Part shown: one piece after another, positions 1 through 40,860 of the stretch
How the letters are laid out: each line of letters opens with the position of its first letter
Numbering within the stretch: the stretch's first letter is position 1
Assembly (NCBI GenBank): GCA_026398635.1
Contig: JAPLSM010000210.1
Span: forward strand, 1 to 40,860
DNA from: Spirochaetota bacterium
Lineage (GTDB): Bacteria; Spirochaetota; Spirochaetia; SZUA-6; Fen-1364
DNA length: 40,860 bases
Direction of reading: 5' to 3'
Notes under the pieces: generated by a model
Seen by the model: only the letters and a program-made list of their open reading frames with translations
Databases searched by the model: none
What the model was told of the DNA's origin: nothing
Program-made: the position numbers and the translations under genes

Positions 1-543
1 GACCACCCCGTTGCCGTCGAACATGCGGCCCTGGCCCTTCTCCTCGGCGGTCGGCTCGGCGAGCCGGGTGCCCTGGAGCTCCCGCTTGTCCATGTAGGCG
101 GGGATTTCGAAGGGCGGCTTCACGATGGCCCAGGAGTTGTACGACTCGACGGGGAAGTGAACCCGGACGCCGAGCACCTTCTTCCCCCCGATCTCCGTGT
201 CCGTGCCGGGGATCTTCTTCGCGGTGGACTTGACCGCCGCCTCCTTGGTCATCGAGAAGCTCTGGTTGGCGACCGACCGGGACGAGGACGCGAGAAGCAC
301 TTCCCAGTTATCGAGGGCGAGGGAGGTCTTCATGGCCGCTCTCTCCTCGTCGGTGAACGAGGATCCGGCGACCTCGCTGAAGTCCATGACAGTCGCCTTG
401 TTCTCGTTCGGCACCTTGCCGGTCCCGATGGTGACGTCCGCCGCGAGCTTGGCGAAATCGACGAGCACCGACGTGTCGGCGAACGCCGCCGCTCCGCAGC
501 AAAGCAGAATCGTGATGACTGCGCCCGTGAACAGCCGTTTCAT
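1..543 (-). CDS. flaA: Flagellar filament outer-layer protein FlaA (C-terminus cut by window edge)
   Basis: The N-terminal 181 residues of a spirochaetal FlaA, the sheath protein around the FlaB core of periplasmic flagella. It opens with a signal peptide (MKRLFTGAVITILLCCGAAAFA, likely cleaved after AFA, consistent with export rather than flagellar type III secretion). The mature start SVLVDFAKL, then NKATVMDFSEVAGSSFTDEE and the block WEVLLASSSRSVANQS, match my recollection of treponemal FlaA. The reading frame is open to base 1, so the rest lies outside the window. The ATG at 543 is supported by an AAAGGAG ribosome site at 550-556 and by a strong promoter at 584-611. It lies 64 bp downstream of the GerMN gene; the order amidase, GerMN, flaA resembles the T. 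pallidum flaA locus as I remember it. FlaA paralogues exist in spirochaetes, so which copy this is cannot be said. Confidence 0.88.
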   Translation of the reverse strand, partial: MKRLFTGAVITILLCCGAAAFADTSVLVDFAKLAADVTIGTGKVPNENKATVMDFSEVAGSSFTDEERAAMKTSLALDNWEVLLASSSRSVANQSFSMTKEAAVKSTAKKIPGTDTEIGGKKVLGVRVHFPVESYNSWAIVKPPFEIPAYMDKRELQGTRLAEPTAEEKGQGRMFDGNGVV

Positions 544-583
544 GCGTGGCTCCTTTCGCACAAAATTCGGAGTACCGATCTCA

Positions 584-620
584 AGTATAGTATCCAGGAA
601 GTCTCTGTCAACGTTTTTTT
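584..620 (-). promoter_or_regulatory. Sigma-70 type promoter of flaA with upstream A-tract
   Basis: On the minus strand, TTGACA (606-611) and TATACT (584-589) are separated by 16 bp, close to the housekeeping consensus. A run of seven A residues (614-620) just upstream of the -35 box resembles an UP-element A-tract. The start of transcription would fall near 577, giving a leader of about 34 nt that contains AAAGGAG. The -35 box contains the TGA stop codon (608-610) of the preceding gene. The match is to sigma-70, not to the sigma-28 motifs of many flagellin genes, in line with flaA being sigma-70 driven in treponemes (recalled). Confidence 0.75.
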
Positions 621-1135
621 CCCTCCTCGAGGACACGCGGCGTTTGCCCGTCGACCGAGAAAACGATCTCGCGGATCCAGCGGAAGTTGAATCGGATCGC
701 CCGGCCCAGCGCGGCTGCCGCCTCGCCCAGCGGGAGCGGTGCCAGCAGGTCCGGTATCGCCGCCTGCGCGGAGAGGTCCACGTACAGGACCCCCCGGCGC
801 ACCATCAGCGTGCGTATGGTCGCCGTCGGGGGAAACAGGCGCGCCGTGCCATGCCGGGCCGAACCGAGCAGCGCCGCCTCGACGAGCTCGCGCGCGTCAC
901 GGTCGGCGTCCCGGTGCCGGGGAAGGAATCGCTCCTCCGCGACCAGCCGGGCGGCCTTCCCCGCTGCGTTGCGGGTCGCGGTGGACGGGAAGAAGAGCAC
1001 CCGGCGGACCCGCGCTGCCGGGGACACGAGGAACAGGGCGAGCGAGAGCGCGAAGAGCGCGAGGAACGCCGCACCGACAGCCGCCGGGCGTCCGCGTACC
1101 CTCATTCGGGCGAGCAGCTTGATCCTATCGATCAC
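608..1135 (-). CDS. Membrane-anchored GerMN domain protein
   Basis: Protein of 175 aa. A single membrane segment (about residues 18-37, VGAAFLALFALSLALFLVS) precedes a GerMN-type domain: ARELVEAALLGS, LFPPTATIRTLMVRRGVLYVDLS and a closing strand IREIVFSVDGQTP. GerMN domains occur in spore germination GerM and in LpqB-like envelope proteins and are often found beside murein hydrolases; no enzymatic activity is known for them. I chose GTG at 1135, which overlaps the amidase stop by 11 bp and has AGGGAG six bases upstream. A longer frame begins at 1183 but would overlap the amidase gene more deeply, and an ATG at 1105 would shorten the cytoplasmic tail. It probably sits in the inner membrane facing the periplasm and may act with the amidase encoded just upstream. 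Confidence 0.72.
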   Translation of the reverse strand: MIDRIKLLARMRVRGRPAAVGAAFLALFALSLALFLVSPAARVRRVLFFPSTATRNAAGKAARLVAEERFLPRHRDADRDARELVEAALLGSARHGTARLFPPTATIRTLMVRRGVLYVDLSAQAAIPDLLAPLPLGEAAAALGRAIRFNFRWIREIVFSVDGQTPRVLEEGKKR

Positions 1136-2159
1136 CGGAACTCCCTGCGCGTTCGAAACGCGCGACGAAGGCAACGATGCCATTGTACAGGCCCTCGGCG
1201 AGGTCCATCAAGTACGCCGGGTCGGCGAGGTGCGCTGCCTCCGCGGGGTTGGTGACGTAGCCGACCTCGACGAGCACGGCCGGCATCCTGCTGTTGCGTA
1301 CCACCGCCCACGCCTCTTCCTTGAGGCCCCGGTTCGGGCTCACCGTCCCTACTTGTGCATCGATCGCCTGGAGGATCTCTCGCGCGAGCACCACGCTCTC
1401 CACCGAGATCTCCTCCTCGAGCATGCTGTTCAGGATCGGCAGCAGGTCGGGGTCCCCCTCCGCATCCTGGGACCCGATGAGCGTGCGCCGGTAGGTGGGC
1501 GGCAGGTACCACACCTCGAACCCGTTTGCCTTGCTCCGGGCGGACGCGTTCGCGTGGATCGAGACGTACAGGACCGCGTCGCCCAGCTTCTCCTGCAGGG
1601 CGTTGGCCGTCGCGGCACGCGCCTCGAGCTCGATGAACGTGTCGTCGGATCGCGTGAGCACCACGTCCTTTCCCGGCAGTACGGAACGAAGGCGTTCGGC
1701 GACCCCGAGGGCCAGCTGGAGCACCACGTCCTTCTCCTGAAGCGCCAGCGGCTTCCCGTCGACGGTCCTGCTGCCGACGCCTCCCGGGTCCTTTCCCCCG
1801 TGCCCGGGGTCGAGCACGATTGCGGCGATGCGCAGGCCCGCCTCGGGCCGCTCCGTCCTCATGCGCGTCACGGCAGCCGTGACCGCCTCCACGGCGCCGG
1901 CGTCGAAGACGATCCTGCCATTCTCCCGGCGGGGTGCCGGGATGTCCAGCCGCTCGGTGTAGTTGATCAACACGAAGGGTGTCCCGACCTGGAACGCGAT
2001 CCGGTCGGATCCCGCGAGGATGACGCCGGCCTCCCGCAATGGATCCCACTCGCAGGTCGCGTCGATCTGCTCGAGCAGCTCCAGGAGCTCCCGGTCAGCA
2101 GCGGGCGCCGCGAGCACCGGAAGCAGGAGGAGCACGAGCATCAGCAACCCTCGCCTCAT
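1125..2159 (-). CDS. N-acetylmuramoyl-L-alanine amidase (Amidase_3)
   Basis: A 344-aa exported zinc amidase that cleaves the MurNAc-L-Ala bond in peptidoglycan. A signal peptide (MRRGLLMLVLLLLPVLAAPA) is followed by an N-terminal region of about 110 residues without a clear match, then the Amidase_3 catalytic domain from about residue 113. The expected metal-ligand blocks are visible: IVLDPGHGGKDPG (His), TFIELEARA (Glu), VLYVSIHANAS (His) and AVLVEVGYVTNPAEA (catalytic Glu). Its ATG overlaps the ATP-grasp stop as ATGA, so translation is probably coupled to the sugar-modification operon. Candidate roles are murein remodelling at division or around periplasmic flagella; neither is shown by the sequence. 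Confidence 0.9.
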   Translation of the reverse strand: MRRGLLMLVLLLLPVLAAPAADRELLELLEQIDATCEWDPLREAGVILAGSDRIAFQVGTPFVLINYTERLDIPAPRRENGRIVFDAGAVEAVTAAVTRMRTERPEAGLRIAAIVLDPGHGGKDPGGVGSRTVDGKPLALQEKDVVLQLALGVAERLRSVLPGKDVVLTRSDDTFIELEARAATANALQEKLGDAVLYVSIHANASARSKANGFEVWYLPPTYRRTLIGSQDAEGDPDLLPILNSMLEEEISVESVVLAREILQAIDAQVGTVSPNRGLKEEAWAVVRNSRMPAVLVEVGYVTNPAEAAHLADPAYLMDLAEGLYNGIVAFVARFERAGSSGDR

Positions 2160-3742
2160 CGGTGCAGCACCCCCGTACCCCCGGCGAGCGAGTCGGCCAC
2201 GTAGGCTCCCGCCTGAACGCTACCCCGCAGGAAAGCACGCCAGAACACGCCGCCGAGGGCGAAAGTGCCGGTCGAGGAAACGTTCACCAGCCGGATGATT
2301 CCCCGGTCGGCAAGCTGTCCGACGGCTTTCCGCAGGGACAGTCCGTGCCAGTCGCGGGAAGGCTCGTTCGCCAGGCCGGGCAGTGCCAGAACCTCGACCG
2401 GAGCGCCTGCCCTCGCGGCAACCGGATCACCGAGGAACGCCGGCATGGCTGCGAGCGCGGAACGATCGTCGTCGCGTTCGAGCGTGAATGCCGGGTGAGG
2501 GCAGCCGGACGGGTCCCCGAAGAGGAACGCATCGGTTCGGTCGTTCCCCGGCTCGAGCCGCACGAGGATGAGCGCTGCCGCCGCTTCCGCGGCCGTGACC
2601 GCCCTTTCCCGCGACTCGTGAGATGCGATCACATTGCCGGCCTTCTCGACATTGCTGGTGGGGAACACGGTCCGCCGGCCGACCCCGGTGAGCACGAACA
2701 CCTCCCGCACGCCCGTTGTCGTCCTCGCCTCCGCGACCCCCTCCACGGACCGGACGACGCCCGGAATCGATATGAAGGCCCGCTCCGCTGATGTCCAGCG
2801 CCTTTCGGGGGAAAGGTTTCCGGGCTCGAGACCCGCGGCCACTCGGAGCGCCGCCTCGGTCACGTCCACCCCGCTCGCGAGCGGGAACGTCCAGCCGGAC
2901 ATGTAGCCGCCCGATAGCCGGGCGGCGATCTCGCCGACCATGGGTCCGCGGGCGGTCAGCTTGATGTCCCCCTTGGCTGCGCCGTTGTCGATCCCGAGCA
3001 CCCGGATGCCGTCCCGGAAGACTCTCTCCACCGACCGGCGTTCTGCATCGGGAAGCGCGGTCCACATGGTGTGGCCCATCTCGACGAAGAAGGGGGGGAA
3101 ACGGATGATCCGGTCGGCCACGCCGCACACGGTCGCCTGCCCGCGCCAGACGATCGCATCCAGGCTCAGCTCGGGGCCGTCCATGTACTCCTCAATCACA
3201 GCCCTGCCCGAGCGCGAGGCAGCCATCGCGACACGGCAAGCCTCCGGCAGTTCATCGCGCGCGTCGACCCGGCGTACCGCCCGGGAGCCCATGCTGTCCA
3301 CCGGCTTCACCACGAGCGGCAGGTGCAGGTTTCCGGCAGCGTCCGCGGGATCGCCCGTCCCGTCGTACTCGACGAAGTCCGGGCAGGGCACGCCGGCGTC
3401 GCGCAGCGCGCGGCGCATCCGGTACTTGTCCGTTGCACGCTCGGCTGCCGCAAGAGGGACGCCGGGCATGCCGAGCCGTTCGCAGACGTACGACACGGTC
3501 GTCGAGAAGTCGGTCCCGGCCGTGAAGACCGCGTCGAGCCCCTCGTTTTCCCTCAAGCACCGGGCCAGGGCGAGCATGCCTTCCCGGTCCTTCAGGTCGA
3601 CGTGCTCGAACCGATCCGCGAGCGACCGGCAGGGAGCCTCCGGGTTGGCGTCCGCGGCCACGGTCCGCCATCCCATGCGCCGGGCTGCCCGCAGGGACGG
3701 GCCCTGCATGATGCCCGCGCCGAGAACAAGCACCGTGGTCAT
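2156..3742 (-). CDS. ATP-grasp carboxylate-amine ligase-like protein with C-terminal extension
   Basis: Protein of 528 aa. It opens with the pre-ATP-grasp Rossmann-like motif VLVLGAGIMQGPSLRAARR, continues with an ATP-binding region (TDKYRMRRALRDAGVPCP, LVVKPVDSMGSRAV, VIEEYMDGPELSLDA) and a metal-binding-like segment (IKLTARGPMVGEIAARLSGG). This is the PurK/carbamoyl-phosphate-synthase-like class that joins a carboxylate to an amine or thiol through an acyl phosphate. Residues from about 395 to the end are an unassigned extension (begins near LFGDPSGCPHPAF). Start: ATG at 3742, overlapping the upstream stop as ATGA with GAGGA just before it; the frame stays open far upstream but that part is a shadow of the fusion gene. 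The substrate is unknown; context suggests a sugar or sugar-acid intermediate. Confidence 0.78.
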   Translation of the reverse strand: MTTVLVLGAGIMQGPSLRAARRMGWRTVAADANPEAPCRSLADRFEHVDLKDREGMLALARCLRENEGLDAVFTAGTDFSTTVSYVCERLGMPGVPLAAAERATDKYRMRRALRDAGVPCPDFVEYDGTGDPADAAGNLHLPLVVKPVDSMGSRAVRRVDARDELPEACRVAMAASRSGRAVIEEYMDGPELSLDAIVWRGQATVCGVADRIIRFPPFFVEMGHTMWTALPDAERRSVERVFRDGIRVLGIDNGAAKGDIKLTARGPMVGEIAARLSGGYMSGWTFPLASGVDVTEAALRVAAGLEPGNLSPERRWTSAERAFISIPGVVRSVEGVAEARTTTGVREVFVLTGVGRRTVFPTSNVEKAGNVIASHESRERAVTAAEAAAALILVRLEPGNDRTDAFLFGDPSGCPHPAFTLERDDDRSALAAMPAFLGDPVAARAGAPVEVLALPGLANEPSRDWHGLSLRKAVGQLADRGIIRLVNVSSTGTFALGGVFWRAFLRGSVQAGAYVADSLAGGTGVLHR

Positions 3743-5535
3743 CCCGTCCTCAGCGCGTAGGCCTCGAAGGTGTCGCCGAGGCGGGCGAGGCGACTCACGG
3801 CTGATACGACGATCCGCCCGGGTCCGCCTGATCTGCCCAGCCGGCCGATAAAGCCCGGGAAACGCTCGGGGTGATGGCCGGTCACCCTGACCCTGGCGAG
3901 GCGGAACCCGTATCTCGCCAGCAGGCGGCGCAGGCCTGCCGGCCTGAGAATGATGCAGTGGTCGGTCGGACTCGCGTCGAGGAACGAGCGCCGCGAAGCG
4001 AGCGCGGAGATGCCGCGGCCGTTCGGCGTCGAGAACGCGAGCACGGCTCCCGGGCCGAGCAGGCCTGCCAGCCGCCGCAGCGCACCGTCCAGGTTTCCGA
4101 GGTGCTCGATCACGTACCAGAGCGTGATGCCGTCGATCCGGGCAGCCGGGACGTGCTGACGCTCGAGGCGTTCGAACGGCAGGCGCGCTGCCGGCAGCTT
4201 CAGCACTCTCCGCACGTGCTCGACGGCATCCTCCGACACGTCGATCCCGAAGCACGGCCAGCCGGCACCCCGCAGCGCCGCGAGGAAGGGACCGTAGGCG
4301 CAGCCGATGTCGACAATGGTCCCGCGCAGCCGGCTCTTTGCCCTGCGGCCGAGCACGCGCTCCATGACCGTCACCCGGTCGCGCCCGACCGCCTCGATGG
4401 ACGCGAAATCCTGGAGGTAGGTCCTGCCGTACTGCGCCCGGTATTCCTCGAAGAAATATCCCCTCGCGTAGGTCCGGCCCGCCTCGGCGAATGACTGGAG
4501 ATAATCGATCCGGCAGCCTGGGCAGTGACGATAGGTGCGGAGCGGGAACCTGCCGATCACCGCGCCCGTTCTGCCGCAGGCGGGGCATCCGCTGCCGGAT
4601 CCGGGCGACAGCATCCCGAGATGGCCTGCCAGGGTGCCGCGGGGGGAAGCCGCAAGTCTTTCCCGGAAGTTCTTCACGCCGGCGGCGAGTTTCCGGGGAT
4701 CGGAGAGCAGGCCGTCCAACGTTCGCAGCCTGACCCGGCGAACGCCGATTTCGGGGATCCCCGCCGAGCGCGCGAGAGCCCTGTGGTAGGTTGTCGGGTT
4801 GAGGAGCACGACCGGGAGGCCGGCGGCGAGCGCTTCGAGCGCCGAAACACCGAAGTGCGTCACCAGGAGGTCGCGGCCGCCGAAGAGCGGCTGCAGCCGG
4901 CGGACGCCGCGCACCAGGTTAATTCCTGCGGGCCACGAGCGATTCCCGAAGAGGGGGCCGGCCACAACGGTGACATTCCGCGCGGTGAGCAGTCCCCGGC
5001 CGATCACCGCTCTCAGAAAGGTCCCCGTCAGGTCGGGGACATCTTCCCCCCCGAAGCTCACGAGCACCCTGGTGGGCCGGGCCCTGCCCTGCCGCGCACG
5101 TTCGGGACCGACGCGCAGCCCGAGATACGAGAGCGAAGCCGTGTTTGCAGGCTCCCCGCCGGGAACCTGCGGCAGGGCATCGATGAGGTACGGTGCGCCC
5201 CGACGCGCTTCGCCGCCCTCGTCGAGGCAGACCACTGTTCCGAGCCGTTCAAGTGCCGCGAGCTCCGCGCGGTTCGTTCGCCGCTTGTCCACGAGCACGA
5301 TGTCCCATCTTCCCCGTTCCGCGCCGGGATCGATGATCCGGGGCCGCCTGTCGGCGGGGAATCGCCCGAGCAGGTTTTGGAGGGACGCGAGAGCGGTGTC
5401 ATCAAGCCAGCCCGGGTGGAATGCGCAGCCCCTGCCCAACGCGCGGGCAAGCCGGACGCCGCGCACGAGGTGACCCATGCCCTCTCCCCCACCGCCCGCG
5501 GGCACGAGCAGGTACCTGCGCACGGCGTCAGCCAC
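3739..5535 (-). CDS. Fusion: PseG-like glycosyl hydrolase/transferase plus zinc-ribbon SAM methyltransferase
   Basis: Protein of 598 aa with two enzymatic halves. Residues 1-310 are GT-B-like and resemble PseG, the UDP-sugar hydrolase of pseudaminic acid synthesis: an N-terminal glycine-rich loop with GMGHLVRGVRLARAL, the strand RVLVSFGGEDVPDLT, and the C-lobe motif GVSALEALAAGLPVVLLN. At about 317-345 lies a four-cysteine ribbon (CPACG, then CPGC). Residues from about 365 to the end form a class I methyltransferase with motif I VDIGCAYGPFLAALRGAG near 410 and ITLWYVIEHLGN. Ribbon plus methyltransferase is a known pairing in sugar C- or N-methyltransferases. The GTG start at 5535 overlaps the cytidylyltransferase stop by 8 bp and has GGGAGG upstream; an ATG at 5574 is possible. 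The exact substrate is not deducible. Confidence 0.72.
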   Translation of the reverse strand: MADAVRRYLLVPAGGGGEGMGHLVRGVRLARALGRGCAFHPGWLDDTALASLQNLLGRFPADRRPRIIDPGAERGRWDIVLVDKRRTNRAELAALERLGTVVCLDEGGEARRGAPYLIDALPQVPGGEPANTASLSYLGLRVGPERARQGRARPTRVLVSFGGEDVPDLTGTFLRAVIGRGLLTARNVTVVAGPLFGNRSWPAGINLVRGVRRLQPLFGGRDLLVTHFGVSALEALAAGLPVVLLNPTTYHRALARSAGIPEIGVRRVRLRTLDGLLSDPRKLAAGVKNFRERLAASPRGTLAGHLGMLSPGSGSGCPACGRTGAVIGRFPLRTYRHCPGCRIDYLQSFAEAGRTYARGYFFEEYRAQYGRTYLQDFASIEAVGRDRVTVMERVLGRRAKSRLRGTIVDIGCAYGPFLAALRGAGWPCFGIDVSEDAVEHVRRVLKLPAARLPFERLERQHVPAARIDGITLWYVIEHLGNLDGALRRLAGLLGPGAVLAFSTPNGRGISALASRRSFLDASPTDHCIILRPAGLRRLLARYGFRLARVRVTGHHPERFPGFIGRLGRSGGPGRIVVSAVSRLARLGDTFEAYALRTG

Positions 5536-6220
5536 CGGCCGGCCCTCCCGCGCCCCTGCTTCGACACCAGGCAACCACCGAGTCCGCTTCGAGAGGTTCC
5601 CCCCGGTAGAGGTCCGCGAACAGCCGGCATACCCGTTCGTAATCCTCGGGCGTGTCGACCGTTACACGCGCCTCGGGCATGCGGAGCTCCGGCGGCGCCT
5701 GTTCCTCCAGGATGCTGAACCGGTCGGGATGGCGGTATAGGAACGTGGTGAGATGTTCCCGCTCATCGATACGGGCTGCCTCGCGCTCGGCAACGAACAG
5801 CGCGCCGGCCTCGATCACTTCCACGCCTGTGCCCCAGGGGCAGCCGAGAAAATGGCTGAGGTCCGGGCGCCGAGCCTCGTGGAGCGCGAGAATGTCCCGG
5901 CCAAGGCGCGGGCAGGTCAGCGGGTTGTCCCCCGTGGCCCGCACCACCCTCTGCACGTCGAGCCGTCGCGCTGCGTCGCCGAAGCGGGCCAGCACGTCGT
6001 CGGGATGGCCGGCGATCGCCAGAAAACCGCATGCCGCAGCCTCGGGGGCGAGGGCATCGACGCTCTCGGGGTCGGTCAGCAGTGCCCGGACTTCAGCGGG
6101 GATGCGCGCCATCGCGCGCATCACGTGACCGATGACCGTGCTGCCCGCGAGCGGAAGCAGGGCCTTCCGTGGGAGACGGGTCGAAGCGAGCCGGACCTGC
6201 ACGAAGATCCCGGTCCGCAT
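5528..6220 (-). CDS. SpsF-type cytidylyltransferase (CMP-sugar synthetase-like)
   Basis: Protein of 230 aa of the CTP_transf_3 fold, in the branch named after Bacillus SpsF. The nucleotide-binding signature FVQVRLASTRLPRKALLPL is near the N-terminus, followed by RVVRATGDNPLTCP (metal/nucleotide-binding Asp) and a C-terminal VTVDTPEDYERV. Relatives activate acidic sugars such as nonulosonates or KDO as CMP derivatives, or occur in spore-coat and flagellar glycan clusters without proven chemistry. It starts directly after the TAA of the glycosyltransferase-like gene, so it is in the same transcript. Together with the PseG-like neighbour it suggests that a CMP-activated sugar is produced, but no sugar synthase (NeuB/PseI type) is present in the window. 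Confidence 0.8.
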   Translation of the reverse strand: MRTGIFVQVRLASTRLPRKALLPLAGSTVIGHVMRAMARIPAEVRALLTDPESVDALAPEAAACGFLAIAGHPDDVLARFGDAARRLDVQRVVRATGDNPLTCPRLGRDILALHEARRPDLSHFLGCPWGTGVEVIEAGALFVAEREAARIDEREHLTTFLYRHPDRFSILEEQAPPELRMPEARVTVDTPEDYERVCRLFADLYRGEPLEADSVVAWCRSRGAGGPAGG

Positions 6221-7177
6221 TTAGGCGAACTCCCAGCCTGCCACGAGGTCCCTGGGGTCCAGCCGATAGCGGTACCGGTTCCGCCTCACCCATTCGCGCG
6301 CGACGCGGAATTCCTTCACCGCGTAGAGTGGCCCGGTGTCGGAACGCGCCATGTACTCGGGCAGCCTCCAGGCGGGCAGCACGCCGCAATCGCGGCGGAG
6401 ACGCACCGCAAGCCCCCGGAGCCAGAACCGCTTGTAGCTTTCGTCGGGTGTCGCGTCGTCCGCCGGGGGTTGCGTCGAGTAGGTGATGCCGAGCCCCGTG
6501 AGGCATCGCACGGACTCCCCCCACAGGTGCGCGCGGAACCCGAAGTCCAGCTTCTGCCAGTGGGGGTTGGTCAGGGACGGCTCGAAGCCGCCGAGCCGGG
6601 CGAACCTCTCCCCGTGATAGATGCCGCTGTAGTCGAAGGGGAACAGGGTACGCTCGCCGTCACGGGACGGTACGTGCCAGTCGAGTGACAGCCGGCCTTT
6701 CGCGAGCCTCGGCACCTGCAGCGTCGGCATCACCTCGCCCCGGGCATTGCGTGCGAGCGGAACGGCGCACACCGCCGGCTCGGTGTCGAGTCGTGACACG
6801 AGCCCGGCCGGCAAGGACGATACCCGGGCATCGCTCCAGAGGCAGAACACCCGTCGGGCGCGGGCCTCGGAGATCCCCACGTTCACGCGCTCTCCCGGCG
6901 TCGCGGGTCCGGACAGCACGAGAAACCTCACCTCGGGAAACTCCCGGGAATGCGATTCGAGGTCGTAGGAGACCTCGGGTCCGCCGACCCAGAGGATTTC
7001 GCCGACTCCGGTCGCCTGGAGCTCGGCGAGCAGCGCCCCCCGGAAGAGACGGTCCCCGCGGCTGAGGACGAGGAACGTGAGATCGTAGGGGTAGCGGCGC
7101 ACCCGGTCCCAGCGCTTGCCGCCGATCACGGTGTAGGGAACCGGCACCGCGCTAGAAGTTGAAGGTGTAATATTCAT
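6221..7177 (-). CDS. Putative glycosyltransferase (GT2-like)
   Basis: Protein of 318 aa from the ATG at 7177. After a short N-terminal stretch it shows a nucleotide-sugar-transferase-like fold: YDLTFLVLSRGDRLFRGALL, then GERVNVGISEARARRVFCLW followed by SDAR in the place where GT2 enzymes carry an acidic metal-binding motif, and a later GGFEPSLTNPHW block typical of GT2 enzymes. No membrane helix is seen, so it is probably cytoplasmic. It overlaps the spiro-SPASM gene by 26 bp. The start is uncertain: a GTG at 7147 just after the upstream stop would remove 10 residues, and neither has a clear ribosome site. The call rests on fold-level similarity and gene neighbours; donor and acceptor are unknown. 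Confidence 0.6.
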   Translation of the reverse strand: MNITPSTSSAVPVPYTVIGGKRWDRVRRYPYDLTFLVLSRGDRLFRGALLAELQATGVGEILWVGGPEVSYDLESHSREFPEVRFLVLSGPATPGERVNVGISEARARRVFCLWSDARVSSLPAGLVSRLDTEPAVCAVPLARNARGEVMPTLQVPRLAKGRLSLDWHVPSRDGERTLFPFDYSGIYHGERFARLGGFEPSLTNPHWQKLDFGFRAHLWGESVRCLTGLGITYSTQPPADDATPDESYKRFWLRGLAVRLRRDCGVLPAWRLPEYMARSDTGPLYAVKEFRVAREWVRRNRYRYRLDPRDLVAGWEFA

Positions 7178-8708
7178 CGCAGCGCCCGCAGATGCCCGGC
7201 AGGTCACCCTGCACGTGCCGGGCGTACTGCCGTCCCCCCCGCTCCCAGATGCCGGCCAGGTCGTCGGTGAAAGCGTTGCCCAGGGCTTCGTCGGCGCGCA
7301 GGTCTTCGCGGCAAAGTGGCACGGTGCCGTCGAGGAGGATCACCACGTCGCGACGCAGGTGCCAGCACGGGAACCGGGACAGGGGCGAGAGATCGGCTAC
7401 GCGCCGGTCGGCGATGGCCCCCGCAAACGCGTCGTACTTCTGGATGATGACGTGTTCCGTCCGCTGCTTCCATTCCCGGTAGAAGGTTTCGAGATCCTCC
7501 TCGTTCTCCTTCATCCGGACAGCCTGCACGTGCGCAGAGTGCGGGAACAGCGCGAGGAGCTCCCCGGCGGTCGCCGTCGCCTCGGCGAAACCTTCGCCTC
7601 TCAGGCCGGCGTACACCCCGGCAGTCGCCGCGTCGAGCGAGACGATCCAGGTGGGTTCCGTCGCACCCGGGGCAGAGGCGATCGATGCGAGGACGCCCGG
7701 ACGCCATCCCACTCCGCATGTCTCGACGAGGAGCCGGATGCCCGGCCGGCGGCGGGCGGCCGCCAGCAGGCGTTCGATGTCCGGGTGCAGGGATGGCTCG
7801 CCCCACAGGGAGATGCTGACCCAGGCGTCGTGCGCGAAGTCCTCGATCCGTTCGAGCAGCGTCTCGAAACGATCGACGGGCATCGTGCCGTGGAGCTTCC
7901 GGGGATCGCCCGCCGCGGCGGGATACGGGCAGAAGGAGCAGGATTGGGGGCATGCCGCGACGACCTGCACGTTGAAGAACGCCGGGAGCGTCCGGAGGAT
8001 GCCGGGATCGGCGTCCAGCGCCGCCATCACCGCCTCCGCGTCCGCGGCTCCCCGCCCCAGCAGCGCTTCGACGAGCCGGGCGTTCCGCTCGCAGTCCGCC
8101 GTGAGCGATGCCCTCAGAAGGCGCTGGTCCCTCGGGGCGAGCTCGGTCTCGATGTCGAAGGCGTTGATGTCCTTCTGGATGATCGTGAACAGCGTGTCCC
8201 GGCCGGGTGCGGTGCCGGCCAGCCCGGGAAGTCCTGTCGCGAGGGACTGCAGCCGTGAGATGACCTCGGTACGGAGAATCTCGGGCGTGAGACCGGTGGG
8301 ATAACCGTCCGCAAAGGTGTACTCGGCGAAGTACCGCCGGTGGCTGTCGTGCATCCGCGAGGCGACCCGGGTATCAAGCATCGGGCAATCCGCGAAGTAG
8401 TAGAAGATGTCGTCGTGACCCGAGCCGGCCTCGGCCAGCGCGGACAGCAGGTCGGAGGACGTCCAGGAGTCCCGGCGCACGACGCGGATGTCCGGTCCCG
8501 TCTCGAGCGCGCGGTCGGCCTGCGCCATCCCTGGCTCGGCCGACCCTGGACCTCCCTGTCCCCGGGATGCCAGCAGTACTACCCGGGGCGCGCCGGGGAG
8601 GTGTGCGGCCGCGGCGAGGCTGCGCTGGAGCGCCGAAGGCCCGCCTGCGAGGGGACGGGTCGCCGTGGATGAAAGATCGATGCCGTTGACCACCGCGATC
8701 GTGCTCAT
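7152..8708 (-). CDS. Spiro-SPASM radical SAM protein
   Basis: Protein of 518 aa. The first 230 residues or so resemble a nucleotidyltransferase-like domain (MSTIAVVNGIDLSS at the start, IFYYFADCPMLDT near residue 105). The radical SAM core carries C253-x3-C257-x2-C260 in CPQSCSFCPY, the 4Fe-4S ligands that cleave SAM. The C-terminal SPASM region has FPCWHL, TVPLCREDL and a final CGRCDEYYTFNF, suggesting auxiliary clusters. This architecture matches the spirochaete-restricted spiro-SPASM family (TIGR04321 as I recall). It is the first gene of a seven-gene operon with overlapping reading frames. I chose ATG at 8708 because MSTIAVVNGID looks like a natural start; a frame from 8747 is possible. 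Its substrate, peptide or sugar, is unknown. Confidence 0.82.
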   Translation of the reverse strand: MSTIAVVNGIDLSSTATRPLAGGPSALQRSLAAAAHLPGAPRVVLLASRGQGGPGSAEPGMAQADRALETGPDIRVVRRDSWTSSDLLSALAEAGSGHDDIFYYFADCPMLDTRVASRMHDSHRRYFAEYTFADGYPTGLTPEILRTEVISRLQSLATGLPGLAGTAPGRDTLFTIIQKDINAFDIETELAPRDQRLLRASLTADCERNARLVEALLGRGAADAEAVMAALDADPGILRTLPAFFNVQVVAACPQSCSFCPYPAAAGDPRKLHGTMPVDRFETLLERIEDFAHDAWVSISLWGEPSLHPDIERLLAAARRRPGIRLLVETCGVGWRPGVLASIASAPGATEPTWIVSLDAATAGVYAGLRGEGFAEATATAGELLALFPHSAHVQAVRMKENEEDLETFYREWKQRTEHVIIQKYDAFAGAIADRRVADLSPLSRFPCWHLRRDVVILLDGTVPLCREDLRADEALGNAFTDDLAGIWERGGRQYARHVQGDLPGICGRCDEYYTFNF

Positions 8709-8718
8709 GGCCCTGTCC

Positions 8719-8747
8719 ACAGTATCGACATTGTCGGGCCGGGTCAA
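8719..8747 (-). promoter_or_regulatory. Candidate promoter of the spiro-SPASM operon with internal palindrome
   Basis: TTGACC (8742-8747) and TACTGT (8719-8724) are spaced by 17 bp on the minus strand. A perfect 11-bp palindrome CGACATTGTCG (8726-8736) lies between the boxes, where a repressor could bind. Transcription would start only about 4 nt before the ATG at 8708, so either the message is nearly leaderless or this is a chance match. The -10 box is weak. Confidence 0.3.
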
Positions 8748-8770
8748 CGCGGAAAAGTGGAGGGATTGCC

Positions 8771-10024
8771 ATGCGCCAGGCCGGGCGGTACCCTCGGCCC
8801 ATGCCCCGCAAACCCGAGGACCGTGCCTTCACGGTCTCGGAGATCACCTCCCTCATTAAAGGCACGCTCGAGGAGGGATTTCCCGAGGTGCTCGTGGAGG
8901 GCGAGGTGTCGAACTGCCGGCCGTCCAGCTCCGGCCATCTCTACTTCAGCCTCAAAGACCGGGAGGCAGTTCTCTCCGCGGTCATGTTCCGCAACCGGTT
9001 CCAGACGCTCGCCTTCCGGGTGGCGGACGGTATGCTCGTGCGCGCCCGTGGCGCCATCTCGGTCTACCCTCCGCGCGGCAGCTACCAGCTCGTCTGCGAG
9101 CGGCTGCAGGCGGCGGGGGAAGGCGACCTCCTCGCCATGCTCGAGGAGCGCAAGCGTCGTCTCGCCGCGGAGGGTCTGTTCGACGAGGCCCGAAAGCGTC
9201 CCCTGCCGCTCCTCCCGTCGCGGGTCGCGGTGGTCACCTCGCCTACCGGCGCGGCCGTCCGGGACATCCTGCGGGTTCTGAAGCGGCGCTCGGCGGGTGT
9301 GGACGTCGTGGTGCTGCCCGCTCCGGTGCAGGGCGAAGGCGCGGATACGGCCATCGCGGCGCAGATCGTCGCGGCCAACCGCTGGGGCCTCGGGGACGTG
9401 CTCATCGTCGGCCGTGGGGGCGGCTCGCTCGAGGACTTGCTGCCCTTCTCATCGGAGGCCGTGGTACGCGCCATCGCCGGTTCGGGGATCCCGGTCATAT
9501 CTGCGGTCGGCCACGAGACGGACTGGACCCTGGCCGATTTTGCCGCCGATGTGCGGGCCCCCACCCCCTCGGCGGCCGCGGAGATGGTGTCCGCCGCACG
9601 CGAGGACCTGCTCTCGCGGGTCGCTGCCCTCGGCGAATCGGTGCGCGAGGCTATTCTCCGGCGGCTCGAGCGCGCCCGGCTCCTGCTCGAACGGTTCACC
9701 GCGGAAGGGCTCGAGCGTCAGATCGACGCGTACCTGCAGCCGCTCCTGATGCGGGCGGACGACGCGCGTGCAGCCCTGAGCGACGGTATCCGGGCGCTGG
9801 TCCGCGACGCACGCCACCGGCTCGAGCTCGCCGCGCGCGACGTCGCATCCTGCTCGCCCCTCGCGGTTCTCGATCGAGGGTACGCGGTCGTCACGCGCGA
9901 GCGGTCCCGGACCGCCCTGCGCACGGTCGAAGGTTTGGCCGGAGGCGATCGCCTCCGGGTGCGCCTCGCGCGCGGCGCGTTGAGTGCCGAAGTGAAGGAG
10001 ACCCATGCCGACGAAAAGCTTTGA
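8771..10024 (+). CDS. xseA: Exodeoxyribonuclease VII large subunit
   Basis: Protein of 417 aa, normal length for XseA. An N-terminal OB-fold (FTVSEITSLIKGTLEEGF, GEVSNCRPSSSGHLYFSLKD) binds single-stranded DNA. The catalytic region shows RVAVVTSPTGAAVRDIL, LIVGRGGGSLEDL and SAVGHETDWTLADFAADVRA, all family hallmarks, followed by a long helical region and the closing PLAVLDRGYAVV. With XseB it degrades single-stranded DNA to short oligonucleotides. Start: ATG at 8771 has GGAGGG six bases upstream and is preferred over the ATG at 8801, which has no ribosome site although MPRKPEDRAFTV would look natural. It overlaps xseB by 20 bp and is divergent from the spiro-SPASM operon. Confidence 0.95.
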   Translation: MRQAGRYPRPMPRKPEDRAFTVSEITSLIKGTLEEGFPEVLVEGEVSNCRPSSSGHLYFSLKDREAVLSAVMFRNRFQTLAFRVADGMLVRARGAISVYPPRGSYQLVCERLQAAGEGDLLAMLEERKRRLAAEGLFDEARKRPLPLLPSRVAVVTSPTGAAVRDILRVLKRRSAGVDVVVLPAPVQGEGADTAIAAQIVAANRWGLGDVLIVGRGGGSLEDLLPFSSEAVVRAIAGSGIPVISAVGHETDWTLADFAADVRAPTPSAAAEMVSAAREDLLSRVAALGESVREAILRRLERARLLLERFTAEGLERQIDAYLQPLLMRADDARAALSDGIRALVRDARHRLELAARDVASCSPLAVLDRGYAVVTRERSRTALRTVEGLAGGDRLRVRLARGALSAEVKETHADEKL

Positions 10025-10262
10025 GGATCGCCTGGCCCGGCTCGAGCAGGTGGCCGCGAGCCTTAAGGACGGCAAGATCCCCCTCGAGGATGCCATCGCC
10101 CTCTTCGAGGAGGGCTCGAAGCTCGCGAAGACGCTCGAGAAGGAGCTCGCCCGGGTGGAGCGGAAGGTTCAGGTGCTCTCCGGGGAAGAGGGCGAAACCG
10201 GTGAACCGGCGCTCGGGCTGTTCCCCGAGCTGGACCCGGACGAGGCGGAATCGGGCCGGTGA
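10005..10262 (+). CDS. xseB: Exodeoxyribonuclease VII small subunit
   Basis: An 85-aa helical protein with the XseB pattern: FEDRLARLEQVAASLKDGKI, PLEDAIALFEEGSKLAKTLE and a second helix ELARVERKVQVL. Several copies bind the helical region of XseA to form the active exonuclease. It starts at ATG 10005 inside the 3' end of xseA, a 20-bp overlap that suggests translational coupling and fixed stoichiometry. The acidic tail (ELDPDEAESGR) is typical. Only 28 bp separate it from the converging DUF192 gene, and no clear terminator hairpin is visible there. Confidence 0.93.
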   Translation: MPTKSFEDRLARLEQVAASLKDGKIPLEDAIALFEEGSKLAKTLEKELARVERKVQVLSGEEGETGEPALGLFPELDPDEAESGR

Positions 10263-10290
10263 TCCCGGCGGGCTGCGAGGCGCGAACCCG

Positions 10291-10725
10291 CTACCGCAAC
10301 TCTTCCGGCAACACTACGGTGTCCCCTTCCGCTGCTCCGACCTCGGCGAAGGCTCCCCTCGGCAGCTCGAGGGCATAGCGCGCAGAGAGTCGGGACCGGA
10401 CGGCCTTCTGCGAGAGCGGTTCCATGTCCTCGATCTGCAGGATCCTGCCCTCGGACGACAGGAATGCGATCGACAGGGGCATCCGCGTGTCCTTCATCCA
10501 GAACGCCAGGCGCTGGTCGGCCTCGAACACGAACAGCATGCCTTCCCGGCTGCCGAGCGTACGGCGGTGCATGAGCCCGCGTTCGCGCTGGGCATCCGTC
10601 TGCGCGACCTCGACCGTGAACATGGCCGACCCCACCGTCACCTCCGCCCGTTCCTGCCTCTGGGCGCACCCGATGACCGTCAGCAGTACGGCCAGCCCGA
10701 TCGCCGACGCCGCGCTAATCCGCAT
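10291..10725 (-). CDS. DUF192 lipoprotein
   Basis: Protein of 144 aa. A lipoprotein signal (LAVLLTVIGC, lipidated Cys20) precedes a DUF192 domain: VEVAQTDAQRERGLMHRRTL, GMLFVFEADQRLAFWMKDTR, MPLSIAFLSSEGRILQIEDM and YALELPRGAFAEVG. This small beta-barrel family is widespread and of unknown function, commonly exported. It is the last gene of the K+-channel operon; its ATG lies inside the 3' end of the methyltransferase gene with an 11-bp overlap. Context gives no specific role. Confidence 0.87.
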   Translation of the reverse strand: MRISAASAIGLAVLLTVIGCAQRQERAEVTVGSAMFTVEVAQTDAQRERGLMHRRTLGSREGMLFVFEADQRLAFWMKDTRMPLSIAFLSSEGRILQIEDMEPLSQKAVRSRLSARYALELPRGAFAEVGAAEGDTVVLPEELR

Positions 10726-11899
10726 GGAGCATCCAGCCTTTCAGGTACTCGCCTTCCGGATGACCGGCAGCAACGGGGTGATCAATGTCGGCGTGAAGCT
10801 CGGCGAGCAGGCGCACCCGCCGTCCCGACCTCAGCGAAGCCTCCTCGAGCACCTGGCGGAACACCTGACGGTCCACCGCGCCCGAGCACGAGAAGGTGAA
10901 GAGGATGCCGCCCGGCGAGAGGCAGCGCAGCGCCTGCTGGTTCAGTGTGAGGTACCCACGCAGGGCTCCCTCGACCTCCATGCGGCGACGGGCGAACGGC
11001 GGAGGGTCGGCTACGATCAGGTCGTACCGCTCGCCGCTGGCCAGGTGATCGAACACATCGGCCTGCACCCACGTGAATAGTTCCGACGCCAGACGGGGGT
11101 TGAGCCGGACGCTCTCCTCGGCCTGCTCCAAGGCGTGCTTCGAGCTCTCGACGGACACCACCCGGATCGCGCCGCCTCCCGCGGCCCGCAACGAAAAGGC
11201 CCCGGTGTACGCGAACAGGTTCAGGACGCTGCGGCCGTCGGCCACCGATGCACAGGCGGTCCGGTTGGCACGCTGGTCGAGGTAGAAGCCGGTCTTCTGG
11301 CCCCTGGAGAAGTCGACGATCAGCTTCACGCCGCCCTCGGTGATGAGCGCCCTCCCGTCGCCCGAGCCGGCGAGGTACCCGGAAGGCAGGGCAAGGCCCT
11401 CGACCCGCGCGTGATGCTCGTCGCGCTTGAGGTAGACGTTCACTCCCGGAAACATCCCGGTGAGACAATTCACTACGCGCGGAGCGAGCGGTTCCATGCC
11501 GCGTACGTGCAGCGAGATCACGATCGTGTCCGCGTACCGGTCGGCCACCAGGCCGGGAAGGAAGTCTCCCTCGGCGTTCACGAGGCGCAGCGCGTCAGAG
11601 TCTATGCGCAGGCGCTCCCGCACGGCGGCGGCCGCGCGCAGGCGCTGCTCCAGCCAGTCCGTGGCCGGCTCCTCGGGGCCGAGAGACACGAGACGGACCG
11701 CGATCAGGCTTTCGGGTGACGGGAACCCCCACCCGACCACTGAACCGTCCGATGCCTCGATCCTCGCGAGGAATCCCGATTCGACGTTCTCCAGGGCGCT
11801 GGCGATGGCCTGGCGATAGATCCAGGGGTGATGGCGGCGGCGTGCCGGTAACTCGCGACCCGGCTTCAATACGACGACCGGTTGATCAGAACTGCTCAA
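10715..11899 (-). CDS. Class I SAM-dependent 23S rRNA methyltransferase, RlmI family
   Basis: Protein of 394 aa, the usual length. A PUA-like RNA-binding domain at the N-terminus (VLKPGRELPARRRHHPWIYR) is followed by an EEHEE-type linker (YADTIVISLHV) and a Rossmann methyltransferase: FYLDQRANR, SVLNLFAYTGAFSLRAAGGG (motif I), VSVESSKHALEQA, LIVADPPPFAR (motif IV) and FTFSCSGAVD, which holds the Cys of motif VI used by m5C enzymes. RlmI methylates C1962 of 23S rRNA in E. coli; whether this is an orthologue or a sister enzyme is open. The start appears to be TTG at 11899, overlapping the upstream stop by 14 bp, with GGGAG upstream. Confidence 0.87.
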   Translation of the reverse strand: MSSSDQPVVVLKPGRELPARRRHHPWIYRQAIASALENVESGFLARIEASDGSVVGWGFPSPESLIAVRLVSLGPEEPATDWLEQRLRAAAAVRERLRIDSDALRLVNAEGDFLPGLVADRYADTIVISLHVRGMEPLAPRVVNCLTGMFPGVNVYLKRDEHHARVEGLALPSGYLAGSGDGRALITEGGVKLIVDFSRGQKTGFYLDQRANRTACASVADGRSVLNLFAYTGAFSLRAAGGGAIRVVSVESSKHALEQAEESVRLNPRLASELFTWVQADVFDHLASGERYDLIVADPPPFARRRMEVEGALRGYLTLNQQALRCLSPGGILFTFSCSGAVDRQVFRQVLEEASLRSGRRVRLLAELHADIDHPVAAGHPEGEYLKGWMLHAD

Positions 11900-12449
11900 T
11901 AAACCGCTCCCGGGAAAGCTGTTCGAGGTCCTGCTGCGCGGCTCCCCGGGCGACCTGCTCTTCGAAGACCTGGCGGTCGATGTACTTCACCGTCAGGAGC
12001 CGCTCCAGTGAGAACCGGACCGCCTCCGACTGCCACACGGCCTCCGTTGGGTTGAAGGAGGCAGGTTCGCCGTACTTTGCGATGAACGCCGTGAACAGGC
12101 TGTAGTGATCGAGCTTTCTCTGGTCGAGCACGAGGATGAGCACGTACAGTTTCCCGTCCGCGAACTGGAAATATGCGCGGCTGAGGTATGAAGAACCTTC
12201 GCACTCGATGAGGTTCTCGCCGGAGAGCGGCAGGAAGCTGACGTCGGGATCGCCCCGGTACCGGTACAGGGCGTCCTTCCGCAGCGCCTCCTTCACCTGC
12301 TCGACCGTCATGCCGAGCGCGATGGTGCGGAATGCCGCTGGTGGCGGCTTGACCGCCGGGGTGGTCGCCTGGGCGCCCGCTACAGCGGGCAGCAGCGCCA
12401 GCACCAGGGCCGCCGCTGCGGCTGCCAGGCCTCGGTTGGCTCGTTTCAT
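11886..12449 (-). CDS. Exported protein of unknown function
   Basis: Protein of 187 aa with a clear signal peptide (GLAAAAAALVLALLPAVAGA, cleavage near residue 26). The mature part begins with a proline-rich stretch and FRTIALGMTVEQVKEALRKD, a pattern seen in small periplasmic SmpA/BamE-like or beta-lactamase-inhibitor-like folds where a 'GMT..QV...L' helix precedes a strand. It continues with VSFLPLSGENLIECEGSSYL, FQFADGKLYVLILVLD and FIAKYGEPASFNP. I do not recognise a named family; conserved treponemal hypothetical is the best guess. The ATG at 12449 has AGGAG seven bases upstream. It sits 9 bp after the cyclic-nucleotide-binding gene in the channel operon. Confidence 0.72.
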   Translation of the reverse strand: MKRANRGLAAAAAALVLALLPAVAGAQATTPAVKPPPAAFRTIALGMTVEQVKEALRKDALYRYRGDPDVSFLPLSGENLIECEGSSYLSRAYFQFADGKLYVLILVLDQRKLDHYSLFTAFIAKYGEPASFNPTEAVWQSEAVRFSLERLLTVKYIDRQVFEEQVARGAAQQDLEQLSRERFIEQF

Positions 12450-12458
12450 GTCGGGCTC

Positions 12459-13013
12459 CTACCGGGACAGGGCGATGCTGAGCGCCGTGGTGAGCTTCAG
12501 CACGTCCTGGTTGCTGCGCCGTATCCGCTGGCAGAGCACGGGCGCGATCCTGCGCATGATCTTGTAGCCGAGCGCCGGGTGCTCCGCGCAGAGGCGCTCG
12601 AAATCGTCGCGGCTGATCTCGTAGAGTACGCAATTCTCGGCCGCGGTGATCGTCGCGCTGCGCGGCTCCCGTTCGAACAGGGCCATGTCCCCGAAGAAGG
12701 ACACCGACGCGGCCTGCAGCCTGACCATCGACTTCTCCGCCTGGCTGAAGCCGTAGCGGCCCGCCTTGAGGGTGAGCCTCTGCGTCACCTCCACCTCGCC
12801 CTCGGCGAAGAAGAACATCGTCTGGCCAGGGTCGCCCTCGCGCATGATGACCGTGCCCCTCGGCATCGTGACCCGGCGCACCGTCGACCAGAGCAGATCC
12901 AGCTCTTCACGGGTGAGGTCCGCGAGAAGACCCACGGACTTCAGGAACTCCCGGCCCTGGTCGTTGCCCCTCCCGACGCCGCCCGGCCGCTTTCGGCGCA
13001 CGGCGGGTCTCAC
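12459..13013 (-). CDS. Stand-alone cyclic nucleotide-binding (CNBD/CAP-ED) protein
   Basis: Protein of 184 aa. Residues from about 25 to 160 form a cNMP-binding barrel: FLKSVGLLADLTREELDLLW, GTVIMREGDPGQTMFFFAEGE, VSFFGDMALFEREPRSATIT (phosphate-binding cassette, with FGDMAL and PRSATI replacing the usual GE.AL..RSATV) and CVLYEISRDDFERLCAEHPA. After it come helices but no helix-turn-helix, so it is not a Crp-type regulator. The start is GTG at 13013, overlapping the stop of the K+-channel gene as GTGA with a GGAG upstream. In many bacteria this domain is fused to the C-terminus of ion channels; here it is encoded separately, immediately downstream of one, and may regulate it. Confidence 0.85.
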   Translation of the reverse strand: MRPAVRRKRPGGVGRGNDQGREFLKSVGLLADLTREELDLLWSTVRRVTMPRGTVIMREGDPGQTMFFFAEGEVEVTQRLTLKAGRYGFSQAEKSMVRLQAASVSFFGDMALFEREPRSATITAAENCVLYEISRDDFERLCAEHPALGYKIMRRIAPVLCQRIRRSNQDVLKLTTALSIALSR

Positions 13014-14245
13014 GGTGCCGTCTCCACGGGCCCGACGAGATAGAGCCGGTCGGTGTCCCGCAGCACGTACGCGGCGCCCGGGTTCACGCGGATGTCGAGG
13101 GCCTTCGGCGCCTCCTCGAAGTAGTCCGTCTCGGACTCGGCGAACTTGCGCTTGATGAAGTCGTCGACGGCCGACGAGTCGCCCGCGAGGATGTCGTCGA
13201 GCGACATCTTCTTCTCCTCCGCGAGCACGCCGAGCAGCACGCCACGGCCCGAGGCGAGGAGGTGCTGCGACAGGTCTGCGAAAGTTTTTCCGGACCAACC
13301 GGCGGGCACCGCAGCCTGCTGCACCACGTTGCGGCCTTCGAACGAGAGGATCTCGCGGGCGAGCTCGGGGATGCCGGGAGCGGAAGCACCGCTCGCGAGA
13401 AGGAACCCGTTGAACTCTCCGCCCACGATGACGTCGTCAACGTTCGCCCGGCGGAGGTGTCCCGCGTTCTCCGCATTGACGAGTTCGGCACTCGTCACGA
13501 TATCAGGATTCATGGACTTGATGGCGAGCGTTGCGAGGATCGTCCTCTCGTCGGCCTTCGCGAGGGTGTTGGCTCCCGATTCGTCGGAGACGAGCACCGC
13601 GGTCCGGGCCGCGTTCACCGACGCGCGGCGCAGCACCGTTTCGCTCGTGAAGTTCCCACGCACGAAGCGCAGGTCCATGCCCCGGTGCCGTGCCGCGCAC
13701 TCCTGGAAGGCTTCCGAGTCCATCTCGTTCACGAGCACGATGTGCGCCTTGCCCCGGCCCGCTATGCGCGCGAGCCCCTCGAGCATCCCCTCCGTGTTCC
13801 GGTTCCACCCGCAGACGACGAGGTGGTCCCGCAGTTTCGCGTGCTGCAAACCCTTTCCCTCCCGGATCTTGCGATCGACGAAGATGCTCGCGATGGTGCC
13901 CGAGAGCACCGCCGTCACCGCGACGCTGGCGAAGATGAGCAGGATGCCGAGCAGGCGGCCGGCCGTGGTGACCGGGTAGGTGTCCCCGTACCCCACGGTC
14001 GCCCAGGTGACGACCGACCACCACACCGCGTCGAAATACCGGCGGAACATGCCACCTTCCGCGCGGTTCTCGACGAGGAAGACAAGGCCCGCGACAGCAA
14101 GCATCAGGGCGACGATGCCGAGCACCATGCGGGGCAGGTTCTCGCGCTTGAGGTCGGCGTACAGCATACCTGCCCGGCGGAAGGCGGAGGCGATCGCGGC
14201 GAGCGGTGAGGGACGGTCGCCCTCGGCCTGGATTCGTGTCCTCAT
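13010..14245 (-). CDS. MthK-like potassium channel with RCK domain
   Basis: Protein of 411 aa. Two membrane helices (about 40-58 and 97-122) flank a pore helix and the selectivity filter TVGYG (83-87), so it is a 2-TM K+ channel. A cytoplasmic RCK (TrkA-N) domain follows: HLVVCGWNRNTEGMLEGLAR resembles the GWS.ST variant of MthK rather than the usual GxGxxG, and DLRFVRGNFTSETVLRRASV plus AELVNAENAGHLRRANVDDV continue the fold. A C-terminal RCK-C-like part ends DRLYLVGPVETAP. Ca2+ or nucleotide gating is known for relatives; the ligand here is not visible. The ATG at 14245 is chosen because it precedes the first helix and clears the divergent PEGA gene. First gene of a five-gene operon. Confidence 0.88.
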   Translation of the reverse strand: MRTRIQAEGDRPSPLAAIASAFRRAGMLYADLKRENLPRMVLGIVALMLAVAGLVFLVENRAEGGMFRRYFDAVWWSVVTWATVGYGDTYPVTTAGRLLGILLIFASVAVTAVLSGTIASIFVDRKIREGKGLQHAKLRDHLVVCGWNRNTEGMLEGLARIAGRGKAHIVLVNEMDSEAFQECAARHRGMDLRFVRGNFTSETVLRRASVNAARTAVLVSDESGANTLAKADERTILATLAIKSMNPDIVTSAELVNAENAGHLRRANVDDVIVGGEFNGFLLASGASAPGIPELAREILSFEGRNVVQQAAVPAGWSGKTFADLSQHLLASGRGVLLGVLAEEKKMSLDDILAGDSSAVDDFIKRKFAESETDYFEEAPKALDIRVNPGAAYVLRDTDRLYLVGPVETAP

Positions 14246-14304
14246 GAGCGGTCTCAACCTCACTATCGGCCTGTTTTCGGCACAAGGCGACCCTCGGTCG
14301 CAGC

Positions 14305-14333
14305 TTGTAGAGCAGGCGGTCGGGGAGTACATT
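14305..14333 (+). promoter_or_regulatory. Candidate promoter of the PEGA lipoprotein gene
   Basis: TTGTAG (14305-14310) and TACATT (14328-14333) with a 17-bp spacer lie in the 94-bp divergent intergenic region. The predicted start of transcription coincides with the ATG at 14340. A GGAG (14334-14337) lies only 2 nt before the ATG, too close for a normal ribosome site, so the transcript would be leaderless if this promoter is real. Confidence 0.25.
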
Positions 14334-14339
14334 GGAGCC

Positions 14340-15971
14340 ATGAAATCCAGGCTCGGTGCCGTGACGGTAATGGCGTTCGTCGTCCTGGCGGTCGTCTCGT
14401 GCGCCACGTCCTCGGGTACGCTTGTGGACCGGGTCCTGGAAGCCGAGGCCGCCGACGAGAAGGGGCCGACCCCCTCGCCGCCCCCGCCGCCCGAGGGCGT
14501 CGAAGGCCTCGAGATCCGAACGAATCCCGACGGGGCCGCGGTCTGGCTCAACAACCGTTACCAGGGGACGACGCCACTCGTGATCGGGGGCCTCAAGAGG
14601 GGCACCTATCGCCTGCTCATCACCCGCAAAGGCTACCATGACACGGTGGTCTGGCTCGATTACCACGGCGGCTCGATGGCCTACGAGATCTCCCTCGATC
14701 CCATCCTGGGGTTCGTGCAGGTGGACGTGAGCCCTTCCGATGCCGAGGTCACCCTCGACGACAAACGGGTGTCGCGGGGCATCACCCCGGTTCCCGTCGG
14801 ATCCTACACCGTGAGGGCGAGCGCCTTCGGCTACGCCGAGTGGCGCGGCCGCATCGAGGTCTGGGAAAACATCGTCACCCCGATCGCGGTCGATCTCGAG
14901 ACCGCGGCTTTCGCCATCTCGCCGCCGTCCATCGCGCGCCCGGTCGTGAATCCCGAAAATCCCGGGCTGCTCGGCAGCCTCGAAGCCCGGTTCGACGTCA
15001 CGGGGCCCGGATCGGCTTCCGTCACGGTGCTCGACCGATTCGGACATCAGGTGTACCAGGAGCCGCTGCCGGAGTTCAGGACATGGTCCCAGCAGTTCCG
15101 CTGGCGTCCTTCCGATGCAATCCCGGACGGCGAGTATTCGATCGTGATCGCCGGCCTCGGCCGCGACGGCGTCGAGTCACGGCAGGAGAGCCTCTTCACC
15201 CTCGACCGGACGGTGCGTATCGCCCCTCGCAGCTCCTGGAGCGGCGGTTCGGGACTCCTGTACGTGCCGACAGCCGAGGCACTGCCGCCCGGATCATTCC
15301 AGGCCTCCCTTGTCGCCATTGCGTATGCGAACCTCACCACGGACCAGTTGCAGGCCCCGGTGCAGCTTTCCTTCCGGGCAGGTCTCGGCGGCAACGTGGA
15401 GTTGGATGCCGCGGCTGGCGCGATCCTGACCGGCTCTGTTCCGCCCATCTTCGGAAGCCTGTCTCTGCGATGGCAGTTCGTCGAGCCGACCCGGCCGGTC
15501 GGCATCGGTGTTGCGCTCGAAGGGAAAGCTGCGCTCCAGGGCGTGCCGACCCGCGGGATCCTGACCACCGACACCTTCGCAAACTTTTCCGGGCTCAGCC
15601 TCGGCATTCCCCTCCAGTTCGCGTTCGGTCAGGTCAGCCTGCTCGCCGAACCGGCGATCATCGTTTCGGCTTGGCAGGTCGACTACGAAAGCGAGCCCGT
15701 CACCTCATCGTCGCCCGCCTCCTGGATGTACTGGAGGGCCGGACTGATGCTCGATACCGGGGCGTTCGTCGCTGGTGCCTCGGTGAGCGCAAGATCCCTT
15801 CCCCTCCCCGGCGGCCTTTTCTCCATCGAAGCTCCCGTCGAAGCCGGCGTCGAGTTCCACTGGCTCATTCCCGACACGCACGTCCTTGTGGGCGGAGCTT
15901 TGGCGGGCGAGTTCGCCGGATCCGCGTACTGGTACCTGATGGGCGGGATCAGCCTGGGCCTGCTGTTCTGA
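14340..15971 (+). CDS. Lipoprotein with two PEGA domains and barrel-like C-terminus
   Basis: Protein of 543 aa. A lipoprotein signal ends at Cys21 (VVLAVVSC). A proline-rich linker (about 45-52) leads to two PEGA repeats: LEIRTNPDGAAVWLNNRYQG with TPLVIGGLKRGTYRLLITRK (about 55-125) and VQVDVSPSDAEVTLDDKRVS with PVPVGSYTVRASAFGYAEW (about 126-190). A further beta domain (FDVTGPGSASVTVLDRFGHQ) ends in a FlgD-Ig-like strand pattern DGEYSIVIAGLGRDG. From about residue 300 the chain alternates aromatic and hydrophobic residues (LYVPTAEALPPGSFQASLVA, IPLQFAFGQVSLLAEPAIIV) and ends in an LGLLF strand, like an outer-membrane barrel. PEGA domains are common in spirochaete surface proteins. Function unknown. 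Confidence 0.75.
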   Translation: MKSRLGAVTVMAFVVLAVVSCATSSGTLVDRVLEAEAADEKGPTPSPPPPPEGVEGLEIRTNPDGAAVWLNNRYQGTTPLVIGGLKRGTYRLLITRKGYHDTVVWLDYHGGSMAYEISLDPILGFVQVDVSPSDAEVTLDDKRVSRGITPVPVGSYTVRASAFGYAEWRGRIEVWENIVTPIAVDLETAAFAISPPSIARPVVNPENPGLLGSLEARFDVTGPGSASVTVLDRFGHQVYQEPLPEFRTWSQQFRWRPSDAIPDGEYSIVIAGLGRDGVESRQESLFTLDRTVRIAPRSSWSGGSGLLYVPTAEALPPGSFQASLVAIAYANLTTDQLQAPVQLSFRAGLGGNVELDAAAGAILTGSVPPIFGSLSLRWQFVEPTRPVGIGVALEGKAALQGVPTRGILTTDTFANFSGLSLGIPLQFAFGQVSLLAEPAIIVSAWQVDYESEPVTSSSPASWMYWRAGLMLDTGAFVAGASVSARSLPLPGGLFSIEAPVEAGVEFHWLIPDTHVLVGGALAGEFAGSAYWYLMGGISLGLLF

Positions 15972-16014
15972 AGAGGGGAAGTCGGCCGGCGCCCATTGTA
16001 TCCGGACCGTCCGT

Positions 16015-16377
16015 TCATCGTCCCGTGACGACGAACACGAGCACTGCCACGAGCCCCAGCAGCAGCCCGACGAGAACGAGAAGTGCGACCCGGTAGAACC
16101 CGGTCGGCAGGTTGAACCGGGGCATTGAGAAGGCGCGCACCCGCGGGCGTGTCTTGCGCGGCGCATCTGCTGGTCTAGTGCCGACCCCTTCCCCGGCCGG
16201 CGGGATCACGTTCAGGTATCCGCACTCGGGGCATCCTCGGGCGAACTGCTTCGAAGCGCCCTCGAATCCGCAGCGCGGGCAGCGGACGGCGGTGAAGGTT
16301 TTCCCGCACGAGGGGCAGGTCCGCTCGGAGTGCCTGACCTCTGCCCCGCAGCTTTCACAGAAGAATCTCGCCTTCAT
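16015..16377 (-). CDS. Double zinc-ribbon membrane protein
   Basis: Protein of 120 aa. Two tandem four-cysteine ribbons occupy the N-terminal half (FFCESCGAEV ... TCPSCGK, then VRCPRCGFEG ... GCPECGY). A basic proline/arginine-rich linker leads to a single C-terminal membrane helix (YRVALLVLVGLLLGLVAVLV), so the ribbons should face the cytoplasm as a tail-anchored module. No enzymatic motif is present; such proteins are usually annotated as zinc-ribbon domain proteins. The ATG at 16377 is the natural start; the frame continues upstream through the antisense of the YchF-like gene, which is a shadow. It converges with the PEGA gene across 43 bp and is divergent from the YchF-like gene. Confidence 0.72.
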   Translation of the reverse strand: MKARFFCESCGAEVRHSERTCPSCGKTFTAVRCPRCGFEGASKQFARGCPECGYLNVIPPAGEGVGTRPADAPRKTRPRVRAFSMPRFNLPTGFYRVALLVLVGLLLGLVAVLVFVVTGR

Positions 16378-16396
16378 GCTGATGCCCCCGCCGGTC

Positions 16397-16425
16397 TTGC
16401 ATCGCAGACGGGACTTCCTTATACT
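16397..16425 (+). promoter_or_regulatory. Sigma-70 type promoter of the YchF-like gene
   Basis: TTGCAT (16397-16402) and TATACT (16420-16425) are separated by exactly 17 bp. Transcription should start near 16432, giving a leader of about 50 nt that contains GCAGGAGC before the ATG at 16483. The -10 hexamer is identical to that of flaA. Confidence 0.6.
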
Positions 16426-16482
16426 GCGCGTCTCCCGACCACGCAAGGTATGACCCCCGGGGGCCTTCACGCAGGAGCAGAC

Positions 16483-17535
16483 ATGGAAACCGTCATCATC
16501 GGTCTCCCCTCGTCCGGGAAGACCACGATCTTCAACGCCCTCACCGGCAGGGCCGCGCCGGTCGGCGACTTCTCCGCCGCGGGGCGGCAGGTCCACCTCG
16601 CGGACGTGCCGGTGCCCGACGCGCGCATCGACCGGCTGTCCGATCTCTACCAGCCGAAGAAGACCACGTACGCGTCCGTTCTTTTCAGGGACCCGCCCCT
16701 CGCGTACCAGGAGAACGGCGGCCTCTCGCCGGCCGGCCTCGGCGAGGTGAGGAAGGCCGACGCGGTCACCGTGGTAATCCGCACCTTCGAAAACGAATCC
16801 GTGCCCCATCCGCTCCGCGACATGAACCCCCTCCGCGACCTGCGCACGGTGCTCGACTCCCTCGTGTTCGCCGATTACGAGGTGGCCGAGAAGCGTCTCG
16901 CCCGGCTCGAGAAGGAGGCGAAGCGAGACGGGCGCGAGTACCAGGTGCTGAAAACCGTGGTGGAGCGGCTCGGCGCGGGCCAGCTCCTCGGCCGGGGGTT
17001 CTTCTCGACCGAAGACGAGAAGCTTTTCTCTGGCTTCGCCTTTCTCACCGCGAAACCCCTCGTTGCCGTCCTCAACGACGGCGAACGCTCGGTCGACCAC
17101 GCTGCGGTCGAGGCGGAAGCTCATGCGAAGGGTATCGCCGTGTTCAGCATCCGCGGCGACCTGGAGGCCGAGATTGCGCAGCTCGAGGCGTCAGAACAGG
17201 CGGAGTTCCTGAAGGACCTGGGCGCGAGCGAGCCAGCGAAGCACCGGTTCCTCAAGCATGTCTATGCCCATCTTGACCTGTTGAGCTTCCTCACCGCCGG
17301 CGATCCTGAGGTCCGGGCCTGGAGCATCCGCCGGGGCACCACCGCCTCCCGGGGAGCCGGCACCATCCACACCGACCTCGAGAAAGGGTTCATCCGGGCC
17401 GAGGTCGCGTGGTGGGAGGACCTCCTGGCCTGCGGAGGCTGGCCGGAGGCGAAGAAGGCGAACAAGGTGCGACTAGAGGGCCGTGACTACGTGCTCGCCG
17501 ACGGTGACGTGATCCTCGTGCGCTTCAACGTGTGA
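16483..17535 (+). CDS. Divergent YchF/OLA1-like P-loop NTPase (DUF933/TGS)
   Basis: Protein of 350 aa, slightly shorter than canonical YchF. A P-loop at the N-terminus (IIGLPSSGKTTIFNALTG) is followed by VPVPDARIDRLSDLYQPKKT, as in YchF. The canonical G3/switch II segment DIAGLVKGA is absent; the corresponding stretch reads FRDPPLAYQENGGLSPAGL (about 68-86). The ATP-specifying NxxE motif survives as NDGE (198-201), so it should prefer ATP to GTP if active. A helical insertion lies between, and the C-terminus is a TGS/DUF933 domain (FLTAGDPEVRAWSIRRGTTA, AGTIHTDLEKGFIRAEV, DYVLADGDVILVRFNV). ATG 16483 has GGAG upstream. This is probably a YchF paralogue, not the housekeeping YchF; role unknown, perhaps ribosome-associated. 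Confidence 0.8.
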   Translation: METVIIGLPSSGKTTIFNALTGRAAPVGDFSAAGRQVHLADVPVPDARIDRLSDLYQPKKTTYASVLFRDPPLAYQENGGLSPAGLGEVRKADAVTVVIRTFENESVPHPLRDMNPLRDLRTVLDSLVFADYEVAEKRLARLEKEAKRDGREYQVLKTVVERLGAGQLLGRGFFSTEDEKLFSGFAFLTAKPLVAVLNDGERSVDHAAVEAEAHAKGIAVFSIRGDLEAEIAQLEASEQAEFLKDLGASEPAKHRFLKHVYAHLDLLSFLTAGDPEVRAWSIRRGTTASRGAGTIHTDLEKGFIRAEVAWWEDLLACGGWPEAKKANKVRLEGRDYVLADGDVILVRFNV

Positions 17536-18850
17536 GGTCGGCCACGGCGAACGTGGTGAAGTAGAACTCCTCCCAAGTGCCCGAGGTCTCGTCGAGCCAT
17601 GCCGTGGTCAGGTCGAGCGTGGTGGCAGGTCCGAGTTCCTGCGCGAGCTCAGGGGGCAGCTCGTCCGCGCGCGCGGTCCAGGTGAACTCCCCATCATCGG
17701 TGCGTGCCGTGCCGACGAGTCGGGGCACTGCCCGGCCTTTCTGCCACAGCACGACCGCTGCCCGCCCGTCCGCTTGGGGCCTGGCTTCGAACGTGTATTC
17801 GCTGGCTCCCCCCGCGGTGCGCACGGGGAACACGTAGAAGAAGCACGAGACGTTCTGGGCGAACCCGTCGGGTGACCGCAGCATCAGGGTGAATGTCCCG
17901 TCCGCCAGGCTGCCTGAGAATGCCGAAAGACGGGTGCCGGGCTTTCCCCAGGCGCGGGAGGAGGCGATCGGCAGGACGACGAAACCGTCGCGGGACTCGC
18001 GGGTGAAGTACACGGGATCGTACGATTCGGTGAAGGTTGCGAGGACCTCGGAGTCGACAGGCTCTTCGGCTACTTCTGCCACGGGCTCATCTGCAACGGC
18101 TGTGGTCTGCTCCGCAGCGAGAGGTTTCTCTGCCTCTTCGACGGCCTGCTCCTCGACGACCTGCTCCTCGACGACCTGCTCCTCGGCCGCGGGTTCTACA
18201 ACCGCTTCGGCGACCTCCTCGACAGCGGGTACCTCGACTGCTTCGACGGCCTCCTCGACGACAGGTTCTTCAACCGCCTCGACGGCCTGCTCCTCGACCG
18301 AGGGTACCTCGACTGCTTCGGCGACCTCCTCGACGACAGGTTCTTCAACCGCCTCGACGGCCTGCTCCTCTTCAACAGGGCCATCGACCGTCGTTTCCGC
18401 GACCGCTTCCTCAGCTGGCGCGAATTGCGCGAGCATCCCCTCTCCACGTACCGCCATCATGAGCTCGGGCAGGCTATAGACGTCGTAGTGCCGCACTGCC
18501 ATCGAGCTGTCAGCCTGCAGCGAAATCATCCTGACAGGGAGCTCTTCGAGCGAATCATCCTCGAAAAAACCGAGCAGGAAATGCGTACCCTCGGCAAGCC
18601 CGCTGAACGCCATCGTCTCGCCCGGCTCGAGCACGGTGAACGGGAACTCCGCCCCTTCCGTCGCCAGGTATGCAGCAGCCTTCGAAGCGAGCCGAGCGCT
18701 CCCCGGCAACTCGTCTGTGAAGCCCGGAGGGTCCAGCACGTACCAGAACCGCCATTCCTCCTGGTTTTGCACCGTGACGGAGGATCCATCGGCCCACGAT
18801 GCGCCAATCGCGAGAACGGCCAGGGCGAGGAAGATCAGCTTCTTCTTCAT
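17525..18850 (-). CDS. Exported protein with acidic VEEP-type repeats
   Basis: Protein of 441 aa. Signal peptide MKKKLIFLALAVLAIGASWA. An N-terminal domain of about 120 residues (EEWRFWYVLDPPGFTDELPG, TVLEPGETMAFSGLAEG) leads into a low-complexity acidic region at about 140-267 built from Val, Glu, Ala and Pro, including two near-identical 25-residue repeats. A C-terminal beta-rich domain follows (DGFVVLPIASSRAWGKPGTR, FTLMLRSPDGFAQNV, EFYFTTFAVADLTR). The repeat region resembles periplasmic spacer segments such as that of TonB, spanning distance between two folded parts. I do not recognise either folded domain. It is the last gene of the SpoIIE operon (57 bp downstream of its neighbour), and its 3' end overlaps the converging YchF-like gene by 11 bp. 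Confidence 0.72.
   Translation of the reverse strand: MKKKLIFLALAVLAIGASWADGSSVTVQNQEEWRFWYVLDPPGFTDELPGSARLASKAAAYLATEGAEFPFTVLEPGETMAFSGLAEGTHFLLGFFEDDSLEELPVRMISLQADSSMAVRHYDVYSLPELMMAVRGEGMLAQFAPAEEAVAETTVDGPVEEEQAVEAVEEPVVEEVAEAVEVPSVEEQAVEAVEEPVVEEAVEAVEVPAVEEVAEAVVEPAAEEQVVEEQVVEEQAVEEAEKPLAAEQTTAVADEPVAEVAEEPVDSEVLATFTESYDPVYFTRESRDGFVVLPIASSRAWGKPGTRLSAFSGSLADGTFTLMLRSPDGFAQNVSCFFYVFPVRTAGGASEYTFEARPQADGRAAVVLWQKGRAVPRLVGTARTDDGEFTWTARADELPPELAQELGPATTLDLTTAWLDETSGTWEEFYFTTFAVADLTR
18185..18370. repeat. 75-bp tandem repeat in the VEEP region
   Basis: Two near-identical 75-bp units (about 18227-18295 and 18302-18370) share the 35-base block beginning ACAGGTTCTTCAACCGCCTC (at 18261 and 18336) and the block GGTACCTCGACTGCTTCG (near 18228 and 18303). 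A third, degenerate copy lies at about 18185-18226 with a 3-bp shift. The unit encodes 25 residues in frame, so copy-number change would lengthen or shorten the protein without a frameshift. Confidence 0.8.
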
Positions 18851-18907
18851 AGGCTTTCACCCTCTGTATCGGCGGCGGAAGCCATTCCCGCCACACGAAG
18901 GTTCTTC

Positions 18908-21061
18908 TTACTGGCGGCGCAGGAGGACCACGGTCAGGTCGTCCTCCTGGATGTCTTCCTTCACGTTCGAAATAGTGACATATTCCCCAGGCTGTTCGAC
19001 AGATTCCTGTTGATTGAAATATTTTTCATACTGCTTAAAGTGTTTTCTGAGGTACTGATCGACTTTGCGCTCGAGGGTGATACGGTCCTTCGGACCCGTC
19101 TGCGGATCACGGTAGGTCCGGTATACCCGTTCGACCGCGACGAGCGCGAGAACAGCCTCCTCGAGGGAATCCGAGCACCCGCTGAAGTCGAACACGAGCT
19201 CCTCGGGCTGTGGGAGGTGGTTCCGCTCGAGTCTATAAACACCCTTCCCGAAGAACGCGTCGAAGACGCCGAGGATCCTCCCTACATTCATCTCCTCGTA
19301 GTCATTATTGAACTCGTGCGTGCCAAGATGATCCTCATGCTCCTTGAGCCCCGGTGCGTCGCACTTCACGATAGCTCCGGCGGCGTTCCGGAACTGACGA
19401 CGCGCCTCCTGGAAGCCATCGGTGAACAGTACAAGCACGTCGCCCGGGTCGAGCTGTTGTTCGATCCCGGGATATCCGATCTTCTTCTCGTCGAGATATT
19501 TTTTCGCGAACTGACCGGCTGCCGGGCCTCCCGAAGGTATCTTTCGGGTCTCCATGCATCCCCGGCTTCTATCGAAGTAATACATCTTGTTGTCGCCGGC
19601 GGGACACATCGTCACAAGGCCGCTTTTCGTGTCATACAGGCACATCATGAATGCGGCGAATTTCTTCTCGAACCCGCGGTCAAAAATCATGTCGTTGATC
19701 GTGTACACGAGCGTGTCGAGCCGCAGCAACTCCTGCCGCACCCGCTCCTGTTCCTTCGTATCCCGGATTCTGGCAAGATCCGCGAGCCTGCCCTTCCACT
19801 CCCGGCACCACCGGAGGAACAGGGTGGCGACCTCGACCATGATGAACGCGGCCTCGACGCCGTGCCCCGACACGTCGCACTTCATGATCGCGTAGTACCG
19901 ATCGTCGAGCTTCTGCCAGTCAAAGTAATCACCCGAGACCTTTGCGGCTCCCTCGTAGAAGGCGTACAGGTCGATGTCCGAGGTCTTGACGCCGCCGGTG
20001 CTTCCCTTCTCGCCGTCGGTCGCGATCTCGAGAGGCAGGAACTGCTTCTGGATCGCCCGGCCGACCAGCATCTCCTTCTCGGCGATGGCGGCCGACACAA
20101 GCCCCGCGGTCATCTCGTTCACCGTTTCCGCCAGCGTCCCGATCTCGTCCCGGGCACCCACGGGTATTTCCTTCAACTCGCTTTTATCCTCCGTGTCCCG
20201 GATTGCGGACACGGCCTTGACCAGGCGCCCGATGGGCGTGATGGCGATGTTCGCCAGGATGATCGCGCCGACCACCCCCATGGCTACGGCGATCAGGGCC
20301 ACAAGCCCCGTCGTGGTGACCATGGTGTTCATCGCCTCGGTCACCTGGCCGCGCACCACATCGGTCGTGACGGTCAGCCGCACCAGACCGGCAAAGTAGT
20401 TACCTTCCTGGTCGCGGGTCACCAGCGGGCGGTAGAACAGGTACGTGGATTCGAGGTGGTCGGGATCGAAATCCAGCACGCTTCCCGTGTGCCCGGATCC
20501 TTCGTCGGCAGCCACCGCCTGCAGGGCCTTCTCGATCGCTGCGGCGTCGTCCGGCATGCCCCGCAGTTTCGCGGCCGCTGCATCGTTCACGCTGCGTGCG
20601 ATGACCGCCACCTTCGTCCGGTCGAGCCGCGCGTCCGACACCTGCTGCTGGGCGATCTCGAACGTCGTCGCGGCCAGGGAAGGATCGTTCGTCGCCCAGA
20701 GATAGTCGCGGTCGACGGGATCCTCGTTGGCGGGTACCCCGGGCCGTTCCGGATCGCCGGGCCCGGAAATCGTCATTGAGAGCGCCTCGCCGGGCATGGC
20801 GCTTTTTTCGGCCGGGAACGCGGATACGGCCACGTATCCAGAGACCCCGGTCCTGATCGGCTCGGCCGCACGCGAGGCGACGGACTCGAGCAGGATGCCC
20901 GCCCGGTTCCGCAGACCCTCGGCGAGCATCCGCTGCTCCCGGGGGATCATCTGCAGCATCAGCGGCACGGCAACGCCGGCCACGATGAGTATCACCAGGA
21001 TGATCATGAGCAGCGAGAACTTCAGGACAAGCCCGGCGCCCCGGCGCGTATTCGTTCTCAT
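18908..21061 (-). CDS. Membrane HAMP-SpoIIE (PP2C-type) serine phosphatase
   Basis: Protein of 717 aa. TM1 (about 15-37), a periplasmic sensor region of about 210 residues, TM2 (about 247-272), a HAMP domain (ITPIGRLVKAVSAIRDTEDK, DEIGTLAETVNEMT) and a SpoIIE phosphatase domain from about 355. The PP2C metal-binding aspartates are present: SGDYFDW, KCDVSGHG, FTDGFQEA and the C-terminal EDDLTVVLL. It should dephosphorylate a phosphoserine anti-sigma antagonist (RsbV/SpoIIAA type) in response to a periplasmic signal. An acidic insertion (HEFNNDYEEMNVGRI) and a C-terminal section with VEEP-free, AT-richer codons near 18960-19030 are notable. It follows its larger paralogue by 21 bp; GAGGA precedes the ATG. 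Confidence 0.9.
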   Translation of the reverse strand: MRTNTRRGAGLVLKFSLLMIILVILIVAGVAVPLMLQMIPREQRMLAEGLRNRAGILLESVASRAAEPIRTGVSGYVAVSAFPAEKSAMPGEALSMTISGPGDPERPGVPANEDPVDRDYLWATNDPSLAATTFEIAQQQVSDARLDRTKVAVIARSVNDAAAAKLRGMPDDAAAIEKALQAVAADEGSGHTGSVLDFDPDHLESTYLFYRPLVTRDQEGNYFAGLVRLTVTTDVVRGQVTEAMNTMVTTTGLVALIAVAMGVVGAIILANIAITPIGRLVKAVSAIRDTEDKSELKEIPVGARDEIGTLAETVNEMTAGLVSAAIAEKEMLVGRAIQKQFLPLEIATDGEKGSTGGVKTSDIDLYAFYEGAAKVSGDYFDWQKLDDRYYAIMKCDVSGHGVEAAFIMVEVATLFLRWCREWKGRLADLARIRDTKEQERVRQELLRLDTLVYTINDMIFDRGFEKKFAAFMMCLYDTKSGLVTMCPAGDNKMYYFDRSRGCMETRKIPSGGPAAGQFAKKYLDEKKIGYPGIEQQLDPGDVLVLFTDGFQEARRQFRNAAGAIVKCDAPGLKEHEDHLGTHEFNNDYEEMNVGRILGVFDAFFGKGVYRLERNHLPQPEELVFDFSGCSDSLEEAVLALVAVERVYRTYRDPQTGPKDRITLERKVDQYLRKHFKQYEKYFNQQESVEQPGEYVTISNVKEDIQEDDLTVVLLRRQ

Positions 21062-21082
21062 CGCGCGTCCGTCCTCACCGGT

Positions 21083-24000
21083 TCACGGCCTGCGTACCAC
21101 GAGCAGCGTGAGATCGTCGTACTGGGGATCCTCCTTGAGGTGAGAGAAGGCGGCCGTGCCGCTCTGCTTCCCGTCGTCGACCCGATGGCGGAACAGCTCG
21201 TCATACTGCCGGAAATGATTCCTGAGGAACTCGTCCACCTTCGACTCCATGTAGACAAGGTGACCGGGACCCGTCAGGGCATCCCGGTAGACGCGGAACA
21301 CTTTCTCCACGCAGACCAGTGCGAGCACGGCTTCCTTGACGGTTCCGGTGCAGCCGCTGAAATCGAACTCGAGATCCTCGCGCGAGATCGTGTGGTGCCT
21401 CACCAGCCGATACGTGCCACGGCCGAACACGGCGTTGACGACTCCGCTGATCCGGGGAATGCCGAACTCCTCGCTGGTCTGGCCCCGCGCGTGCGTCTCG
21501 AGATGGAGCTCCCCTTCCTTCAGCCCCGGTTCGGCGCAGGGGACGATGTCGCCCCCCCAGGTGCGGAAGGAGCGCTTCGATTCCTCGAAGCCGTCGGTGA
21601 AGAGGAACAGCGCATCGCCCCGATCAAGGAGGAGCCGCAGCTGCGGGAAGCCCGTTTTTGCTTCGACCAGCAGAGAAGGAAAAACACCGGCGGCCGGCGG
21701 GTCGACCGGCAGCGGATGCGGGAGGATCGCCCCCTGGTCCACATCGTAGACGTACAGGACATTGTTGCCCGCTGTACACACGGTCAGCGTGCCCGTCTCC
21801 AGGTCGTACAGCGCGACCGTCAGCGCGGCAAACCGTCCCTCGAAACCGCGTTCTTCGAGCATGTCGTTGATCGTGTACACAAGTGTGTCGAGCCCCGCAG
21901 TGCCGTCCGATCCCCGACGGGCGCCCGCCCGCTGTCTCGTCCAGTCCTGGCACCATCCGATGAAGAGCGTAGCCACCTCGACCATGATCATCGCCGCCGG
22001 AACGCCTTTACCGGCCACGTCGCAGTTGATGATCGCGTAGTGGCGGTCGTCCAGCTGTTGGAAGTCGAAGTAGTCGCCGGAGACGCCCTTGGCGCCCTCG
22101 TAGTACCCGTAGATATCGAAGTGATCGGTCTTCCGCCCTCCCGTACTGCCCTTCTCGCCCCCGGCCTCCTCGAGGGGGAGGAACCGCTTCTGAACGCTCT
22201 TCCCGACGAGCAGCTCCGCCTTGTCCTTCGCGGCCTTCACCAGCCCGCGGGTCATCTCGTTGACCGCATCCGCCAGCGTCCCGATCTCGTCCCGGCTCCC
22301 GACGGCGATCTCGGCCAGCTTCGACTTGTCCTCGGTGTCGCGGATCTTCGCGACGCCGGCTGCCAGCTTACGGACCGGACCGATCGTGATGCCTGCGAGG
22401 ATGACCGCGCCGATGACGCCCGCGCCGACGGCCACGAGCGATATGAGAACCATCGTGCGGATCAGCTCGAGGGTCGCCGAGGCGATTTCGCCCTGGATCA
22501 GCTCCGTCGATATCTTCAGACGGACCATCCCGAGCGTGAAGTTCCCGTCCTGGACGAAATCGACGATCGGCCGGTAGAAGAGGTACTCCGTCGCGAGGTT
22601 ATTCGGATCGAATGCCGGGATGGTTCCCGATCGAGCCGCCTTCTTGTCCTTCGCGAGTTCGTTGATCCTGCTCCGGCCGTCCGCTTGGACCTGCGCATAC
22701 TTCTGCCCAGTCGACTTGTATTCGGCGACGTCCGCCGGCGTGGCATTCTTCCCAATGGCGATCTTCGCGAGCCGATCGGACTCTGCGGAGAGCCGGCGGT
22801 TCTCTTCAAGCAGGTCCTTCAGTTTCGTAGCGGCATCCGCGTTGAGCTCGGCCGTAATCTGGACGACCTCCCCGCGGGTCAGGATCCTGTCGTCGAGCTG
22901 CAGCTGGGCCGGCTCGAAGCTGCCTTCGGGCCAGTAGGGATCGTTCGTGGCCCAGAGGTAGTCCCGGTCAACCGGATCTGCCGCGGCTGGCAGTGGCACG
23001 CGCGGCCCGGTGATGCTGAGATACAGTGCCTCATGCAGCTTCTCCTCCTGCATGGCGCCGATGGAGGCGGGGATGTTCGAGACCGTGGCGAATCCCGCGG
23101 TCCCAGCGCGCAGCGGAGACGCCGCGCGGGCAGCCGCGGAGTCGAGGAGGAGGTTCGAACGGTTCAGGAGCTCTTCGGCCAGGATGCGCTGCTCGCGCGT
23201 GATCATCTGCAGGCCCAGCGGCACGGCCACGCCCGCCACGATTATGATCACCAGTACACTGACCAGCATGGAGAACTTCAGGCGCAGCCCGATTCCTCTG
23301 CGATGCAGCTCCTTGATCTTCCGCTCGGTTTCCTCGACCGTGATCAGCGCCGGCCGCCCCTCCAGCAGGGCGAGCACCTCTGCTTTGAGCACGGCGCCTT
23401 CCCGGGCAGTCGCCACAAGTCGGCGCGATGAGACGACGAGCAGCACGGCGATCAGGCCCGCGGACAGGACGACGAGCAGGACGACGAAGGGAACGTGCAG
23501 GCGCGACGTGCGGGCGGCGGCCCATCGCGGCGCCCAGCGGAAGCTGAAGTCCCCGATCTTCACCGTGCCGGGCGCCTGGAAGGCAACCGCTTTCGTCGCG
23601 AAGAGGACCCCACCCCTCGTGGGATTCAGGACCCCGACGAAATAGTCGGCGGTGTCGTAGTCGGAGCCCAGCGTGATGCCCGTGATATGCCGGTCGTTCG
23701 GCACCGCGAACTGCCCCGCAGCCTGCTTGAGGGTGTGTTCGTATGGCGGGAGCCTGTCTCGGTCCAGGTACACCTCCCGCACTATGCCGCTCGCCGAGAA
23801 TCCCCTGCCGACGAGCTGAAGCACGAGGTTGTCCCCGCTGTCCTTCCGCTCGTCGACGCGCGCGATGTAGGTCACCGGCCGGTAGCGGTTCAACCGGAGG
23901 GTGATCGAGGCCGGCGGGCCGACATTGCCGGCAAGATCGACCGCAGAGACTTTCACCGTGTACTCGCCGTCGTCGACGTTCTCGGCTCGCAGGCTATCGG

Positions 24001-25747
24001 CCTGGCGGACGAGGAGGCCGCCGTCTGTAGGCAGGGGTGCCGACACCTCGTATCGCGCGATGCGGTCGTCGGCAGGCCCGGTCCACGAGATCGCGAAGTC
24101 GTTCGAAGGCTGGTACCCGTCGAGCAGGGGCGCGGGCTGCAGGAACAGTGTGACTGCCTTCGGCGGGGTTGCATCGCGGATGAAGGTGACGCGCGCCGGA
24201 TCCCGCGTGGTGTTGCCGGCCCGGTCGGTAGACCATACCGCCAGCGTCCAAGCACCATCCGTCGGGGCATCCAAGGCCAGTTGCTGTGACGCCCCCCTGA
24301 GTTCGACCGGCTTCGCCTCCGAACCGTCCAGCCCCCACGTGTACCGGTATGAGGTTATGCGGGAGGGGTCCTCGGGTTCGCTCCAGCTCACAGCCACCGA
24401 GTCGCGGTTCGCCGGCGTTCCTGGCGAGAAATCGAGCGGACGCAGTGCGGGGGCCGGGGCCGAGGTGTCGGGACGTATGGCGTACAGCGCCCAGGCATTC
24501 TTCGCCGACAGGACCTCGGCGAACACGAACAACCGGTCATCGAGCACCGTTCCGTGGGACACGAAGGTACCCGCGTCGAGCGACGGGGCGACGATGCTCG
24601 TTTCCCACCCCTTGGTCCGTGTGGCGAGCATCAGCCGGCTCTGCGGAGGCTGCCGGGCGTAGAGGATCCGGACCTTTCCGTCGACGGTGACCATCTGCGG
24701 GTACAGCGCGCTGCCGGCCTGGCTCACGTTCTCCTTCGGCAGCACCACCGCTCCTTCCCCGTCCAACTCGCAGTAGTAGATCTGGTAGACGGGGGTCTGG
24801 GTGGATCCCACGAAAGCCCGTTCCCAGACAAGGCCGAGCCGGTCCCCGATCGGGGCGAGGGAGGGACGCTGGTTGCTGAAGTCGTCCGCTTTCTGCAACC
24901 CCGCTTTACCGGTAACCGCCTCCTGGAAACCGTCTCCCGAGGTGATGGGCAGGGAGTCCCCCCAGGTGCGCCCGCCGTCGGTGCTCCGTTTCAGGTAGAG
25001 GTGGTTGGTCTCGCGCATGGACTGGAACACCACGTAGTCGGTCTTTCCCATGACCACGTGGTGGGGCTGGATGTTCTGCCGCAGGCTTTTGTCGGTGCTT
25101 TCTTCCTTGTTGGTGACGAGCGGCTGCAGGGTCGGCCAGTGAACGCCATCACTCGAGACGCTGTACGCGATGGAGAGCTTCACCGAGGCCGCCTGCGTGC
25201 CGGAGCCCGGCACCGTCTCCGAACGGGTCAGCATGAGCATCCAGCCGCCGTCCGCCGTCTTCGAGAGGTCCGGCGAGGTGACGACCGACGATTCCTTGAA
25301 GCGTGCGATTTCACGGAACGTGTTCCCGGCGTCCTCCGATGACTTGATCAGAACTTCCGACACCTCGTCTCCGGCCGTGCTGGGCAGCACGACGGCCACG
25401 AGGATGCGCCGGTCGTCCACCGCGAGCGCGTGCATCCGCGGTTCCTCGCCCACCCCCGGCAGCGGGATAGGTCCGTGCACGAGCCGGCGTCCCGCCCACC
25501 GGGTGTCCGCGTTCGGTGCGTCGAGCCGGGCCGTGTCGGTCCAGATGGAGACCGCCGAGGAAGCGCCGGTTCCCGTGCGTTCCTGCCAGGAGAGGACGAG
25601 GAAGCTGTCGTTCGCGGCGGAGCCCGAGTAGGAGACGCCGGACGGCGCCTTCACGGTGGGCTCTTCCCAGAAGAAGGTCTGTGCCGCTGCCGTGCCGGCA
25701 GCGCAGGCGAGCATGATCGCTGTTATGGCAAGCCGGCGCATCCTCAT
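21083..25747 (-). CDS. Giant receptor phosphatase: beta-propeller, Ig-like, HAMP and SpoIIE
   Basis: Protein of 1554 aa. Signal peptide (MRMRRLAITAIMLACAAGTA). Residues about 30-430 look like a six-bladed propeller with Asp-box motifs (SEDAGNTF, SSDGVHW, STDGGRTW). Residues about 435-620 hold two Ig/FnIII-like domains (SVAVSWSEPEDPSRITSYRY, DFAISWTGPADDRIARYEVS), then an IPT/TIG-like segment (LVGRGFSASGIVREVYLDRD). TM near 752-772, a cytoplasmic linker, TM near 824-848, a second periplasmic region, TM near 1097-1122, HAMP (DEIGTLADAVNEMT near 1150) and a SpoIIE domain with intact aspartates (GDYFDF, CDVAGKG, FTDGFEES, DDLTLLVV). The ATG at 25747 overlaps the upstream stop as ATGA; the frame continues upstream only as a shadow. 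Confidence 0.88.
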   Translation of the reverse strand: MRMRRLAITAIMLACAAGTAAAQTFFWEEPTVKAPSGVSYSGSAANDSFLVLSWQERTGTGASSAVSIWTDTARLDAPNADTRWAGRRLVHGPIPLPGVGEEPRMHALAVDDRRILVAVVLPSTAGDEVSEVLIKSSEDAGNTFREIARFKESSVVTSPDLSKTADGGWMLMLTRSETVPGSGTQAASVKLSIAYSVSSDGVHWPTLQPLVTNKEESTDKSLRQNIQPHHVVMGKTDYVVFQSMRETNHLYLKRSTDGGRTWGDSLPITSGDGFQEAVTGKAGLQKADDFSNQRPSLAPIGDRLGLVWERAFVGSTQTPVYQIYYCELDGEGAVVLPKENVSQAGSALYPQMVTVDGKVRILYARQPPQSRLMLATRTKGWETSIVAPSLDAGTFVSHGTVLDDRLFVFAEVLSAKNAWALYAIRPDTSAPAPALRPLDFSPGTPANRDSVAVSWSEPEDPSRITSYRYTWGLDGSEAKPVELRGASQQLALDAPTDGAWTLAVWSTDRAGNTTRDPARVTFIRDATPPKAVTLFLQPAPLLDGYQPSNDFAISWTGPADDRIARYEVSAPLPTDGGLLVRQADSLRAENVDDGEYTVKVSAVDLAGNVGPPASITLRLNRYRPVTYIARVDERKDSGDNLVLQLVGRGFSASGIVREVYLDRDRLPPYEHTLKQAAGQFAVPNDRHITGITLGSDYDTADYFVGVLNPTRGGVLFATKAVAFQAPGTVKIGDFSFRWAPRWAAARTSRLHVPFVVLLVVLSAGLIAVLLVVSSRRLVATAREGAVLKAEVLALLEGRPALITVEETERKIKELHRRGIGLRLKFSMLVSVLVIIIVAGVAVPLGLQMITREQRILAEELLNRSNLLLDSAAARAASPLRAGTAGFATVSNIPASIGAMQEEKLHEALYLSITGPRVPLPAAADPVDRDYLWATNDPYWPEGSFEPAQLQLDDRILTRGEVVQITAELNADAATKLKDLLEENRRLSAESDRLAKIAIGKNATPADVAEYKSTGQKYAQVQADGRSRINELAKDKKAARSGTIPAFDPNNLATEYLFYRPIVDFVQDGNFTLGMVRLKISTELIQGEIASATLELIRTMVLISLVAVGAGVIGAVILAGITIGPVRKLAAGVAKIRDTEDKSKLAEIAVGSRDEIGTLADAVNEMTRGLVKAAKDKAELLVGKSVQKRFLPLEEAGGEKGSTGGRKTDHFDIYGYYEGAKGVSGDYFDFQQLDDRHYAIINCDVAGKGVPAAMIMVEVATLFIGWCQDWTRQRAGARRGSDGTAGLDTLVYTINDMLEERGFEGRFAALTVALYDLETGTLTVCTAGNNVLYVYDVDQGAILPHPLPVDPPAAGVFPSLLVEAKTGFPQLRLLLDRGDALFLFTDGFEESKRSFRTWGGDIVPCAEPGLKEGELHLETHARGQTSEEFGIPRISGVVNAVFGRGTYRLVRHHTISREDLEFDFSGCTGTVKEAVLALVCVEKVFRVYRDALTGPGHLVYMESKVDEFLRNHFRQYDELFRHRVDDGKQSGTAAFSHLKEDPQYDDLTLLVVRRP

Positions 25748-28700
25748 TCGCCCCGAAGCCTCTTGATTTGTGCCTTCGCGGTCAGGAGGAGCTGGTTCCT
25801 CGGCTTCCTGACGAGCAGGTCGTCGATGATGGCCTCCGCGCGGGGCAGGTCGTTTTGGGCTATGAGAGTGTTCGCCTCCAGATACCGCCGGTACTCGTCT
25901 GCCGAGAGCAGGTCTTCCATGGATCCGCCGCGCTTCGTGATGACTTCGCGCTGGAGTGCGCGGGCGCCCAGATTGTCGGGGTTCACGGCCAGGCTCTGCT
26001 TCAGGAGGAGCAGCACCCGCTCCCACACGTTCCTGTCGTTCGGGCTCCTGTCGTACAAGGTACGGGCCTGACGGTAGAGGTCCGCGGATTGCGTGATCAG
26101 TCTCGGCTCCAGCTTCGCGGCCCGCATGCCGAGCATCACCTCGAGGTCGGCGATGGCTGCGTCGATCTTCTGCCGGACCGTCGACGACAGGATGGTGGCG
26201 ACCCCCTCGATGTTCTGGTAGTCCATGAGTGAAAGCCGGGTGTCCCGCATCGTGACGTCGGTAATCCTTGGGTCTTTCGCCTTGGCGAGGTTCGCCTTGT
26301 CGAGGGCATCCTGCACCCGCTGACGCAGGAGCTCGGCGAAGGCAGCTTCGCCCCGGTCGAGCCGCTCGATCTTCAGGTCCATCAGGCGCGCCTCGCGGTA
26401 CTCCGGGACCGCCGTGGTGATGGCCTCCACGCTTACCTTGGCGGCCGCGATGTTTTTACGGTATTCCTCCGAGGACGGACTCGATTTCTTCAGCTTCTCC
26501 GCCGCGTTGTAGCTCAGCTCCGCCTGGGTCATGAACCCGCGCACGTCCTGGTAGATGGGGTCGGTCCGCGTGATTTCGCGCCGGCCGCTCAGCTTCTGCG
26601 CCGACCGGGCGAGGCTGAGATAGTACTCGAGCGTGTCGTTCCGATCCGGGTTCGTCGCGTCCCAGCGCGCCTTCGCCGCCTCGAGGGTGGCCACAGCGGT
26701 CGCGAAGTCGGTGTTCTTGTACTCCGCGATCCCCCGGTTGACCTGCACCTCGACGTCGGCGAGGGTCTGTTTCAGCACCATCTGCTTCACCGCGGCGATG
26801 AGGCGCGGCAGGTCGTTGTAGCGGGCTCGCGCCGTCGCGCTTTCCTGCTGTTCCAGCGACGAGCCGTAGCTCGTGAGGGCCGTCTCGTACTCGGCCTGCG
26901 CATCGCTGTAACGCTTCTCCTTCTCGTGCGTCTGCGCCGCGAGGTAGGCACTGTCGCCCTGCCCGCGCAGCTCGGCGGCCGTCGCGACGGCGGTCCGCGC
27001 TGCCGCGGTGTCCGCGTCAATCCCCGTTTGGAGCGCGACAATGCGCGCGCGCAGGTCTGCCTGCTCGGCGAGCAGGCGGGCGATCCCGTCGCTCGCGGTC
27101 ACGTGGGACGGCTCGGATGTCCACCGCTCGCGCCACGCGTCGAGGTCCGACAGCAGCACCCCGATGTCCGAGAGCGCACGCACGTACTCCTCGTTCGCCA
27201 GGTCCGGCCGCTTCCCCGCCGGCGCCTGGCTGACCACGGTGCCGGCTGTGAGCGCCCGCCCCTTCTCCTGCCGCGCCTCGGCCGCGGCGCGACTCGGCTC
27301 GAACCCCGCAGTCTCGAGGCCGGCGATGCGTACCGCGAGGCTTGCGTCTGCCTCGAGCGCCCTGGCCGCCACTGCGGAGAACCGTTCCCTGACCGCCGCG
27401 GCCCGTGTGGCCATGACCGAACCCGCGGCTGCGGAGTCGGCCCGCTTACTCCACTCGCCCACGCCGAGCTCCGCCGTCTTGCGGATCGCGGCGAGGTCCG
27501 TCCGCCCACGCCTGAGCACGACGAGGTCGGCGCTCGACGGGGACGGGATGTCCCGGAGCCGGCGATCCAGTTCGGCGAGTGTTCCGGCGGCTCCGGTTTC
27601 GGCCGTTACGAACGCCTCCCAGACGTCCGCGTCGGCCATGTGCTGACGGATCAGCCCCGCGAGCACCGAAAGGTCGGCCGCTCGGGCGCTGTCCTCGCCG
27701 CTCAGCTCGAGGCCCTCCGCGGCCTGCCACGCCGGCATCTCCGCTTCGAGCACCGCGAGCGCGAGGAGTCCCCGGCTGCGCGCCTCGGCCGCGAGGGTGC
27801 GGAACGCAGCGAGCTCGACCGCCCCGGTGAATGCCTTCTCCATCGCCTGGTAGGCGGTATCGGACGCGGCGGATGCTGTGTCCGAGAGCTTCTGGGCGGT
27901 CGCGACCCACGGCTGCCGAACCGCGCAGGCGAGGCCCTCTGGAGGGACACCCGACCGGCCGAGGGCGTACAGCTCCACGAAGTGCAGCCAGAGGTCGTCG
28001 GGCTCGTCGTCGCCGTTCGCGGCGTCGATCGCGGCATTGACCTCGCGCACCCGCACGGCGAGGGCGCGGATCTCCGCCTCCCGTTCACGGGCCTGGGAGA
28101 GCGGCTGGAGCGCCCTGACGAACCCCTCGCGTCCTGAGGCGGTCACCGGCTTCGCGAGGAGCGCCTCGAGGGCTGCCGGCAGGGCCAGGGTCTCGGGCTG
28201 GGACTCCTCGGACTGGCGTGAGACCTGCTCGAGCTCCTTCACGGCCGCCAGGGCCTGCTCCCGTTGCAGCGCGGCGTAGGGTGCGAGGTCGAACTCGGCC
28301 CGGGATATGGCGAACCCTCCCAGATACGTCTCGATCGCCTGCGGCTGCCTCCCGTCGGCGATCTGTTGGGCCGCCGCCTTCATCACGGCGGTGAACCGCT
28401 GGAAATCCCCCGCGCGCTGCAGCGCGCGGGCGGCCACGGCGAGCGAACGTTTCACGGCCGGGTCCGGGTTCGGGTCAAGATCCTGGAGCTCCTTGACGAT
28501 CGCGAGCCCCTTCTCGACGTCCTGCTCGACGTTGAGCACCTCGAGCAGCTCGCGGTACTTCTCGTTGAAGAGCCGACGCACCTCCATGATCCGGGCGACG
28601 AGCCTGTCGGTCTCCTCGCGCAGGTCGGGGTACTCCTTCATGATTTCGACGATGAGCGCCATGGCCTTGGAGTACTGCTTCCCTTCGACGAGCGTCCGGG

Positions 28701-28803
28701 CCTGCTCCAGCTCCCGCTCGCCCTTCCCGCTCGCGAACCCGGGAACGGCGGCCACGAGGAGGCATAGTGCGAGTACGGTAAGGAGGCGCTCAGAGATCCT
28801 CAC
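25744..28803 (-). CDS. Large exported helical/TPR protein
   Basis: Protein of 1019 aa from a GTG with GGGAG about ten bases upstream. Signal peptide (LLTVLALCLLVAAVPGFASG). The mature chain is almost wholly helical. TPR-like units are evident near the N-terminus (LEQARTLVEGKQYSKAMALI) and repeatedly in the last 400 residues (KEKRYSDAQAEYETALTSYG, AEYKNTDFATAVATLEAAKA, DLPRAEAIIDDLLVRKPRNQ); the middle is long Ala/Glu/Arg-rich helix that may form coiled coils. There are no catalytic motifs. It is the first gene of a four-gene operon and overlaps the receptor phosphatase by 4 bp (ATGA), suggesting a stoichiometric periplasmic partner or scaffold for that receptor. Similar genes precede SpoIIE genes in treponemes as far as I recall. 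Confidence 0.8.
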   Translation of the reverse strand: MRISERLLTVLALCLLVAAVPGFASGKGERELEQARTLVEGKQYSKAMALIVEIMKEYPDLREETDRLVARIMEVRRLFNEKYRELLEVLNVEQDVEKGLAIVKELQDLDPNPDPAVKRSLAVAARALQRAGDFQRFTAVMKAAAQQIADGRQPQAIETYLGGFAISRAEFDLAPYAALQREQALAAVKELEQVSRQSEESQPETLALPAALEALLAKPVTASGREGFVRALQPLSQAREREAEIRALAVRVREVNAAIDAANGDDEPDDLWLHFVELYALGRSGVPPEGLACAVRQPWVATAQKLSDTASAASDTAYQAMEKAFTGAVELAAFRTLAAEARSRGLLALAVLEAEMPAWQAAEGLELSGEDSARAADLSVLAGLIRQHMADADVWEAFVTAETGAAGTLAELDRRLRDIPSPSSADLVVLRRGRTDLAAIRKTAELGVGEWSKRADSAAAGSVMATRAAAVRERFSAVAARALEADASLAVRIAGLETAGFEPSRAAAEARQEKGRALTAGTVVSQAPAGKRPDLANEEYVRALSDIGVLLSDLDAWRERWTSEPSHVTASDGIARLLAEQADLRARIVALQTGIDADTAAARTAVATAAELRGQGDSAYLAAQTHEKEKRYSDAQAEYETALTSYGSSLEQQESATARARYNDLPRLIAAVKQMVLKQTLADVEVQVNRGIAEYKNTDFATAVATLEAAKARWDATNPDRNDTLEYYLSLARSAQKLSGRREITRTDPIYQDVRGFMTQAELSYNAAEKLKKSSPSSEEYRKNIAAAKVSVEAITTAVPEYREARLMDLKIERLDRGEAAFAELLRQRVQDALDKANLAKAKDPRITDVTMRDTRLSLMDYQNIEGVATILSSTVRQKIDAAIADLEVMLGMRAAKLEPRLITQSADLYRQARTLYDRSPNDRNVWERVLLLLKQSLAVNPDNLGARALQREVITKRGGSMEDLLSADEYRRYLEANTLIAQNDLPRAEAIIDDLLVRKPRNQLLLTAKAQIKRLRGE

Positions 28804-28923
28804 GGACGCAGGCTCCCACGTCTCCTATTATCGACAAAATCGACGGTTTGGCCACCGGTCGAAGCGGGGCCGGATCGTGCCAGAGTACTCCGGTGATCTT
28901 CCCGACTCCCATACCCCGCCGGG

Positions 28924-28952
28924 TGGAACAACCGTTCCGACCGGTGTATACT
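28924..28952 (+). promoter_or_regulatory. Candidate promoter and inverted repeat before the UPF0164-rex-mazG operon
   Basis: A TATACT -10 box (28947-28952), identical to those of flaA and the YchF-like gene, has a weak TGGAAC at the -35 position (28924-28929, spacer 17). An inverted repeat GGAAC-AACC-GTTCC (28925-28938) covers the -35 box, a plausible repressor site. The predicted transcription start (about 28959) lies after the ATG at 28955 and just before that at 28964, implying a leaderless message from 28964 or a different promoter. The divergent 151-bp region otherwise shows only a GATAAT-like box (28827-28832, minus strand) for the opposite operon. Confidence 0.4.
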
Positions 28953-28954
28953 CA

Positions 28955-30193
28955 ATGGCAGGAATGAAGGTTCCGAAATTCGCGGCACTCACGCTCCTTT
29001 GTCTGAATTCTATCACGGCCGCAGCCGCTCCGGGAGATCTGTACGCGTGGTGGTCGAACGTCTGGGGTCCGCCTGACCCGAACGCCGGAACCACGATCTT
29101 CCCGTCGCTCGAGGTTCCGCTTGGCGGTCGTCTCGAAGGCATGGGAACCGCATCCGCCGCCGTCGCCCGCGACGCCGGCTTCCTCGAGGCGAACCCCGCC
29201 GCGACCGCCCTGCTGAAAAACACGGAATTCGCATTCTCGCACCACGGCTGGATCGCCGACACGAGCCTCGAGGGGGTTGTCTACACGGTGCGTTTCGACG
29301 ACCTCGGCTTCGGTTTCGGCGGCAGATTCCTCTACGTCCCCTTCACGGGCTATGATGAATGGGGCGAGCGCGCAAGCAGGGGCACCATCTCCGAGACCGT
29401 CGCCACGGCGAACGTGGCGTACAACTTCCTCCGCAGCTACTCCTTCCCGGGCTTCGCCGCGGGGGCGAACATCAAGGCTGCGTACCGCCACGTGCCCGCG
29501 GATATCGCCTACGGGCAGTCCATCCTCGGCCTGATGACCGACATCGGCATGCAGACAAGCTTCTCCTTCGCGAAGTTTCAGCACTGGTCGCTCCCGAACG
29601 TCTCGGTGGGCCTCGTGCTGAAGAACCTGGGCATCTCGACCATGCCCGACGAATCGCTGCCGCTGACCGCCTCAGCCGGCCTGGCGTACGCGCCGCTGCG
29701 GGCACTGACGCTGGCTGCGGACTTCAACCTGCCGCTCAGCCTCGACGCCGACCCGGCCCGGGAATGGGATCTCGCGTTCGGCACGAGCGTCGCGGTGGCC
29801 GAGTTCCTCTCGCTGCAGGGCGGCGTGCACCTGAAACCCGGCAATCCCCGGATGAGCATCGGGGCGGACGTCGATCTCGGCACGTGGAGCATCAACGCGA
29901 ACTACAACCTCGACATGAGCGCCTTGGCGCGGAACCCCGTGGACAAGTTCAGCGTTCAGGCCCGGCTCGATCTCGGCGACCGCGGCCGCGCGGACCGCAG
30001 GCGACGTGCCGACGAGCTCTACGCGGAAGGGCTGCGGGAGTTCTCCATCGGCAACCTCGAGAAGTCCATCGAGCTGTGGGGCGAGGTGCTCGCGATCGAC
30101 AAGAAGTACACGCCAGCCCGACAGTACCTCGCCATCGCGGAGGCGACCCTGGAAACCCAGCGCGCCGCCGCTGCCGCGGGGACTGGACCGTGA
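28955..30193 (+). CDS. UPF0164 family (FadL-like) outer-membrane protein with C-terminal TPR
   Basis: Protein of 412 aa. After a signal peptide (KFAALTLLCLNSITAAAA) it has the PorV/UPF0164 pattern: PSLEVPLGGRLEGMGTASAA, FLEANPAATALLKNTEFAFS and HHGWIADTSLEGVVYTVRFD, then alternating strands of a beta barrel (LRSYSFPGFAAGANIKAAYR, WSINANYNLDMSA). Treponemal relatives are FadL-like barrels proposed to carry hydrophobic nutrients across the outer membrane. Unusually, the last 60 residues form a TPR-like helical pair (ADELYAEGLREFSIGNLEKS). ATG at 28955 (MAGMKV) or 28964 (MKVPKF) are both possible; neither has a ribosome site. Its stop overlaps the rex start as GTGA. Confidence 0.8.
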   Translation: MAGMKVPKFAALTLLCLNSITAAAAPGDLYAWWSNVWGPPDPNAGTTIFPSLEVPLGGRLEGMGTASAAVARDAGFLEANPAATALLKNTEFAFSHHGWIADTSLEGVVYTVRFDDLGFGFGGRFLYVPFTGYDEWGERASRGTISETVATANVAYNFLRSYSFPGFAAGANIKAAYRHVPADIAYGQSILGLMTDIGMQTSFSFAKFQHWSLPNVSVGLVLKNLGISTMPDESLPLTASAGLAYAPLRALTLAADFNLPLSLDADPAREWDLAFGTSVAVAEFLSLQGGVHLKPGNPRMSIGADVDLGTWSINANYNLDMSALARNPVDKFSVQARLDLGDRGRADRRRRADELYAEGLREFSIGNLEKSIELWGEVLAIDKKYTPARQYLAIAEATLETQRAAAAAGTGP

Positions 30194-30927
30194 AGGCGCC
30201 CTCCCCCAGGGAGGACGGCCGGTCGGACGGGCACTCCGCCCAGACCCTCGACCACCCCATCCCCGAGCAGACGCTGCGCCGGGTGCCGCTGTACCATCAG
30301 ATCCTCGCGGAGATGCTGGTCGCGGGAGAGCCCTACGTTTCGTCGCGCCACCTCGCGGGATTCTTCGGCATCGACGACACGCAGGTGCGCAAGGATGTCT
30401 CGCTGATCGGCTACAAGGGCAAACCAAAGGCCGGCTATTCCGTCAGCGGCCTGAAGCTCGCCATCGAGGAGTTTTTGGGCATCAACTACGAGAACACCGC
30501 CATCCTCGTCGGCGTCGGCCATCTCGGCTCCGCCCTCAGCCAGTACCCTGGCCTGGCCCAGTACGGACTGCGCCTGGTGGCCATCTTCGACAACGACCCC
30601 GCGAAGATCGGCAGCGTCGTCGGCGGGTTCACGGTGCTCGGCACCGAGAGCCTCCCGCGCGTGGTGCGCAGCTTCGACATCGGCATCGCGATCGTCTGCG
30701 TGCCCAAAGGCGCTGCCCAGGAGGTGACGGACCGGATCATCTCGCTCGGCATCAAGGCCGTCTGGAATTTTTCGCCCACCCGGATCTCCGTGCCCGCGGA
30801 TGTGGTCGTCCGCAACGAGAACATCGCCCTCGGCCTCGCCATCCTCTCGCATTACATGAAACGCCAGAAGCACGCGGGGACGCGCCCGGCTGTGCCGGCC
30901 TCCGGCTCCCCCACGATCGTCGGCTGA
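30190..30927 (+). CDS. rex: Redox-sensing transcriptional repressor Rex
   Basis: Protein of 245 aa. After an unusual 30-residue polar N-terminal extension, the winged helix starts at about RRVPLYHQILAEMLVAGEPY with the recognition segment SSRHLAGFFGIDDTQVRKDV and the wing LIGYKGKPKAGYSV. A Rossmann domain follows with the NAD(H)-binding loop AILVGVGHLGSALSQY, the acidic strand end LVAIFDNDPAKIGS and the swapped C-terminal helix NIALGLAILSHYMKRQ. Rex represses fermentation and respiration genes until NADH rises. The start is GTG at 30190 overlapping the UPF0164 stop by 4 bp; trimming to a later start would remove the extension. I saw no Rex operator (TTGTGAAN-type) in the window. Confidence 0.93.
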   Translation: MKAPSPREDGRSDGHSAQTLDHPIPEQTLRRVPLYHQILAEMLVAGEPYVSSRHLAGFFGIDDTQVRKDVSLIGYKGKPKAGYSVSGLKLAIEEFLGINYENTAILVGVGHLGSALSQYPGLAQYGLRLVAIFDNDPAKIGSVVGGFTVLGTESLPRVVRSFDIGIAIVCVPKGAAQEVTDRIISLGIKAVWNFSPTRISVPADVVVRNENIALGLAILSHYMKRQKHAGTRPAVPASGSPTIVG

Positions 30928-30936
30928 CCCCCGCTC

Positions 30937-31740
30937 ATGGAAACCGCCGCCCAGGACTCCTTCGCACGCCTCCTCTCCATCATACGCCGCCTGCGCAGCC
31001 CGGGCGGCTGCGCCTGGGACCGCGAGCAGTCTCCGACCACGCTTCGCTCCGGCCTCGTGGAGGAGGCGTGGGAGGCAGTGAGCGCCATCGACACGGGCGA
31101 TGAGGCGAACCTGCGCGAGGAACTCTGCGACCTCTACCTGCTCGTCACCATGATCGCCTGGATGCACGAGGAGCGTTCCTCCTTCACCGTGGCTGACGTG
31201 CTCGAGGGCATCGCCGGCAAGCTCGTGCGGCGCCACCCCCACGTGTTCGGCGATGCGAAGCCCGGATCGGTGCCCGGCATTCTCGCGCAGTGGGATCGAA
31301 TCAAGCGTGACGAGCGGGGGAACGACGTCCCCCCCTCCGCCCTTGATGGAATCCCCGGGTCGCTGCCCCCTCTCGAGCGCTCCGCCGCCCTGCAGAAGCG
31401 GGCTGCCAAGGTCGGGTTCGACTGGCCTGCTGCCGACCCCGTCTGGGACAAGCTGGCGGAGGAGACGCGCGAGCTCCGCGAAGCCGCCGCCTCGGGCGAT
31501 GCGCGTCGGGTCGAGGAAGAGCTTGGCGACCTGCTCTTCACCGTGGTCAACCTGGCCCGATTCCTGAAGGCCGACCCCGCTCTCGCGCTCAACCGGACGA
31601 ACGGCAAGTTCGCGAGGCGGTTTCGTGCGATCGAGCAGCGCCTTGCCGCGCGTGGAATCACGCCTGCCGAGGCTGGGCTGGAGGCGATGGACGAGGTCTG
31701 GAATCAGCTCAGGGATGAGGAGCGGAACGCCTCGAAATAG
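30937..31740 (+). CDS. mazG: Nucleoside triphosphate pyrophosphohydrolase MazG
   Basis: Protein of 267 aa, normal for the two-domain MazG. The N-terminal domain has LRSPGGCAWDREQSPTTLRS and the metal-binding set VEEAWEAVSAIDTGDEANLR with EELCDLYLL. The second domain has KVGFDWPAADPVWDKLAEE, LREAAASGDARRVEEELGDL and LFTVVNLARFLKADP. It hydrolyses NTPs to NMP and pyrophosphate, cleaning up aberrant nucleotides and affecting ppGpp levels in E. coli. ATG at 30937 lies 9 bp after rex, so it is in the rex transcript; no good ribosome site is seen. Its 3' end overlaps the converging radical SAM gene by 37 bp. Confidence 0.93.
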   Translation: METAAQDSFARLLSIIRRLRSPGGCAWDREQSPTTLRSGLVEEAWEAVSAIDTGDEANLREELCDLYLLVTMIAWMHEERSSFTVADVLEGIAGKLVRRHPHVFGDAKPGSVPGILAQWDRIKRDERGNDVPPSALDGIPGSLPPLERSAALQKRAAKVGFDWPAADPVWDKLAEETRELREAAASGDARRVEEELGDLLFTVVNLARFLKADPALALNRTNGKFARRFRAIEQRLAARGITPAEAGLEAMDEVWNQLRDEERNASK

Positions 31741-33971
31741 GAAACCGGTTCCCCGCCTGGCCCCGCGGCGAGCGTGCGCAATCGCTCGATGCGTACCGGA
31801 CCCTCCGATTCTGAACGCAGCGTCTTGAGGCCCGGCCCGTCCTTCGGCAGGAGCACGATCCGGTCGGGGCTCAGGCGGTACTCGCTGCCCCAGTAGGCGG
31901 ACCCGAGCGATGGCCGGCGGCATCCGCGCGGCACGGCGGGCATGGGGGCGGCCTCCTCCACCGAGATGCCCGGTGGCAGCGCCCGGTTCATGCGTTCGGC
32001 GAACCCACCCGCACCGTCGTAGGCCTCGAGCTCCACGCTCGCGATCTCTGCAGTGCTCTCGGCTCCCAGGGCGAGCGGGCTCGCGAACTCCAGCCGGGGT
32101 TTCGGGTTGAATCCCTCGGTGAACTTCGCCCGGTAGCCCGCGCGCACGAGCGAGCGCTCGAAGGCGCTCATGAGGTCCAGGTGCGAGATCCACACCGCTC
32201 TGCCCCGCTTCGCGAACCGGAAGAGAACCCGGGACGGTTCGCCGGCCGGCGCGTCGACGATGCCGGCAGGGACGATCCGCGTGTGCTCGACCTCCCGGTC
32301 GGCCTGCTCCGCCGCCGGTTCGTATACCGCGCTGCGCGACAGGGCCAGGGCGATGTCCGCCCATGGCAGGCGCTCCTCCGAGGTCCGGGGCCGGCAGGTT
32401 TCGGCCGCTGCATCCCACGGGGCTTCTGCGATGACAGAACGCCACGTGTCAGCCTGCAGGTATTCCTCCCAGGCGTCGAGGCGTGCGCCGCGCCGATACG
32501 CGGCCAGCACGAGCTCTCCCGCCCGCTCGTCTCCCCGGGACACGAGACCCTCGAGCAGCGAAAGCAGCGGCGCATGGTAGCCGATCTTGAACCCGAACCC
32601 GTGGAGGCTGTTCCTGACGCGCTGGATCGCCTCGAGCGCGTCCTGCTCGCCGAGCTGCACGGCGCGTTCGTAGGGCGTGTGCGGCTTCGGGATGAACGAG
32701 GCCACGTTGACATTGAGGGTCATGCCGGTGGCCGAGCGCACCTCGCGGAGGAAATCGACGATGGGGCCCGCCTCGTCTTCACCGGAGGCCGGAGGCAGCC
32801 CGACCATGAAGTAGAACTTCGCCGCCTTCCACCCCCGGGCCTTCGCCTCGCGCAGGATGGCGATCACCTTGTCCACCGGCACCTGCTTGCGCACGTCGAG
32901 CTGCCACTCCGGCCGCGGCGTTTCCACCGCGAAGGTGAGACCGCTCTTGCGGACTTCGGCGACCTCCGCGAGCAGTCCGAGAGCGAGCGAGTCCACGCGC
33001 AGCGACGGCAGGGAGAACGAGACCTTCTCGGCCGCCCATGCGGCGTTCAACCCCCTCACGAGGCCGTGGATGCCGGGGTAGTCGCCCGAGGAAAGCGAGG
33101 AGAGGGTGATCTCGCGGTAGCCGGCCAGCCGCACCAGGTCGGAAGCTTCCTGACGAATCGAGGCAGGATCCTTCCGCCGGCACGGGCGGTAGTAGGACGC
33201 GGCGTGGCAGAACCGGCAGGCGTTCGGGCAGCCGCGCATGATCTCCACGGTCCCGTGGTCCTGCACGACGCGCATGCTCGGTACCGGGAACGCCGCGGTC
33301 TCGGCAGCGTTCCCGAAACCACGCCAGAATGCCCGGCGCACGGGCTCCGTCCGCCCCGCGAACCATATCGAGGAGTCGCCTCGCAGGGTTTCCCGCAACG
33401 CCTCCCGCCGGGCGCCCGAGCGTTTCATGCGCGCCAGGCGCGTGAACATGCCGGTGAGCCACCCCTCAGCCTCGCCGATGAACACGCCGTCGAGGAATGC
33501 GCCGAGCGGCGCGGGGTTGGAGACGGCAGGCCCGCCCGCGATCACGATCGGGTCGCTCTCGCCGCGCTCGGCCGCCCGCAGCGGTACGCCGCCGAGATCG
33601 AGGATGGCCAACAGGTTGGTCAGGGTGAGCTCGAATCCGATCGAAAAGGCGATGAGGTCGAACGACCGCAAGGGGCGCCTGGTCTCCAGCGAGAACAGGC
33701 TCGCGCCCTCATCGCGCAGGACGGCCTCGAGGTCGGGCGCGGGCGCGAAGACACGCTCGCACGCCACCCCGTCGAGCCGGTTCAGGTCGCGGTAGATGAT
33801 CCGGACCGCCGCGTTGCACATCCCGATCTCATACAGGTCGGGGTACGAGACCGCGACGCGCAGCAACCCGTCGCCCTCCTTCACGACCGAACCGTACTCC
33901 CCGCCGGCGTAGCGGCCGGGACGCTGGACCCGGGCGAGGATACGTTCGGTACCGGCGAAATCGGCGGCCAC
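31704..33971 (-). CDS. TIGR03960 radical SAM protein fused to DUF2344
   Basis: Protein of 755 aa. The N-terminal 200 residues have the B12-binding-like fold seen in this family (VAVSYPDLYEIGMCNAAVRI, DLIAFSIGFELTLTNLLAIL, VIAGGPAVSNPAPLGAFLD). The radical SAM cluster motif is MRGCPNACRFCHAASYY (Cys near 246, 250, 253). A TIM-barrel remainder (LTFAVETPRPEWQLDVRKQV) leads to a C-terminal DUF2344/TIGR03936 domain: VLFRFAKRGRAVWISHLDLM, GYRAKFTEGFNPKPRLEFAS. In many bacteria this gene lies downstream of the mre-rod genes, often with RNase G and ribosomal genes, but its reaction is unknown. The GTG start at 33971 is separated from the rodA stop by a single base, so it belongs to the elongation operon. 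Confidence 0.9.
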   Translation of the reverse strand: MAADFAGTERILARVQRPGRYAGGEYGSVVKEGDGLLRVAVSYPDLYEIGMCNAAVRIIYRDLNRLDGVACERVFAPAPDLEAVLRDEGASLFSLETRRPLRSFDLIAFSIGFELTLTNLLAILDLGGVPLRAAERGESDPIVIAGGPAVSNPAPLGAFLDGVFIGEAEGWLTGMFTRLARMKRSGARREALRETLRGDSSIWFAGRTEPVRRAFWRGFGNAAETAAFPVPSMRVVQDHGTVEIMRGCPNACRFCHAASYYRPCRRKDPASIRQEASDLVRLAGYREITLSSLSSGDYPGIHGLVRGLNAAWAAEKVSFSLPSLRVDSLALGLLAEVAEVRKSGLTFAVETPRPEWQLDVRKQVPVDKVIAILREAKARGWKAAKFYFMVGLPPASGEDEAGPIVDFLREVRSATGMTLNVNVASFIPKPHTPYERAVQLGEQDALEAIQRVRNSLHGFGFKIGYHAPLLSLLEGLVSRGDERAGELVLAAYRRGARLDAWEEYLQADTWRSVIAEAPWDAAAETCRPRTSEERLPWADIALALSRSAVYEPAAEQADREVEHTRIVPAGIVDAPAGEPSRVLFRFAKRGRAVWISHLDLMSAFERSLVRAGYRAKFTEGFNPKPRLEFASPLALGAESTAEIASVELEAYDGAGGFAERMNRALPPGISVEEAAPMPAVPRGCRRPSLGSAYWGSEYRLSPDRIVLLPKDGPGLKTLRSESEGPVRIERLRTLAAGPGGEPVSYFEAFRSSSLS

Positions 33972-33972
33972 G

Positions 33973-35169
33973 CTAGTACCGGTGGCGGCGCCGGTTGATG
34001 TTCATGAGGATACCCGCCCCGGCGAGGGCGGTCCACAGCGACGAGCCGCCGTAGGAGAGCAGCATCAGCGGGATTCCCGTGATCGGCATGATGCCCATCG
34101 CCATACCGATGTTGACGAGCACATGGAAGAACAGCATTGCGAGGATGCCGGTGCCGGTGAGCAGCGAATAGTCCTCGCGCGAGCCCCAGACGACCGACAG
34201 CCCCCTCAACAATATGACGAGAAAGAGGCCGAGCACGAAGACCCCGCCCAGGAACCCCCACTCCTCGGCGAGGATGGAGAAGATGAAGTCCGTGCTCTGC
34301 TGGGGCAGGTACTGAAGCTGGCTCTGGGTGCCCTGGAGCCAGCCCTTGCCGAAGAGGCCGCCCGAGCCGATGGCCGTGACGGACTGGAGGATGTTCCACC
34401 CGGCGCCGGTCCAGGCGATCCAGTAGAAGTGGCGCCGTTTCGTCCATCGCCAGCCGAGGACCGCGAGACCCGTGACCGCCGCGGCAGCCGCGAGCACGTA
34501 CGCGAGAAACGTGGGGTCACCGATCAGCCCGAGAACGGCGCCGCCCCGCTGCATCGCCGTGAGCACGACGGGCACCGCGACCAGCATCACGGCGGCGAGG
34601 CCGGCGGCGAGCAGGAAGGCGAGGTGCCGCGCCTCGGCTCCGGCGATGAAGGCCATGCCGAGAAAGATCGGGATGAAGACGAGGGCGGTCCCCAGATCCG
34701 GCTGCAGCATGACGAGGCCCATCGGCACCAGGATGATGAGCAGACCGAGGAGGAACCGGGGGAGCTCGCGGATGCCGTTGCCGATGCCCGTGAAGTACAC
34801 GCCGAGGAAGAGGATTGTCGTTATCTTCATGAACTCGGAGGGCTGCACGCCCAGCTCGCCGATGCCCAGCCAGGCCCGGGCGCCGTTCACCTCCCGGCCG
34901 AAGAGCAGCGTGACGACGATCAGCAGCAGGTTTCCTGCGTAGATGCCGAGGGCGTACGTGCGCAGTGTGGCGAGGTTGAAGAACGTCAGGAACAGCATGA
35001 GCGCGACGCCCGTTGCCGCCCAGACGAGCTGGCGGATCCAGGCCCCCGAGCTCCGTGCGCTGCCGGTGTCCAGGCCGGCGGAATAGATGAACAGTACGCC
35101 GACCGCGACGAGCAACAGGACCGCCGCCGGAAGCATCAGGTCGAACGGCGAGAGTGACGGGCGCTTCAC
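33973..35169 (-). CDS. rodA: SEDS-family peptidoglycan polymerase RodA
   Basis: Protein of 398 aa with about ten membrane helices. The RodA signature is strong: GSGGLFGKGWLQGTQSQLQY followed by LPQQSTDFIFSILAEEWGF, and the final LLSYGGSSLWTALAGAG. RodA polymerises lipid II into glycan strands along the lateral wall with PBP2. It starts with GTG at 35169, overlapping the mrdA stop as GTGA, so translational coupling with its partner transpeptidase is likely. Confidence 0.96.
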   Translation of the reverse strand: MKRPSLSPFDLMLPAAVLLLVAVGVLFIYSAGLDTGSARSSGAWIRQLVWAATGVALMLFLTFFNLATLRTYALGIYAGNLLLIVVTLLFGREVNGARAWLGIGELGVQPSEFMKITTILFLGVYFTGIGNGIRELPRFLLGLLIILVPMGLVMLQPDLGTALVFIPIFLGMAFIAGAEARHLAFLLAAGLAAVMLVAVPVVLTAMQRGGAVLGLIGDPTFLAYVLAAAAAVTGLAVLGWRWTKRRHFYWIAWTGAGWNILQSVTAIGSGGLFGKGWLQGTQSQLQYLPQQSTDFIFSILAEEWGFLGGVFVLGLFLVILLRGLSVVWGSREDYSLLTGTGILAMLFFHVLVNIGMAMGIMPITGIPLMLLSYGGSSLWTALAGAGILMNINRRRHRY

Positions 35170-37028
35170 TCGATCCTCCGGGTAGCTGCCTCCGCGTACC
35201 ACGGCTTCAGGGCGGCGAGGGTTTCCTCGAAGGACATGCCGGAGAAGATGGCGTGGAGGATGAGGTTGGCCGCCTTGGGCGCCCACCACTCCCAGTTCTC
35301 CGAGGCCTCGACCATGGTCACCACCACGACCCGGTCCTCCGGCTTGTCGGTCTTAAACGGCGCGTAGGCGGCGAACCAGGAGTGCCACTGCTTCTCGACG
35401 CCCGTTTCGCTGGTGCCGGTCTTGCCCGCCACCTCGACGGCCGGGGTGTCGACCACGACCGCGGCGGTGCCCTTTGTGATGACCCCGCGCATCGCCTCCT
35501 GGACGAAAGCCCACGTCTCCTTGCTCACCCGGGAGCTGTGCAGGACCTCAGGCTGCACGCGCTCGATGACCGCCCCGCTCACCGGGTCGCGGGTCTCCTT
35601 CAGGAGGTGGGGTTTGTAGATGGTCCCGCCGTTGGCGATGAGGGCCACCATGTTGGCCATCTGCATCGGTGAGACGGTCAGATCGCCCTGCCCGATTGCG
35701 ATGTTGAGGGTATCGCCGCCGACCCACTTCGTGTGCCGGGTCTTCTCCTTCCACTCCGGGGTGGGCAGAAGCCCGACGCGCTCCTCGGGCAGGTCGATCC
35801 CCGTCGCCGCACCGAGGCCGAACTCGCGGGCATACGAGACGATCCGCTCGACACCGAGGCCATCCTCCTCGCGGGCGAGTGTCCAGAAGAAGACATCGCA
35901 GGACTGCGCGAGCCCCCCCATGAGGTCGAGATAGCCGTGACCCTCCTTCTTCCAGCAGTTGAAGGTCCGGTCCCCGTAGTCGATCTTCCCGGTGCACCGA
36001 ACCGTCTTGGTGAGAGGGAACGACCGCTCCTCGACCGCCGCGGTGGTCAGCACCATCTTGAACGTCGAGGCCGGCGGGTACACGGACTGGATTGCCCGGT
36101 TGAGGAAGGGGAACGACGGGTCGGCGGCGAGCCCCGTGAAGTACGCGCCGCCGTCGGTGTCGAAGAAGCGGTTCGGGTCGAACGACGGGTACGACACCAG
36201 CGCGAGCACCTCGCCCGTGGACGGCCGCAGCACGACGACCGAGCCGCGCCGGTTGCCGAGCGCTTGCTCTGCGATCTTCTGGATGCGCCGGTCTATCGTG
36301 AGCACGATGTCGAGGCCGGGGGTCGGCGTCACCACTTCCTCGTCGTTTGCCTCCAGGCGCCGCTCCTGGACGTCGACCCGACGGTAGCGCTTGCCGTCCC
36401 GGCCGCGCAGGACCTCGTCGTACTGCCGCTCGATGCCGCTCTTGCCGAGCACCGAAGCGACATCGTAGCCGCGGTTGTAGAGCACCTGCAGCTCTTCGCG
36501 GGTGATGTCCCCGACGTACCCGATGACATGGGCGAGGGATCCGGCCTCGAGGTAGTTGCGGACGGGCTTGTCGCGCCAGGTGACCCCCGGGAACCGTTCT
36601 CTGTGTTCCGCGAGGTACGAGACGGTCGCGAGGGGCACCCCGCCCCGTACCTCCACCGGCTGGTAGCTCTTCCACGTCTTCTCGGGAACCCGTCGCTCGA
36701 CCTCTTCGAGCGGCAGTGACAGGACGGCGGCCAGGCGCTCAAGCAATCCTGCGAGCTGGCCGGCGGGTACCTCGGCGGGCGACAGGTCGACGGCGAACGA
36801 GTCCACGTTGAATACCAGGGGGATGTCCGCGCTGCGGTCGAAGACCTCACCCCGCTGGGCCGGAATGACCGCCTCGCGCGAGGACACCTCCTTGGCCCGC
36901 TGCTTGAACTCCCCGCCGCGCACGATCTGCATCGAAAAGAGGTAGAGGGCCAGCAGGCCGACGCCGCCGACGAAAATGACGGTGAGCGCGAAGAACCGCC
37001 TGCGCAGGCGGCGCTCGCCGTTCTGCAT
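35166..37028 (-). CDS. mrdA: Penicillin-binding protein 2 (elongation transpeptidase)
   Basis: Protein of 620 aa. One N-terminal membrane helix (FFALTVIFVGGVGLLALYLF), a pedestal domain (VIPAQRGEVFDRSADIPLVF, YLEAGSLAHVIGYVGDITRE) and a transpeptidase domain with SxxK in PPASTFKM (near 317), SxD-type motif in LAQSCDVFFW and KTG in VEVAGKTGTSE (near 535). It cross-links peptidoglycan during lateral growth and is the target of mecillinam-type beta-lactams. The ATG overlaps the mreD stop by one base (TGATG). Flanked by mreD and rodA, as in most rod-shaped or helical bacteria with this operon. Confidence 0.96.
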   Translation of the reverse strand: MQNGERRLRRRFFALTVIFVGGVGLLALYLFSMQIVRGGEFKQRAKEVSSREAVIPAQRGEVFDRSADIPLVFNVDSFAVDLSPAEVPAGQLAGLLERLAAVLSLPLEEVERRVPEKTWKSYQPVEVRGGVPLATVSYLAEHRERFPGVTWRDKPVRNYLEAGSLAHVIGYVGDITREELQVLYNRGYDVASVLGKSGIERQYDEVLRGRDGKRYRRVDVQERRLEANDEEVVTPTPGLDIVLTIDRRIQKIAEQALGNRRGSVVVLRPSTGEVLALVSYPSFDPNRFFDTDGGAYFTGLAADPSFPFLNRAIQSVYPPASTFKMVLTTAAVEERSFPLTKTVRCTGKIDYGDRTFNCWKKEGHGYLDLMGGLAQSCDVFFWTLAREEDGLGVERIVSYAREFGLGAATGIDLPEERVGLLPTPEWKEKTRHTKWVGGDTLNIAIGQGDLTVSPMQMANMVALIANGGTIYKPHLLKETRDPVSGAVIERVQPEVLHSSRVSKETWAFVQEAMRGVITKGTAAVVVDTPAVEVAGKTGTSETGVEKQWHSWFAAYAPFKTDKPEDRVVVVTMVEASENWEWWAPKAANLILHAIFSGMSFEETLAALKPWYAEAATRRIE

Positions 37029-37543
37029 CAGGGGTTCACTTTCTCCACTTGCCGGAAGACCTTCAGGAGGTTGAGGAGTGCGAACAGGAACGGAGCGGCG
37101 AGGGCATTATAGCCCGCCTCGATCCAGAGCCTGCCGGTAAAATAAAGGAAGCCGGACGCCTTCAGGCCGAAGACGAGGGAGACGAGCCCCGATATGAGGC
37201 CCTTGAGGATCGTGGCGACAATCGTCAGCACGATGGGCATCAGCAGCGGGTCCACGAACACGTTGCCTGAGAAGATCCCGTAGAGGAAGCCGATCAGCGT
37301 GCGCAGGAGCATGTGGAATCCGACCGGCGACGCGCTCACCAGGTCCTCCACGATGCCCGAGGCGAACCCCGCCACCTGGGCCGTCATCGAGCCCCGGCGC
37401 AGCGCCACGAAGACGAGCACGATGAGCGCGAGATCCGGCCGCACGCCGAGGATGGCGATCCGGCCGAGTATGGTCGACTGCAGCACGACGCAGGCGGCGA
37501 GGATCACGAAGGCGACGACGATCGCTTTGAGGTCGCGGCCCAT
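37028..37543 (-). CDS. mreD: Rod shape-determining protein MreD
   Basis: Protein of 171 aa, all hydrophobic with five or six membrane helices. Family features include an early RPDLALIVLVFVALRRGSM and GFASGIVEDLVSASPVGFHM (the conserved G..D....P.G segment). It is an integral-membrane member of the elongasome linking MreC/MreB to lipid II enzymes. It starts at ATG 37543, sharing one base with the mreC stop (TGATG). Confidence 0.93.
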   Translation of the reverse strand: MGRDLKAIVVAFVILAACVVLQSTILGRIAILGVRPDLALIVLVFVALRRGSMTAQVAGFASGIVEDLVSASPVGFHMLLRTLIGFLYGIFSGNVFVDPLLMPIVLTIVATILKGLISGLVSLVFGLKASGFLYFTGRLWIEAGYNALAAPFLFALLNLLKVFRQVEKVNP

Positions 37544-38397
37544 CAGGGTGACTCCGTGCCGCCGAGCACGAACACGTACTCGAGCCGGTCGAAGTCTATG
37601 ACCGGTTCGACCTCGAGGGTGAGCGAGGTCTCGTACGTCTCGGCCCGGATATCACGCACCCGGCCGACGTTGATTCCGGCCGGGTACAAGCCGCCCAGCC
37701 CTGCGGTCACGACCAGGTCGCCGTACTCGATGCGGTCAGCGGCGATCTTCTTGACGTAGCGCATCAGCAGCGTGGCCCGGTCGGCGCCCTGACCGCTCGC
37801 CAGGCCCTCGAAGCGCGACTTGTCGAGCCGGGCCGACACCTGGCAGGAGGGGTCGTAGAGGGGCAGCACCTGGGAGGTGCCGGGTCCTACGGCGACCACC
37901 CGGCCCACGAGCCCCTCGAGTTCCTCCTGGAAGGCCACCACGGGCATGTCGATGCGGATGCCGTGTCGGGTCCCCTTGTTGAGGGTTATCGTCGAGAAGA
38001 GGTTGTCGTGGTCCTTCGCGATGACCCCGGCGGCGATTCGCGCGAGGGGAAGCGCCTGGGCGAGGCCGAGCTGCTCTCGCAGATAGGCGTTCTCGCGGCG
38101 CAGCTCCACCGCCTCGCGCGCGGTCCGGTCGGAGTCCGCCAGGCGTGAGCGCGCCGCCGTGAGCTCCTCGCGCGCCAGCCGCAGCTGGCGGATGGAGCCC
38201 GCGGTGTCGCCGAACCAGCGGACGAAACCCGTGACGCCCTTCTGGAAGAAGCCGGCCACCGACAGGCCGATCTCCTTGGGCTTGATGATCACGGCCTTGT
38301 TGGACACGAGCAGGCACAGGAGCGATATCGCGAGCAGGAGGGCGAGCGTGACGCCTCGCCGGTGGCGGCCGACGAACCCCTCGAACGGGCCAGACAT
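37543..38397 (-). CDS. mreC: Rod shape-determining protein MreC
   Basis: Protein of 284 aa. A short cytoplasmic tail, one membrane helix (VTLALLLAISLLCLLVSNKA), a coiled coil (about 70-115, LRLAREELTAARSRLADSDR) and a periplasmic beta domain: RIAAGVIAKDHDNLFSTITL, NKGTRHGIRIDMPVVAFQEE, GLVGRVVAVGPGTSQVLPLY and DLVVTAGLGGLYPAGINVG. These are the standard MreC blocks. MreC activates PBP2-RodA from the periplasm. It follows mreB by 6 bp. Confidence 0.95.
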   Translation of the reverse strand: MSGPFEGFVGRHRRGVTLALLLAISLLCLLVSNKAVIIKPKEIGLSVAGFFQKGVTGFVRWFGDTAGSIRQLRLAREELTAARSRLADSDRTAREAVELRRENAYLREQLGLAQALPLARIAAGVIAKDHDNLFSTITLNKGTRHGIRIDMPVVAFQEELEGLVGRVVAVGPGTSQVLPLYDPSCQVSARLDKSRFEGLASGQGADRATLLMRYVKKIAADRIEYGDLVVTAGLGGLYPAGINVGRVRDIRAETYETSLTLEVEPVIDFDRLEYVFVLGGTESP

Positions 38398-38403
38398 GGC
38401 GTA

Positions 38404-39441
38404 TCAGGTCTTCACGTTGAAGTACTTGGAGCCCTTTTCCTTGCCCATGCTTTCGAGGAACTTGCCTGCCCCGAGGGCCACGCAGAGCAGGGGGTTCTCG
38501 GCGAGGATGACGGGAACGCCGGTTTCCTTCGAGATGAGCTTCGGGAAGCCCTTCAACAGCGACCCGCCTCCGGTCATGACGATTCCGCGCTCCACGATGT
38601 CCGCGGCGAGCTCTGGCGGGGTCTGACCGAGGGTCTTCTTGATCTCCTCGAGCACGGTGTTGATGGGCTCCTGGAGCGCCTCGCGCACCTCCACCGAGTC
38701 CATCTCGAGCTTGCGCGGCAGGCCCGTGATGGCGTCGGTGCCCTTGATCTCCATCTTGTCGATCTTCTTGTCCGGCGAGGCATTGCCGATGGTGATCTTC
38801 ACGTTCTCGGCCGTTGACTCCCCGATGATGAGGTTGTGCACGTTGCGCACGTGCTTGATGATGGCCTCGTCGAACTCGTCGCCGCCGACCCGGATGGCGT
38901 TGGAGACGACCATGCCGCCGAGGGAGATGACGGAAATTTCCGTGGTGCCGCCGCCGACGTCGCAGATCATGTGCCCGGCCGGCTCGAGAATGGGGATGTT
39001 GGCGCCGATGGCCGCAGCCATCGACTCCTGGATCAGGTAGACCTCGCGGGCGCCTGCCTGCTCGGCGGAGTCGCGCACGGCGCGCTTCTCGACCTCGGTG
39101 ATGCAGGTGGGCACGCCGATCACCATGCGCGGCTTCACGAACCAGCGCCGGGCGATGACCTTCTCGATGAAGAAGCGGATCATCTTCTCGGTGGCTTCGA
39201 AGTCCGCGATGACGCCGTCGCGCAGCGGCCTGATGGCCACGATGTCGCCGGGGGTCTTCCAGAGCATCTTCTTTGCTTCCGTGCCGACCGCGACGACCTT
39301 CTTGGTACCGCGCTCCATGGCGACGACCGATGGCTCGCAAAGCACGATGCCCTTGCCGCGCACGTGCACCAAGGTGTTGCACGTGCCGAGGTCGATGCCC
39401 AGATCGGTCGAGAAGGCTTCGAACAGCTTGCCCCACGCCAT
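38404..39441 (-). CDS. mreB: Cell-shape actin homologue MreB
   Basis: Protein of 345 aa, full length. The actin-fold signatures are all present: phosphate 1 [60 protein letters not shown], phosphate 2 [19 protein letters not shown], and the adenosine motif [20 protein letters not shown]. It forms membrane-bound filaments that orient lateral wall synthesis. Its message carries a run of eight G residues (template C8 at 39451-39458) ending nine bases before the ATG, in the ribosome-site position. First shape gene of the operon, 30 bp after the TPR gene. Confidence 0.97.
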
Positions 39442-39450
39442 CAGTCGGTT

Positions 39451-39458
39451 CCCCCCCC
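39451..39458 (-). repeat. G8 homopolymer in the mreB ribosome-binding region
   Basis: Eight consecutive C on the plus strand give G8 in the mreB leader, nine bases upstream of its ATG at 39441. It replaces a normal GGAGG-type ribosome site. Homopolymeric tracts of this length can slip during replication. Confidence 0.7.
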
Positions 39459-39471
39459 GTATCCGGCAGCC

Positions 39472-40413
39472 CTACTTGAAAAGGCGCAGCCGGGCCCCGA
39501 AGTGCTGGTTGTCGAGCCCGAAGGCTGCCCGCCACTCGGCCCTGGCCTTCACCGCGTCGTTCATCCGAACGTACACCTCGCCGAGAAAGAAATGCGCGTC
39601 GGCCGACCGGGGGTCGAGCTCGACGAGCGCGAGGTACTGTTCCTCCGCCTTGAACACCTCGCCCTGGTCGAGGTAGATCTCCCCCAGCTTGAAGCGCGCC
39701 TGCCGCTCGATGGCCTTGTCTTCAGTCTTGTTGAGGGCCCGCAGGAGGTAGTCAACCGCCTCGCCAGTGTGCTTCATCTGTAGGTAAGTCTGCCCGATTG
39801 TCAAGAGCAGGATGTCGCTCGGCCCCTCCTCAAGGGCCCGGAGGAACGCCGCGAGACCCTTCTCGGGATCGCCGAGCTGTGACCACGCCATGCCGAGGTA
39901 CTCGTAGCTGTCCGGCCGCACGTACCCCCGGTCGATCGCGCTCTGCATGAAGGAGATGGTCTGGTCGTAATAAAATTTTCCGCGGTGGTAGGAGGCCTTC
40001 GCGAGAATGTACTCGATCTCGGGGGCGAGCTGGCTCGAGACGAGCCGGGCCCGGCGCAGGCTGACCACCGCCTCGTCGAGCCAGGGAGCGCGCTCCTCCA
40101 CAGTACCCTCGCCCACCCCCTTCTGGAACGCGGCAAACCCCCGGAACGCGAGGGCGCCCGGATTGAGCGGATCACGCTTCAGCAACGCCTCAGAGGCGGC
40201 GAGCGCCTCGTCGTAGCGTCCTTCGCTCCAGAGCGTGGAAAGCTCCGCCACCGTGTGGCGTGCCTCGCGGGGGCGGAACAGCCACCGGTCGACACGCAGC
40301 ACCGCCGCGAGGATTCCGGCGATCACGACCACCGCAGCGATAGCCGCGACGACGACCGCACGCCGGCCCTTCCGCCGAGAACTCGAGTGGTAATGATCGT
40401 AGGTGCGGATCAT
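39472..40413 (-). CDS. Membrane-anchored TPR protein preceding mreB
   Basis: Protein of 313 aa. A short cytoplasmic N-terminus rich in His, Ser and Arg (MIRTYDHYHSSSRRKGRR) leads to a membrane helix (AVVVAAIAAVVVIAGILAAV). The periplasmic part is a solenoid of TPRs: YDEALAASEALLKRDPLNPG, RPDSYEYLGMAWSQLGDPEK, FKLGEIYLDQGEVFKAEEQY and ADAHFFLGEVYVRMNDAVKA. It contains no catalytic motif. Treponemes carry a TPR gene in this position before mreB as far as I recall, so it may be a scaffold for the wall-synthesis complex. The ATG at 40413 is 26 nt downstream of the 3' end of RNase P RNA; only a weak GGGATGA precedes it. Confidence 0.82.
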   Translation of the reverse strand: MIRTYDHYHSSSRRKGRRAVVVAAIAAVVVIAGILAAVLRVDRWLFRPREARHTVAELSTLWSEGRYDEALAASEALLKRDPLNPGALAFRGFAAFQKGVGEGTVEERAPWLDEAVVSLRRARLVSSQLAPEIEYILAKASYHRGKFYYDQTISFMQSAIDRGYVRPDSYEYLGMAWSQLGDPEKGLAAFLRALEEGPSDILLLTIGQTYLQMKHTGEAVDYLLRALNKTEDKAIERQARFKLGEIYLDQGEVFKAEEQYLALVELDPRSADAHFFLGEVYVRMNDAVKARAEWRAAFGLDNQHFGARLRLFK

Positions 40414-40439
40414 GACCGGTTCATCCCGGGAAAAGAATG

Positions 40440-40860
40440 GGGCGGATCGATAAGCCGGGTTCTGTCGAGGGTCACCATCTCTCTCGGCAGCGCGGTCTCC
40501 CGCGCGCTCCTGCAGCCTACCCGCAGGGTGCCGGACATTGTAAGCCCGGCGGGCGAGCAGCCCCCTGCTGCTTGGCTTTGCTCCGGACGAGGTTTGCCGT
40601 GCCCCGGCCGTCGCCGGCCGGGCGGTGGGCTCTTGCCCCGCCTTTTCACCCTTCCCCCGCCGCGGCTTCGCAGGCCGCAGGCCCTCGCACACCCCCTAGG
40701 GGCGCGCTGGGGAGGTTTGTTTTCTGTGGCACTTTCTGTCCGCGGGCCGCCCATGGCTGCCCGCGTCCCGGGGTTTCCCCGGCGTCCCGCTCTACGGAGC
40801 CCGGACTTTCCTCTACCGAGTCCAGCGTACTGGGTTCGGCAGCGGTGACCTGACCCGCCC
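40440..40860 (-). ncRNA. rnpB: RNase P RNA, bacterial type A
   Basis: About 421 nt, essentially complete. The two P4 strands are diagnostic: GAGGAAAGUCCGGGCUCC (40796-40813, read on the minus strand) and GACAGAACCCGGCUUAU (40450-40466). The terminal helix P1 pairs GGGCGGGUC (40852-40860) with GAUCCGCCC (40440-40448), nine contiguous pairs including one G-U, which places the 5' end at or within a base or two of the window edge. The specificity domain shows GGGUGAAAAGG and GGGCAAGAGCCCACCGC (P10-P12 region), and GGCAAACCUCGUCCGGAGCA matches the conserved J11/12-P9 area of E. coli. P15 is GCCGG (40546-40550) with CCGGC (40530-40534), and its internal loop GCUUACAAUGU has no GGU. It matures the 5' ends of tRNAs. 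Confidence 0.95.

Follow-up and report, generated by a model that had tools for sequence, protein, structure and literature searches.

A spirochaete gene cluster that probably forms the core of a nonulosonic-acid pathway for flagellin glycosylation

The enzyme set that makes CMP-legionaminic acid in Bacillus subtilis comprises SpsM, SpsC, SpsD, SpsG, SpsE and SpsF (PMC7439481), and Maf-dependent glycosylation of flagellins with pseudaminic or legionaminic acid is known from Aeromonas and Campylobacter. Closer to the organism considered here, the FlaB flagellins of Treponema denticola bear a 450.2 Da glycan that is essential for filament assembly (PMC9481697). A preliminary description of our locus suggested that its pathway might be undescribed; this stands for the genes, as the literature that we searched yielded no gene assignment for the T. 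denticola flagellin glycan and nothing on its acyl group, but not for the glycan itself, which was already known. Flagellin glycosylation has been reported in spirochaetes, the syphilis bacterium among them, and the cluster provides a gene list for a modification that is genetically unexplained.

The locus and its genome resemble the B. subtilis Sps system in having a PglF/CapD-like dehydratase, an SpsC-like aminotransferase, an SpsG-like hydrolase, a NeuB-type synthase and an SpsF-like cytidylyltransferase (PMC7439481). They differ from it in that the spirochaete genes come without a linked acetyltransferase and are accompanied by an ATP-grasp ligase, a methyltransferase, a GT-A protein and a spiro-SPASM protein, and in that the product, judged by co-occurrence, would go to flagella. 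As in the Aeromonas and Campylobacter systems, spirochaetes have both Maf (PF01973) and NeuB, which track flagellin; the spirochaete pathway genes, however, are scattered, fall below the Pse equivalog cut-offs and are joined to genes found only in spirochaetes.

The window (the whole stretch of DNA that was analysed, 40,860 nucleotides from a Spirochaetota bacterium) carries seven tightly packed genes and then flaA, all on the minus strand at the positions first given. Coordinates, junctions and domain searches bear out the contiguous seven-gene block, with flaA starting 64 bp after the GerMN stop codon. The features are as follows.

7152–8708, minus strand: spiro-SPASM protein, with a cytidylyltransferase-like N-terminal domain and a radical SAM/SPASM domain (TIGR04321)
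6221–7177, minus strand: GT2-like protein with a predicted GT-A glycosyltransferase fold (from the predicted structure)
5528–6220, minus strand: SpsF-like cytidylyltransferase, a putative CMP-sugar-acid synthetase (PF02348, 83 bits; 6oew, E = 7e-19)
3739–5535, minus strand: fusion of a PseG/SpsG-like sugar-nucleotide hydrolase domain and a zinc-ribbon-like SAM methyltransferase domain (PF13489, 84 bits)
2156–3742, minus strand: ATP-grasp ligase of the L-amino acid ligase type (LAL_C2; PF18603, PF13535)
1125–2159, minus strand: N-acetylmuramoyl-L-alanine amidase (Amidase_3; PF01520, 154.8 bits)
608–1183, minus strand: GerMN (Germane) domain protein (PF10646, 26.8 bits; alternative GTG start at 1135)
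584–611, minus strand: sigma-70-type flaA promoter, TTGACA-16-TATACT (11 of 12 consensus matches)
1–543, minus strand: flaA, periplasmic flagellar sheath protein, truncated by the contig end (PF04620, 94.6 bits)

The spiro-SPASM and GT2-like genes overlap by 26 bp, the GT2-like and cytidylyltransferase genes meet at 0 bp, the cytidylyltransferase and PseG-like–methyltransferase genes overlap by 8 bp, and overlaps of 4 bp each join the latter to the ATP-grasp gene and the ATP-grasp gene to the amidase gene. The range of 0–26 bp given previously holds at most junctions; the amidase and GerMN genes overlap by 11 bp or 59 bp, according to which GerMN start codon is used.

We compared 80 loci around spiro-SPASM genes and 60 more from across the phylum, using profiles made from the proteins of the window to annotate them. 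In the 80-locus set, 53 loci extend for 8 kb or more downstream, and in 47 of these all nine domains are present and point the same way, a gene order conserved far more than expected by chance. In other classes, the cluster is often reduced to spiro-SPASM, cytidylyltransferase and PseG-like domains. Many Treponema have the cytidylyltransferase, PseG-like and methyltransferase domains in a single protein; these include the candidate T. denticola ATCC 35405, in which one locus holds spiro-SPASM, the GT2-like gene and the three-domain fusion and the ATP-grasp gene lies about 0.3 Mb away. (The genomes treated here as T. denticola, T. putidum and T. pallidum are ones that we take to belong to these species.) Two Treponema loci (L098 and L110) lack the PseG-like, methyltransferase and ATP-grasp domains between the cytidylyltransferase and the amidase; these may lie elsewhere.

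The preliminary description had noted that the pathway would call for a NeuB or PseI synthase elsewhere in the genome. Searching the window's genome family by family, we found one NeuB-type synthase (PF03102, 214 bits; orthologues in other genomes of the class at E < 1e-99), the gene for which is split by an assembly break across two overlapping contig ends (the end of C171 and the start of C165 of genome G000). In this genome, neuB has as its divergent neighbour a gene for an HpcH/HpaI-type 2-keto-3-deoxy-acid aldolase (L005, 6889–7764), an enzyme that would be suitable for forming the acyl arm; at the other neuB loci that were fetched, the aldolase gene does not lie beside neuB, and we set it aside as a lead only. 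A CapD/PglF-like dehydratase gene and a PseC/SpsC-like aminotransferase gene are adjacent on another contig (C332), both with strong family matches and both below the PseB and PseC equivalog cut-offs. The PseG-like half of the fusion behaves similarly, scoring 20.4 bits against a cut-off of 153.55 for the PseG equivalog TIGR03590, so the stereochemistry of the sugar is not fixed by sequence. The GxGHxxR motif of this domain is invariant in 14 sequences and is the only PseG trait kept; a PDB profile search with the domain gave no PseG match. The putative CMP-sugar synthetase has the Leptospira cytidylyltransferase 6oew as its PDB match. The GT2-like protein has no Pfam match and no real match in a PDB profile search, and its placement rests on fold prediction (pLDDT 89), for which the best PDB matches are polypeptide GalNAc-transferases (E = 5.7e-12). 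A weak PADLOC match of the methyltransferase to mads_2 was rejected as a generic methyltransferase match. The genome also contains four matches each to Maf (PF01973) and to flagellin.

FlaB flagellins are probably glycosylated through a cytoplasmic nonulosonic-acid pathway, with the first five genes of the block as its spirochaete-specific core. From the observed gene order, domains, distribution and other pathway genes, we infer each chemical step and the step order, as well as the identity of the acyl donor and what the GT-A protein does. The dehydratase and aminotransferase encoded elsewhere in the genome would provide a UDP-4-amino-4,6-dideoxy sugar, and the ATP-grasp ligase would then join a hydroxy acid to its 4-amino group as an amide, replacing the usual acetyltransferase. 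The PseG/SpsG-like domain would take off UDP, and NeuB would condense the sugar with phosphoenolpyruvate, which would leave the acyl arm on N7. The SpsF-like enzyme would form the CMP-sugar, the methyltransferase would cap the acyl arm at some stage, and Maf-type transferases would place the sugar on FlaB. Spiro-SPASM, with what would be a second, degenerate cytidylyltransferase domain, may act as an accessory or scaffold protein for which radical SAM activity is optional.

The distribution of these genes follows that of flagella closely. Among 149 genomes from across the phylum, flagellin occurs in 149, Maf (PF01973) in 145, spiro-SPASM in 144 and NeuB in 141; the four genomes without Maf belong to one family of 1.0–1.5 Mb genomes, for which 'Borrelia-like' is our working label, and also lack spiro-SPASM and NeuB. 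Within the class, spiro-SPASM is encoded by 158 of 248 genomes, all 158 of which have flagellin, and is absent from all 50 genomes without flagellin. The remaining 40 genomes have flagellin without spiro-SPASM: the Borrelia-like family accounts for 29, and the other 11 are assemblies of which most are incomplete or fragmented. As these 11 retain Maf (11 of 11) and NeuB (9 of 11), spiro-SPASM is probably missing from the assembly. When 20 flagellin-less genomes were tested, 19 lacked Maf (with one weak sub-threshold match) and 19 lacked NeuB. Two families contain both states: in f58, genus g139 has all of the genes and g108 has none, and in f45, G315 has all of them and G156 and G208 none, which indicates more than one joint loss of the genes. 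Borrelia-like genomes have kept flagellin and lost spiro-SPASM, with NeuB, Maf and the ATP-grasp gene absent wherever tested (Maf and NeuB both absent in 12 of 12 class genomes). This loss represents a single clade with a reduced genome; the equally reduced candidate T. pallidum keeps all of the genes. Borrelia is an exception that is available for comparison, with the cluster in nearly all other flagellated spirochaetes. The co-occurrence with flagellin, NeuB and Maf upholds the earlier suggestion of a broadly conserved nonulosonate pathway tied to flagella, and the strength of the pattern suggests a role for the widely conserved, uncharacterised spiro-SPASM family.

The ATP-grasp gene shows the same distribution as spiro-SPASM, being present in 26 of 26 genomes with spiro-SPASM compared with 0 of 15 without (11 flagellin-less and 4 Borrelia-like). 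In other spirochaete classes, it is often located away from the cluster. Its product matches 4dim and the L-amino acid ligase 3vot in the PDB. Three proteins examined from other classes are fusions of the ligase with an FMN-dependent alpha-hydroxy-acid dehydrogenase (L215, 8294–10516; L216, 8419–10674; and, with a weaker match, L214, 8176–10377), which suggests hydroxy or keto acids as the partner of the ligase. No N-acetyltransferase of the PseH/SpsD type was seen in the cluster or beside the dehydratase–aminotransferase pair, and we propose the ATP-grasp enzyme as a candidate N-acyl ligase of the amino sugar that may replace the SpsD-type acetyltransferase. An amide-forming ligase in the place of the acetyltransferase is a specific prediction. 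The 4-amino group of the precursor sugar corresponds to N7 in the nine-carbon acid. The abstract of a 2017 report by Kurniyati is said to describe the T. denticola glycan as a mono-acetylated nonulosonate with a 2-methoxy-4,5,6-trihydroxyhexanoyl group on N7, and such a structure would need an amide ligase and a methyltransferase. The enzymes predicted here would be consistent with a nonulosonate of this reported kind, the hydroxyacyl arm of which is O-methylated and linked through an amide. Judged from the enzymes present, both methylation and amide formation are plausible, as had been suggested for an acidic sugar of unusual type. More tentatively, and at somewhat less than even chances, there may be a spirochaete-wide branch of nonulosonate synthesis in which an ATP-grasp hydroxyacyl amide arm is followed by O-methylation, organised around a cytidylyltransferase-like spiro-SPASM protein whose radical SAM function would be dispensable and lost many times and whose SPASM cysteines persist.

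Alternatively, the nonulosonate from this cluster could be destined not for flagellin but for lipopolysaccharide, capsule or some other glycan of the surface. In many bacteria, glycans of this kind are made with NeuB and CMP-sugar synthetases, and a dedicated gene cluster for nonulosonates exists in some Leptospira (PMC3438082), but near-perfect co-occurrence with flagellin and Maf and joint loss in flagellin-less lineages would not be expected of such a product, and we regard it as quite unlikely. We hold it to be very unlikely that the seven genes and flaA are one unit, remodelling peptidoglycan and placing a sugar on FlaA or murein as the periplasmic flagellum is installed. The amidase, GerMN and flaA genes do adjoin the cluster in most loci of the class; against this, the candidate T. 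denticola, the candidate T. pallidum and other classes have the sugar genes without these three. A flaA promoter with at least 10 of 12 matches occurs in 45 of 49 related loci, compared with 1.7 expected from shuffles and none found in a control stretch, and a near-perfect TTGACA-16-TATAAT lies between the GerMN gene and flaA across relatives. The flaA gene, which was first proposed to close the operon, has its own conserved promoter and is therefore a neighbouring unit. Nor is the FlaA protein a probable target of the glycan, as FlaB flagellins are named in published work and the title of Wyss 1998 (cited in PMC13144727) states that glycosylation in treponemes is found on flagellins and not on sheath proteins; for attachment to peptidoglycan, which had also been suggested, we found no evidence. 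In the flagellin nonulosonate pathway that we favour, the amidase, probably outside the sugar pathway, would be a conserved neighbour together with the GerMN protein and flaA, none of them a pathway enzyme.

That spiro-SPASM might instead be a peptide-modifying radical SAM/SPASM enzyme (a RiPP maturase), and the cluster product a modified peptide, is suggested by its SPASM domain and by a predicted fold resembling SuiB and other peptide maturases. The protein is a clear member of TIGR04321 (524.7 bits against a family cut-off of 250), and its predicted structure (pLDDT 91) matches the Leptospira cytidylyltransferase (6oew), BtrN and SuiB. However, the N-terminal half is cytidylyltransferase-like, although without the usual RLPxK loop, the neighbours are sugar enzymes and the radical SAM motif CxxxCxxC is missing from 42 of the 85 family members used for a tree, all of which makes a peptide product most improbable. 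The motif is intact in the window (CPQSCSFC) and in 76 of the 80 nearest loci, whereas only 23 of the 61 loci in the wider set have it intact; the four SPASM cysteines, by contrast, are kept in 139 of 141 sequences, including proteins in which the radical SAM cysteines are gone (for example, L119, L129, L130 and L140). The tree, made by a rapid method from an alignment that left out the motif columns, has long branches; its well-supported branches require at least 9 changes of the motif, which we read as losses because regain is unlikely. Among the genomes that have lost it are the candidate T. pallidum Nichols and relatives of T. denticola. Since glycosylation is reported for the flagellins of T. 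pallidum, radical chemistry would not be needed for flagellin glycosylation, and the repeated loss of the cysteines suggests that it cannot be essential, contrary to its place as a necessary part of the pathway first proposed. The literature that we searched held no paper naming the TIGR04321 family, of which the window's protein is a member; the link of this family to flagella and the repeated loss of its radical SAM motif come from the present analysis.
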